DNA from: Salvia splendens
Lineage: Eukaryota; Streptophyta; Magnoliopsida; Lamiales; Lamiaceae
NCBI RefSeq assembly: GCF_004379255.2
Contig: NC_056051.1
Location: forward strand, 6,784,062 to 6,848,061
Direction of reading: 5' to 3'
Length of the DNA stretch: 64,000 nt
Part shown: positions 1 to 64,000 of the stretch, piece by piece
How positions within the stretch are numbered: the first letter of the stretch is position 1
How the letters are laid out: each line of letters starts with the position of its first letter
Position numbers and translations under genes: made by a program
The notes under the pieces: model-generated
The model's input: the letters and a program-made list of their open reading frames with translations, nothing else
What the model was told of the DNA's origin: nothing
The model's database searches: none

Positions 1-740
1 GAATTCTACATAAAGTGTTTAGTTACTCATGTTCAAAGTAGAAAACAAATAAAAACTAAGGCAAACAACGGAATTCATGATACGGATTACAGATGGAGGA
101 GGAATTGAAGCTTGAATCTTCAATCTTCTTCCAAGAGTGTTTCCTAGAGAGAGAGTGTGTTTTGCGGCTGGTTCAGAATACCCTTTCGTTGCCCTAGCTT
201 TTCTCTTTTTATTTCCCTTCAGAAAAATCACGTCTGGGCTAAAAATCGTCAGTCAGACGGACCGGCCGGGTGGAATTATTGCACATAAAATCCACCCGGT
301 CGGGCAGAAGTCTCTGGACTCTTTATGAACAAAATTGGCCACCCGGCCGGGTGGAATTATTGCACATAAAATTCACCCGTCCGGGTAGCACCCGGTAGTC
401 CGCGCGGCTTTCGTAGATCGGCCATATCTCTCTCATCCGAACTCCGATTGGGGCGTGTGAGGTACCCACACGAAGCTCTTTCGATGATGAAGATAATGGT
501 ACTCTCAAAATAGGATTTGGACCTCATATTAATAGGCAGATTAACGTTTGAAGCAGACCCCAATCACGTCTTGGCTCATTTTGACCCTTTTTACCTATTT
601 TAACTTCAAACACTGGATAAACTCATCAAAGCACATTTATAGTGAAATATGGACGTAAACTCAAGTAATATGCATTTAAACACCAATTATCATCATGTTT
701 AACGCCCAATAAAACAGTTAAAATACAAGTTTATCAATCA
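1..740. mobile_element. Terminal fragment of a retroelement abutting BAHD copy 1
   Basis: No credible coding sequence is seen. The stretch ends near 736-740 (…TTATCA), and recognisable BAHD exon 2 begins at about 744, so something foreign is joined inside the exon. A CA end, GC-rich palindromic repeats (CCGGCCGGGTGG) and mixed low-complexity sequence suit an LTR end. The rest of the element and exon 1 of this BAHD copy lie off the left edge, if they exist. The class is an inference because no PBS, polypurine tract or second LTR is visible. Confidence 0.4.
261..386. repeat. Two near-identical CCGGCCGGGTGG palindromic units
   Basis: Positions 261-304 and 340-386 both read CCGGCCGGGTGGAATTATTG, then an ACATAAAAT block, then a CACCCG arm, so each unit is a GC-rich stem around an AT-rich loop. 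They lie inside the presumed retroelement end. Short repeats of this kind are common in LTRs; no function can be read from them. Confidence 0.6.
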
Positions 741-743
741 CTC

Positions 744-2111
744 CCTCTATTTCAGTTCTACCCAAATCTCCGCCCTCCGCCGCAGCCTGCCACCACATCT
801 CCAGCGCTGCTCCAAATTCGATATCGTGGCAGGCTGCGTTTGGCGCTGCCAGAAAATCGCCCTCTCTCCTAAACCCGACGAAGTGATTAGATTATCAGTG
901 GTAATGGATAACTGAAACCAAATAAACCCACCTCTTCCAATGGGGTAATTCTTCCCTTCTTTAAATTTTATTCATAAATTTAGAATATATTGTTTAGTCT
1001 TTTAATCTTTATTACTACATCCGTCCCATAATAAGAGTCATATTTTGCCATTTTGGTCTGTCCTACAATAAAAGTCACATTTCACTTTTATCATAAATAA
1101 TAAGTAAGTCACACATTCCACTGACTCACTTCACTCACATTTTATTATAAAATTAATTTAAAAAATCACCCTCTCTCCTAAACCGGACGAAGAGATTAGA
1201 TTATAAGTGGTAATGGATAACAGAAACCAAATAAACCCACCTCTTCCAATGGGATGATTCTTCACTTCATCAAATTTTATTCGTGAATTTAGAATATATT
1301 GTTTAGTCTTATAATCTTTATTACTACCTTCATCCCACAATAAGAGTCATATTTTACCATTTTTGTCTGTCCTACAATAAAAGTCACTTTTCACTTTTAT
1401 CATAAATAGTAAGTAAGTCATACATTCCACTAGTTCACTTCACTCTCATTTTATTATAAAATTAATATAAAAAAGTAGACCATGTGATCAGTTTTGTTGT
1501 AATTGGGGTACTCCTCTAAAGGCCTCATACTAATGGAATTGGGGTAGCCCATATATACGGTTGCAATTCTTGTTCACTCTCCGATTTGGGATATGGTTTG
1601 CTCCCTTATATAAATTAATATAAAATATTTATATCATACTTTGTCGTAAACTTGTTAATTCCTAATTAATATGTATCGGGTACTATGGAAACGTTATAGC
1701 ATTTCCGGTAGCAGTAACGGCTGCAGGTGAGTTATCAATGAATCCGCTGCATTAGGCGGTAGAGTTGGTGACGAAGGCAAAGCGTGAAGCAGCGACCGGT
1801 GATTACTTGAGATCAGTGGCAGGTCTAATGGTGAGGCGAGATCGCCCTAATTTGAAAGCGGTGAACACTTATATAGTGTTGAATTTACGCACGTGGGGTT
1901 AAAGCAAATGGATGTTGGGTGGGGCACGGCGGCCTACGCTGCGGTGTTTAAAGGAATTTATTGGCGGCCCGGTAATATTCAATTAGCTTGGTTTGTAGGC
2001 TTTAAAGATGGTTTCGTGGTTCCGGTTTGCCTACCTCTCGAATCCATGAAAATCTTCGAGAAACATCTTCAGGTCATGACGACTACCACTCCAACAGCCT
2101 CATCTTTGTGA
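744..2111 (+). pseudogene. BAHD acyltransferase copy 1, truncated pseudogene
   Basis: Exon 2 survives from about 744 (ISALRRSLPPHLQRCSKF region) to about 949, and exon 3 from 1680 to the stop at 2111. Exon 1 and the HXXXD active-site half of exon 2 are missing at the left junction. Further lesions are an in-frame stop after the DN dipeptide in exon 2, a mutated intron-2 acceptor (CGG where copy 2 has CAG), a stop after NPLH (CAT TAG near 1750), and a small deletion near 1890 that shifts the frame before DVGWG. Sequence, intron position and C-terminus match copy 2 (4809-7643) closely, so this is a decayed tandem paralogue. It cannot encode an active enzyme. Confidence 0.85.
853..1470. repeat. 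Tandem duplication, period about 309 bp, inside BAHD copy 1
   Basis: The block starting AAAATCGCCCTCTCTCCTAA at 853 recurs at 1162 with few changes. Each copy holds the last part of exon 2, the start of intron 2 and MITE-like sequence (CCGTCCCATAATAAGAGTCA at the first). The duplication gives this pseudogene two exon-2 ends and is absent from copies 2 and 3. Confidence 0.85.
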
Positions 2112-4765
2112 TACAGACAGCCCATCAAGCCAGATTAATGATCCTCCATATGGCCGGTGTCTCGGCCAGGTTGCAACGTCAGTGCCCCTAAGCACTTTTA
2201 TCGGTTTTCTTTATTGGTTCGAACCGGAACAGAGTGATAAATTTCTCAATAAGTACTCTTTTTTTTAGTGAGGGCATAATAATAGAATCAAATTCATATA
2301 TCTGTTTCCCTTCTCTCTTCTTCGAATCAAATTCATATATCTCTATCCCTTGTCTCTCTGACTCTCTCATTTTCTACCCTTTCTGTTACAAAATATTTCG
2401 GAACCCTAGCCAAGACACTAAGTTTCCGGCACCACCTTTAATAAGGACAGCCTCTCGCTGCCCCACTCGATCGTTCTATGTCGATATTAATACTTTGGGG
2501 TCTTATTAGACTTTTAACTAGTTTAATTTGCTAACATAGTTAACTTGTCAGTTCTGCATATAAAAAATGTTAACACAAATCTAGTTAACACACCTAGCTA
2601 ATTTTGAGTTATTTATCCAATTAGTTCTACCTTGTTTGCTCTTGTAGTTGTTGGAATGATCTAATGTGTTATTTTTTCATTCACTTGATTCGCTAACTAT
2701 TGAATGTTGTTAGGATTAGTTATATTAATTGGAATATGAAATAATTAGCTTGGAATAAGGATAATTCACTCTTTAATTAATAAAACTTGGTAGAGTTGAG
2801 ATTCAGTTTGAGATCTTTGGGTTGTTAAAGTCTTTTAGGAGTTAGATGTTAGGTATTTGAAGGGGACTTTGATACCAACTTATAATCTACAGATTTCTCA
2901 CCTCGAGATGGAGTTAATTTAGCTAAGTGACCGTCCTAGCGACTCTAGAGACACTATAAACAAGGGAATTAATTGGATAATAACTTCTTGTTGTGCATTG
3001 GATCTTAGAATTATCCATTCATTAGATACAAAAACTCATTTTGGTTAGTACTAGTTAAGTTAACTAAAGAATTATCCATTCATTAGATACAAAAACTCAT
3101 TTTGGTTAGTACTAGTTAAGTTGACACATTAGTCACTATGAAATACGATAATCTTACTTGACATTGTTGCATTAGCCTTGCACACTTATGTATAGCTTTA
3201 GTAGTAAAATAAAAACGAATCACTATATTATTAGTTGGCACTTGTACAAATATCTCCCTAGTTATAACTTATAACCATACAAGCTTAGAGTTATCAAATG
3301 GATTGGACAAGCCCAACTTAGGCCCACCAGCAAAGCTGGCTGGGTTGGGTTTCTTTCTGTAAATTCGGACTCATTCTAGCCCAGCCCACTTACTAAGTGG
3401 TTGGGTTGGCCCAGGTCGGACCATATTGGGCAGAAAATATTTTTTTCAAGCATTTTTTAATTTCTCATATATATTTTTAAATTTTTTATTAAATGTTATG
3501 AATAAAATATAGTTATATTTGAAGAATCAAACTACTTATAAAATTTTATATTTCGATGATATTTCAAATATATATAGAGAGAGAGTTGACATAAATAAAA
3601 CAATTTTCTCTTAACGTATAGAAATACATAAAACTTGATAAGCATCGATGAAATTAATGGAATTTAAATAATCGAGTAAACAAAGAGAAAACTATTTGAA
3701 AATTAAAAATATGTTGAAATGTGTGCATCTTCTAACGCCAATATTACTACTGCAAACAACCATAGAGTATTTCTATTTTTTTCTCTATTTTATTCTCTTA
3801 TGGAATCCTATCATAAATGTTGTAGTTGCTTTCGACGACGCCAACACCAAAAATTATCCACAACTATAAACTATAGCAACCCAAAGGTTCTTACCCCGCC
3901 ACCAATATCCTATCCTAATAAGGGCTAATTACAACTAAACACGTTTATATAATTATTATTCATTAATATGGGCTAATCTAAAAGAGCCCACTATCTAAAT
4001 TAGGCTAAGAAATAAACTAACCCAATGTTAATAGGATTAATTAGTTTATTGTATCTATCTTCTTCTCCCCCTCTATTGCCGTTTCTGTTTTCTTTTCTGT
4101 TAGTTTTTATTCCCATAATTTTTGTTCTTGTATATTTTTTCTCTTCCTCCATCTTTCAACTCTTTAATAAATAATAATTTGAACTTGAATACAATAAATG
4201 AAAATCTTTGATTTGAGATTGTTTTAGCCAAAATTGAGTATATTTTCTTTAAAAATGTAAAATAATACTCAAATTTTGGGTTTTTGCAGTACTATTGGAA
4301 ATTGTCTAGATATACTAATATTCCGTAACTAATCAGATTACTGCCCTTATTTTGGATAAATAGTTAAAGTGAAGAATAAAGTAAGAGAATGAACTACAAA
4401 TATAGTTATGATGAACTTCTGGTTATCTTATAATGAAATGTTCATCACTTGCGTTTAAGACTAGCTTGCTATATAATACAACTCTGTACTCAGTTAGTCC
4501 AAGGTAGATGTTACATTTTTCTTTTTAGTGCGCTTCAGTTACCATTTTCTCTCTCCAATAATGTATTCAACTATTTTTTTTCTCTCTATTTACTTCACTT
4601 AACAACGTTTCCTAAATTTTCATGTCATAACCCAAGGGCCAAGTGTGATATTTACCTTGGGATGGAGAGTGTATATATTACTCTTTGGTCTCATTCAAGA
4701 TGTTCACATTTCATATTTAGTTTGTTCCATTAATGATGTATTCTTTAATTTTTTGTGGACACAAC
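2112..4765. other. Intergenic region between BAHD copies 1 and 2
   Basis: I see no gene. The stretch is AT-rich with MITE-like and low-complexity sequence. A GGCCCA/TGGGCC-rich patch at about 3300-3440 resembles the subterminal regions of small hAT elements, but I could not place its ends. From about 3735 onward the sequence matches the regions upstream of copies 3 (from about 9631) and 4 (from about 23,740), so it is the upstream flank of the duplicated unit. Confidence 0.6.
3008..3121. repeat. Direct tandem repeat of about 60 bp, two copies
   Basis: GAATTATCCATTCATTAGAT, followed by the same ACAAAAACTCATTTTGGTTA and TACTAGTTAAGTT, occurs twice back to back with one short junction difference. 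It is a simple local duplication in non-coding DNA. Confidence 0.85.
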
Positions 4766-4772
4766 TATAAAT
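4766..4772 (+). promoter_or_regulatory. TATA box of BAHD copy 2
   Basis: TATAAAT lies 37-43 bases before the ATG at 4809. The equivalent TATA motifs of copy 3 (10,915) and copy 4 (27,257) lie at nearly the same distance from their start codons. The conserved spacing argues for a core promoter and against the ATG at 4773, which would directly abut the TATA box. Confidence 0.6.
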
Positions 4773-4808
4773 ATGCATATTAAGGGTTTTGTTCCATGGT
4801 ATGTAGTA

Positions 4809-7643
4809 ATGGCATCAACCAAAAGATTAACATTGAGAGTTACAAGGAAAACACCTGAGTTGCTTTGTCCAGCAGTGTCCACACCCAATGAATTCAAATA
4901 TCTCTCTGACATAGATGACCAGAGCTTCCTCCGAAGTTATGCTGCATCAATAAATTTCTACAAAAAGAATCCATCCATGGAAGGGAAAGATCCAGTGAAG
5001 ATCATTCGTGAGGCTATTGCCAAAGCCTTGGTCTTTTACTACCCGTTGGCCGGGCGGTTGAGGGAACACACTGGTCGGAAGCTCGTGGTCGAATGCACCG
5101 GCCAAGGGGTAATGTTTGCCGAGGCCGACGCGGATGCTACGTTGCAGCATTTCGGAGAGGATGCCCTTTATCCACCCTTCCCCAACTTGGACGACATCTC
5201 TCTTGAAATGCCAAACAACCTTGGAATATGGGGTGATATTCCACTTATGTTCATTCAGGTACAATATTTTTTACTCTCCATAACGGAAAATTTGTCACTT
5301 GTTTCTATATTGTTTGTCCCTAAAAATATGTCACCTTTCAATTTACCATTTTTGTAGTGGATCTCATATTTCATTAACTCATTCTCACTCACATTTTATC
5401 ACTTTAAAACTAATATATAAAAGTAACACCCACATGTCACTAACTTTTCAACCCACTTTCTATTACATTTCTTAAAATTCATCCCGGATCAAATTGTGAT
5501 AAATTATTAGGGACGGAGGGAGTAATTTGGTAGGAAGAAGAATGTACCCAATACTTGATTATCCTATATTTCCATTAACTATTCATTGATCCAACAAAAA
5601 ATATTATGGGGTAAATTGCTGAAAAGCCGATCCATTCACATTTTATTAACAATAACAAACGAGTATCATGTTGGCTTCAGTTCTTTTATTAATTAACGAC
5701 TTTCTGAATCTGTTTAGACAATCCAGCTTATGCATCATTCACAATTCTCATAATTTATTATTCTAATTGGATCTTTCCACTCATACATTAATTGGATCCT
5801 TTTGTCTCCTACAAATAGTGACTTTAGGGCCGACACGAGTTTCAATGTTAAACTGGTGAAGTGTTAGAAAAAGTAAAAGTGATTAAAATAGGGTTAGTGG
5901 ATATGAATAGTGATATCCACCTCATTAGAGCACCCGCAACGCAGCTCGTTGCTGGCTCGGACTCATCTCGCTGAGCCAGCATCGAGCTAGCGTTGCGGAC
6001 GTCTTATGCATCGAGCTCGCTATTGGTAAGTTGGGAAGACAGCGAGGTTGTGGGTTCAAACCCCAAACTCGTTGTGGATTCACCAATGCAAAATCAAAGC
6101 TTGGTCTATGGATTTTCAAGACATATTTACGACTAGACTAAGCTTTGATCTTCAAGAAATTAAATTGGGATAATAGTCATTCAGGTAATAATCGTACACT
6201 ACACTTAAAATTTTTGTCTATCAATTTATTTTTTCCTTTCACCAGTATAATGTTTTCTAGGGATAATAGTCATTTAAATTACGAAAATTGACAGGTCACA
6301 CGGCTAAAATGTGGGGGATTTATCTTTTCAAACAACTTCAATCACACAGTGTGCGACGGTGTCGGCCTTTCCCAGTTTCTCTCCGCCGTGGGTGAGCTTG
6401 CTCGCGGAGCGTCGTCCCCTTCTATTCGACCGGTTTGGGAACGGCATCTTCTCATGGCCCCCCAGCCACCGTGCGTGTCGTTCGCACATCGTGAATATGA
6501 TGCAAGTACAAGTGGTGGAACCCTTGTCCCGCTTGATGTAATGGAGGAACGCTCCTTCTATTTCAGCTCCGCTGAAATCTCCGCCCTGCGCCGCAGCCTG
6601 CCGCCGCATCTCCAGCGCTGCTCAAAATTCGAGATCGTGGCAGGCTGCACGTGGCGCTGCCAGACTATCGCAATCTCTCCCAAACCCGACGAAGAGATTA
6701 GATTCTCGGTCTTTATTGATAACCGAAAGATAATGAAGCCACGGCTTCCAATCGGGTAATGATATAAACACTTCTCAATGCATAACTAGAGATCAGATCT
6801 CAACCACTAGATTCAAACCTGAGATTGGGCGGATTTTAAAAATAAGAGTTCTGTATAAGGGTGTTTTGGCAAAATTGTAGGTTTTACACGTCGTATGAAC
6901 TAAACGCACTTGATATGAATCATTTTCGTATGCAAAACGTCCTAAATCATCTATAAAATGACCCCGTTTTGAAAACACAGAGTTCATTTTAAGGACGTTT
7001 TGATCTAAGGGTAAAATTGTCTCTTTGACCCCTAGTATAAATTAAAACGCTCTTATAATGAACTCTGTGTTTTTGAATTCTCAAATTTTTAAATCAATTT
7101 CATCCTTCATTTTTTATTAGTGGTTGAGATTTGATCTTGAGTTTTGTACTAAAGGGGTGAGTCTTTTTCATTGTTTTGCAACGTGTTAATTCCTAATTAA
7201 TACGCATCAGGTACTATGGCAACGTTATAGTATTTCCGGTGGTAGTGACTACAGCCGGTGAGTTGTCAAAGAATCCGCTGCACTACGCGGTGGAGTTGGT
7301 GAGGAAGGCAAAACGCGAAGTAGTGACTGATGAGTACCTGAGATCAGTGGCGAGTCTAATGGTGATGCGAGATCGCCCTAGTATGACAGAAGCAAACACT
7401 TATGTGGTGTCGAATATGACGCACGTGGGTTTCGAGCAAATGGATGTTGGGTGGGGCACGGCAGAATACGGTGGGATGTCTAAAGGAATTTATAGGCCGA
7501 CCGGTAAAATTCAAATAGCTTGGTACTCTCCCTTTAAGGATGGTTTCGTGGTTCCGGTTAGCCTACCTCTCGAATCCATGAAAGTCTTCGAGAATAAACT
7601 TCAGGTCATGATGACTACCGCTCCAAAACCTTCATCTCTATGA
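4809..7643 (+). CDS. BAHD acyltransferase, benzyl alcohol O-benzoyltransferase-like (copy 2, intact)
   Basis: BAHD enzymes move an acyl group from acyl-CoA to an alcohol or amine in the cytosol. Exons are 4809-5258, 6295-6755 and 7211-7643 with GT-AG introns and matching phases, giving 447 aa, normal for the family. Residues 13-150 resemble benzyl alcohol/methanol acyltransferases (RKTPELL, LSDIDDQ, NPSMEGKDP, YYPLAGRLRE, VVECTGQGV). Exon 2 begins VTRLKCGGFIF and carries the catalytic HXXXD motif as HTVCD. The structural DFGWG motif near the C-terminus is DVGWG, and all copies here have Val in that position. The ATG at 4809 was chosen from the TATA spacing. This is the only intact member of the array. 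The acceptor alcohol and acyl donor cannot be read from sequence; volatile benzoate or anthranilate esters are the closest family precedent. Confidence 0.9.
5274..5522. mobile_element. Stowaway-like MITE in intron 1 of BAHD copy 2
   Basis: The right end reads GGGACGGAGGGAG followed by TA. The left end is TA followed by CTCTCCATAACGG, a weaker inverted match. The size is about 250 bp, there is no coding capacity, and it lies wholly within the intron. The TA target and the GGAGGGAG terminus are typical of plant Stowaway-like elements. Confidence 0.55.
5935..6175 (+). mobile_element. Possible tRNA-derived SINE in intron 1 of BAHD copy 2
   Basis: A box-B-like GGTTCAAACCC at about 6051 follows an A-box-like GAGCTCGCTATTGGTAAG at about 6011, with spacing that fits a tRNA-type Pol III promoter. 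The region is more GC-rich than the intron around it. I see no convincing poly(A) tail or target duplication. The left end (AGAGCACCCGCAACGC, with GCGTTGCGG about 60 bases on) could instead belong to a Harbinger-type MITE. Confidence 0.35.
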
Positions 7644-10600
7644 TACGGACAACCATCAAACCCGAGTTTCAAATCCGCTAGGAGCTCAAGAGTCCCCTGA
7701 CACGGCCCGTGTCTATGTTAGCGTCTAGTAAATTATAACCGAGACTGTTAGGTTATTTTATCTAATATTTTGTGATTTAGTTATGTTTATTTTTAGGTTT
7801 CCCTGTCGGTTATTTTCCATATTGCAAAATAGAGTTTAAACGGGCAAAAATAAACTCTATAAATATGTACTCTTATTTTTTATGATGTTAGCGGAATAAT
7901 AAAAGTCATAGAGCCATTTCTCACTTCTTCTCCACTTTCGGATTAGAAATTTTCAAAACCATATGGAACTAGGGTTCCACCACCACCTTCAGCAAGAACA
8001 AACTATATATATATTGAAGTTGATTTCTTTTTATTTTACATTTTCGATATAACATGACTCAGAATCGGGATTTCTCAATAATTTCAACACAAATTTATTC
8101 TCAATTTTCCCATAGCGCGTACAACTTAATTTTACTACACTAACCCGATCTGAAAGACCAAATTAGTTAAAGAGCATTGAAATATAAGGTGAATAGATAC
8201 GATGATAAAAATGACCACTACTCACAATGCTTCGACAACTTCCGGTAAGTTTCAGCCGCAGAAGAGGGCATCCGAGGGATCTTCTTGACGAAAAAAAAAA
8301 CTCTGCATGCATGAACCAATTTATAAGGAAAATAATCAATCCAATACTCCATTCATTTCCTAAAAATAGAAACTTTTCCTTTTTTGATCCACTTTCCGAA
8401 AAATAGAAAATTTCCCTTTTAGGACACTTGTTTCCCTCTATGAGATGAGACCCATCTCTTTCTTATTTTACTAATTTTGTATTTAAACCTGTGCTATTTT
8501 AAAAATTCATATTTTAAAAAAACGGAGGGTGTATTATGTGCATGTTCTTAATGAATTTGTTAGTAGTTAGGTACCTGTATAACAATAATCGCAAGGTGAA
8601 GTAGTCAGTGATGGACCGGAAAATTAATGTAAAGTAGATATGAATTGCAAGGGTTACGATCCCTTGCTAGCTAATTAACAATCCCAAATTAAGACCAAAT
8701 CTCAACCATTAGATTAGGAGAAATAGCTATTAAAATAATACAATGTGGATTATATTTTAAATTTAAAAAATTATTAAATAAATTATAAGGGTATTAATGT
8801 TAATTCCTATATATGGTAGTTAAAATTAATCACTTTCTCGGTCGACAAAATTATCTTTAAATATTAAATTTATGTAACTCTTACTATTTAAATTATTTTT
8901 TCTTAAAAAATATATCAACTTAAAGGTAATTTCATAAGGATTTCAATGAAATCTCAATTGCATATGTTTCGACGATAATCTTGGTCCACTATCTAATAAC
9001 ATTACTTTAATCATCTTTCTCCTCATTTCTCTTATTTTACCAATTAATACATTAGTTCCCGTGATATTTCAAATGTTTATATTTTTATGGAACAAAGAGA
9101 GTATATGTTTTTGGCTCATTTCATCGTGGAGTTTTCTAATTGAAGATATCAAAATAATACTGTATGATTTCGAATCATTAATAGCAGTTAGGGATACGTG
9201 AAAAGAAAAGATACTACTCCCTTTGTCTCATAGAAATAGGTCATTTAGGGTTGACACAAGTTTTAATGTGTAATTGATAAAGTAAGAGAGAATGTGAAAA
9301 ATTAGTTGAAATTGTGTAGTGGGTGGTGGAACCATAAATGACAACGTAAAAGAGAAGAAGAAAAAAGGTTACCTATGAGACGGATGAAAAAGGAAATATG
9401 GCCTATTTATATGAGACAGAGGTAATATTATATACTCCTATTTATCATTACTTTATTCTCTCCATGTAGCAAAGAAAATAAAACTGCAAAAAGTCTCGTG
9501 TCACACAAGGAATGAGTCATCTTCCTTTCTTAAATAGGAGGGAGTAGTATATGCGGTATTGCTACGTTTAGTGGTAAATAAATAGTGTTATTAATAGTCA
9601 TTGTCGTGTTCTCGATATTGCCGATTCTTTCAACGCGAACATTGCTTCTACAAACAACCACTATAGCGGGCCCAGTATCAAACGCTCGGCTTTACCACTT
9701 ATAGCAACCAAAATGTTTTCCACGTTATCCTATCCACATTTATACCAATGGTCCATTGTCCTTATCTACTAAGCTAATTTTTAATTGGATCATGAATTGT
9801 CAGCAACTATATATAGGGATGGCTAAAAACGGCCATTTAAAATTTACCCTATTTACCAACTAGTAATTTTCCATTTTCAGGCAAACCTATGCGCGTTGCA
9901 TATTAATTACACCTAATTACTAGGTAAAGTGACATAGTCACGAATTTGACTTGGGAGAAGCCACTTTACAACAATATATACTCCCTCCGTATACCAGTGT
10001 CTAAATATCCTATTTTTTAATTTCCTTTAATAATTAAATCATTTTATTTTTACTATTTACTATTTAGTAATAAACTCTAATTCTCCTAACTCAATTCACT
10101 TCACATGTTATTTTACTAATACTTATACTAATACTAATAAATAAATATATAACTCTCATTCTAATAACTTTTTCTATCCATTTCTCTCAATATTTTTAAA
10201 ACCCATGTCAGACCAAGGTGGGACACATCATAGCGAACGGGGAAATATAAAACGCAAAAACGAAAATACGACATGAACATGGACAAAATTAACAAAATGA
10301 GACTTTATCCCGTTTGGGGCACGATAATTGCAGGTTGAGCTCAAGTGTGGTTCGGGTCGGGTTCGGGTATTCGTCAATAATGAATACTATTATTATTTTA
10401 TTATTTTATTTTATTTTCCACTTTATAGAGTTAAAATTAGGTCATCATTTCTCACTTTTCATGGGGCATTCATTTCATTCCTTGTTCTCACCACCACGTC
10501 ATCGTTGGGTCATATCTCATCCGCAATATGTCTGAATCATTTTATGTCATTATCTTATGATTATAGTATCGGGCTCGTACGTTATCAAGTCATATCAGAT

Positions 10601-10914
10601 TCACAACGTTAACATGTAATTGTGATAGTCAACATGCATAAGATTGTGTTGCTAACATAGTCGTGTCGTGTGTGGATAGTATTCAGATTTTAAAATAGCA
10701 GTCAGATTCATATTCGGGTAGAAAATTTCAAAGGTATATGCATATTAAGTTGGACGGAGCTAGCTTATGGAGTAGCTAGCAAGGGAAAATGCCCCACCTC
10801 GAACTTCATCACATATGTAAAAATTATGTAAATTATAAAATTTATTTGTTTTAGTTTTTCCCTAGTTGCCCCTTTTAAAACTCTTAAATTTTGCCTATAT
10901 TTTTGCCCCCAGCG
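7644..10914. other. Intergenic region between BAHD copies 2 and 3
   Basis: I see no supportable gene. The sequence is AT-rich with several MITE-like stretches (8340-8545, 9217-9422, about 9980-10,240). The part from about 9631 is homologous to the upstream flanks of copies 2 and 4 (CATTGCTTCTACAAACAACC). A patch at 10,310-10,420 with repeated GGTTCGGGT is shared with 26,888-26,965 upstream of copy 4. Confidence 0.6.
9217..9422. mobile_element. Stowaway-like MITE, about 206 bp
   Basis: The left end is TA followed by CTCCCTTTGTCTCATAGAAA. The right end, read on the other strand, is TA followed by CCTCTGTCTCATATAAATAG. The imperfect terminal inverted repeats, TA flanks and lack of coding sequence identify a Stowaway-type MITE. 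Confidence 0.7.
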
Positions 10915-10920
10915 TATAAA
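10915..10920 (+). promoter_or_regulatory. TATA box of BAHD copy 3
   Basis: TATAAA lies 42-47 bases before the ATG at 10,962, the same spacing as in copy 2. It implies that the gene was transcribed before it was interrupted. Confidence 0.5.
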
Positions 10921-10961
10921 TTCATGGCTCCATACTTCTTCCATTGCATAAGCATGTAATA

Positions 10962-12327
10962 ATGGTTGTTACAAGAAAAACACCTGAGCTGCTTTGTCCA
11001 GCAGAGTCCACACCCCATGAATTCAAATCTCTCTCTGATATAGATGATCAGACCTTCCTCCGAATGTATGTTACAACAATAAATTTCTACAAAAAGAATC
11101 CATCGATGGAAGGGAAAGATCTAGTGAAGATTATTCGTGAGGCTATTGCCAAAGCCTTGGTCTTTTACTACCTGTTTGCCGGGCGGTTGAGGGAACACAC
11201 TGGATGGAAGCTCGTGGTCGAATGCACTGGCCAAGGGGTAGTGTTTGCCGAGGCTAACACGGATGTAACGCTACTGTATTTCGGGGAGGATGCCCTTTAT
11301 TCACCCTTCCCCAACTCTAATGACATTACTCTTGATGTGCCAAACAACCAAGGAATTTTGTTTGATATTCCACTTATGTTCGTACAGGCACAATAATTAT
11401 CATTTTCAGTATACGAAGTATAACGTTACTCCGTCTATCACTAATTAATTTTAAGATGGAACCTAAAATTTTTTATAATGATATTAGAGCGTGTTGCCTA
11501 ATCGCTTAATCTTTAACTGTTCCAACAGTATATTTTGGATAAGACAAACAATATTCACATCAGTATGAATACTGATTTTTTAGCACTCTATAGCTCACGT
11601 TTTAGGATACCCAAATGAGTACTGATTTTCAAATTATCATATCAATATCAATTATTCAAATGAGTAACTAAGATCGGTCAAATTCAAGTCAATTCAACAA
11701 GATTATTGAATTATTATTTTCTTAACTATTTAATTTGCGTATTTAACTGCTCAAAATATCAGTGTCTCATTGAAATAAATATTTTTTCTTTATTTCTTTT
11801 ATTTTTTTCTGTTTTCACTTAAACAACTTGTACAGGTTACAAGACTAAAATGTGGGGGATTTATCTTTTCAATCTGTTTCAATCACACAATGTGCGATGG
11901 TATCAGCCTTTCCCAATTTCTCTCTGCCGTGGGTGAACTTGCCCGTGGAGCGGCCTCCCCTTCTATTCGACCGGTCTGGGAACGGCATCTTCTCACGGCC
12001 CCCCAGCCACTGCGCTTGTCGTTCCCACATCGTGAATACGACGTCGCAACTGGCACAATTGGTGGACCCCACATCCCACTAGATCAGATATTGGGAAGCT
12101 CTTTCTTTTTTGGCCCGGCCGAAATCTCCGCCCTGGGGCGCAGCCTGCCACCGTACCTCCAGCGCTGTTCCAAATTCGAAATCGTGGCAGGCTGCACGTG
12201 GCGCTGCCAGACAATCGCCCTCTCTCTCAACCCCGACGAAGAGATTAGATTCATCGGGGTTGTGGATTACCGGAGGCAGATAAACCGGTGGCTTCCGGTT
12301 GGGTACTACGGTACCGGCGGCAATAAC
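10962..12327 (+). pseudogene. BAHD acyltransferase copy 3, 5' portion (split by a copia element)
   Basis: Exon 1 is 10,962-11,387 and exon 2 starts at 11,836. The open frame runs through LSDIDDQ, the catalytic HTMCD (HXXXD), PEISALGR-like sequence and GYYG, then meets the copia LTR at 12,328. It lacks about ten N-terminal residues present in copy 2. The intron-1 donor is GC (CAG|GCACAA) where copy 2 has GT; GC-AG introns are tolerated, so this alone need not be lethal. Intron 2 of copies 1 and 2 is precisely absent: the PVG and YYG codons are contiguous. The last codons before the LTR no longer match copy 2, and about 30 bases of coding sequence are missing between the two halves. The 3' half resumes at 20,898. 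Confidence 0.9.
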
Positions 12328-12882
12328 TGTTGGAAGTGATAACAAAATTGATCAAGCCACTGCATACCAAGTTGATCAAGCCGCCGCTAACAAAGTTAAT
12401 TAAGCCGCTGGACACCAAGTTGATCAAGCTGCTGCTAACAGGGTTGATCAAGTCGCTTCATGGCAAGTTGATCAAGCTGCTGCATACAATGCTGAGATTA
12501 CTAACCATGATGATCAGTGTATGGTAACAAAGCAACATGCACGTGATAAACAAGTCATCAATCTCACACGTGCCAAGCTCGTGGTTGTACCAGAAGACAC
12601 AGCTAAGATCGTGGACCACTTGTGTACCACTTGGAGAGACGTGTTGATCAAAAGGTTAAAGAAGAAAGTACTTGACTGTAGTTTGTTATGATTAAGCTCA
12701 GTTTGTTATGATTAAGCTCTGTAAACTTGATTTAGCTTGTACGATGTTTTATTAGAGTTGGGATCTAGATTGTTCGAATGTAATGATATATGTATCAGCT
12801 CATTGAGCTTTACAGTTAAGCAATGAAACAATAGATTCCACATGAATACTTTCTTCTTCATGAATTTCATTGCACATTTTCA
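12328..12882 (+). repeat. 5' LTR of the copia element
   Basis: It starts TGTTGGAAGTGATAAC and ends in CA. It contains six units of a 24-bp minisatellite (GTTGATCAAGCNGCTGC core), then a 20-bp duplication (AGTTTGTTATGATTAAGCTC twice). The 3' LTR has eight 24-bp units and one copy of the 20-bp block, which accounts for the 28-bp length difference. Confidence 0.92.
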
Positions 12883-12901
12883 TGGTATTAGAGCAGGATC
12901 C
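12883..12901 (+). other. Primer binding site of the copia element
   Basis: TGGTATTAGAGC directly follows the LTR. It is one base different from TGGTATCAGAGC, the usual initiator-tRNA-Met complement in plant copia elements. Confidence 0.85.
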
Positions 12902-12974
12902 TTTAGATCATGTCTCTCCTACTTCTTCAACTTTTTCATTGTTATCACTCAAATCAAAATGGCCAAAGCCAATG

Positions 12975-15900
12975 TGTAACGCCCCACTTTCGGAACCCTA
13001 ATTTGCGAAGCATAATATTTTTGCATTTAATGCTTTTAATGCTGTGAAGTATGTGAATTAAATGATGAGTGAATTAATTGCATGTTTTCTGTGTGACCTA
13101 ATTGCGTTTTGGAATTTAGATTTGATTTGATTAGTCAAATCCGTTGAGCATATGACGTGGATGTTGAATAGTCAAAGATGTGGAACACATGACGTGGCCA
13201 TTGAAAGGTCAAAGTGTTGAGAATATGTGGTGGAAGTGAAAATGGTTGAAATTGTGACGTGGATGTGTGAATAATCTATGCGGGGTGAAATATATTGTGG
13301 CGAATTATTTCTTAAGGGATGAGTGAGATTAAATAGGAGCATCAGTATTCATTTGGCATTTTCGACCCCTGTTATTATTGGAGAAGAAATCTTATTTTTC
13401 CTTGGATTTAATTAATTGCTTGGGATATTTATCAAAATTAAATCCAAAGTTCGATTATTCCATATTCTCTCCATGAGAAAAACGGCACCTATGCCTTACA
13501 CCATGGAGATTTCGAAATCCTTCTATTTATGGGAGGAGGAAATTATTCATTATATATTTTGATCCCTTATATATTCTCTTCCATGAATAAATATAAACAT
13601 CCTAGCAAATCTTACCATATCTAAGGAGATCTTGTCATATCCTATTTAAATTAGGATTTGAATTTAATTCCTTGTGGGAGAATATATATAAAAATCGCCT
13701 ACTCACTTTTTATTGGGAGGATTTATTATTTTCTGCTCCGTAGCATTTTATTCTACTCCGTGAAATACCAAATTAAATCATAGGCTAATTAAATAGCCTA
13801 GATTTCGAATTCCTCCTATTTTCTCTCATAATTCACGTCAACTTCCACTCCTCCATATCTTTTCAAATCTTTAATTTATTTAATTAAAGATTATATCTTG
13901 CAATCTATAAATAAGAGAGAAATCCTAAACCTAAATCACAAAATACACGCCTCCCACTCCCTTGAAATTCACGCCTCTCCTCTCCCCACTCTCTCCCAAT
14001 TTTTCTTCCATTTTTCTCCATAAATTCTTCATCTTTTGAGAAGAATTTAAGTTGAGGTCTCAAGAATTATTGAAGAATCAAGATTATACTTTATTTCTAC
14101 CGATTGCTTTTGATCAAGAAAGGTATAATTGAATTTCTTTTCCTCATCCTCTCCATTAAAACCTTGATTTTGATTCCATCATGCATATAATAAGTGTAAA
14201 GATCGTATATCTAATATTTAATCGGGTGGGATTGATGGTTGCATGAAAAAAAGAATATGTATATGCATTTAGGTTGTTTATGAATGAACTTGTGGATGAT
14301 TTGTGGTGAATGCTATGTGAATATATGAGAACATGATGATGAGACTTTTTGAAGCATGATTATGTGTTGGGAGTATGAATATATATGTTGGGATGAATAT
14401 TTGATAAACCCAAATTCAAAATTTGGAAGCATGACAACTGTGGTGTTCGTACAGTAGATTCCGAACGTGTGTTTGACTGACCAAACGATCTTATTTTGGT
14501 TCGACATTTTAACTGAGTAAACTTCAAGGTATCTTCTGCGTTGTGTGTGAATATCAGCCTTTTTGGTCAAAAGATGAATTTTTAATGAATTATTGAATTC
14601 GACTACGCAGTTCTGTCAGAATTTATTTTCTCGACCAGTGAGTTTCGTTTTTTATTTGACCGACCTAAACATGTGATTTTGATTTGAAATTTTAACTGTA
14701 TGACCTTTGATGTGTATACTGGGTTGTGGCAAAATTGCAGCCCCAACGGAGGTCGGATGGATTTTTAATGATTTTTACAAAACGACTGCGCTTTTTAGCC
14801 AGATTTAAGTCATGCAAAGATAATCTATGTTGTTAAGCTTTGAATGATATACATGATGCATATGTGTGAAGAAACCCATTCTATGATGTAGTGATGTGTT
14901 GTGCGTTGATGGTGTATTTCCTTATGTTGATAAAACGAATTGATGGGAAAAGGGAAACGTTGGGGATATGCATGATTTTGAGTCGATAATTGAGACTGAT
15001 TTATGATACACATAAATTTTAAAGGTGATAACTCGCGCTCTCAGCATGATAGCAAGGGGAAGAAAGTGCTTGAGATCTAAGCCGTCGGGGTGGGCTTTCT
15101 TTTAAATAAGGACCATGTCCTAAATATCTTATCGATGGGAATGCAACTATATTTATCATGCGGTATTTTGAGTTTAAAGTGCCTATCTGATGTGGTTTTT
15201 GCCACTATTATTTAAATCGAATTCGGGTCCTCGTAGGGCCGCAAACCCTACTTGGATTAGTGTACACCTATGGTAGACTGTGTGCTAGCGTACGGGCTGG
15301 CCGGTCTAGTGACTTGGTTTGTGGCCACATTCGAAGTCATGTATTGGCAGATATGGTTAACGTCTATGGGAAAATGACTTATCAATCGACTTTTACAATG
15401 GGAAATGATTTTGAGTGCCTCGGACCTTTCTAAAGATAAAACCCCGATGGTTACTTATGTATGGCATGATAAATAATACTTTTATTGAAAATGTTTTCGG
15501 CATGAGTCCACTGAGTATTATTATAGTACTCAGCCCTGCATGTGTTTTCCTTATGTGCAGGTTGAGCGGCGACGAACGGTTGGCGGTGTTGAGCAAATTA
15601 ATTAAAATTATGAGACTATCTTGAAACTCCGAGTGTCGTCGTGTCTTCACACATGACTTCACTTTTCTCTTAGATGCTTCCGCTAAAACATGATTACTCT
15701 TATCTTTAGGTTGAAACTGAAACTATTGGATTCTTGTTAGGGATATTGAGACATGTTATGTTTTGGATTATTTTGAGCCTTGCCATTTTGACCTAAAATA
15801 TGATAGTCATTCTTCATTGGGTTTCATTGCTAAAGCGTGACCTTCTTTTCTTATACTTAATTGTTCATTTATTTCCTTGGTCAAACCCCTTTTAATAAAA

Positions 15901-15984
15901 CCCTAGCCCTTTTCTTTAATTGCATTTAAGTCCTGTTAGGTCATGATCGTCGCATTTAATTACCCTAGAAGGGCGGTCGTGACA
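12975..15984. mobile_element. Solo LTR (3,010 bp) nested in the copia gag, TSD CAATG
   Basis: The sequence begins TGTAACGCCCC and ends GGTCGTGACA, and it is flanked on both sides by CAATG (12,970-12,974 and 15,985-15,989). Removing it and one CAATG restores the gag frame at this point. There is no internal coding region, PBS or second LTR, as expected after LTR-LTR recombination of a Ty3/gypsy element. A TATA-like TATAAATAAG lies near 13,905. The long LTR and TGTAACG/CGTGACA ends suggest a Tekay/Del-like chromovirus, which is an inference. Confidence 0.88.
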
Positions 15985-16334
15985 CAATGAGTCCATTCCC
16001 TTGGAAACACTGCCACTTATCTTTTCCCAATTGCCTCCAATTTCTGTCAAGTTGAATGATGGAAACTTGCTCATGTGGCAGCAACAAGTAGATGTAGCAG
16101 TCTATGGCTACAGTCTTGAGGGTTTTCTCACAGGAGAAGTAGATCCTCCAGAAAGACAGATCCTTGATGAAGAGAGTGAATCAATGGTGATCAATCCTAC
16201 TTTTATAGCATGGCAGAGACAGGATAGAAGGGTGGCTGGATGGTTGCTATCCTCACTGTCTGAAAATGCCTTAACCTTAGTGGTTGGGCTCAGATCTGCA
16301 AGAGACATTTGGAGGGCGCTTGAGACAAACTTTG

Positions 16335-16498
16335 CAAGCCGCTAAACTGCCAAAGTGATGCAATATAGGCAGCAAATGCAGAATTTGAAGAAAAGAGGTC
16401 TCAGCATGACTGAGTTTGCCGCTAAACTGCCAAAGTGATGCAATATAGGCAGCAAATGCAGAATTTGAAGAAAGAAGGTCTCAGCATGAATGAGTTTC
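16335..16498 (+). repeat. Tandem duplication of about 80 bp in copia gag
   Basis: GCCGCTAAACTGCCAAAGTG followed by ATGCAATATAGGCAGCAAAT occurs twice in direct succession with four or five differences. It breaks the gag frame and is a local post-insertion event. Confidence 0.85.
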
Positions 16499-17099
16499 TG
16501 GGTAAGATGAGAACCTACTTTGATTTGTTAGGATCTGTTGGATGTAGAATTTCTGAGGGAGAACAGGTTCTACACATTCTGGGAGGTCTAGGCCAGGAAT
16601 ATGATCCTGTTGTGTGTGTTATTACTTCAAGAACAGATCTATGGAATATAGGAGATGTTAGTGCATTTCTGCTCAGTTTTGAGTCTGGAATGGAAACAAC
16701 TAAAGCGCACTCAGTAGCTCAGAAGGATCTCAACCAGCCCTCAACCTTGTTCATCAACAATATGGCCAGAAAAGAGATCAGCCCTTCAACAACAACAGAT
16801 TTGAATCTGAAAATGGAAGAGGCTTTGGAGGAAGGGGGCAAAGAGGTAGAGGTGGAAGAGATTTTGGAAGAGGAAACACCAACAAAATTGTGTGCCAGTT
16901 GTGTGAAAAACCTAGTCACTCTGCAGCCAAATGCTGACATAGGTTTGAACATAACTACACTCCACCTCAAGCCAACTTCAGAGGAACTGCACCACAGCAA
17001 CAACAACAAGGCTATTTTAACTATGTCCAATCTGTTCCAAGATCTCCATCAGGCTCTTGCTCTGTTGCTGCTCCATCTGAGTTTAACTATGGTGATGGC

Positions 17100-20000
17100 T
17101 CATCATCAAGCTGGTATCCAGATTCAGGGGCCACTCACCACGTTTCAAATGATCTCAACAATCTCAACATCAGCTCAGAGTACACAGGAAGTAACAATCT
17201 CTTGCTTGGTAATGGAGATGGTGTTAAAATTGCTAATGTTGGAGAATCTGCTTTTAAATCTCATTCAGCTGGTTTCTCCATACAACTCCATCTTAAAAAT
17301 CTCTTGCATGTTCCTAATATAACTAAAAACTTGCTTAGTGTGTCTAAGTTTGCACAAGACAATTCTGTCTTTTTTGAATTTCACCCAAATTTTTGTCTTG
17401 TTAAGGATATGAGCACCAAGGCAGTTGTGCTCAAAGGAACCCTTTAGAGAGGCCTTTATCATTTTCTAATAGATCATTCCCCAATCAAGTGCAGCACTAG
17501 CTCCAAATCACCTTCCAGTCAAGACTTTCCAGCAGTTCATTCCCTGAGTTTGGCTAACTTCAATTCCAACAGCAGTAGCTCTTCTCATGTTTCTAGTCAA
17601 AATTTGGCTTTATGGCATAATAGACTAGGACATCCTACTCTTGATGTAGTCAAGCTTGCTTTAAATAGTTGTAATATCTCCTACAATGAAATGAAAAATC
17701 CTACTCTTTGTTTTCCTTATTCTGTCTCAAAGTCCCACAGACTGCCATACTCTATTTCTCTTTCGGAATATGATTCCCCTCTTCACCTAATTCATAGTGA
17801 TCTTTGGGGACCATCTCCTGTCAAATCTATGAATGGTTTTTCATATTATGCGTCCTTTATTGATCATTACTCAAGGTTCACTTGGATTTTTCTACTTAAA
17901 AACAAGAGTGATGTTACTGCTGCCTTTAAACAGTTCAAGGTCATGGTAGAACTCTTTTAAGCTTGAAAATAAAAATTCTACAATCTGATTGGGGAGGTGA
18001 GTTTCAGGGTTTAGTTCCTTTCCTTAAGGAGTGTGGGATTGTTCATAGAGTCTCCTGTCCACATACACCTCAACAAATGGTCTAGCTGAGAGAAAACACA
18101 GACACATAGTTGAGACTGGTTTAGCTCTTCTTGCTCAATCTTCTTTGCCTCAACGTTTTTGGGATGATGCATTCATTACTGCAGTCTATTTGATCAATAT
18201 TATGCCATCAAAGGTCATAAAAAACTCCTCTCCATATGAAAAACTCTTTCTCAAAAGGCCAGATTATTCATCCTTAAGATTCTTTGGCTGTCTATGTTAT
18301 CCTTTCATTAGACCCTATAACAAACATAAGTTTCAATTCAGGTCTATGAAAGGGACTTTTCTAGGGTATAGTCCATCTCATAAGGGGTACAAAGCTCTCC
18401 TCCCAGATGGGAGACTAATTGTCACTAGAGACATAGTCTTTGATGAATAGTGTTTCCTTTCCAAATTTCCCCTCCTGCAATACCTAGTCCAGTTGAGTCT
18501 AGTTCTCCCACACCCTCTTTTCCTATCCACTCTATTCCCATCACTACCCAGCCATCTCATTCTGTTCCTTTTTGTTCACCGTCCTCTCAGCATAACTCAG
18601 AACCAGTTCCTGAGTTGCCCCAGCCTCACCCTGATGAATATAGCCAGGCCTCTCCACTCTCCCAGTCTTATATTGAGGATCATTCATCATCCCCTGATCC
18701 TCCTACTCAGCCTGTTCATTCTATGACCACTAGATCTAAGTCTGGCATTTTCAAGCCAAAAATTTTCAACATCACCACTTCTTCTTCTTCTTCTCTGCCT
18801 AAGTCTGTCATTGATGCCTTGCTTATTCCAGTTTGGAGATCTGCTATGCTGAATGAATTTAATGCTCTTCTTAAAAACAAAACATGGATTTTAACATCTC
18901 TCCCTCCAGGCAAGAACCTTATAGGCTGCACCTGGGTATTTAAGATCAAATTGCACTTATCTGGTGCCATTGCCCGACATAAAGCCAGGTTAGTTGCTCA
19001 AGGCTTTTTCTCAGCAGCCTGGATTTGATTTCAATGAGACTTTTAGTCTTGTTGTGAAACCTACTACGATCAGAATTGTCCTCAGTTTGGCAGTCTCACT
19101 TGGCTGGCAGATAACTCATCTTGATGTGAATAATGCCTTCTTGAATGGTGAGCTTAAAGAAGATATCTATATGAAGCAGCCTTTGGGTTTTGAGCAGGGG
19201 GGGCTCATCTTGTCTGTAAACTCAATAAAGCAATCTATGGCTTAAAGCAAGCCTCTAGAGCTTGGTTCTTTACTGTGCACTCTGCTTTGCTTGCTCTAGG
19301 CTTCTCTTAATCTAAGGCAGATGCATCAATGTTCTTCAGACAGTAGGGAAATGAAGTTATATATCTTCTAATCTATGTTTATGATATGTTGATAACTGGA
19401 AATGCTCCTGCATCCATTTAATTGGTCATTTCTCAGCTTAACTCTTCTTTCTCTTTAAAAAATCTTGGGGAGGTGAACTTGTTCTTAGGTGTTGAAGTGG
19501 TTAAAACTCAAGACAATGGACTTCATCTATGTCAGTCCAAATACATCAAAGACCTTTTAAAGAGAGCCAATATGACAGGAGCAAAGGGGTGTCCAACACC
19601 TATGGTTTCTAACTGTGAATTGAGGAAAAGTGCAGGTGAACCTATATCAGATCCCAAACTCTATAGGAGCATAGTGGGAGCACTGCAATATGCAGCCATT
19701 ACTAGACCTGATATCAACTTTGCACTAAACAAAGTGAGCCAATACATGGCAGCTCCATTGGTTACACATTGGAGAGCAGTTAAAAGAATCTTGAGATACT
19801 TGTCAGGGACATTGGATTATGGTATTCAAATCCAGAAATCAAATGGAGATATATCAGCTTTCTCTGACTTAGATTGGGCTGCTGACTCAGAGTGTGCCTA
19901 TCATGGAAAGAACTTGATATCTTGGTGTGTCAAAAAGCAAACCGTGGTTGCAAGATCAAGTACTGAAGCAGAGTATATGAGTCTGGCTCAAGCTGCATCA

Positions 20001-20290
20001 GAAGTGACATGGCTAGTCTCATTACTTAGTGAATTGAAGATCAAGAGAAAGCAAGCTCCAGTGATTTGGGTTGATAATATGAGTGCAATAGCTCTGGCAT
20101 CTAATCTAGTACTACATGCAAGAACCAAACACATCTAGTTGGATATGCACTTTGTTCGTGATAAAGTTTTGACCAATGAGCTAGAATTAAGACATGTGCC
20201 CACAGCTGATCAAATAGCTGACATCTTCACCAAACCTCTGAGTCATCAACTCTTCGTGAAGCTGAGAGAAAGGTTAGGAATAATATCCCT
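17100..20290 (+). pseudogene. copia pol (protease, integrase, reverse transcriptase, RNase H), degenerate
   Basis: The protease motif DSGATHH is at about 17,121. The GAG-pre-integrase HNRLGHP and integrase core HSDLWGP lie at 17,600-17,830. Reverse transcriptase runs from about 18,830 (KNKTWILTSLPPGK, KARLVAQGF, DVNNAFLNGEL). The catalytic YVDD motif reads YVYD near 19,374, so an active-site Asp is lost. RNase H (SSTEAEYMSLAQ) and the C-terminal ADIFTKPL reach about 20,260. At least six stops or frameshifts break the frame. The last frame runs on into the 3' LTR and its 24-bp repeats. Confidence 0.9.
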
Positions 20291-20300
20291 AGCCTCACTC

Positions 20301-20314
20301 GGTTTGAGGGGGTG
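20301..20314 (+). other. Polypurine tract of the copia element
   Basis: GGTTTGAGGGGGTG lies immediately before the TGTTGG start of the 3' LTR, the expected position of the plus-strand primer. Confidence 0.75.
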
Positions 20315-20897
20315 TGTTGGAAGTGATAACAAAGTTGATCAAGCAGCTGCATACCAAGTTGATCAAGCCGCCGCTAACAAAGTTGATCAAGCCGCTGCAT
20401 ACCAAGTTGATCAAGCTGCTGCTAACAAAGTTGATTAAGTCGTTTCATGGCAAGATGATCAAGCTGCTACTAACAGAGTTGATCAAGCTGCTACATGGCA
20501 AGTTGATCAAGCTGCTGCATACAATGCTGAGATTACTAACCATGATGATCAGTGTATGGTAACAAAGCAACATGCACGTGATAAATAAGTCATCAATCTC
20601 ACACATGCCAAGCTCGTGGTTGTACCAGAAGACACAGCTAAGATCGTGGACTACTTGTGTACCACTTGGAGAGACGTGTTGATCAAAAGGTTAAAGAAGA
20701 AAGTACTTGACCGTAGTTTGTTATGATTAAGCTCTGTAAACTTGATTTAGCTTGTACGATGTTTTATTAGAGTTGGGATCTAGATTGTTCGAATGTAATG
20801 ATATATGTATCAGCTCATTGAGCTTTACAGTTAAGCAATGAAACAATAGGATTCCACATGAATACTTCTTCTTCATGAATTTCATTGCGCATTTTCA
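20315..20897 (+). repeat. 3' LTR of the copia element
   Basis: It has the same TG…CA ends as the 5' LTR. It contains eight 24-bp GTTGATCAAGC units, two more than the 5' LTR, and only one copy of the 20-bp AGTTTGTTATGATTAAGCTC block. Confidence 0.92.
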
Positions 20898-21285
20898 AAA
20901 AGGCAAGTTATCGGAGAATCCTCTGCACTACGCGGTGGAGTTGGTGTGGAAGGCGAAGCGCGAAACAGCGACGGGTGAGTACCTGAGGTCGGTGGCGGGG
21001 CTGATGGTGATGCGAGATCTGCCTAATTTGGTGGCGGTGAACACTTATATGGTGACGAATTTGACGCACGTGGGGTTCAAGGAAATGGACGTTGGGTGCG
21101 GCGTGGCGGCGTACGGTGGGGCGCCGAAAGGGATTTATTGGCCGACCGATAATGTTCGAGCAGCTACGTACGTGGGCTTTAAGGACGGTTTCGTGGTTCT
21201 GGTTAGCCTGCCTCTCGAATCTATGGAAGTCTTCGAGAAACATCTTCGGGTGACGATGACTACCGCTCCAATTCGTGATAACTAG
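20898..21285 (+). pseudogene. BAHD acyltransferase copy 3, 3' portion
   Basis: This is the continuation of the gene broken at 12,327. It is open to a stop at 21,285 and reads through NPLHYAVELV, LRSVAGLMVMRD and DGFVVLVSLPLESMEVFEKH. The DFGWG-type motif is DVGCG, so the Trp kept in copies 1 and 2 is also lost. Compared with copy 2, about 30 bases around the insertion point are missing, so removing the element would not restore the gene. Confidence 0.9.
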
Positions 21286-22309
21286 TTGAAAATATCGGTT
21301 CGGGCAACTGTTCGTGATCGATTGTCCAATTGACGATGACTACCACTCCAATTCGGTTCCGGCAACCGTTCGTGATAGATTGTCCATATTTATCTGGTTG
21401 AGAATATCGATTACTTACTTCTACAAGATAACAAATGAAAGATCTTCTATTACCATGAGTTTACCGATCAGTCTACAATGTAGAAGGACCATGTGTTCTG
21501 TTATTTATTATTCTCTCAATCCCAAGATAGTTGAGTCGTATTTCTTTTTGAGTTGTCCAAGGTAGTTTGAGTAATTTATTTTTTTGGCAAAAACTTTATA
21601 CTCCCTCATACTTTACTCTCTCTTCATCTCTCTTACTTTATTTTCTCCACTTTAACATTTAAACACATCAATTTTTAAAATTTTGTGCCCAAAAAAATTG
21701 TCTTCATTTCCTTGAGACGAAGAGAGCATTTTCTTTAGTTTTAATTAATAAATGATGTGATAAAAAAATGTTCTTCTCATAAATACTTGGTAATTAGGTT
21801 TTACAATCCAAAATAGAAACACTTTTATCTGTACTTTAATTCATCTCTCTTATTTTATTTTATTCACTTAAGACACAAAATTAATTTGCATAAAATGTCA
21901 TGTCGTCCAAGGAAGGGGTCATCTTCCTTGGAACGAAAAGAGTATATCATATAGTACCAGTAAATTTAAGTTTAAAACTCTTGCTTTTTGTTCTAAAAAT
22001 ATATGCTTTTTATTGGTAATTACCAAGGGTATTCATCGGTGGACAGTGACTGTTCCTCGCGCTGATTTGTAGACACCTCTATGGGCATGATAGTTTGCCC
22101 AAGGATTTAAAGTTGTTCCATACCAGAAGGCAGGAATCAATTTTATGACCATTTGGTAAAAAATATATGCTTTGATTCATTTCATAATATTCTAAAGTTA
22201 AATTTTGGCTTCTCTGACTGAAAGGTGCATAGAAAATTATCGAAATGGTATATTGTCAGATTTAGAATCGTTAGTAGCAGTTATGTATTATATTGGTGCA
22301 AAATAAATA
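21286..22309. other. Non-coding stretch between BAHD copy 3 and the hAT/MITE nest
   Basis: I see no gene. A short near-duplication (TGACGATGACTACC, ATTCGG…AACCGTTCGTGAT) follows the BAHD stop at 21,240-21,390. The rest is AT-rich with MITE-like remnants (CTCCCTCATACTTTACTCTC near 21,600, GGAACGAAAAGAGTA near 21,930). Confidence 0.55.
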
Positions 22310-23654
22310 CTCTCTCCTTATTCAAAAAATAGAAACATTTGGAATGACACGGGTTTTAATGCATATTGGTAAAGTAAGTTAGACCTGCCCACGGTTCATG
22401 AACCGGCGGTTTCAATTCGGAACCGCCGGTTCCGGTTTTGGGAAATATGGAACCGGAACCGAACCGTGAGGCTGTTTCACGGTTTCGGTTCGATAACCGG
22501 CAGTTTCGGTTTCGATTCCGAACCGCCGGTTTTCAAACGGTTTGTAGCGGTTTAGGTTCGGTTTTTCTGTTTTTTTCCTTAATTTTTTTTTTGCCATGTA
22601 GTTTGAAATTATAAAATAAATTGGAACAATGAAATGAATAGTTTAAATTGAATTAATACGAGTAAGGTAAAAAGATATCAAATTTACAATTTACATATAC
22701 AAATTACAATGTGATAAAATTTATAAACAAATTACAATATTATATAATTTACAAACAAATGAGAAATATGAGGCAAAGGGAGAGAATTGAGAGATTGAAG
22801 AGAGAAATTTTTGTTAACACAAGAATGGGGTGAGTGTAAGTAAGGATGGATGGGAGTGTTTATAGATTAAAATAGGGGGAAATGAGATCCAATTTGAATT
22901 TAAAATCAGCATTTAAAAAATAAATAAATAAATAAAAATAAAAGAAATGGTGTTTTGTGCAATCAATTTTGAATAATGCAGCCATCACCCACCGCATCAA
23001 TCAATTTTGAAGACTACAGATTCATTAATCAATGTTAGTTAGAGTATTATGCTTTATTTAAAGTAATCAATTCTTCCAAGTTTTATTAAACAATGTTGAT
23101 AAATATTTATTAATAATGATTCATACTCCATAGACTCCATACGTAAAAAAACTGCGTTAATTAATAAAATCAGAAATAGTATTATAAAGTTATTACCATA
23201 ATGGAGTATAGTTTTAATATAAGGATTAACTACGTTTAAATTTATCATTGCATTGGCGGTTCAGAACCGTGAACCGCGGTTAACCGGCGGTTCGGTCGTA
23301 GTTTCGGTTCGAAAAATTTTGAACCTGAACCGAACCGCGGTTCTAAAATTCACGGTTTCGGTTCGGAATATTTCTCGCGGTTTTGGTTCGAAACCGTAAC
23401 CGGCGGTTACGGTTTCGGTTTTAACCGCCGGTTCGGCAAACCTTGGGCAGCTCTAAAGTAAGTGAGAAAAATTGGTAAAGTAAGAGAGAAGAAAAGAAAA
23501 ATGAGTAAAATAAGAGAGAGGAAGAGAAAAAATAGTGAAAGTAATGTTAGTGAATTGTGGGGTCCATGTCCTAAAATAGAAAGATTCTAAAATTTCTATT
23601 TTTAAAGAACTGCCCAAAATGAAAATAGTTGTTATTTTGTAAAAAAGGAGGGAG
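22310..23654. mobile_element. Stowaway-like MITE interrupted by a hAT element
   Basis: The left end is TA followed by CTCTCTCCTTATTC, and the right end is GGAGGGAG followed by TA at 23,655. With the hAT at 22,380-23,455 and one target copy removed, it is a unit of about 260 bp like others in the window. Confidence 0.55.
22380..23455. mobile_element. Non-autonomous hAT element, 1,076 bp, TSD AAGTAAGT
   Basis: The 8-bp target AAGTAAGT flanks both sides (22,372-22,379 and 23,456-23,463). The termini TAGACCTGCCCACGG and TAGAGCTGCCCAAGG match at 13 of 15 positions. Subterminal regions of about 190 bp are packed with CGGTT/AACCG motifs in both orientations, as in hAT elements with transposase-binding subterminal repeats. 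The AT-rich middle has no transposase ORF, so mobility would need a transposase in trans. Confidence 0.9.
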
Positions 23655-23979
23655 TATATTATATTGTATATTAAATGATGAGAGTTATTAATATATAGCT
23701 GTCATATATGACATCATAATTGTCATTCTCTCGATATTGCCTATTCTTTCGACACCAACATTGCTTCTACAAACAACCACCGTATGTATCTCTAGTTTAT
23801 GTTACTCATTATCTAATTCATTCCCTTCGCGTCCCATTCATCAATGCTGCAGCTTCATCCAGCAACGCCTACATCGAAAAACACCCGGGATAGGCTTAGG
23901 CCAAGTATCAAAAGCCCGACTACGCTCTGCCTTCAATATTCTACCCTAAGGCCTGTCTAGATATATATAGAGGGTAGGA

Positions 23980-23993
23980 TGATTATTATTATA

Positions 23994-24056
<63 letters not shown>

Positions 24057-24320
24057 TAGTTAGTTAGTTAATTATGGATTTGCATATCTTTTCCATATCT
24101 TTTGTCTTGCTCATTAAGTTAGTATTCACTATTATAAATAGTGGACATTGTTATTCATATTATTCATTCAAGAAATAAAATACTACTTTTTACACAATTT
24201 ATCTTTTTCTCTCGTGCACAAAAGCACGAACCCTAGAATTCGACGCCGGATTGATCGACAGGCAAAGCTCCCGCGACGTTCGACGCGATTTCCTATCGTT
24301 GAGGAACTATATCCTTAACA
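23980..24320 (+). repeat. 5' LTR of the non-autonomous element, with (TTA)n
   Basis: It begins TGATTATTATTATAATTATT and ends CCTTAACA. A TTA microsatellite runs near its start and is nine units longer than in the 3' LTR. A possible TATA (CTATTATAAATAGTGG) lies about 24,130. The remaining sequence looks the same in both LTRs by eye. Confidence 0.88.
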
Positions 24321-24344
24321 AGTGGTGCTTTCATTCTCGAACTC

Positions 24345-25811
24345 ATGGCCGAAGTCAATCTTCATTCATGGCCAGAGATATCGCAAGCATCCGAAGGCTT
24401 GCAACTGAATTCAACAGCAGCAACGTGGGAGTATATCCACGCTTGTCTCGCCCGACTCGAGACCCGATTGGTTGAGCATAAGCGCGGGGTAGCAGCAACG
24501 CTCCCTCCGTTGCAACCCGAACCGGACCCACCGGATGGCCCCCCGCTGTACATCGTCGCACAGCAGCAATTCCAGATCACCTGCTACCAGCCGCCGCCTC
24601 CAATCAGCCGCCCACTGCTGCGACCCCCACCAAACCCACCTAACGGACAGCCGTGGAACTACGTCCAGCCTCGTCCCAACCAGCAAGTCCCGACCTATGG
24701 TCTTGTGTCGGCGTATGATCCTGAGCTTTACCGTCACCAGTTCAACCCTCCCGCAGCCCTGCAGCCGCCCTACACCTACATGGATTCGTACGCGCTGCTG
24801 CGAAGTCCTTATGACGGACCTCAGAATCCACCGCTTCCTCCATACAAGCCGGACAGAGACCAATTGCACCACGGCCACCAGCCCATCGACTATCAACAAC
24901 CACCGCTGACAGCAGGCGCCGCCGCAAACCTACCCCACCAAAACTACCAGCCCGTTGGACAGCAGCGCTGCACCAGGAAGCCCCCACTCGACTGGCCACA
25001 ACCACCCCCGCAACACTCACCGTCCTGCTGGTGTCCACCGACAGCCACGCCGCCGCCCACTGCTGCTGTCCCGATATCAACCCCTGCCAATGGGTTTGTT
25101 GAAATCCAACATTTGCCGCATCCACCGCAGCATGCCCAATTTCAGTTTATCGTTGAACCTATCTCTGATTCCAGTGACGTAGAGATGCCGATCACGGAAG
25201 AGTTTCGGACAGAAGAATTGCCTCCGAATGAGGTGATAGACGGGGAGGATGGATCCATTGAGGATGGATTTGATTATTCCGCCGAGAAGATTCTTGATTC
25301 TTCTGCTAGTTTTTGTGGAGTTGAAAAGGCTGAGAATGAGACGAAACCCAATCAGGATCACAAGCGCGATGAGGAACAAGTTCACGGGCAGTTAGAGTGC
25401 TCGATGCAACTGAATGATTTTCCAATCAAAGTTCTTCAAGCTAAGGTTGATTTTGGTAATTCCATGAGGTGCAACACGTCAATGGAATTATTGAGTGATT
25501 CATCACATGTTAAGAATGTTGCAAATATGAATCATCGATTAACATCACTCGATGTCGATGCCCGTTTGATTCCTCCGCAAAATGACACTCTATGCTTAAG
25601 CATTCATGGACGCATTCACAAGATTTTAGAACTGAATTATCATGTCCACAAGGGTCATCCCTTTGTGATTTTTTATGGAGATGATGCATGGAGACGCCCA
25701 ACTATTCGGTGTATGTTTGACCCAGGAGGATTCCTCGACGCTCATCGTTGCTTCATGGTTCCCACCTTGAGGACAAGGTGGATTTCAACCGTGGGGGAGT
25801 TGATACGATGA
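24345..25811 (+). CDS. Orphan proline-rich ORF of the non-autonomous LTR element (488 aa)
   Basis: The ATG lies 24 bases after the 5' LTR and the frame is open for 488 codons, ending at the edge of the 3' LTR. Residues about 45-260 are very rich in Pro, Gln and Tyr (PPPP runs, LPPYKPDRDQ, QPPPQHSP). Residues about 275-350 are acidic (VEMPITEEF, EDGSIEDGFDYS). The last 130 residues look globular (LCLSIHGRIHKILELNYHV, FVIFYGDDAW). I recognise no retroviral enzyme, zinc knuckle or Gag fold. An uninterrupted frame of this length with codon-like composition suggests recent selection or recent insertion. It could be a highly diverged Gag-like structural protein or a captured host gene. I do not assign a function. 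Confidence 0.6.
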   Translation: MAEVNLHSWPEISQASEGLQLNSTAATWEYIHACLARLETRLVEHKRGVAATLPPLQPEPDPPDGPPLYIVAQQQFQITCYQPPPPISRPLLRPPPNPPNGQPWNYVQPRPNQQVPTYGLVSAYDPELYRHQFNPPAALQPPYTYMDSYALLRSPYDGPQNPPLPPYKPDRDQLHHGHQPIDYQQPPLTAGAAANLPHQNYQPVGQQRCTRKPPLDWPQPPPQHSPSCWCPPTATPPPTAAVPISTPANGFVEIQHLPHPPQHAQFQFIVEPISDSSDVEMPITEEFRTEELPPNEVIDGEDGSIEDGFDYSAEKILDSSASFCGVEKAENETKPNQDHKRDEEQVHGQLECSMQLNDFPIKVLQAKVDFGNSMRCNTSMELLSDSSHVKNVANMNHRLTSLDVDARLIPPQNDTLCLSIHGRIHKILELNYHVHKGHPFVIFYGDDAWRRPTIRCMFDPGGFLDAHRCFMVPTLRTRWISTVGELIR

Positions 25812-25822
25812 TTATTATTATA

Positions 25823-25858
<36 letters not shown>

Positions 25859-26122
25859 TAGTTAGTTAGTTAATTATGGATTTGCATATCTTTTCCATAT
25901 CTTTTGTCTTGCTCATTAAGTTAGTATTCACTATTATAAATAGTGGACATTGTTATTCATATTATTCATTCAAGAAATAAAATACTACTTTTTACACAAT
26001 TTATCTTTTTCTCTCGTGCACAAAAGCACGAACCCTAGAATTCGACGCCGGATTGATCGACAGGCAAAGCTCCCGCGACGTTCGACGCGATTTCCTATCG
26101 TTGAGGAACTATATCCTTAACA
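25809..26122 (+). repeat. 3' LTR of the non-autonomous element
   Basis: It matches the 5' LTR apart from nine fewer TTA units. It is preceded by GGGGGAGTTGATACGA, a context also seen at the chromovirus 3' LTR (27,926 on the minus strand). Confidence 0.88.
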
Positions 26123-27305
26123 TAGGCCAAAAACGGCCATTTCAAATTTGCTGCATATTCAAAATGGAAATTAACTACAATCAATAAGTCCATTTTGCAG
26201 CATCATTGTCAAACCTAAGCCCGTCCAATATTAATTACATAGGTAGGTAAAGTTACATAGTCAGGAATTTGACATTTTGACTCAAGAGAAGCCATTTTAC
26301 CGTCCATTAAAAATGAAAAATTTGGTTATCCCAATAAAAATGAAATATTTTCTAAAATAGAAACAACACCATCTTTACTTTTCTCTCTTTTACTTTACCA
26401 TCTCTTCATTAACTTACCAAATAACACTGCATAAAATCATGTGTTGAAAACTAAATGTTTCATATTTATTGAGACCGAGAGTGTAGTGGTTTGAGGTAAC
26501 AACCAATATGAACTAGAAATATAAGCTCAAATTATATTTATAAAAGAAAAAAACGATAATATCTTATGAATCAATTAACATAATTATGACCAAGATAATA
26601 AAATTTATAAAGAAACTAAAACATGAAATAAGTCTAAATTGAGAGAATTTAAATTGAGAGAATTGCATGTAGAATTGAGAGAATTTAAATTTGAAACTCA
26701 AATCTTGATTTTTTTGATGATTTAACTATGAATAAGTCTAAATTCGAATTAACCGATTTAATAAAGAACGAAACATGAAATAACATTAAAATATTTAGAG
26801 CAACAATTTTCGCACGACACAAAAATACGAAACGAACGTACACAAAATTAATATATTAGTCTACTTTATTATGTTCATTTCATTACCCGGTTTGGGACAC
26901 GATAATTTCAGGTTGGGCTCGAGTTTAGTTCGGGTCAAATTTGAGTACCTGTCAATAATTAGTAATATTTTATTTTTCACTACTATGAACAAAATTAGGT
27001 CATTATTTCTGACTTTTCATTGGTCGCATAGTAGTAGAGTTATTTTTCTATTTTGGGCATTCTATAATAGTAGAGTCATTTTCATTTTTAATAAAAAGTA
27101 ACACATTTTCTCATTCTTACTTATCCCTCTCTATTACTTACTTTACTTCATATCTATATATCTATTATTACTTTATTTTATTTTATATCTATATATCTAT
27201 AGAAAAATGAGGTAGGGCATTTGTCTCTTCTCATCGTACACTAGCTAGCTCCGTCCTATAAATATGCTTATTGATTTGGCTGTTCCAATGCATAGACATG
27301 TAATA
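26123..27305. other. Upstream flank of BAHD copy 4
   Basis: There is no gene here. The sequence is homologous to the region upstream of copy 3: the AAAAACGGCCATTT block at 26,130, the ACACGATAATTTCAGGTTG block at about 26,895, and a TATA box TATAAAT at 27,257-27,263. It shows that copy 4 arose by duplication of promoter and gene together. Confidence 0.65.
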
Positions 27306-27336
27306 ATGGTTGTTACCAGAAAAACACCTGAGCTGC
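27306..27336 (+). pseudogene. BAHD acyltransferase copy 4, first ten codons only
   Basis: The ATG and following codons read MVVTRKTPEL as in copy 3, with the TATA box at the usual distance. The frame then meets the chromovirus LTR at 27,337. No further BAHD sequence appears to the right of the retroelement complex, so the body of the gene was lost. This marks the right end of the array. Confidence 0.88.
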
Positions 27337-27926
27337 TGTTAAGGGATGAGTCCCTTAATAGAATCGATTCGTCCACGAACAAGAAACGGATCCGAAATCG
27401 TCGAGCGCCCAATAGGTTTGGGTCGGCGATGATTCCCGATGAAGGATGCTGAGCGCGAGATTGCGTCTCGTCGGCAGCGTTTGTAGAGTTTCTTGATGCA
27501 CAAGTCAATTGAGCCAATGTTTAATAATTTCATATATGGATCAAAGATGACCGAAGGCTCTATTTATACTAAACCCTAGGGTTGGTTCGACCTAATCCTA
27601 ATACGTTCGGGAAAGAACCAACTAAGAAAACCCGAACGGGGCTTATACTTTGCCCGACACAACAACAATTAAAATAATAAAGGAATTTCTAAAGTTAACG
27701 AAAATAAACCAAAAATAAGAATAAGAAAAAATAAGGAAAAATCCGTCGGCTTGACGACTAGCTTGCGAACTTTCGTGGAGGCTTGATGCGGTCCCTCGGC
27801 CTCAACGTTCGTGTGGACTGTGCTGCCGGCTTCTTCGTCTGATGCTGCGCGTCTGCCTCCACGGGCTCCGGCTCCCCTGCGTCGTCCGTTGGCTCCTCTT
27901 CGTCCTCGCGCTGCATGCTCGTATCA
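27337..27926 (-). repeat. 3' LTR of the chromovirus
   Basis: Read on the minus strand it begins TGATACGAGCATGCAG, right after the polypurine tract CCCGGGGGGT, and ends CCCTTAACA against BAHD copy 4. It is about 590 bp. The pol frame runs on into its first part, a common trait of chromoviruses. Confidence 0.8.
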
Positions 27927-30158
27927 ACCCCCCGGGCTTAACGGGCTCCTTGACCTCAAGGTGAAGATTTGGGAACCGTCTGCGAATCATCTCCAAAGGT
28001 TCCCATGACGGAGAATCCGTCCCATCCGACCATCGCACCAAAACGTGCTCACCCGCGTGACCCTCGTGCCACATTATCTGTGATTCCAAAAACTCGACCG
28101 GATACACGACTGGGCGGCCACCTACAAAGTCATTTGGAAGCGGCACATGCTGCATTGATCCCTCTCCCGCCACAAATTCTCGCAGAAGGCTGACGTGGAA
28201 CACGTCGTGTATGCGACTGCCCTCCGGGAGACGCAACCGGTATGCAACCGGCCCTACCTACTCCACGACCTCAAATGGGCCATAGTACCGCTTGGCCAAC
28301 TTGGCAGAAAGCGGCTTGGCCACCGAATGTTGGCGATACGGCTGGAGTTTCAGCCACACGAGATCCCCTACCTCAAATTCGACGTGTCGGCGATGCTTGT
28401 TGGCGGAGTCTCACATCCGCTGCTGGGCACGCGCCAAATTGTCGCGCAACTCTCGGAGAAGGGCGCCTCGTTGCTGGATCAATTCCGCCACCTTCGGAGG
28501 TGTGGCGGCCGACGGTTGGGAGGCCACTAATAATGGTGGTTCCCTGCCGTAAAGTGCCTTGAAGGGGGACATACCCAGCGCGGCGTTGTGAAAGCAATTT
28601 AATGAAAGCTCGGCCCAAGGCAACAAGTTACACCATCCGACGCGAAAGCACGCAGATACTGTTCGAGACCACGGTTACGAACCTCGGTCTGGCCGTCCGA
28701 TTGTGGATGATAGGCCGTAGAGAAATGGAGCTTAGTGCCGCTGAGGCGAAGCATTTCTCCCCAAGTGGCGTTCAAGAAAACCGGATCCCTATCGGAGACC
28801 AACGTCTTTGGGATCCCATGATGACGGACTACCGAGTTGATGAATAAATGCGCCACCCGCAATGCGTCAAATCGAGTTGGTAACGGGGAGAAATGAGCAT
28901 ATTTTGAAAGGCGGTCGACCACCACCATGATGGCCGTGTACCCCCTCGAAGGCGGAAGACCCGTGATGAAGTCCATGGAAACGTCTTCCCAAACTTGCGA
29001 GGGAATCGGCAGGGGTTGGAGTAGTCCTGCCGGCTTTTGGGTGGAGTACTTGGTCGATTGGCAAACGATGCAGGATTCCACAAATTTCTTGACGTCCGCG
29101 CGCATCCTTGGCCAATAAAAGCCCGCTGATAGGAGGCGGAAAGTCCGCTCATTGCCGGGATGACCCGCTATCGGTGTACAGTGATGTTCCTGCAATAACA
29201 GCCGCTTGAGTTTTGAATCGGGACTGAGCAGGATCCGACGCTTGAAATAAACAAGGCCGTCGGCGACCGAGAGATGCGGCGGTGCCTTTCCCGCGGCAAT
29301 CTGTGCGACCAAGTCGCGGATGTCGGGAAGCTGAGTTGCTTCTTGGCGGAGTCGGTCTACTATATCGGGGATCGGGGCTACTATCGCGAAAAAACCCGTC
29401 GTGGCCGACGCATCCAGCTGTTCGACGGTGTTCCGAGCGTCGGGCACGCCGTCTGATCCGCCGTCGGCTGGAATACCGGCTGAGTCGTCCCGCCGAGAGA
29501 GAGCATATGCTGCTCTGTTTGAGCGTCCAGTCTTATACTCAATTGTGAAGCGATAACCCATTAGCTTCCGCACATAAAGATGTTGATCCGGGGTCTGTAC
29601 CACCTGTTGTAAAAGATCCTTCAAACTTTTCTGATCGCTCCGTATAACAAATTCTCTCCCTAAGAGATACTGACGCCACTTCTGAACTGCCTCCACAATA
29701 GCGTATAGCTCCTTGTGATAGGTTGATGCCACGCGTCTACGTGGGCCCAATTTCTTGCTGAAATATGCAATTGGGTGCTTGTCCTGGATCAACACCGCTC
29801 CAATGCCCACGTCGGATGCGTCTGTCTCAATGCAGAATGGTTTATCAAAATCCGGCAAGCTGAGAACCGGCGCTGAAGTCATCGCGGCTTTCAATGCTGC
29901 GAAAGCCGTGTCCGCGTCCCCGGACCAAGAAAACGCTTCCTTTTTAAGGAGATCAGTGAGTGGGGCTGCTATCATGGCATAGTTGGCCACGAACCTCAGA
30001 TAATAACCTGTCAAACCCAAAAATCCCCGTAGCTGCTTGACCGTTTTTGGAACCGGCCACGCCGACATGGCCACTATCTTTGCAGGATCGGCCTTAAGGA
30101 CCCCGTCAGACACCAAGTGACCCAAGTATTCCACCGTCGTCCCGCAAAAAGAGCATTT
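27927..30158 (-). pseudogene. Chromovirus pol remnant: RT C-terminus, RNase H, integrase, chromodomain
   Basis: On the minus strand, RT resumes at FCGTTVEYLGHLVSDG. RNase H follows (FCIETDASDVGIGAVL, PIAYFSKKLG), then integrase with a zinc-binding region (HCTPIAGHPG, SCIVCQSTKY), catalytic context MDFITGLPPS and SDRDPVF, and TAYHPQSDGQTEV. A long open frame ends at 28,599. After a frameshift, GMSPFKALYGR and the [10 protein letters not shown] region continue, with TGA near 28,410 and TAG near 28,250. A chromodomain-like segment (HVLVRWSDG, SWEPLEMIRRRFP) lies at about 27,970-28,070. Chromodomains steer integration to particular chromatin in this lineage. The remnant is inactive. Confidence 0.9.
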
Positions 30159-30479
30159 GGAAAATTAAGAACTCTTCCTGCTTCTCGGCCAAAAACAACT
30201 TGACAGCCTCGTTCAAATCGGGCTGCTGGGAAGACTCGGGGCGATGAGTCTTTGAGCGGCTTGTTCCTTCTCCGTGAGAACTGGAAGTAGATTTCTCCCG
30301 AGGCTGTTTTCCAGACCTGCGGGCTGGACTAGCTTCCTCAGGGTTATCACGAACGGTATTATGGGTGTTATGTGATCTGGTATGCATTTTTTTTTTTTTT
30401 TTTTTTTTTGGGGTGGAAAAAGGGTCAAAAATTCGCTTTATCACAAATTTGGTTCTCTGTTTCCCACAGACGGCGCCAG
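30159..30479 (-). pseudogene. Duplicate PBS and gag N-terminal stub of the Tat element
   Basis: The stretch equals 40,458-40,778 by eye: PBS (TGGCGCCGTCTG on the minus strand), a poly-A run, and the gag start reading MHTRSHNTHNTV through AEKQEEFLIF. It then stops at the chromovirus junction. Its presence downstream of the 3' LTR implies a tandem LTR-body-LTR-body structure of which only the first 0.3 kb of the second body remains. Confidence 0.88.
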
Positions 30480-31269
30480 TGATGGTTGGGCGAATTTTTG
30501 ATGGTAGTAAATGCAGGTAATGAATATAGATCGCGACACAAGGAATTACGTGGTTCGATTTACTGGGGTAAATCTACGTCCACGGGAAGAAAGGAGGGCA
30601 AGATTGTATTGCTTGATCTGGTTTTCCAGCTTACAAATACAGACTTGCTATATGATATTTGATGTCTAGCCTTCTCTATCTGATCTAAGTTCTATTTATA
30701 CATTGAACTAAGATCGTGGCTTGCATCACCACTAACTAGGTCGTGGCTTACATCACCACTAACGTCGTGGCTTACATCACCACTAACTAGGTCGTGGCTT
30801 ACATCACCACTAAGTAGGTCGTGGCTTACATCATCAGTAATTATGTCGTGGATGTCGTGGAGGTCATGAGATCCTGCATGGGTCCACTATCTCTTTGTTT
30901 GGTCCGCTATCCTGCAAGAGATCCTGCATGAGTTGACACCACTATCTCCCAGTTCGGTCGAATAATGAGACCGAACTGCTGAACTATTGCCGAGCAGCTT
31001 TTGCCAATCTGAGAGTAGAGCTTGATTGGTCGGCTTTTACCGAGCTGTAGGCTGGGGCCGAACTCTTTGGTAATGCCGAACTGATACTCTTCCTTGGGGA
31101 CCGAACTGCTGAGCTATTGCCAATCTGAGAGTAGAGCTTGATTGGTCGGCTTTTACCGAGCTGTAGGCTGGGGCCGAACTCTTTGGTAATGCCGAACTGA
31201 TACTCTTCCTTGGGCTTTGGGCTGATGGGCCGTCACTGCTATTGGGCTTGTTTAGTACGTACCCCATCA
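30480..31269 (-). repeat. 3' LTR of the Tat element (790 bp)
   Basis: On the minus strand it begins TGATGGGGTACGTACTAAAC and ends GCCCAACCATCA. It contains a 24-28-bp array (GTCGTGGCTTACATCACCAC; one unit more than the 5' LTR) and a direct duplication of about 100 bp with GCCGAACT motifs. Confidence 0.92.
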
Positions 31270-31284
31270 CTACCCCCCCCCGAA
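31270..31284 (-). other. Polypurine tract of the Tat element
   Basis: On the plus strand CTACCCCCCCCCGAA follows the LTR. On the element strand this is a nine-G run plus TAG just before TGATGGGG. Confidence 0.8.
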
Positions 31285-31608
31285 AAGCGAAGTGAATCAC
31301 TTCGGCGAAGCGAGTCACTTCGGCATTCTGGATAAAGGTACGGGGAAGGCTGACGTCAGGGGACGTGCCTTGCGCGTGACTGCATTAAATGCGACAGTAA
31401 AATCCGGCCGTTGAATCCTGAAAAGGTGGGATTCGAAACGGTGCGATGATTTTGAAATCTTCTCCGAATCTGATAAATACGTCCTTTCTTCATCATTTGA
31501 ACACTTTTGCTATTGCTTCTTCTGCATTCTCTCTCTTTCGCGTAAAAATTTCCTTCCGCTTTCAAGAATTTCTTCAGAATTTCTTCAGACTTTCAAAGAG
31601 TAAGAACT

Positions 31609-33478
31609 ATGTCTTCTTCTTCTTCTTCTGAGTCAGGTAGCGGTAGGAAAGGGGATAAGGGGTCTTCTAGCCGGAAAGAATCCGGGGAGAAGACCGTAGA
31701 GTATTTTCACAGCATCTTGAGTAAGGATACTGTGATATCCCTACACGAAAAATATTTTTTTCCTGGGGGGAAGGTTGCGATTCCCGACGACCTTCATAGG
31801 GCTGACTCGCCGCCGGAGGGTTACGCCACCGTTTATGAAGCCGGCTTGGAATGCGGGCTTCGTTTCCCTCTTCCCCCTGCCTTTGTAGAGCTGCTTGATT
31901 TTTTTCAACTCCCTTTAGGTCAGGTGACTCCGAACTCTTGGAGGCACTTATCGGCCTTTGCTGCCGAACTGCGTAGGTTAGATAAGGATCTGTCTCTGAG
32001 GGCAATCCTTAATTTCTTCCAGTTTAAGAGAAAAGGATCTTGGTTTTACTTGATCCCTTTACAGCCTTTTAGGGCCTTCTGCAAAACCAAGTGGCCAAAG
32101 TGGCAACATCGCTTCTTTTTTTATAATAGGACAGCGGCTCCGGGCTTTCCCTGGAGAGGGCCGAAGTCCGTGATTCCTCATCCTCGGTTAGAACCGTTGG
32201 ACGAGCTCGAGGGCGAGCTCAATAAGATTCCTATGATTAGGAAGCAGTACCTGGAGTCTGAGCTCGTCAAGGGCGACTTCGTGTTCGACTCCTCGTCTTC
32301 GGACGAAGAGACCGAGGGTGAGGAATTCTTTTTTGTGCCTTACTGCTTTTGTGGCGAAAACTAACCTTGCTTTCTTGCTTTTTGGCAGTGAACATGCTAA
32401 ATAAGATTAGCCGCAAATCCTCCGAGCTTAAGGAGCCGGAGAAACAGAAGGCTACCAGCTCGGCGCCTGATGCCGAGAAGAATCCGAAGAGGCAGAAGAC
32501 CTCTTCTTCGGATCCAAAAGAGCCGGAGTCCACTTCGGCAAAGAGGAAGGGGAAGACCCAGAAGCCCCCAAGAGCGCCGGAGAGAGACATCGTCTTGGCG
32601 CCCCCTTCGGAGCATGTCTGTGAGCCTTTTGCATGGCCAACGGACTTTGCCGAGGTAACTTCTCTTCTTGATTCTTTGGCTTTGCTTCTTTCCTATGTTT
32701 TTTTTTGGTGGCCCCTCTGTTGACTCTTTCCTTTTTCCATTTTCAGAGGAATAGCATGCTCAGCAAGCTCGTCGCGGTCGAACTCTCTAAAGCGTCCAGC
32801 GACTATGCTGAGATGCAGAGGAAGTTGGCGGCTGCTCGTCACCAGGCCGAACAGGCTAAGGCAGACTTTGAGAAGGCCAGAGCTGCTAGGATCTCGGCCC
32901 AGGATGAAGCCCAGTTTGCCAAAAACCAGCTCGTCATACAGCGAGAGCAGACGAAACGGAGGGATGCTGCCGCCGTGGTTGCCCAAGGGGAGGTTCTCCG
33001 TGCTTTCGCGGAGAAACTCTTTCTGAGCAATCAATTTTCGGCCTTTGTCGGTGATCTGCTGAAACTGATGACCGATAATGCCGAGCAGGGGCCCGAAGTC
33101 GTCCTGCCGCTGTACGGCCGCGAGATAGCAGCTCGTCTCCAGAGTCTGCCGCTCCTTGAGGAGCTTGCTTCGTCCTCGGTCTTGCTTTCTGCTGACCGAG
33201 TTCGTAGTTGCCGAGCTGACCGGGACGAGAATATGGAGGCTATCTTTGCCTCCTTAGGGCCAGTTTCACCCGCTCCAATTTTCCACGGAGAGGGTGAGAC
33301 CGAGCAGCTTGATCAGCAGACCGGAGACAGGCAGGCCGAGCAAGAGGTGCTGCTGATCGGTGATGGGGGCACCGAGCAGGCTGGGGGGAGCAGGGAGGCC
33401 GAGGCTGAAGCTGAGGCAGACAAGGAGAAGGAAGCTGAACCTCACCGAGGAGCCGGAGACGAAGCTGGCGGAGTATGA
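31609..33478 (+). CDS. Antisense gene 1 of the Tat element (plant 'putative gypsy type transposon' domain)
   Basis: It is transcribed opposite to gag-pol. Exons 31,609-32,317, 32,389-32,654 and 32,747-33,478 join with GT-AG introns and correct phases to give 568 aa. A Ser-rich N-terminus is followed at about residues 40-180 by a domain I recognise from plant Tat-element extra ORFs (FPGGKVAIPDDLH, GLECGLRFPLPP, ILNFFQFKRKGSWFYLIPLQ). A basic Lys/Pro/Ser linker follows (residues about 240-325, NKISRKSSELKEPEK), then an Ala/Glu-rich coiled coil (residues about 330-420) and an acidic tail. Function in the element is unknown. An alternative donor at 33,473 would fuse it in phase to the next ORF. 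Confidence 0.75.
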
Positions 33479-33705
33479 TTTCGTCTCCCTTCTCTTAGTT
33501 TAGTTTCTTCCTTCTTGTAAAATGGCCTTGAAGCCCTCCTTGTGTAAAAAATTTTTTTTTCTTATGAATGAAAAAATTCTTCTTTCTACACTTGTGTCTT
33601 CGTATAGCTTTTCGTACTCTCTTTTACTCCTGTTGTGGTTTACTACCTGCTCGGTAAAATGAAATGCCGAACTGACATAGCATCTTTGTATTCTTAACTC
33701 TTAAG

Positions 33706-34497
33706 GAGCTGGAGGTACTTCACTGGAAGCGGCTGTACTCTTCCGCTTTAGACGAAGCTGAGAAAAAAGCCATAGCTGACCAGATGAAGAATGACGAACT
33801 CTTGGCTTGTTTAGTGAAGCTGGAGGCCGACAATAAGGACTTAGAGTCCGAAAAGAAAGATCTGGAGGCCGAGCTGAATACTGCCGTCGCTGAGAGGACT
33901 GCGTATGAGGATTTCATCTGCGGACGCGGGGGAATGAGCATATCTGAAGTTCAGAATCAAGTTGACGAACTGTGGGAGGAGCTTCATGTACTCCGGAGGA
34001 ACAATGCGCTGGAGAGCTCGGCTTGCCAACAAGTTGTGAAATCATTGCGGCGCTGGGCTTCTCGGTACGACATCGTTCTTTCCCGGCGTCCTTCAATCGA
34101 GAGATTCCTTAGGCATTTCCCGCCAACAGATGCTCGCACTCCAGCTCAAACCTCTGATTCACTTGCTCAAAATCCTACTCCAAATCAGCAACGAACTCAG
34201 GAGCAACCGGAAACGTCAAGACGAGAACGGACTCAGGAGCAACCGGAAACGTCAAGACGAGGACGGACTGAAGTTCGTAGAGGAGCTGTGATTATGAGTG
34301 AGCAAGATCAACAAATGCTTCGTGAAGAGACTCTTCGCCGCCGAGGTGCCAGAGCTTCCCGGGCTCAGGGAGGAGGCGGTAGGTCGATTAGAGCATCTCG
34401 TCGACCTGCTTATTCTTCAGCTGCCCGGAATGACCGAACTCGGCTTCACGAGGATTTTGTGAATAGATGGCTCAACTTTAGCAACCAGGGACAGTAG
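33706..34497 (+). CDS. Antisense ORF 2 of the Tat element (coiled coil), or last exon of antisense gene 1
   Basis: It is open from a splice-like AG at 33,705 to a stop at 34,497; the first ATG is 33,784. It starts ELEVLHWKRLYSSALDEAEK, continues as a long coiled coil (KLEADNKDLESEKKDLEAEL), then has a repeated EQPETSRR block and an Arg-rich C-terminus (RRRGARASRAQ). Joining 33,472 to 33,706 keeps the frame and gives an 830-aa protein. However, the intervening DNA has a polyadenylation-like stretch (AATGAAAAAATTC near 33,570), so two transcription units remain possible. Confidence 0.6.
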   Translation, partial: ELEVLHWKRLYSSALDEAEKKAIADQMKNDELLACLVKLEADNKDLESEKKDLEAELNTAVAERTAYEDFICGRGGMSISEVQNQVDELWEELHVLRRNNALESSACQQVVKSLRRWASRYDIVLSRRPSIERFLRHFPPTDARTPAQTSDSLAQNPTPNQQRTQEQPETSRRERTQEQPETSRRGRTEVRRGAVIMSEQDQQMLREETLRRRGARASRAQGGGGRSIRASRRPAYSSAARNDRTRLHEDFVNRWLNFSNQGQ

Positions 34498-34635
34498 AAT
34501 AGTCCTTTGTAATGGCGTAACGCCTTCTTGTAGGGCAGCAGAATTATATGCCGAACAAGATTTAATAAATGAAATTTTCATTTCGCTTCTATCACTGCGT
34601 ATTTACAGCTCAGCGAAAAAATTTCATCGTGCTCG

Positions 34636-34965
34636 TCCTCGGTCTTATGAAGTAAACTTCTTTGACCGGACTTGGTCCTCGGTCTTATGAAATAAACTTC
34701 TTTGACCGGACTCGTCTTTGGTCTTATGAAGTAAACTTCTTTGACCGGACTCGTCTTTGGTCTTATGAAGTAAATTTCTTTGACCGGACTAAGCTTGTGT
34801 CCTAATTTGGCGAGTTTTATCGCTCGGATCGGACTTTCCCTTGTCCTAATTTGGGGATCGGACTTTCCCTTGTCCTAATTCGGCGAGTTTTATCGCGTGG
34901 ATCGGACTTTCCCTTGTCCTAATTCGGCGAGTTTTATCGCGTGGATCGGACTTTCCCTTTGTTGC
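34636..34965. repeat. Two short tandem-repeat arrays downstream of Tat pol
   Basis: The first array (34,636-34,790) has four units of about 38-40 bp around GGTCTTATGAAGTAAACTTC. The second (34,798-34,965) has three to four units of about 45-52 bp around TGTCCTAATTCGGCGAGTTT. Tat elements are known for variable tandem repeats between pol and the 3' LTR, which can seed satellite DNA. Confidence 0.85.
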
Positions 34966-35278
34966 AGTTCGTTTCAGACGAACTGCTTATTTCTTAAGCT
35001 GAATTGTGGTCTTGTATCCTCCTTAGAAGCTTGGACTCACAATCGTTGGCTTATACATGTTCTAAAAAGGGGATCAGCCTTCGAAGAACAAGATACCTCA
35101 GTAACATTTGTAAGAGACGACACGCACATAGACAGACAAAACGCACATAGACAAATAAAAAAGACGAACAAGATTTTAAACTTTTATAAAACAAGCACAA
35201 AGAACAAGCAAAAAAAACAAAGAAAGCACATACCTCTAGGACCGAACTAGACACAAGACTGACTGACCGGACTGTCTC

Positions 35279-38200
35279 TTACAAATGGAACTTCTTAAGG
35301 TTGGAAACGTGCCATGTTCGGGGTACTTGTTCTCCTGACACGTGAGTCAATTTGTAAGACCCTTTGCCGAGGACTTCTGATACCCGATATGGACCTTCCC
35401 ATGTGGGTTCGAGTTTGCCCAGCTTTTCTGCTCGGCTTACTTCGTTGTTTCTCAAGACGAGATCTCCCACTTGAAATTGCAGCTTTTTCACCCTTTGGTT
35501 ATAATACCGGGCTACTTGCTCCTTGTACTTGGCTGCTTTTATGCAGGCCAATTCTCTTCTTTCTTCGGCCAGATCTAGTTCGGCTCTCAGTCCGTCATCA
35601 TTCATTTCTGAGGAGAAATTTAGAGTTCGAGGACTGGGTACGCCGATCTCAACCGGAATCACGGCTTCAGTGCCGTACACCAGACTGTACGGAGTTTCAC
35701 CGTTGGAGGTTTTGGGTGTAGTTCGGTAGGACCATAGGACTTGAGGGAGATTTTCTACCCATTGTCCTTTGGCTTGTTCTAACCGAGCTTTTAACCCTTT
35801 CACCAAGATACGGTTTGTTACCTCCGTTTGTCCGTTTGCTTGTGGGTGGGAGACCGAAGTGAACCGCTGTTGAATATTCAGCTCTTGGCACCAATTCTTG
35901 AATGTCTTGTCGGTGAACTGAGTCCCATTATCCGAAATGAGGATGTGGGGTATGCCAAATCGGCACACTATGTTCTTCCAGACGAAATCCAATGCCTTCG
36001 AGCTCGTTATCGTAGCTAATGGTTCAGCCTCCACCCACTTCGTGAAGTAATCCACGGCAACGATAAGGAATTTCATTTGCCGAGGAGCTTGTGGTAGTGG
36101 TCCTACTATGTCTATGCCCCATTGCATAAAAGGCCAAGGGCTTTGCATAGCACATAGATCGGTCTGCGGCATCCTTGGGATATTTGCATGGATTTGGCAC
36201 TTCGTACATGTCTTGACGAGCTGCACTGCTTCTTGTACCAAAGTTGGCCAATAATATCCCCATCTCAGAACTTTTTTAGCTAGAGCTCTAGCTCCGATGT
36301 GGCTACCGCAAGATCCTTCATGAACTTCTCTAAGGATGTAGTCCGTCTCTTCTGGTCCTACACATCGCAATAACGGTTGAAGGTAGGACTTTCTGTATAG
36401 GACTCCTTCATGAAGTTCATACCGAAGTGCTCGGCATGTGATTTTCCGAGCTTCTCTCTTATCCTCGGGCAGTTGTCCTTGATCTAGATACTGTAAGATC
36501 GGCGTCATCCAGTTCGGCGAGCTGGTTACTGAATGTACCTCAGCTTCATCAATGCTTCGGTGTAGTAATTCCTCCACCTTTGAGCTCGGATATGAGGCCA
36601 ACTTACTTAAAGTATCTGCTCGGCTGTTTTCCGCTCTGGGAATGCGGATTATCCGAAAATAAGAGAAACTTCGGCTAATGCTTTGCGCTTTGTCCAAGTA
36701 TTTTTTCATCCTCTCATCTCGGGCTTCACTTGTACCCAGCATGTGATTCACTATGACTTGTGAATCACAATGGATTTTGAGAGATTTGACAAATAGACTT
36801 TGCGCTAAGTGAAGTCCGGCAAGGAGGGCTTCGTATTCGGCTTCGTTATTAGTAGTTGGGAATAAGAACCGAAGTGAATAAGTTACCTCGTGTCCGTCGG
36901 GAGCGATAAGTAGAATACCAGCTCCACTTCCCGTTTTATTCGAAGCTCCATCTACGAATCCGCTCCAGCAATCCGGCGGCTCTACTTCGGATTCCAGGGG
37001 CTGTGCTAGTTCGGTATTGGCAGAATTTTTCTGTTCGGCAATGACAGGGATTACTTGATCGAACTTTGCCTCTGTAAGAAAATCTGCCAAGGCTTGTCCC
37101 TTGACGGCTTTCCGAGGTAGGTATTCGATTGAGTGTTCTCCCAACTCTATGGCCCATTTGGCGATTCTGCCTGATGCTTCTGGCTTGGTCAAAACTTGCC
37201 GAAGTGGCAGATCGGTTAAGACGCATACCTTGTGAGCATAGAAGTATGGCCGCAGTCTCCTTGCTGCATTTACTAACGCCAGAGCAATTTTTTCCAGAGG
37301 TTGATACCTTGTTTCTGGACCTCTTAATGCTCGGCTTGTAAAGTAGATGGGAAGCTGCTTTAGGCCTTCTTCTCGTACAAGCACCGCGCTAATGGTTTGA
37401 TCTGATGCCGCTAAGTATAAGAATATCACTTCGGCATCGGTTGGAGCAGAGAGAATTGGAAGCTTGGCTAAATAACTTTTGAGCTCGTCAAAAGCCTTTT
37501 TCTGCTCGGCTCCCCACTCAAACTTTGGTGCCTTTTTCAACACTTTGAAGAACGGCAGTTGCTTTTCGGCTGCTTGGGAAAGGAATCTATTCAGTGCGGT
37601 TAGACATCCAGTTAGCCTTTGCACATCATGTATGGACTTCGGCATCGCCATGTTCTGAACAACTTGAATTTTTGAGGGATTTGCCTTGAGTCCGTCCTTT
37701 GAAACCCAACAACCCAGAAACTTTCCCGAATCTACCAAAAAGGTACATTTTTGGGGATTGAGTTTGAGGTTGGCTTTTTTGAGCACGTCGAGGGTGGATT
37801 TGAGGTTGTCTTCGTACTCCGAAGTGCTTCTGCTTTTGACGACTATGTCGTCAACATACACTTCAACCTCTTTTCCTATCAAATGCCGAAAAAGCTTATC
37901 TACCATCCTTTGATATGTGGCTCCGGCATTCTTTAAACCGAATGGCATCTTTTTATAAGCAAAGATGCCGAAGTCAGTAATGAAAGCCGTTTTTGAAGCA
38001 TCATTCTCATCCATTAAAACTTGGTGGTAGCCTTTGTATAAATCAAGAAAACAGAAAATTTCGAAGCCGATCAAAGCTTCTACTTTTTTATCTATGTTCG
38101 GAAGGGGATAGCAATCTTTAGGACAGTGCTTGTTTAGATCGGTAAAATCTATGCACATCCGCCATCCTCCTTCTTTTTTCTTGATCATCACAGGATTGGC

Positions 38201-38542
38201 CACCCAAGAAGGATATTTCACCTCGAATAATACATCCGCTTTCAATAATTGGCGGACTTCGTCATGGATGACTTGATTTCTTTCTGCCGCAAAGAGTCTT
38301 TGCTTCTGTTTTATAGGCCGGACTGAAGGATCAATATTTAACCGATGAGTGATTACCTCAGGGGGCACTCCGGTCATGTCCAACGGAGACCATGCAAAGA
38401 CATCTTTGTACTCCTTGAGGAGCTGGATGGTCTTTTCCCGGAGTAGAGGCGTTCCCGCGAAACCGATCTTGACCGTTCTGGATGGATCATCTTCGTATAA
38501 CTGAACGGTCATTGAGTTCGACTCTGGTGTGACTTCGGTCAT
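35279..38542 (-). CDS. Tat-element pol: reverse transcriptase, two RNase H domains, integrase (1,087 aa)
   Basis: One uninterrupted frame. Reverse transcriptase occupies about residues 80-330, with PLPNIDKKVEALIG, FLDLYKGYHQV, MPFGLKNAGATYQRM and the catalytic YVDD in VEVYVDDIVVKS. The element-type RNase H follows (AASDQTISAVLVREEG, YFTSRAL). A second, archaeal-like RNase H is at about residues 530-660 (GFVDGASNKTGSGAGI, NNEAEYEALLAGL, HCDSQVIVNHMLG), the mark of the Tat lineage. Integrase has an H2C2 finger, catalytic Asp in WGIDIVGP, Asp in ISDNGTQF and Glu in ANGQTEVTNR. It is in the same frame as gag-pro, from which it is separated by one UAG at 38,576-38,578. The ATG at 38,542 may be incidental if pol is made by read-through. 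Confidence 0.93.
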   Translation of the reverse strand: MTEVTPESNSMTVQLYEDDPSRTVKIGFAGTPLLREKTIQLLKEYKDVFAWSPLDMTGVPPEVITHRLNIDPSVRPIKQKQRLFAAERNQVIHDEVRQLLKADVLFEVKYPSWVANPVMIKKKEGGWRMCIDFTDLNKHCPKDCYPLPNIDKKVEALIGFEIFCFLDLYKGYHQVLMDENDASKTAFITDFGIFAYKKMPFGLKNAGATYQRMVDKLFRHLIGKEVEVYVDDIVVKSRSTSEYEDNLKSTLDVLKKANLKLNPQKCTFLVDSGKFLGCWVSKDGLKANPSKIQVVQNMAMPKSIHDVQRLTGCLTALNRFLSQAAEKQLPFFKVLKKAPKFEWGAEQKKAFDELKSYLAKLPILSAPTDAEVIFLYLAASDQTISAVLVREEGLKQLPIYFTSRALRGPETRYQPLEKIALALVNAARRLRPYFYAHKVCVLTDLPLRQVLTKPEASGRIAKWAIELGEHSIEYLPRKAVKGQALADFLTEAKFDQVIPVIAEQKNSANTELAQPLESEVEPPDCWSGFVDGASNKTGSGAGILLIAPDGHEVTYSLRFLFPTTNNEAEYEALLAGLHLAQSLFVKSLKIHCDSQVIVNHMLGTSEARDERMKKYLDKAQSISRSFSYFRIIRIPRAENSRADTLSKLASYPSSKVEELLHRSIDEAEVHSVTSSPNWMTPILQYLDQGQLPEDKREARKITCRALRYELHEGVLYRKSYLQPLLRCVGPEETDYILREVHEGSCGSHIGARALAKKVLRWGYYWPTLVQEAVQLVKTCTKCQIHANIPRMPQTDLCAMQSPWPFMQWGIDIVGPLPQAPRQMKFLIVAVDYFTKWVEAEPLATITSSKALDFVWKNIVCRFGIPHILISDNGTQFTDKTFKNWCQELNIQQRFTSVSHPQANGQTEVTNRILVKGLKARLEQAKGQWVENLPQVLWSYRTTPKTSNGETPYSLVYGTEAVIPVEIGVPSPRTLNFSSEMNDDGLRAELDLAEERRELACIKAAKYKEQVARYYNQRVKKLQFQVGDLVLRNNEVSRAEKLGKLEPTWEGPYRVSEVLGKGSYKLTHVSGEQVPRTWHVSNLKKFHL

Positions 38543-38569
38543 TTCGCTTGCCTCTGACTCCGGCTGCTG

Positions 38570-38578
38570 TGATTGCTA
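38570..38578 (-). promoter_or_regulatory. UAG-CAA-UCA stop context between gag-pro and pol
   Basis: On the minus strand the gag-pro frame reads GCA TAG CAA TCA CAG and pol continues in the same frame. UAG followed by CARYYA is the known plant leaky-stop context of the tobacco mosaic virus type. A mutated Gln codon (CAG to TAG) in a Gln-rich linker is the alternative. Confidence 0.55.
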
Positions 38579-40686
38579 TGCTTGATGATGCCGATCTGAT
38601 TGCTCGGCACTTTTAAGCGCAATCTGCAGACACTCTTTTGCTTTCTTTTGATCACCTCGGATGACCGCTATCCCACCTTTAGTGGGAATCTTGATGGTGA
38701 GGTGATAAGTAGAGCAAACGGCCCGAACTGCGTTGAGCCAGTCTCTTCCCAAGATGATGTTGTACGGGGACCGAGCTTTTACCACAAAGAACTCGATCAT
38801 CGTACTGGAGCTTGTAGGCGCTTTTCCCACCGTGATCGGAAGGCTGATAATACCTTCAGGGCGGGTGTCCTCCTGGGCGAAACTTTTCAGAGGAAGTGGA
38901 GCCGGACTGAGCCGAGCTGGATCCACTTCTAGTTTATCGAAACATTCTTTAAAAAGAATGCTGACTGACGCTCCGGTATCCACAAACACTCTGTGGATCA
39001 GTTTGTTTGCCACTCCGGCTTGGATGACAATAGCGTCTTGATGAGGAGAGATGGCCGGGACGGGATCTGCATCTGAAAATGTAATCACTTCGTCCTGCTT
39101 CAGCCTTTTATGCGTTGGCTCCTCTCGATTGAAGCCTCTGCGCTCTGACTTCAGGGACGATTTAGTCTTCCCGGCAGGGAGAGCATCAATAGTCAGGATT
39201 ACTCCATCATATTGCAGCTCGTCATCGTCTTCGGGGTCCTGTTGCTTTTTCAGATCCTGAGGAGCGCAGTTTGCACCTCTCTGCTTTTTGTTCTTTTTCG
39301 GCTGCTTGCTTTGGTATTTTTTTAACGTCCCTGCTTTCATAAGAGCGTCAATACCTGCAGCCAAATGTCGGCACTCCTCGGTATCGTGACCGTGGTCTTG
39401 ATGGAAGGAGCAATATTGATCCTGAGGTCGACGCGCGGCCGATTTCGTCATCCGCTTTGGTTTTTCGAACATATCGGAATGCAGTTCGAAAATTTCCGCT
39501 CTCGACTTGTTCAATGGTACGAACTGGGCGGGCGGCTTCTCGGGATTGAGACGTGGCCCCAATCGGTCTTGCACCGGAGTCCTTTGAATCCTTTCAAAAG
39601 GAGTTCGGCGAGGATGTCCCTGATCGCCAAAAGGAGTTCGGCGAGGATGTCCCTGATCGCTATGATCGGGCTTCCTCCTGTCTCCTCGGGATGAGCTGTC
39701 TAAAGACCGTTTGCGACGGTCTGCCTCATCGGCACGGGAGAACTGGTCCGCAATGTCCCACATCTCTTGAGCTGTTTGCGGACTGCATTCCACGAGCTTT
39801 CTGTAGAGAGCTCCGGGCAGGATTCCATTTTGGAATGCCGAAATGACAAGTAGATCATTGAGATCATCTACTTGTAGGCATTCCTTGTGGAATCTCGTCA
39901 TAAAGTCGCTGATCTTTTCGTCGCGACTTTGACGTATAGAAAGCAGCTGAGCCGAAGTGATTCGGGCTTCCGCTTTCTGAAAGAACCTCCTGTGGAAAGC
40001 ATCCATTAGATCTCGGTAAGATCTAATGCTGCCTTGGGGGAGGCTATCGAACCACCTTCTTGCGTTCCCGATAAGCAGCTCGGGAAACAGCTTGCACATA
40101 TGGACCTCATTGAGACCTTGGTTCGCCATGTTATACTGATAGCGTCCCAGGAAGTCATGAGGATTCACTAACCCGTCATAAGTCATCGACGGAGTTCGGT
40201 AGTTCTGTGGCAAGGGAGTTCGGGTGATATCGTCCGAGAACGGAGTCTTCAATGCTCCGTACATGGCGAACCCGACATCTCTTCGGTATGGAGGAGATGG
40301 AGTTCTCCTGTGATTCCGGTACCGAGGAGGAACAGGAACATGTCGGGTTGAGGATTCTTCTTCCTGGAAGACACGGCACTACTGCGGTAGTGACTTTCAT
40401 GTCTGGATGAGGAGGGAGAATCCACCGTTTTCGTCTCCGGCTTTTGGCCCTTTTGCAGGAAAATTAAGAACTCTTCCTGCTTCTCGGCCAAAAACAACTT
40501 GACAGCCTCGTTCAAATCGGGCTGCTGGGAAGACTCGGGGCGATGAGTCTTTGAGCGGCTTGTTCCTTCTCCGTGAGAACTGGAAGTAGATTTCTCCCGA
40601 GGCTGTTTTCCAGACCTGCGGGCTGGACTAGCTTCCTCAGGGTTATCACGAACGGTATTATGGGTGTTATGTGATCTGGTATGCAT
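38576..40686 (-). pseudogene. Tat-element gag-protease with a single frameshift
   Basis: The ATG is at 40,686 after a poly-A run. The N-terminal part (MHTRSHNTHN, basic and Ser-rich) runs until a one-base frame change in a purine run at about 40,353-40,370. From there the frame is open to 38,576. It contains the Gag core (NPHDFLGRYQYNMANQG, PELLIGNARRWFDSLPQGSI, FHRRFFQKAEARITSAQLL), a CCHC-like region (CSFHQDHGHDTEECRHL) and the aspartic protease active site VDTGASVSIL. The shift would block capsid production from this copy unless it is a sequencing error in the homopurine run. Confidence 0.85.
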
Positions 40687-40760
40687 TTTTTTTTTTTTTT
40701 TTTTTTTTTGGGTGGAAAAAGGGTCAAAAATTCGCTTTATCACAAATTTGGTTCTCTGTT

Positions 40761-40778
40761 TCCCACAGACGGCGCCAG
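40761..40778 (-). other. Primer binding site of the Tat element
   Basis: The minus strand reads TGGCGCCGTCTGTGGGAA one base after the LTR end. TGGCGCC-type primer sites are common in plant Tat and Athila elements. Confidence 0.8.
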
Positions 40779-41544
40779 TGATGGTTGGGCGAATTTTTGA
40801 TGGTAGTAAATGCAGGTAATGAATATAGATCGCGACACAAGGAATTACGTGGTTCGATTTACTGGGGTAAATCTACGTCCACGGGAAGAAAGGAGGGCAA
40901 GATTGTATTGCTTGATCTGGTTTTCCAGCTTACAAATACAGACTTGCTATATGATATTTGATGTCTAGCCTTCTCTATCTGATCTAAGTTCTATTTATAC
41001 ATTGAACTAAGATCGTGGCTTGCATCACCACTAACTAGGTCGTGGCTTACATCACCACTAACTAGGTCGTGGCTTACATCACCACTAAGTAGGTCGTGGC
41101 TTACATCATCAGTAATTATGTCGTGGATGTCGTGGAGGTCATGAGATCCTGCATGGGTCCACTATCTCTTTGTTTGGTCCGCTATCCTGCAAGAGATCCT
41201 GCATGAGTTGACACCACTATCTCCCAGTTCGGTCGAATAATGAGACCGAACTGCTGAACTATTGCCGAGCAGCTTTTGCCAATCTGAGAGTAGAGCTTGA
41301 TTGGTCGGCTTTTACCGAGCTGTAGGCTGGGGCCGAACTCTTTGGTAATGCCGAACTGATACTCTTCCTTGGGGACCGAACTGCTGAGCTATTGCCAATC
41401 TGAGAGTAGAGCTTGATTGGTCGGCTTTTACCGAGCTGTAGGCTGGGGCCGAACTCTTTGGTAATGCCGAACTGATACTCTTCCTTGGGCTTTGGGCTGA
41501 TGGGCCGTCACTGCTATTGGGCTTGTTTAGTACGTACCCCATCA
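40779..41544 (-). repeat. 5' LTR of the Tat element (766 bp)
   Basis: It is identical by eye to the 3' LTR except for one fewer 24-bp GTCGTGGCTTACATCACCAC unit. Its outer edge at 41,544 borders unrelated AT-rich DNA. Confidence 0.92.
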
Positions 41545-42316
41545 ATAGACAAAGAAATAAAGCAATTGGAGTTGCTGTGATGGGATTTGAGTGAAGAATC
41601 ACTGTTTGAGATCATGACATTAAAATTAATTATATAGTGTTGGATCCCCTGAGAATCGTGCTTAAAGTGAGACCGTAAAGTTAATCTGGATCATTGGATT
41701 GAAAATGGTGTAGATCTATTCTTTTGGATATCACTTAAAGTAATTACAAGAACAAGAAAATATTGTACAATCATGTTAATATATTTTTTAAAAACATCGA
41801 GTAGTATTTTTTTTAATTGATATTGTTTTGAGTTGTAAATGGTTGTGTTTCGCATTAAAATACGATTTTTTTATCGGATATTTATGTTAAAGAGAATTAA
41901 TATGTTTTGCATTATAAATTAATATGATTTGAATTAACATTAAGAAGTGGCTCACATATGATTTATTTTTTGAAAATTAATGTATTTCAGATATACTGAT
42001 GTGTCTAAATTTGTTGGCCATTGCATTGTCCACCTCTAATTTAATTAGAAAAAAAATGGTACTTTAATCACAATTGTCCCAATCAATTGGCACAAAACAA
42101 TTTGTATGAGACAATTAATTAAGAATGTTATAAAAATTATGGTTTTATTCAAAATCGTTATAAGATTGACTAGAAGTCTATTAAACATTGTGATTTAACA
42201 AGCCTGAAATTTTGTAACAATTTAATAATTAAGAATAATTATAACTGAAGGATAAAAATACACATTAATTTGGTGCAGTTCATTTGCATGCGTCATTTTA
42301 CATTTGAAGCAAATTG

Positions 42317-42480
42317 CTTTTTTTTTTTGTTGGGAATAGATTATAGATATTTTGTACTTTTGGAAGTCTCCCCCAATTTTTGTCTAAAAATCTCTAATTT
42401 TTGCTTTTTTGTTGGGAATAGATTATAGATATTTTGTACTTTGGGAAGTCTCTCCCAATTTTTCTCTAAAAATCTCTATT
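42317..42480. repeat. Tandem repeat, period about 82 bp, two copies
   Basis: TGTTGGGAATAGATTATAGA starts at 42,328 and again at 42,410, each followed by ATTTTGTACTTT and a CCCAATTTTT block. Confidence 0.85.
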
Positions 42481-43652
42481 TTTGTCTCTCATAAAACCCC
42501 TCGTTCTCCCTCTACACCTACATATTCTCAAAGAAAAGAAGTTTATCCGATCTCATTCATCAAAGAGTGATTGACTTGATATTTAAATTCGTTTATTTTG
42601 ACTTCCCATTTTCTATACTATTTGACTAATCACTTGTAAGTGTCTCAACAAACTCAAATGAATCAGGTTAAATTAATTTACTAATGCTTAGCGTGTAAAA
42701 ATGATTCCGTTCCTATTAATTTGGCTCAGGGATTGAAAAGACCAAATTAATTCAAGAGGGCTAATTAAAATTTGAATGTAATATTTAATTAGTCCATAAG
42801 TAGGGATGAATGTGTATAAGTTGAAAACTTGAAATTAAATCTGACTTTCTTTTCCATTAGTAATTAATAATACTATAACAAAATTCCTATTACTAAATAA
42901 CAACAATATTATCTTAATTATCGTATTAATTACATTCCATTACCGCTCTATTTCAATCATTTTTCTCATCCAACATAATATTATCCTGTAAAATGTACCA
43001 TCCTTGGCCATAATGATTACTGGATTAGGAATATTTAAATACAGTTAATATAATCTTTTCATACACAGTACGTAAAAATTAATTTAGTAAAAGCAATCAA
43101 GAGTGTTTAAATAGTGCTATTTAAGAAAAAAGAAATCAATAAATGTAAAAGGATATGCCAAAAGGTAAAAAGAAGAAAGAAAACTGTCAAAATAGATAGC
43201 ATTCAATTTTATCCAAAAGTATAATAAGGAATTCCTAATTCCAATTCACTAAGCTAATTACAAGATTTGTAACAGTCATCGGCTGCTGTCAGTCATTAAT
43301 TTCAACTTATCCACAATACTACTATCTCCTTTCCTTCCTGAAAAAAATAATTATCCACAATACTACTATCTCATTTCTTCCATGAACATTTATTTTGACA
43401 CGAGTTTAATGTATAATTAGTAAAAGTAATTAAAATATTATTAATGGAGAATAAGACTCATTAGTTAGTAAGAATAGAGTTTTTAAAAATTAGAAAGGTT
43501 ATACTTTTCAGGAACCGATTAAAAAGAAAATACTCTATAATCTATTTGTCCCATTAAAAATGAAACATTTTCATTTTTGGATTGTCCATTTAAAAATGAA
43601 AATAACTTTATCTTTACTTTTTCATCTATTTTATTTTACTCTCTTTTTATTA

Positions 43653-43886
43653 CTCCCTCCGCCCCATAATAATTGTCACTCTTATTGTGGGCACGGATTT
43701 TAAGAAAAGTTTATTGGAAAAATTAGTGGAATGTGGGATCCGCTTTTTTATATTGGTTTTATAATAAAATGTAAGTGAAGTGAGTTAGTAGAATGTGAGA
43801 CCTACTTATCATTTATGGAAGTGTGACAATTATTGTGGGACGGAACGAAATGGAAAAAAGTGACAATTATTGTGGGGCGGAGGGAG
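43653..43886. mobile_element. Stowaway MITE, about 234 bp
   Basis: It starts CTCCCTCCGCCCCATAATAA and ends TTATTGTGGGGCGGAGGGAG, with TA on both sides. The ends are nearly perfect inverted complements and there is no coding sequence. This is the best-preserved MITE in the window. Confidence 0.88.
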
Positions 43887-44083
43887 TAACTCACAAAACA
43901 ACAATATATCAAATTTTGTGTTAATTCTCAAATGTTTCATATTTAATAAGACGATGGAGAGTAAAAGTATTTTTGAGTGATTATTATCTTCTTAACCGTA
44001 AAAGGAATTTGAAATTACTCCCACATTTAATAAAATTTAATTCTTTATCCATTTTCCGATATATCGTTATCCGCGAAAATCAG

Positions 44084-44091
44084 TTATAAAA
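44084..44091 (+). promoter_or_regulatory. TATA box of the sucrose transporter
   Basis: TTATAAAA lies about 100 bases before the ATG, followed by a leader rich in GAGAGAGAAA (44,150-44,190). Distance and context suit a plant core promoter. Confidence 0.5.
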
Positions 44092-44192
44092 CCCCAAATC
44101 ACATTTCAGTTTCACTCCCACCAGAGCTCTGCATGCAAACATACATAAATATAGAGAGAGAAAACACCATCTAGAGAGAGAAACATCAGAAA

Positions 44193-47100
44193 ATGACGAT
44201 TCAAGTCGACGCCGCCGGTCCGTCTTCGCTGGAGATTCAGCAATCGTCGCCGCAGCAAGGCAAGGCGCCGATCAGAGTGATCATCGCGGTGGCTGCGATA
44301 GCCGCCGGAGTCCAATTCGGGTGGGCACTACAGCTCTCCCTCCTAACCCCATACGTTCAGCTCCTCGGAGTTCCCCACACTTGGGCGGCGTTCGTGTGGC
44401 TCTGCGGCCCAATCTCCGGCCTCCTCGTCCAGCCGATCGCCGGATACTACAGCGACCACTGCAAATCCCGATTCGGGCGGCGCCGCCCCTTCATCGCCGC
44501 CGGAGCCGCCCTCGTCGCCGTCGCGGTTTTTCTGATCGGATTCGCCGCCGACATCGGGGTCGCCAGCGGCGACCCGCTCGGGAAGGCTCCGAAGCCGAGA
44601 GCCACCGCCGTGTTCGTCGTCGGATTCTGGATCCTCGACGTCGCTAACAACATGTTGCAGGTGAATTTCAATTCCGCAATCGAATCCCCCAATTTTTCAA
44701 AATTAGGCTCTGTTTGGTGCCACGGAATTGGGGCCGTGGAATTGGAATTGGAGCCTTCAATTCCAAATCCAATGTTCGTTATAGTAGAACATCAGATTTG
44801 GAATTGAATTACAATTCCAATTTCACAATTTAAATTCCATAGCAAAATAGAAAATTGAAATTCTAAATAGTTAAAAAATTATATTTTCACACATAGTTAC
44901 ACATATTGTCACACACACAGTTACATACACTCGCACACAGTTACACAATCACAAACATACTTTCCGTCACAAACTCACAAGCACACAGTCACACACACTT
45001 ACACTCACACACACACGCATAAAAGTGATTTTTTAACAAGCATATACAGACACACTGTCACACTCACGCACACACATATACACACTCACTCACACACACT
45101 AAAACACACTCACGTATACACAATCACACACACGCGTAAAAGTCTGTCACACTAACAAATATACACACTGTCACACTAACATATACACCACACACACACT
45201 TACACATTGTCTTACACACGCACAGTTACACACATAGACACACACTACACACTCATGTAAATGTGTGTGCATAATTTCTATAAATTCAATGTCCTATCAA
45301 TTTTACCAAACAAAGGATTTGGAATCGAATTATAATTCAATTCCGTAGAATTCCAATTCAAATTCAATTCCAATTTTGGAACACACCCAGGGGCCGTGCA
45401 GGGCTTTGCTGGCGGATCTATCCGGCGGAGAAGCGCGGAGGATGAGTACAGCAAACGCGCTCTTCTCCTTCTTCATGGCAGTCGGAAACATCCTCGGCTA
45501 CGCCGCCGGCTCCTACACCCACCTCTACCGCATCCTCCCCTTCTCCAAAACCACCGCCTGCGAAGACTACTGCGCCAATCTCAAAACCTGCTTCATCATC
45601 GCCATCTGCCTCCTCCTCACCACCACCGTCCTCGCCCTCCTCTTCGTCACCGAATCCCCCCACAAGCCCGCTGCAGAGCCAGATCCCGCAAAGAAGAAGC
45701 AGATCCCGGTGTTCGGGGAATTATTCACCGCGCTGAAGGGGCTTCCTCGCCCAATGTGGATCGTGATGCTCGTGACAGCATTCAATTGGGTCGCGTGGTT
45801 CCCTTTCCTCCTCTTCGATACCGATTGGATGGGGAAAGAGGTGTACGGTGGCACAGTGGGAGTGGGCACGCTCTACGACCAGGGCGTCCACGCTGGCGCG
45901 TTGGGGCTGATGATCAACTCGGTCGTGCTGGCGTTCGCCTCGCTCGGGGTGCAGTTCCTGTCCAAGGGGTACGTTGGGGTTAAGAAGATTTGGGGTGGCG
46001 CAAATTTCCTCCTTGCCATCGGCTTGGCTATGACCGTCGTCGTGACCAAGTCCGCCCAGGGCTCGCGCCACCATGGCCCCGATGGCGTGCTGCTGAAGCC
46101 GGACTCTGGGGTTAAGATTGGGGCTTTGGCGATCTTCGGGTTCCTTGGAATCCCTCTGGCGGTGACTTTCAGTATCCCTTTCGCTCTGGCGTCGATTTTC
46201 TCTAGCGATTCCGGGTCTGGACAAGGTATGCACTCTAACGATGCATGTGACCGTGTATATATATCGTGTGATGGTGCATTTTATATTGTTACGTGATTTA
46301 TATGAGGCGAATTTGGATTTAAAATCGCGTGATCGTGTATTAAGTTAATATGTACTGATACACGATCACACGATTTTAGTACTTCTATAAATAATTATTC
46401 ATGAAAAATATATAGTTATACATTTGTGCAACAAAATAAATTTTTCTATCTTGGTGCATTGCAAAAAATTACATTTACTAGTGAAACCATTCTATTGTAC
46501 TTCTCATAACGAACACAAAATATGTCACTTAGATTAAGACAATGGGTATATAGATAATGGCATGTACTGATAAGTAATACTACTTTCATGAATAAAATGT
46601 AGAGATCGTAGCTGTTTTTATAGTGTTTGGTGTGATTTTGTAAAATCATATAGTAGTATATATCATGTGATATTAAATATAATAACGTTACACGATATAA
46701 AGTCATGAATTTGGATTCAATATCGTGTAATGGTGTAACAGTAATTCAGTTACAAGATTATTTTTCAAAAAAATTTCCCTTTGGTAGATTGGTATGTTTA
46801 CACTTCTAGTATTTACATCTTGGTGATAAATTTTCTTTTATTTTATTGATTTACAATGCCATCCCATTTTATTTTTAAACTACATATATATCTAATCAAA
46901 TCATATCCATTTGCAGGTCTATCACTTGGACTTCTAAACCTTGCAATTGTTATTCCACAGGTAATTAACTATAATAACAAATTAATTATAAATATATGTT
47001 GATTATGTACGTACTAAATAATACTATTTGATCAATTGTTTTCTTTAATTGTTTTTGTTCATGTATATATGCAGATGTTTGTTTCTGTCTTGAGTGGTCC

Positions 47101-47248
47101 ATGGGATGCCCTCTTTGGCGGCGGAAACATACCGGCATTCATCGTTGGAGCAGTGTCCGCAGTCGTTAGCGGTGTTTTGGCCCTGACTATGCTCCCGTCG
47201 CCGCCTACCGGTGCCTTGACAAATGTGAGTGGCGGAGGGGGTCACTAG
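44193..47248 (+). CDS. SUT1: Sucrose/H+ symporter, type I (SUT1/SUC2 class)
   Basis: It imports sucrose with protons across the plasma membrane, as in phloem loading. Exons 44,193-44,660, 45,391-46,225, 46,917-46,960 and 47,075-47,248 join in phase to 506 aa, the usual size. The short N-terminus followed by [33 protein letters not shown] and [14 protein letters not shown] is the type-I signature. The His of VPHTW matches the conserved first-loop His. [13 protein letters not shown] starts exon 2, and [13 protein letters not shown] is in exon 4. Hydrophobic segments fit a 12-helix MFS carrier. Exon 3 is a 44-bp micro-exon. Exons 1 and 2 are much more GC-rich than the surroundings. Intron 1 ends very close to a transposon-like repeat. 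All splice sites are GT-AG. Confidence 0.95.
44700..45388. repeat. Transposon-like repeat with CA-rich microsatellite in intron 1 of the sucrose transporter
   Basis: The left part starts GGCTCTGTTTGGTGCCACGG and is rich in GGAATTGG. The right part ends with GAATTCCAATTC and CCAATTTTGGAACACACCC. The facing AATTGG/CCAATT arms suggest a MITE of the GGCTCTGTTTGG type. Between them, 44,890-45,265 is a degenerate CA/ACACAC tract. Confidence 0.5.
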
Positions 47249-48747
47249 CTACCAAATTCAGCATCTTGTGATTCTTATCATCATATACATTCACCTTCAA
47301 ATTAAATTGGGACTTTAAAATTTTTTTGCCCAAATTATTTTTTTTTTCCGGATTATTTTATACACGCTAAGTGTAGTTGTGATTTTAACATTTTATTCAT
47401 TATCAGTGATGAAGGTGATCGTATGTGATACCTATGATTAAATCTTGGTGTCTTAATTTATCTTTAGATTATCATGGTTTCCCTAGTTACATTTCTGCCT
47501 CAAATGGCTCTACGAGAATCTAAAATTTTAAATTATAAAGTCATTATCTTAATTAGTCATGGATTACATATTTATTGCTCAGCCTCAAATAACTCTATGA
47601 GAATAGATATCTTCAATATTTTATGTCGTTACTTATGAGAAATATTATGACTGGATACAGTAGATCTAACTTTTTTTTAACTTCTCCCCTTGTGATCGAC
47701 CAGCATATCACACAATTAAGTAAATATTAAGTAGATTTCTAACATACACCCATTTCTTTTTTCGAACCGAAATAACGTTATAACCTAATTAATGAATATA
47801 TGAATATATTATTCATAACGGTTTTGTAATAAAGAAAGAAAAATTAACAAAGCAATATATTATTCATATCTAATCTTCTTTCTTGAAAATTACTCACTTA
47901 ATTCAACTCAACATCAATCATCATTTTTTCAGGATAAAAACTAGTTACAACCCAAGGAAAGTTGAAAGAAGAATAGGCATCAACAAACAAAATGTAAAAG
48001 CCGGTTTGGTCAAAATTAATCTGAAACTCAGCAAGATCCGCTCTTTATTAATAGATAGATGAGTAGTGATAAAATGCAAACTCTACACGGTTCAGATCAT
48101 AGTTTGTAATTTGTACAATATTTAAAGTTTGCATCTGATTACATCCCCAGATAGATATTTATCGAGATATTTTATCGGCTAGTTCATGTCAGAAGTATTA
48201 GTATTACGTTATGAACTTGTTTGTTCTGATTTAAATATTTACAAAATTATTCTTTACGTCATTAATTTTCATAGATAATATACAACTCAATTTATTCATT
48301 TTTTATAACCTTAAAGAAATAAAATATTAAATGAAGCTTTGATTTTTCAATATTTCCTAATCAATAATGTTACTAAATTATTTTTAGTTATTCGTATGAT
48401 ACTAAATACTCACAATCCACAACAAATAACACTAACTTGTGCTAAGTAATCGAGAGTGATATTTACTGCCCATCTTATAAGTACTAATTTTATGAAAAAA
48501 TAAAAAAAAAGATTATTTTTATGGGACATTATACTTCTTTAATTTCATATACGTATAGAATCTAGTTTCATATACGTTCATAAAACCATAGTATTATAAT
48601 AATATAAATTATATAATGTATACTTCTTTAATTTCATATACGTATAGAATCTAGTTTCATATACGTTCATAAAAACATAGTATTATAATAATATAAATTA
48701 TATAATGTACAAATTTAAACATTCAAAACTAAAATTTCTAGTAGTAA
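47249..48747. other. 3' flank of the sucrose transporter and intergenic DNA
   Basis: I see no gene. The first 300 bases are the likely 3' UTR. The remainder is AT-rich, with a two-copy repeat of about 89 bp at 48,531-48,709. Confidence 0.6.
48531..48709. repeat. Tandem repeat, period about 89 bp, two copies
   Basis: TACTTCTTTAATTTCATATA starts at 48,531 and again at 48,620, with the following ACGTATAGAATCTAG and ATAATATAAATTATATAATG blocks conserved. Confidence 0.88.
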
Positions 48748-50028
48748 GACCATCCACAATGCCGCCCAGCCGAGCGCCGGCGCTGGGCGGTCCGCTGGGC
48801 GGTCTATTGCAGTCGCCCAGCGGGCGAATGGAGAGAGAAACAACGCAGCGCTGGGCGGTGCGCTGGGCGATCCGCTCGGCGCTATTGCAGCGCCCGGATC
48901 GCCCAGCGCACCGCCTAGCGCGAAATTTAATTTTTTTTTTTCCGAAACACTATATATACACGCTTTGCTCGTCATTTTCATTCGCACCACTTGTTTTAAC
49001 GAGTACTCTCTCTATCTTAATTTCTGTACAAGAGCAACAACGCGAAATGAGTAACGCTGGTGGTGGTAGTGGTGGTAGCGGAGGGGATGCTGAGGAGTAC
49101 GAACGTCGAATGGCAGAAGCGTTAGACGCCTATACGACCAACGCGATAAACCAATGGATGGAAAGGGCCTTGCAGCCGGCGATACCTCGACCTCCCCCAG
49201 TGGTCCACCGCCACAGTGTGATTGATCGGGATCAGTTTTGTCGCCAACGGCAACCAACATGATATGGGCTACTACTTGGCGGATGGGATATACCCTAGGT
49301 GGCCCGTCTTTGTGAAGACGATCCGATGCCCAGGAGATGAGAAGAAGGCCTACTTTGCGGCACGGCAGGAGTCGGCGCGCAAGGACGTGGAACGCGCATT
49401 TGGTGTGCTCCTGTCTCGATGGGGGGCAATTAAGGGTCCAACGCGTTTGTGGAATGTCCAATGCATTGCTGATATAATGTACGCCTGTATTATCATGCAC
49501 AACATGATTGTCGAAGATGAAGGTGGCGAACTGACCAATTGGGTCAACGACGACAATGAAGCCGGTCCAAGCCACGGCGTGGCCGCCCCCAACGTACGGA
49601 GTGGGGTACCTCACGATGAAGCCGGCCTCCTACAAGCACATGCCGACATGCGCCAAACGACGGCTCATATTCGACTCCAAAAGGATTTAATTGAAGAGTT
49701 ATGGGCGCGGAGGATTGACCGCCGTTAGTTTTTTTTAATTATGTAATTTTTTTTAATTAATGTACTTTTTAAATTTTATTAATATTAGTGAATTTTCTTG
49801 TTTTTGTGTCGTAAATTTAATTCCGTATATTGTGTGATTGTTAATTATTTCATTTTGTATATATTTGTTAATAGTGATGTGTATAGTCTGTGGCTAGGCT
49901 ATGGCTGGGCTATTGCTGGGCTATTTGCTTGTTTTGATGATGTGGCAGAAGGATTTTTAGTGCTGATGATGTGGCAGTGGCTAGGCTATGGCTGAGTTAT
50001 TGCTGGGCTATTGCTATTGTGGATGGTC
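48748..50028 (+). mobile_element. Internally deleted PIF/Harbinger element, TSD TAA
   Basis: TAA occurs on both sides (48,745-48,747 and 50,029-50,031). The termini GACCATCCACAATGCC and GACCATCCACAATAGC are near-identical inverted repeats. The left subterminal region is extremely GC-rich with repeated GCTGGGCGG. At 1,281 bp it is far shorter than autonomous elements of 3-5 kb. It carries a transposase fragment on the plus strand. Confidence 0.92.
49047..49728 (+). pseudogene. Harbinger transposase (DDE_Tnp_4 type), internally deleted
   Basis: An ATG at 49,047 starts a Gly/Ser-rich N-terminus, which runs to about IDRDQFC. The frame then breaks near 49,240 and jumps to the C-terminal part of the nuclease: MGYYLADGIYPRW, FVKTI, ARKDVERAFGVLLSRW, MYACIIMHNMIVEDE and a tail to the stop at 49,728. 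The middle of the transposase, with the first catalytic acidic residues, is missing. The product cannot cut DNA, but the ends could still be mobilised in trans. Confidence 0.9.
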
Positions 50029-50302
50029 TAATTGTAATAATTCGACCTACTCCTTTTTTCACCAAAAATAAGCGACTCAAGTTGCTATTGTAAACTACTG
50101 TAGACAAAGCCACCGCACCAAAACCTCATGTTTATTCTCACACCGTCAACAGACTCAACACTCACCGTCGCAACGCAGAGAAGAAAAACGCCGCATAAAA
50201 TCTCAATTTCAGCAAAATAAATCCGACCCACTTCCCCTATTTTTTGGAATTCGCTTTTGTTCTCCTTCTGTTTGATTAAAAATCGAAGCTTTTCTCAGCT
50301 CC

Positions 50303-53300
50303 ATGGATTGCTCCAACGCAATTCTGGAAACTCCAGCTGCTGCTTACGAGCTGCTTCTCAAGTCGGCCATCGCGATACCACTGTCGCATTATTTGGCGGC
50401 GGCCATTTTCTGCTTCGCTGTCGTCCTGTACAATTTCTTGGAATTCCATTTTCTTCACGATCTTCTCACTGGATTTCGTGGGGCCCCCATTTCTCTGACG
50501 TACAATTCGAGCTCGGAGATTTATCATGGAGTTGTGTCGAAGTGCCGGACGCTTCATGGGAGGTAGTGTCGAAGAAATTGTATGTTATCATCAAATTTCC
50601 TGATTTTTTTATTTTAGTGATATTTGAGAGCCTTAAACTAGATATTTGGCTGTAGTTGATGCATTTTGGAATGCGAATTAAGAAAGATATGTTTAGTGAG
50701 TTAAGTGAAGGTAGAAGAAAGTAAGAGGGATTAAAATGGTTGAGTTTTGCCAAAAAGGGAAATGATCTATTTAGCTCGGGAAATTCCAAAAAGGAACACG
50801 ACTCAATTGACTTGGGAATCAGGATGGAGGGAGTACTTGATTTAGGTTTTACTATATTCTTTTGATTCAGCTAAGCCAGTTTATTTAGCTAATTATCTGC
50901 CATATAATTTCCCTTTGTGCTACAACAGGTACGTGGCTACACCGTGGCTCTCGAGCCCACATATCCAAACATCTTTTCTGAACTTCTTTGGGAGGCCTCC
51001 GGTGTTCACATATAGAAGGTGAGGTTCTTGTAATGTCAACTGTATAATTTTTTCCACCATTCACTTTTATAATTTCATGCAAAGTTAGGCTTGACTATGC
51101 AGAGAATTGTTATGAACAAGGTAGTATATAAATTATCCGCCGAATAAGGATTTCTTGAGCTGAATTGATAACTTTGGACCGTCCATTTTATTCCAGTTGC
51201 ATTCCTTGTTGTAAAACAGAGCTGTGAAATCATCTGTTACTTCTTCAAAGATTAATATATAATTGTCAGAATTTGTGGCAATAAAATTAGTGGATTAGGG
51301 ATTTTTCGTTTTATGATATTGTATATAGATGTGATATTTTTATTGACTTTATTTGTCTGTGTATCTTCAGGCAGATGTTTCATGCATCTGACGGTGGGAC
51401 TTTTGCTCTGGATTGGCTGTTGCATTCTGATGGTAAAGATATCACACCGAAGTGATTAAGTGAAATTGGCTGAGGCACATAGCAAATACATGGCACACAC
51501 AATAGTTTACTGTAAGAATGTCATGATGAATTTTGTGGATATCCTATATGGAATTTAATAACTACATCCTGCTTTGGACCTTTGGTTATGAAACTTTTCT
51601 CTTAAGCGTCATCTTGTGAGTAAGGCTATGAATAAACTATGTAAAATATATCTATTAGATGATGGAGCAAAACTATCTATTTGTAGTGCATGAAATGCAA
51701 GTTTCTTTTTATTGGAATGTTTCAAAACTTTTGGCTTGTTGGTATGTTTTGGATAAGTGTCTTGTTTCGTCATTTTGGCTATTGAGTTCTTTCGTGCCTT
51801 TTCATATTTAGCTTGCTTTTTGTGGCAGTTTCTGGCGTAGCTGTTCAAAATGATAATTTCCTTGTAAAGGACGACGCAACTCCTATTGTTATTATAATTC
51901 CTGGACTAACAAGTGATTCAGCTTCTCCTGTAAGCCAACGGTTTTGTTACTGCAATTTACAAGAGTTATGCATCCTATTAGTCATCTAAATTTCTTTTTA
52001 TTGTATAAAATCAGTTATCTGAAGTATTGCCCCTGTCTCTGTCTTTGATATGTGAGTATGAAAAGAAATGTGAAATGCAATCCAATACACAGCAAAAGAA
52101 AATGTATCGCATAGTCATACTACACTTGTTTTTGGTTAATTTGTGTCATGTTTGGTAATTTTCGTCTGCCTTTAAGTTGAACCTGAATTTATCAACAGAA
52201 GTCAAGATGATATTTTACGGGGAAAATCGAGCTTTAGCTTGATCCTTGCAGTGTGTACATGCTATCCAGAATTTTGATATCTTTTGACGTCAACCGGGTA
52301 GTGGATATGATAGATTGGGACATTATGAATCGGTAAAGAGTTGTTTTTCTCTACAATTTTTGTGTAATTAGATACTCCTCTGTGGCTGCAGTACATGAAA
52401 CATATCGTCTTTGGTACTGCCAAAAATGGAATGAATGTGGTTGTCAGCAATCATCGAGGACTGGGTGGCGTTTCAATTACTGTAAGTACTAGAGATGGAA
52501 GAAGTCAGCAAAATAAGCAGAAGAATGATTTTTCAATTGCACTTTACTTCTCAAGAATCGTTTTTATTATATGTTAAGTTGATATAGCATGTTTTAATTT
52601 AGACATGGGCATATTTCATCTTAGCAAATCCATGAGAACTTGGTTATTTTGGCAAATCAATCACTGTACATTTGATCTCAATCATTGTACACCGACTGAT
52701 ATTAATTCGTAACTTAACAGAGTGATTGCTTTTATAATACTGGCTGGACTGAAGATGTACGTGAAGTTATAAATCACTTACATAAAGAATATTCTGCGGC
52801 TCCGTTGTTTGTAGTGGGAACAAGTATCGGTGCGAACATTCTGGTAGAGTTCTGCCTTATGTCTTCATGCTTACAATGGAATGACAATGTTGATCGAGCA
52901 TGCCCTTTTGAACTCAGGTGAAATATCTTGGAGAGGACGGAGAAAATGTTCCTATTGCAGGCGCTTCAGCAGTTTGCTCTCCTTGGGATCTCTTGGTCAG
53001 TTGATCTGAACTACATGTATTTGAACTAAAAATGTTCACTTAACGACAATTAGACTTGGCAGTACTCTGAACTCAAAATTTGCTGAGTGAGGTCAAAAAC
53101 TGCTGCTGCTTTGTGACTTCAATTTTACTATATATAATATTTTTCGAACACTATATCCTAACAGACTCTTTCCCTGGTGTTATGATTTTGTTTTGATTAT
53201 TTATTTTCATATTCAAATTTGTTTTTCCATTTTCTACATTCCCAGATCAGTTCCAGGTTTATATCTCGAAGGCCTATTCAAAAGTTATATGACAGAGCTC

Positions 53301-56300
53301 TTACTATTGGTCTTCAAGGCTATGCGCAGCTGTATGTTGCATTGCCTTCTTACATAATTCTTTACTAATATAGGCTGTAGGCAATTGAATAATTTGGGAA
53401 TGCCAAAATTGATGGACTTGAAAATTGAAACATGGATGGTTTCCATACTCTTACGTCTATCTGTTTTCCATCATGGGTAGGTTTTTCTTTATATGTCGAG
53501 GACTGTTGTTCTCTTAACTAACTGAAGTATGTTTGCTTGCATGATGCAGACATGAAACTCGTTATACTCGCCTTGCTAATTGGGACGGTATAGTAAAGGT
53601 TAGTCTTCCACATTCTTAATATTATCCTTTGGGTCTCTGATCTGTGTGCCTGTGGTTCTTGCCTATTTGTGAACTGTGTTGACTGTGAGCTCTTATTTTC
53701 GAAATGTATGCATATCACTGAACCCGAATGACCTTTTTTCAAGACCTTTTATGATAAATCCGCACACTGTTCATCTGCATGAATATTTTTAGTGATTGCA
53801 ATTACCTGTACAAAATATATGCCTTCATACACATCATATTTTTTTAATAATCATATGAAAAATAAGTACCTATATCGTTCTCTAGCTAGGATCTTAGGAG
53901 AAAATCGCGTATATAGGCTACTTGGCCTTTAAAATTACGTAAATGTACCCATTTTGTTATCAATTCCATTTATGAGAAAAACGCCGATGAAGTTGGCGTG
54001 TTTATAAGTAAAAACGCCAATAGTATTGGCGTGTCTATACGCAAACACGCCAACGAAGACGGCGTTTTATACTTGTGCCGTATTTTGGGCGTATTCTTTC
54101 CAATGATCATTACGTTAAAACACGCCATTGGTGTTGGCGTGTATTATATAAAACACGCCAATGACATCGGCGTGTTTAAAAGCAAAGACGCCAATAACAT
54201 CGGCGTGTTTAACCGAAAAACGCCAATTTGAGTGGCGTGTTTTAACGGACTGATATAACAGCAGCCTCCACCCCCAAATCGCGAAAACATCACAGCAGCC
54301 TCACACTTTGCGATTTTTCTCCAAGCAGCGCCAATCTCCGCGAATTCGCCCTCCTCTCCGTGATTTCGCCCTCCATTCATCAATCGGTGCTATTCTTCCC
54401 CAGATTCATATATTTTCTTCGGTTAGTATGCTTATCTTTTACATTATTAGAGTAATTGTTGGATAGTTAGCTAGGGTTTGTAATGGGTTGTGAATTGAGT
54501 TGAAATATTATGCATTTTGGATTGTTTGAATGACATTAGTGTTGATTATTATGTTGGATTATTTGGATTTAAGTGAATTTATATATAAAATTGATTATAA
54601 ACCTAAACCCTAGGGTTGTTATAGCAAAAAAATTGGGCAAATTGATTTGGTTTATGTGAGTTTTGGTTGATGTATATTGTTAGGCTGGGCAATTTGAAAT
54701 TGGACAAATTGAAATTGTTAGGTTGGACAAATTTGTAATTGAAATTGTCAATTTTGTGTAGATGAATTGTGTTATGATTTTGGATGTGAAATGTTGTGTA
54801 GGTGAATTTGTGTATTGTATGTAATTATTAAAATGATTTATGTTTGGTAAATGTTAAATTTGGATTATGAATGCTGTGTAGGTAAATTATGGCATCATCT
54901 TCGACTTCTGCTCGTCGGCTTGCGTGTGGTCCTGCGGATCCTTCTGTACTGTATCTTCAGAGACAACACGTCTCTAATAACATGTGGGCAGGAGTTCCAT
55001 CCGAATACGTACGCTGCCGACGATATGAAGGAATAATTTGGAATGTTCCCATACATCACCGTGTTTTGGCACTAGTGGACCAGATGGGGTTCGGCGGTTT
55101 ATTGAGGTGTGGTCAGCCAAAGGAAATTGACAACCATCTGATCACCGCTTTGATTGAACGTTGGAGGCCAGAGACTCACACGTTTCACTTCCCAGTCGGT
55201 GAAGCGACTGTAACATTGGAAGACGTGGAGGTTTTATGGGGCCTGAGAGTTGATGGAGAGGCTGTGACGGGTTACATCCCCCCGAAACAACCGGGATATT
55301 GGCAGGACAGGTGTTTGGATTTTCTAGGATTCATACCGGACGCATCCGAGTTGAAGGAAATGGCTTTTAAGCAGACAAGCTTATCGCGTCAATTGAGGAT
55401 TGAGCTGAATGATGAGCACGAACACAACATATATGCTCAGCGGGCTCGTATCTACTGTCTGCTATTACTTGGTGGTCTGATGATCCCGAATGCCACCGGA
55501 AATAAAATTCCGTTCTTCTACCTGCAATTTTTCATGGATATAGAACGGTGTTCTACCTATAGCTGGGGTGGTGCGACGCTTGCTTGCTTGTACCACAATT
55601 TGTGTGAAGCTGCCGTTGCTAAGAGGACAGATGTCGGGGGAGCCTTAACTCTATTACAGCTGTGGGCTTGGGAGAGAATCCCAAATATTAGACCGAGGAT
55701 GCTAGATCCCGTGCATACAGACTATCTACCATGTGCAAGCGCGTAAGTTATTCACTAATTCATTTTTTAAGCTTTATGTTCATCAATCTTCGTGTTATTC
55801 GCTCATAATTTACATTTTGTAGATGGAATGGTCCGGCGTCATATGTAAAAGCACCCGGACATTGTATTGAAAATTTCCGATATCAGTTCTCCATGATGCA
55901 TGCCAACCAGGTACTTCATATACTTATAAATTGTTTTTTGTTTGTTGTTTTTTATTGAAATTAATTTGAATAAATTTGTGTTACATGTAGTTTATTTGGA
56001 TGTCTTATCTCCAACGGCAGTTGCCGGAAAGTTGTGATGCCGGTCGTCCTGTATGGATGTCGATAACAACGCTTATTTGCTGGAATCTGGCTGAGCCACA
56101 CCTGCCACACCGAGTGTTGCGCCAATTTGGGATTGTCCAACCGTATATCCCGCAACTCCCCCGGTTCCACGGTACTGATTTTGCGAAACAGGATCGCCGT
56201 GGAAAAGCTGGTCGAAATTGAGTTGATTGGCACGCCAATTATATACAGGAGTGGGACAACAGGCACTTTTTGGTGTGGACTGATCTGGAGTACAGTGATG

Positions 56301-59300
56301 AGCCTGTTGCAACCGAAGAATATATGGATTGGTTTCGGCAGATAACTGTGGTGTATTTAACCAAACCCGGCGTGCGTGCTGAACAGGGCTTCCACGAAAC
56401 GGCATCTTCTCATAGATTCGCGGTAAATTATTCATACTTAACCAAACCCTAGTTAATTATTTAAATTCATATTATGATATGTATTTAACTTTGATAATTG
56501 TAGGTGGAGACACTTCACAACGTGCGCCACTTTCTAAGTGGCCAAGATACGACATAACATCCGGCTTTGGGAACCATTTCGAGGATGATTGAAGAAGGAC
56601 TGCGGATATCCGGGGAGGCTGAGCGGATGGACTACCGTCCTTCGCAGCGCTCTGCAATGGACGTGGACGTACCCGTAAGGCAAAAGGCAAAACGACGAAC
56701 CAAAAAGAAAACCGCCTGCGGAGAGTCGTCATCTCAGCCCCTACACCGCTCCGATGACGATTTTGTGGAACCACCTCTACCTAGATCTGCAGTTCGAGAC
56801 CGTCATTCTGTCAGCCACACCGGTGGTACCGTAAAAGATATTGGCCTCAGTGATGTCCCCACTTCTCCACCGTGGTCGTCTGTGCAAGATGACTTTTTTG
56901 GGGTGGATCTAGAGAACACTGTTGTTCAAGATACTCCTCCCTCAAGGATCCCTAGATCTACATCCAGAATTGGGAAGGGGATACGGGGTTTGTTTATGCG
57001 GAAACGGCGAGATGATTAAACTAATTTGATACTTTCTATTGATATTGGTGGTTTTTCATTGATTTGAACTCGTTATATTAGTAATTTGATAAATCCTCTT
57101 TTTACACGTATTCATATTGATATTTTGAATTCTTTATATTACTTATTGGTCGACGATAGGAACAAACACGCCATTCCCAGTTGGCCTTTTTATGTCACTA
57201 AAATTTTGTATAAAACGCCACTCCAATTGGCGTTTTTAACTTGGGAAAAATTTGGCCAAATTTCCCTACGCGGACATTCTGCATAAACACGCCACTTTCG
57301 TTGGCGTGTTTTAAAAGACGCCAACAGTATTGGCGTTTTTCGTGGAAAACGCCAACGGAGATGGCGTTTTTATCTTTGGGAAAAATTTTGCCAAATTTTC
57401 CTACGTTGTAGCGGACATTCTGCATAAACACGCCACTGTCGTTGGCGTGTTTTAAAAGACGCCAATAGTATTGGCGTTGTTTGTGGAAAACGCCAACGGA
57501 GATGGCGTTTTTACCTTGGGAAAAAATTTGCCAAATTTTCCTACGTTGTAGCGGACATTCTGCATAAACACGCCACTGTCGTTGGCGTTTTTAGTGGAAA
57601 ACGCTTACCTTGGGAAAAATTTGGCTTGGGAAAATTTTGGCGAGTAAAACGTTACAATGTTCAATTCAATAAATAGCTACGATTATAAACAGAACAATGT
57701 TCAATTCAACTAAATAGTTGTTACACATTCAATTGTCTCGCCTTCTCCGGGTAAAGAAGCTACGGATACCCTTCCCGATTCTGGCGGTGGAGAGTCTAGA
57801 CGGAGGAGTATCTTGCACAACGACATTCTCTAAATCAACCTCAAAAAAATCGTCTCGCACAGAAGACCTAGGTGGAGAATGTGGGATATCACTGAGCCCA
57901 ATGTCGTCGCCTGTACCACCAGTGTGGCTGACAGAATGCCGACCTCGAACTGCAGATCTTGGTGGAGGTGGAGGCATAAAATCGTGATCTGCATCATCAG
58001 TGTGGCTGATAGAATGACGACCTCGAACTGCAGATCTTGATGGAGGTGGAGGCATAAAATCGTCAGCGGCACAATCTACCAACTGAGTATCCATCCTTGA
58101 AGAAGCATTCGGGCAGTTGCGTCTGTCGTGCCCTGGTTGACGGCAATGTTTACATCGGCGTCGGGCGCGTGGCTGGTCAGCTTCACGGACATCCATCTGA
58201 TTAGGAATCCTAGTAGTACGATATCGACCTCGACTTTTAGGCATTAACTGGGCTCGTGAACATTGCAAAGTCCATTCAGGCACATCCCAATAATCTTGGT
58301 GTCTGATTGGATTGAACACCGTAGAATATTGGTGTACCCAAACACTTGTGCGGTATACGTTATCAACAAGCGACAGCATGGGCTCGTTTCTAAACCGCGC
58401 AACTGCCGCTGCATGTGAACATGGAAGTCTCCACATCTGCCACTTTTGACATTTGCAGTTTGACTCCAAGTACTTTACCTTCCACTTATTACCGCCCTTT
58501 CCACCAATTCGACGCTTTGTTCGAACCACGTAAAGCCCTGCAATTGTGTTTGGGACTCTCACATTATGTAATTGACCTTTTACATCATTTTTGCACACCT
58601 TTTCATGGGCCCACGGGGTAAGTGGTGTGGCACACTGTGTTGATGCAATTGACCGCTCATTAAACCATTCTATTGTCCTCCAAAATATCAGATCAATGCA
58701 AGCTTTAATTGGGAGTTGTCTTGCGCCTCTCAACACATTGTTGTAAGATTCAACCATATTAGTGGTCATCTCACCCCATCTTTTGTGTTTGTCATACGCC
58801 AAACTCCATTTTTCTAACTCCACGGCATCAAGGTACTGCACAGCCTCGTTGTTGATGGTTCGAAGTAAACGACGTCTGATCTTAAACTTGCGTTTCTTTG
58901 TAGCAATACCAATTTTCCAAACAAGTTTTTTTACCACGATGCCTTTGTGATTCTGCAAAACATTTTTTCTAACATGTACCAAGCAAAATCTGTGATGCCC
59001 CACATTGGGTTCTTCTTTCCATATGGGAGAATTCATTGCATCTATGATTCCCACATGCCTATCAGATATTACACATATTTCATGCTTGGCTACGTGAATT
59101 CTAATACGTTCCATAAACCAATTCCAACTTTGTATGGTTCCTCATCAACAATGGCATATGCAATAGGCAAACATTTCTTATTAGCATCAAATCCAACGGC
59201 AATAAGAATTTTACCTCGATATCGTCCACGTAGATGAGTTCCATCAACGGTTAAAACTGGTTTGCATAGTTGAAAAGCCTCCACAGCTGGACCAAAAGCC

Positions 59301-62300
59301 CAAAATACGTACTTGAAAACCTTGTTCATACCGTTGCTTAATCTTTCATCATTTAACCATTCGACAATTGTGCCAGGATTTTGTCTTTGCAACTCATTCA
59401 AATAACCTGGTAAAACTTTGAAATTCCACGCCCACGAACCATACACAAGCTCAATAGCTGTCCTCCGAGCATACCATACTTTCTTGTAACTAACTTTCAC
59501 ATGAAATCTATTTTCAATATCCGCCACAATTGCTTTTACCTTGTAGCAAGGATCGTTTTCTATCTGATGTCGAACACTCAACGCTATCATACCCGACGAA
59601 AGATTAGCGTGCCCATTATAATTACGATCCCCCATGCAAGTATGAGCAGTGCTAAACACTCTAATTTGCCAGTGTTCATCATGCTTCCTCAATGTTGCTC
59701 GGCACTCCTACAAACATGGCGGTAAGGACTTATCTTTCGGATTTCCTTGTGGCCACTTACAAACTGCATGCCATCTCTTTCCTTTACTTTCAACAACTGT
59801 ATATTGTCGGATTTTTTCCAAATGCCAAAAAGTCACAGCTGACTTCAATTCCAATTTGGTTTTAAATTTAGTATGCAAACCGACATTGCTCGGATCTTTT
59901 TCACTCCAATAATGCACATTGAGATCATCAGACTCAAAGTTTTTTGGATCAAAACTATCATATGGACCTGGTAAGGTGCGAAAATAGTTCATACCAGGCT
60001 GTGGGAACTGTGGAACTACTCTTTCTCGTACTGCTCTTCCTCCAATTGATGTTTCTCCAACCACTGTTTCTCCAACCGGAATGGATGTTCTTGGAGCAAC
60101 AAATTGGTCCTCATCCGACGAAGCACCATCTGAATCTGTACTATCCGGATCGACATCTTCAGAATCATAAGGTGATTGTGGATCAAGAAAGTCGGCTTTA
60201 TCAGGACCAATTATGTCCTGAACCACATCACAGTTGTCAATGTCCCCTAAATGCACGCCTCCAATATCAAAATCTTGTGTTGTATCGAAGCATGGTTCTT
60301 GGCCTCTCGTTGACGTACCAACATCAAAATCTTGTGTTGCAGCGACATATGGTTCTCGGCCTCTCGTAGACGTACCAACATCATTACTCATGAGATGATG
60401 ACTATGTTGTTGAGTAATTGACGAATACTCAACATACAATTCAATTTGACTTCCTGTAGTCATACTCTCACTAAACATTAGTGGCATGTATACTTCTTCT
60501 AGTAAAATACCTATATACGTGATTGAAGATCCATAGAATATATGACGTTTCCATACTATTTGAAGTTTGTTTTCAAATATGTTTATCCTCATTCTTTCAC
60601 AAATTGTTTCCACAAGCTTTTCGTAGGAAATACTTTCATCCAACATAATCAATCCTTTTGCAAAACGAGGATCATATGAAATAACTGTTCCGGGAATTAT
60701 ATTTCCACCCCAATATAAATGGACACACCACGTCATACTATCTGCATTAATGTCAAACACAAATATTGGTCAAAAATATTTCTTTACAGTACACTACAAT
60801 ATATATTATCATAACAACCTATCAAATATGGGTAAAAAATTAGATATACTACAACATATAATACCATAACAATTGGTCAAAATATTTCTATTAATTACAA
60901 TACAATTTATAATACTATAACAATCCATCAAATAATTATATAAATTACACTACAATATATACTATCATAATAATCCATCAAATATTGGTAGACTAATGTT
61001 TGGAAGAATGAGTTAAAAATTAGCTATACTAACCGATTGCGAGTACTAATATTTGGAAGTAATGAGCCAAAATAGAAATCTACACGCTTCAATCCACCAC
61101 CGGGTTGACCCGACCAAGGCAAGAGTTTTCGCGTTTTTCAGCTTTGGGAAGGTTTTTCGCGTTTTGGGGAGGGAGGGAATGTGACTAGGGTCTGCGATTT
61201 TGGGGGAGATCTGAGAAATATGGTTCAACCAAAAAACGCCGATCAGGTTGGCGTTTTTTATGTTAAACACGCCAATGACCTTGGCGTTTTATAACTTAAA
61301 GACGCCATCAAGATTGGCGTGTTCAAATTTAAGTATTTTGGTTAAAAATACGAGCAAGATACGGTGCCATTGTAAAACGCCAACTATGTTGGCGTGTTTG
61401 CGTATAGACACGCCAATACTATTGGCGTTTTTACTTATAAACACGCCAACTTCATCGGCGTTTTTCCCATAAATGGAATTGATAACAAAATGGGTACATT
61501 TACGTAATTTTAAAAGCCAAGTAGCCTATATACGCGATTTTCTCAGGATCTTAGTGAAGGTTAATTGAGGCTTGATGCTAGAATCTTACGTAATAATTTT
61601 GAACTACTTTTGTTCGAACATTTTTACATTGAAGTAATTTAGTGTTATAGTGGTGTTTTCATTCGCTGATGATACCTTTATCATATGTAGTCACACACTG
61701 TTCGGGATTTTGATACCCATGCCACCTGCCTAGTTGGTAAATACGAGGTACCTCTTGTTCCCCGTTTCTGAATATTTCCTTCAAAAGCATAATTTCTACC
61801 TAACTAATATATTGTAGCTTTTTTATGCTTGCTCAAGACTGTGGATACATTCTATAGACGTTGTAGCAGTTCTGCTTTTATTGGACAAGTTTCAGTTCCG
61901 TTGCTCTGCATAAGTGCATTGGATGATCCAGTCTGCACTAGAGAAGCCATTCCTTGGGATGAATGCCGGTAGAGTTGTCCTCCATAAGTGACGACTTCCT
62001 TTCTACCCTTCCAATCCACCTTATATAGTGCGAAGATGTTTTCTTATGGCAGAGCAAATAAAAACGTAGTCATAGCTACATCTCTGCACGGAGGACATCT
62101 TGCGTTCTTTGAGGGCATAACTGGATCTCGCCTATGGTACTTCATTCGAACAATTTATTTTCTAGTCGAGTTATTTATAGCTTCTGAGTTACTGCATAAA
62201 CTAATTGAGAGAATTAATAGCTACAAGAACGTCGTCTTGTTTATTAGTGCAGTGTTTTGCCAAAGATCATACAATGTACGACTGTCTCGAGACATTTTTG

Positions 62301-63156
62301 AGTCTGTCCCCCTGTTTCCAAATTTAGATCGAACAATATTTCCATTACTACTACGTTCCACTCGAATGTAGAATAGCCTCACCTGGAAATTCAAATGTAA
62401 ACATAGTAAAAAAATTGTAGAAATTACAAGAATCTAGCATCTTTATGTTGAAACACAAATTCTTCTTCTTTCCACAGGTGGGTGAGAGCCATCAATGAAT
62501 TTCTCGGAGTTCTTCTCTCGAGTCCATACATGCACAAAAAGAACAAGGTGCACGGTCTTTTCGTCAATCTAATAGCTATCTCTGGTGTTTACTTTTGGTG
62601 ATAAGCAAAAATGTCGTCTAATCCACCACATGCTTCAAGTTTTGAGCTTTATTGATCATCTAATCTTTCAAATATAAAATACATCAAGCTTATGATGTCA
62701 TTAATCAATCCCCCTATTATGCTCTCATGATTGCAGGCGGAAACCGTAGGGCCTCACTCTCCTCGTATGCAAACTTCCATCGATCAAGGCCCATATCTGA
62801 ACCTAACTGATGGGATGGTGGCTGCAATGGGCAACGAGCACACAGATGGCGAGGAGACACGTGAAGATCGTGACCAGACTGATCAAACAGTTCCAGTTAC
62901 CGACAACCACGTCTCTAGTGGAAGGAAATCCCAATTTACTACCAATGATGCTAAAACCTCCGAAGATAATGGTGGATCGAAGGGCTCAGGGATCGTTCGG
63001 AGATGCTTGCACCAAGTTTCGCGTCAAAGCAACCAATCGATCTGGCTGCTTGCTTACATAGCCACCATGTCATCTTGGCCCCTAGCTGTGGCTGCGCTAC
63101 GCTATCTCCACAGAAGGAAGTTGATGAAAAGCTTACCGGGAAGAGGACCGAAATGA
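50303..63156 (+). CDS. EMB8: EMB8-like alpha/beta hydrolase, 14 exons, with a MULE in intron 9
   Basis: Exons: 50303-50562, 50929-51018, 51371-51432, 51829-51929, 52392-52481, 52721-52843, 52918-52995, 53246-53331, 53550-53598, 61691-61747, 61838-61968, 62053-62136, 62478-62547, 62737-63156. All phases agree and give 566 aa, near the family size. A hydrophobic segment at residues about 28-52 (SHYLAAAIFCFAVVLYNFLE) suggests a membrane anchor. The hydrolase domain follows: FVIIIPG-like strand (TPIVIIIPGLTSDS), nucleophile elbow GTSIGAN (Ser), the acid in SALDDPVCTREAIPW, and the His in LHGGHLAFFEG. A second hydrophobic stretch near the C-terminus (SIWLLAYIATMSSWPLAVAA) could be another anchor. 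EMB8 proteins are named from conifer embryogenesis; their substrate is unknown. Intron 9 is 8.1 kb, of which 7.65 kb is a Mutator-like element. Confidence 0.92.
53898..54054 (+). repeat. Left terminal inverted repeat of the MULE
   Basis: 157 bp, matching the inverse of 61,388-61,544 at 155 positions. Its inner part includes the first two ACGCC-N9-GGCGT dyads and the first half of a third. Confidence 0.93.
53981..54238. repeat. Left cluster of seven ACGCC-N9-GGCGT dyads
   Basis: Dyads start at 53,981, 54,014, 54,047, 54,122, 54,155, 54,188 and 54,220. Each is 5 bp, then exactly 9 bp, then the 5-bp inverse. Spacing between starts is 33, 33, 75, 33, 33 and 32 bases, so most units are about three helical turns apart. 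Centres differ (for example GATGAAGTT, AATAGTATT, AATGACATC) but favour AA…TT extensions of the dyad. Confidence 0.93.
54889..57019 (+). pseudogene. Plant-mobile-domain (MAIN-like) gene carried by the MULE
   Basis: Exons 54,889-55,742, 55,823-55,910, 55,991-56,422 and 56,504-57,019 join in phase (629 codons before the end). Exons 1-3 match the plant mobile domain: WNVPIHHRVLALVDQMGF, LITALIERWRPETHTF, VTLEDVEVLWGLRVDGEAVTG, then CLYHNLCEAA and LQLWAWERIP. Exon 4 has a basic patch (RQKAKRRTKKK) and a tail of about 85 residues homologous to the MURA tail. Two nonsense codons break it, TGA at 56,219 and TAA at 56,555, each one transition from TGG and CAA. A 5'-UTR intron (about 54,421-54,880) is possible. 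Host MAIN/MAIL proteins act in transposon silencing and meristem maintenance; the role inside a MULE is unknown. Confidence 0.88.
56753..57019 (+). repeat. Inverted repeat arm A: tail-coding segment of the plant-mobile-domain gene
   Basis: It encodes PRSAVRDRHSVSHTGGT, DIGLSDVP, DDFFGVDLEN, VVQDTPPSR and RIGKGIR. The minus strand of 57,729-57,992 encodes the same series at the end of MURA. The two arms are inverted and about 710 bp apart. Confidence 0.9.
57213..57595. repeat. Middle cluster of eight ACGCC-N9-GGCGT dyads between the convergent genes
   Basis: Eight perfect dyads lie between 57,213 and about 57,590; a ninth at about 57,168 is decayed. They are embedded in a local tandem repeat of about 140 bp (GCGGACATTCTGCATAAACA followed by CGCCACTNTCGTTGGCGT). 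The cluster begins about 190 bp after the stop of the mobile-domain gene and ends about 140 bp before the MURA stop. Confidence 0.92.
57729..57992 (-). repeat. Inverted repeat arm B: tail-coding segment of MURA
   Basis: On the minus strand it encodes PRSAVRGRHSVSHTGGT, DIGLSDIP, DDFFEVDLEN, VVQDTPPSR and RIGKGIR, the partner of arm A at 56,753-57,019. Just upstream in the gene, a DDFMPPPP…HS(I/V)SHT unit is duplicated in tandem. Confidence 0.9.
57729..60736 (-). pseudogene. MURA-type transposase of the MULE
   Basis: Read on the minus strand from an ATG at 60,736 (an upstream exon is possible). An N-terminal region (YEKLVETICERMRIN) is followed by an acidic linker, the Mutator DNA-binding domain (KTKLELKSAVTFWHLEKIRQ, HAVCKW), then the MULE catalytic domain: Asp in LTVDGTHLRGRY, Asp in CVISDRHVGIID and Glu in MTTNMVESYNN. 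A SWIM finger (CKCQKWQMWRLPCSHAAAV) and a CCHC knuckle (CKHCRQPGHDRRNCPN) follow, and last the tail shared with the mobile-domain protein. Breaks: a TAG at 59,708-59,710 within the DNA-binding region, probably from TGG, and a one-base loss at about 59,125-59,133. With two lesions in about 3 kb, inactivation is recent. Confidence 0.92.
61236..61460. repeat. Right cluster of six ACGCC-N9-GGCGT dyads
   Basis: Six dyads lie between about 61,236 and 61,460, three outside the right terminal repeat proper and three overlapping it. Centres include GATCAGGTT, AATGACCTT, ATCAAGATT, AACTATGTT, AATACTATT and AACTTCATC. Confidence 0.92.
61388..61544 (-). repeat. Right terminal inverted repeat of the MULE
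   Basis: The inverse of 53,898-54,054 with two substitutions. The outer end is followed by the target copy AGGATCTTAG. Confidence 0.93.
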
Positions 63157-63398
63157 TTGGACAGAGCCGTTGCACAGCCGTTGCACCGCCGTCTTTAACA
63201 AGTAAATGTGATCTCCCTTTCATTGAAGTATGAAAATTATGCTCTTTATAGTTAAATAAGCTTAAATTAAAGGAAAGTTCTCTTCATTTTGTTATGTTTC
63301 TGGTTTTGGCTTCATGTCTTTCATATTTGAAGAAACTTTACACCAAAAAAAAAGAGAAAAGAACAGAACTAAAGAATTTCATTTCATACAAGAATCTA

Positions 63399-64000
63399 TC
63401 ATACACCAGAACACCAAGAGGAGGCTGTAATAAGAATCCTATCTTGCCATCCTAGAGATATAGCTTTGCCGTTCTCTCTCTCAAAAACTCTAAAACCACC
63501 ATTTTCTCCATCATATTTTACAGGGCAACAATGACTTCTGATTTTCAGTAGCAACTTTGCTTGCATCACAGCCCTGCAGCTCTGCTCAACTCCCACAAAC
63601 CCCCTTCTCTCCATCCTCCCATTCCACGTCTCCATCTTCTCAAACCTCGGACAGCTCTCGCCGTCGTCTCTATCGTAGTTTATCGCACTCCTAATCTCCC
63701 TCCCTAGATGATCCCTCTCAATGCTCAGCCTCTCACCACTCTCTAATGGAAGGCAGTCATCTAGTGAATCGAACATGGCTGCGAATTGATGCAGTGACTC
63801 TATGAATCTAGACAAGAACTTGTTGCTGCTGCACTTGCCTTCGTGCTCGACTAGAACGACGATCGAGGGGTTAAGAGAGTAGACGTAGGATAGAGTTTCG
63901 GAGATTTTGGAGAGGGTTTTGAGTGAAGTGAGATGGAATACTAAGTTGATAGCGATTGTCTCGTTCTTCCTCGTCCTCACCTTCGCGTTCTTGGATCCTC
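63399..64000 (-). CDS. GRAS-family transcription regulator, C-terminal part (NSP2-like), runs off the right edge
   Basis: An uninterrupted minus-strand frame from the window edge to a TGA at 63,399-63,401, about 200 residues. It has LVFHLTSLKTLSKISETLS, LVEHEGKCSSNKFLSRFIES, LHQFAAMFDSLDDCLP, LGREI, FEKMETWNGRMERRGF and the terminal GWQDRILITASSW. The order is that of the PFYRE and SAW regions at the end of GRAS domains. The LHQFAAMFDSLDDCLPLES and LGREI wording is closest, in my memory, to NODULATION SIGNALING PATHWAY 2/SCL26 proteins, but the diagnostic N-terminal half is outside the window. GRAS proteins regulate transcription in the nucleus and usually have no introns, which fits. The tail-to-tail gap to the EMB8-like gene is only 242 bp. 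Confidence 0.88.
   Translation of the reverse strand, partial: GSKNAKVRTRKNETIAINLVFHLTSLKTLSKISETLSYVYSLNPSIVVLVEHEGKCSSNKFLSRFIESLHQFAAMFDSLDDCLPLESGERLSIERDHLGREIRSAINYDRDDGESCPRFEKMETWNGRMERRGFVGVEQSCRAVMQAKLLLKIRSHCCPVKYDGENGGFRVFERENGKAISLGWQDRILITASSWCSGV

Follow-up and report, generated by a model that had tools for sequence, protein, structure and literature searches.

A Mutator-like element of Salvia splendens with convergent transposase and plant-mobile-domain genes, palindrome arrays and a tail common to both proteins

The mudrA and mudrB genes of maize MuDR start at opposite ends of the element and finish in its middle. In the passages cited here, the survey of Dupeyron et al. 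(2019; PMC6446971) lists an antisense plant-mobile-domain (PMD) gene for most elements of the MUDR group, plus several other groups, and gives the MUDR group SWIM (some CCHC) transposases, 9-10 bp duplications and repeats of 30-320 bp; 'PMD and/or DUF' is entered for half of the VANDAL-group members. According to the relevant part of PMC5735166, a VANC protein recognizes short motifs that recur in noncoding stretches of the element encoding it, and the motif differs among related VANCs; the one published for VANC21 is YAGTATTAY; VANC and MURA anti-silencing is treated in sections of PMC10398659 and PMC13317346. PMDs are found in transposons as well as in host proteins that transposon silencing requires. 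As far as the pertinent text of PMC5418596 and PMC7156037 goes, host PMD proteins act in this silencing with PP7L as partner (on MAIN/MAIL1 and PP7L, see also PMC8616336), and the function of the domain is called unknown in portions of PMC5418596 and PMC8616336. Ikeda et al. (2017; PMC5418596) report there the capture of PMD-C by MULEs and speculate about anti-silencing, and a section of PMC8616336 already suggests, beside VANC21, that PMD proteins may be made by transposons to work against silencing.

The element that we describe lies at positions 53898-61544 of the window (the whole 64,000-nucleotide stretch of S. splendens DNA that was analysed) and contains a PMD gene on the plus strand and a MURA transposase gene on the minus strand, both ending mid-element. 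The layout is that of maize MuDR, with a second gene that encodes a PMD protein. A perfect 10-bp target-site duplication, AGGATCTTAG, flanks it at 53888..53897 and 61545..61554. The terminal inverted repeats occupy 53898..54210 on the PMD side (plus strand) and 61232..61544 on the MURA side (minus strand); 155 of their first 157 bp are identical, and the inverted repeat continues to 313 nt at 84%. The original prediction had recognized the duplication, the convergent genes and a 157-bp repeat, and each of these was confirmed, the repeat at a greater extent. Mutator-like elements have long terminal inverted repeats, as the window copy does, and duplications of 8-11 bp; all eight full copies that we examined have duplications of 9-10 bp, and a 10-bp duplication also flanks one copy each of two other families. 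We regard the element as described as near certain. It resembles the MUDR-group MULEs of the cited passages of Dupeyron et al. (2019) in its SWIM transposase, duplication size and antisense PMD, and because antisense PMD is listed there for MUDR-type elements, the convergent PMD layout is already known. Since most of the MUDR group is so listed, PMD may be the usual second gene of these elements, and the earlier idea that it replaces mudrB is unsupported. The captured domains in the pertinent text of PMC5418596 are fusions with the transposase, in grasses and Amborella, whereas in Salvia PMD is a separate convergent gene.

Alignment of the copies divides the PMD gene into four plus-strand exons, at 54889..55742, 55823..55910, 55991..56422 and 56504..57019, with GT..AG borders in all eight aligned copies. 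Exon 1 encodes the plant mobile domain, and the protein scores 183.3 bits against PF10536 (cut-off 34.9), which bears out the plant-mobile-domain gene originally proposed. The MURA gene extends over about 57729..60736 on the minus strand. Its SWIM finger scores 21.5 bits, above the cut-off of 19.6, in agreement with the transposase first recognized here. The MULE domain that accompanies the finger in MUDR-type transposases is split over two broken pieces (E = 2.3e-5 and 3e-4, each below cut-off), and PF10551 is annotated, in a precomputed column, in 12 of the 14 MURA relatives found. The PMD frame of the window copy has two in-frame stops, in exons 3 and 4, and the MURA frame has a stop near 59708 and a frameshift near 59100. 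Because both frames are broken, the copy looks dead. It is an old, defective representative of a two-gene transposable element. The broken frames, the relatedness of the two gene ends and 21 palindromes in the noncoding zones were absent from the original prediction.

We searched the 806 Mb genome for further copies. Among the best 40 of 1,152 candidates for the left terminal repeat, 36 further matches were of its own type, not all of them separate elements. When the PMD-side end of the element was used as query, 30 loci carrying the left terminal repeat, with the window's locus among them, could be compared: 24 were unbroken well into PMD exon 1, and the remaining six broke off or jumped before that. 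Seven further full copies were chosen, A-D through the left terminal repeat and E, F and G through a PMD match, so that the presence of PMD in E, F and G is not independent evidence. In all eight full copies, counting that of the window, the genes converge and the element has its own duplication; the full copies examined keep both genes in the layout first described, which the original prediction had proposed to check. Across the genome, 77 of the 136 listed PMD matches have a MURA tail, likewise listed, at a distance of no more than 6 kb, and all 77 pairs are convergent. In the P0001-type subfamily, a listed MURA tail pairs with 12 of the 15 closest PMD matches (listed exon matches at ≥96% identity, with MURA partners chosen by eye). 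The P0001-type search scored the best 77 of 2,542 candidates and another search the best 63 of 2,310; because only the best candidates are scored, an unpaired match is not evidence of a missing partner. PMD thus belongs to the element as a constant component under selection.

A single capture of a host gene, with PMD absent from the family as a rule, had been named at the outset as the outcome that would speak against the original prediction. We reject it because both genes are present in every full copy examined, and it is also opposed by the grouping of the PMD proteins. Transposon and host PMDs are related, and the host MAIN and MAIL PMD-C factors have the same Pfam domain as the window PMD. 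In a quick tree with SH-aLRT support only, a midpoint root and many long branches flagged, the multi-copy PMDs of Salvia fall into a single group (18 rows, SH-aLRT 100), apart from 13 rows of long host-type proteins that group together with a support of 99.

Selection was measured by pairwise Nei-Gojobori dN/dS, with decayed genes included among the older copies. Between the window's subfamily and the others the ratio is about 0.4 in both genes, the purifying selection for which the original prediction had suggested looking. Specifically, five older copies compared with E, F and G (dS about 0.15-0.20) gave 0.36-0.44 for PMD and 0.37-0.44 for MURA. When copy F was compared with two of these five, the ratio was 0.30-0.34 in the PMD domain, 0.23-0.25 in the MURA core, 0.26 in the MURA tail, 0.40-0.48 in the PMD tail (p 0.01-0.05), 0.53-0.59 in MURA residues 121-250, and close to 1 in both the PMD linker and MURA residues 1-120. 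Several pairs of older copies gave values of about 1 or above, which fits genes that decayed once inserted. For E/F against G (dS 0.05-0.07) the ratio was 0.55-0.59 for PMD and 0.42-0.44 for MURA; PMD constraint is weaker here than elsewhere, which counts against the explanation that we favor below.

The coding sequences of the two genes are related at their 3' ends, visible in the window as an inverted repeat (56753-56946 / 57796-57989). Together with protein comparison, the repeat places the PMD copy of this C-terminal tail at 56753..57016 on the plus strand and the MURA copy at 57732..57995 on the minus strand. The C-terminal ~100 residues of the two copy F proteins align over 102 positions with 65% identity (E = 1.8e-33), the next-best match between PMD and MURA having an E-value of 0.089. 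Tail against tail within one copy, in the four of eight copies tested, dS was 0.77-0.94 and dN 0.09-0.17, a ratio of 0.10-0.19 (p ≤ 3e-8). These values indicate that the common tail of two unrelated proteins is kept by selection at the protein level; for the window's subfamily and the subfamilies sister to it, recent gene conversion or a constraint on the DNA itself is unsupported. In the P0001 model the PMD tail is predicted to be unstructured, and it has a basic stretch at its end. The shared tail may be a marker of physical cooperation between transposase and accessory protein.

The P0001-type subfamily may differ in this respect. Its two tails differ by dS 0.55 and dN 0.15 (ratio 0.27), and at silent sites its PMD tail lies closer to MURA tails (dS 0.33 from the copy F MURA tail, 0.55 from that of the element itself) than to the copy F PMD tail (1.02). 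MURA is therefore the probable source from which the P0001-type PMD tail was copied or converted, at least once. In two other families, each represented by one copy, MURA ends differently and we did not find the shared tail; a PMD element can therefore spread without it. For a second PMD tail, GPSKYTPSS[YF]K, the best 150 of 318 candidates were scored, and inspection by eye revealed no opposed pair within 6 kb among them. Both results leave unsupported the idea that PMD elements in general have a shared tail.

A 19-bp palindrome, ACGC-N11-GCGT, occurs 21 times in the window element, always outside both genes, and is absent from the remaining 56 kb of the window. A motif scan places seven copies in a left array (53981..54238), eight in a central array between the gene ends (57215..57588) and six in a right array (61236..61461). 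Under a first-order Markov model, 0.03-0.07 palindromes of the ACGC form are expected per element (about 0.05 where the window copy has 21), and 0.005 of the ACGCC form in the window copy. The pitch within runs is about 29-33 bp, and each half-site contains a CpG. ACGCC-to-GGCGT pairs separated by less than 25 bp number 161 in the eight copies; in 160 of them the spacer is exactly 9, and the centers vary. A 4.5-kb part of the P0001-type element, covering the left end, PMD gene and center, has 13 units, 12 of which start with ACGCCA.

Other families carry other versions. In one copy of a second family (L068+L069; PMD 41% by P0013), with a 10-bp duplication ATTCATTCCT, we found 15 units of the type ACGCATGA-N3-TCATGCGT, six at each end and three in the center; the motif of the first family was not found in this copy. 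One copy of a third family (L070; PMD 42% by P0009) has 10 units with inner letters mostly ACGCGA/TCGCGT, divided four and six between the two ends. Its center of about 0.18 kb has no unit; a central array is therefore not general. The 19-bp ACGC...GCGT frame is kept in all three families.

The model of the PMD protein points to VANC21. Its predicted fold matched the solved region of VANC21 in Foldseek, with E-values all above 0.001 and modest TM-scores (0.58/0.47 for the exon 1 model; 0.28/0.41, with an rmsd of 7.2, for P0001). Sequence searches of PDB with PMD did not find VANC21, and DUF1985 scored 22.1 bits on PMD against a Pfam cut-off of 35.1; because of this score we do not class PMD as a VANC. 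We found no report of a PMD-VANC fold link in the open-access papers searched. Two of these papers that use both terms do not call the two relatives in the portions that mention them, and the cited passages of PMC6446971 make no mention of a fold link, palindrome arrays or a two-protein tail. Like VANDAL21 of Arabidopsis with its VANC21, the Salvia element combines this predicted fold with short repeated noncoding sites that differ between families, and by analogy its arrays appear to be a close parallel to VANC site arrays. It differs in its long terminal repeats, in the lack of a sequence match to VANC21 in our searches and in a palindrome unlike YAGTATTAY; VANC21-type demethylation is a conjecture for PMD. 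The fold match and the family-specific arrays suggest a concrete, testable role for PMD, sequence-specific DNA recognition.

Our preferred explanation is that PMD is a VANC-like, site-specific accessory factor that is tied to MURA through the shared tail; we give the whole mechanism a probability of about one half. MURA and a PMD protein of predicted VANC fold would be made from the two element ends, PMD would bind the 19-bp palindromes, and their inner letters would set family specificity. With PMD sitting on the terminal and central arrays, the DNA of its own family would stay open in a VANC-like form of anti-silencing, and the common tail would dock PMD and MURA to the same partner, or to each other. 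The accessory or anti-silencing role in the original prediction is strengthened by the predicted fold and the VANC-like arrays; its mudrB component is not. The arrays might instead be binding sites of MURA, with PMD acting elsewhere, in integration or chromatin targeting, and reading no DNA sequence. The cited part of PMC3310237 places binding sites of the transposase in the terminal repeats of Mutator, and arrays do lie in both terminal repeats of the window family and of one copy each of two other families. MURA also diverges between families along with PMD (the eight best-matching MURA relatives are 47-59% identical, a divergence about equal to that of PMD), so it could be the site reader. 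However, a transposase should not need the arrays found in the element center in two of the three families, and PMD, the one protein modeled, is predicted to fold like an anti-silencing factor that reads sites. We consider MURA sites unlikely, if a serious alternative.

PMD could also be a decoy of MAIN/MAIL1-type factors, one that poisons the complex they form with PP7L and lifts silencing with no need to bind the element itself. The silencing role of the host proteins and their kinship with transposon PMDs both fit such a decoy, but it leaves the site arrays and their change with PMD unexplained, and the Salvia multi-copy PMDs stand apart from the host-type group in the quick tree; we judge it improbable. 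Finally, the palindromes can fold as hairpins and the central array consists partly of tandem copies 141 bp apart, as would suit arrays that are by-products of tandem duplication or DNA-structure elements, with PMD a passenger that has no function in transposition. Against this, the PMD domain is under purifying selection, the 19-bp geometry is fixed around variable centers across three families, and some inner letters break hairpin pairing, and we give it very little weight. If PMD is indeed a VANC-like site reader, the idea might extend to the domain as a whole: the plant mobile domain would be a VANC-fold site reader, antisense-PMD MULEs across flowering plants would practice VANC-type anti-silencing with co-evolving palindromes, MAIN/MAIL1 would be the domesticated opposite, and one lineage would have wired the factor to its transposase by tail copying. 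We offer this extension tentatively, as somewhat doubtful.

Both frames are intact in two of the eight full copies, L065 and L066, which encode a PMD protein of 626 residues and, from the first likely start, a MURA of 1,022; they differ at 3 positions in the 1,881 bases of PMD and at 4 in the 3,069 of MURA. Among the best 136 (of 1,499) PMD exon-1 matches, 40 share a single score of 606 bits, and 45 of the best 150 (of 811) MURA-tail matches sit in an open frame of 1,078 codons. Because of these equal scores, the long frames and the near-identity of L065 and L066, we take the family to have undergone a recent burst. The equal-score matches and long open MURA frames suggest that working copies may exist for tests.

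L067 (C19:14025600-14034600), a further stretch of the Salvia splendens genome, is 96.7% identical across most of the MURA transposase half to L065, a full copy of the window element's family, but at most 88.6% identical in the plant-mobile-domain (PMD) half, and the two copies represent two different subfamilies. Because the MURA halves are so much more alike than the PMD halves, we suggest that modules were exchanged between elements and that these subfamilies evolved as mosaics.

An element of a third PMD family (L070:1297-7948, equivalent to C22:20230596-20237247) has an open MURA frame of 923 codons, a convergent PMD gene, 391-nt terminal repeats that are 97% alike, and a bordering 10-bp duplication.

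In the window element, three diverged copies of a 61-nt repeat (75-84% alike) lie 5' of the MURA gene, at 60774-60990. Elsewhere in the window, two minus-strand retrotransposon coding regions (35282-40378 and 28602-30164), assigned gag, reverse transcriptase, RNase H and integrase domains, are judged Gypsy-like from domain order. On the plus strand, 16426-20135 holds fragments whose gag and reverse transcriptase domains are of Copia type.
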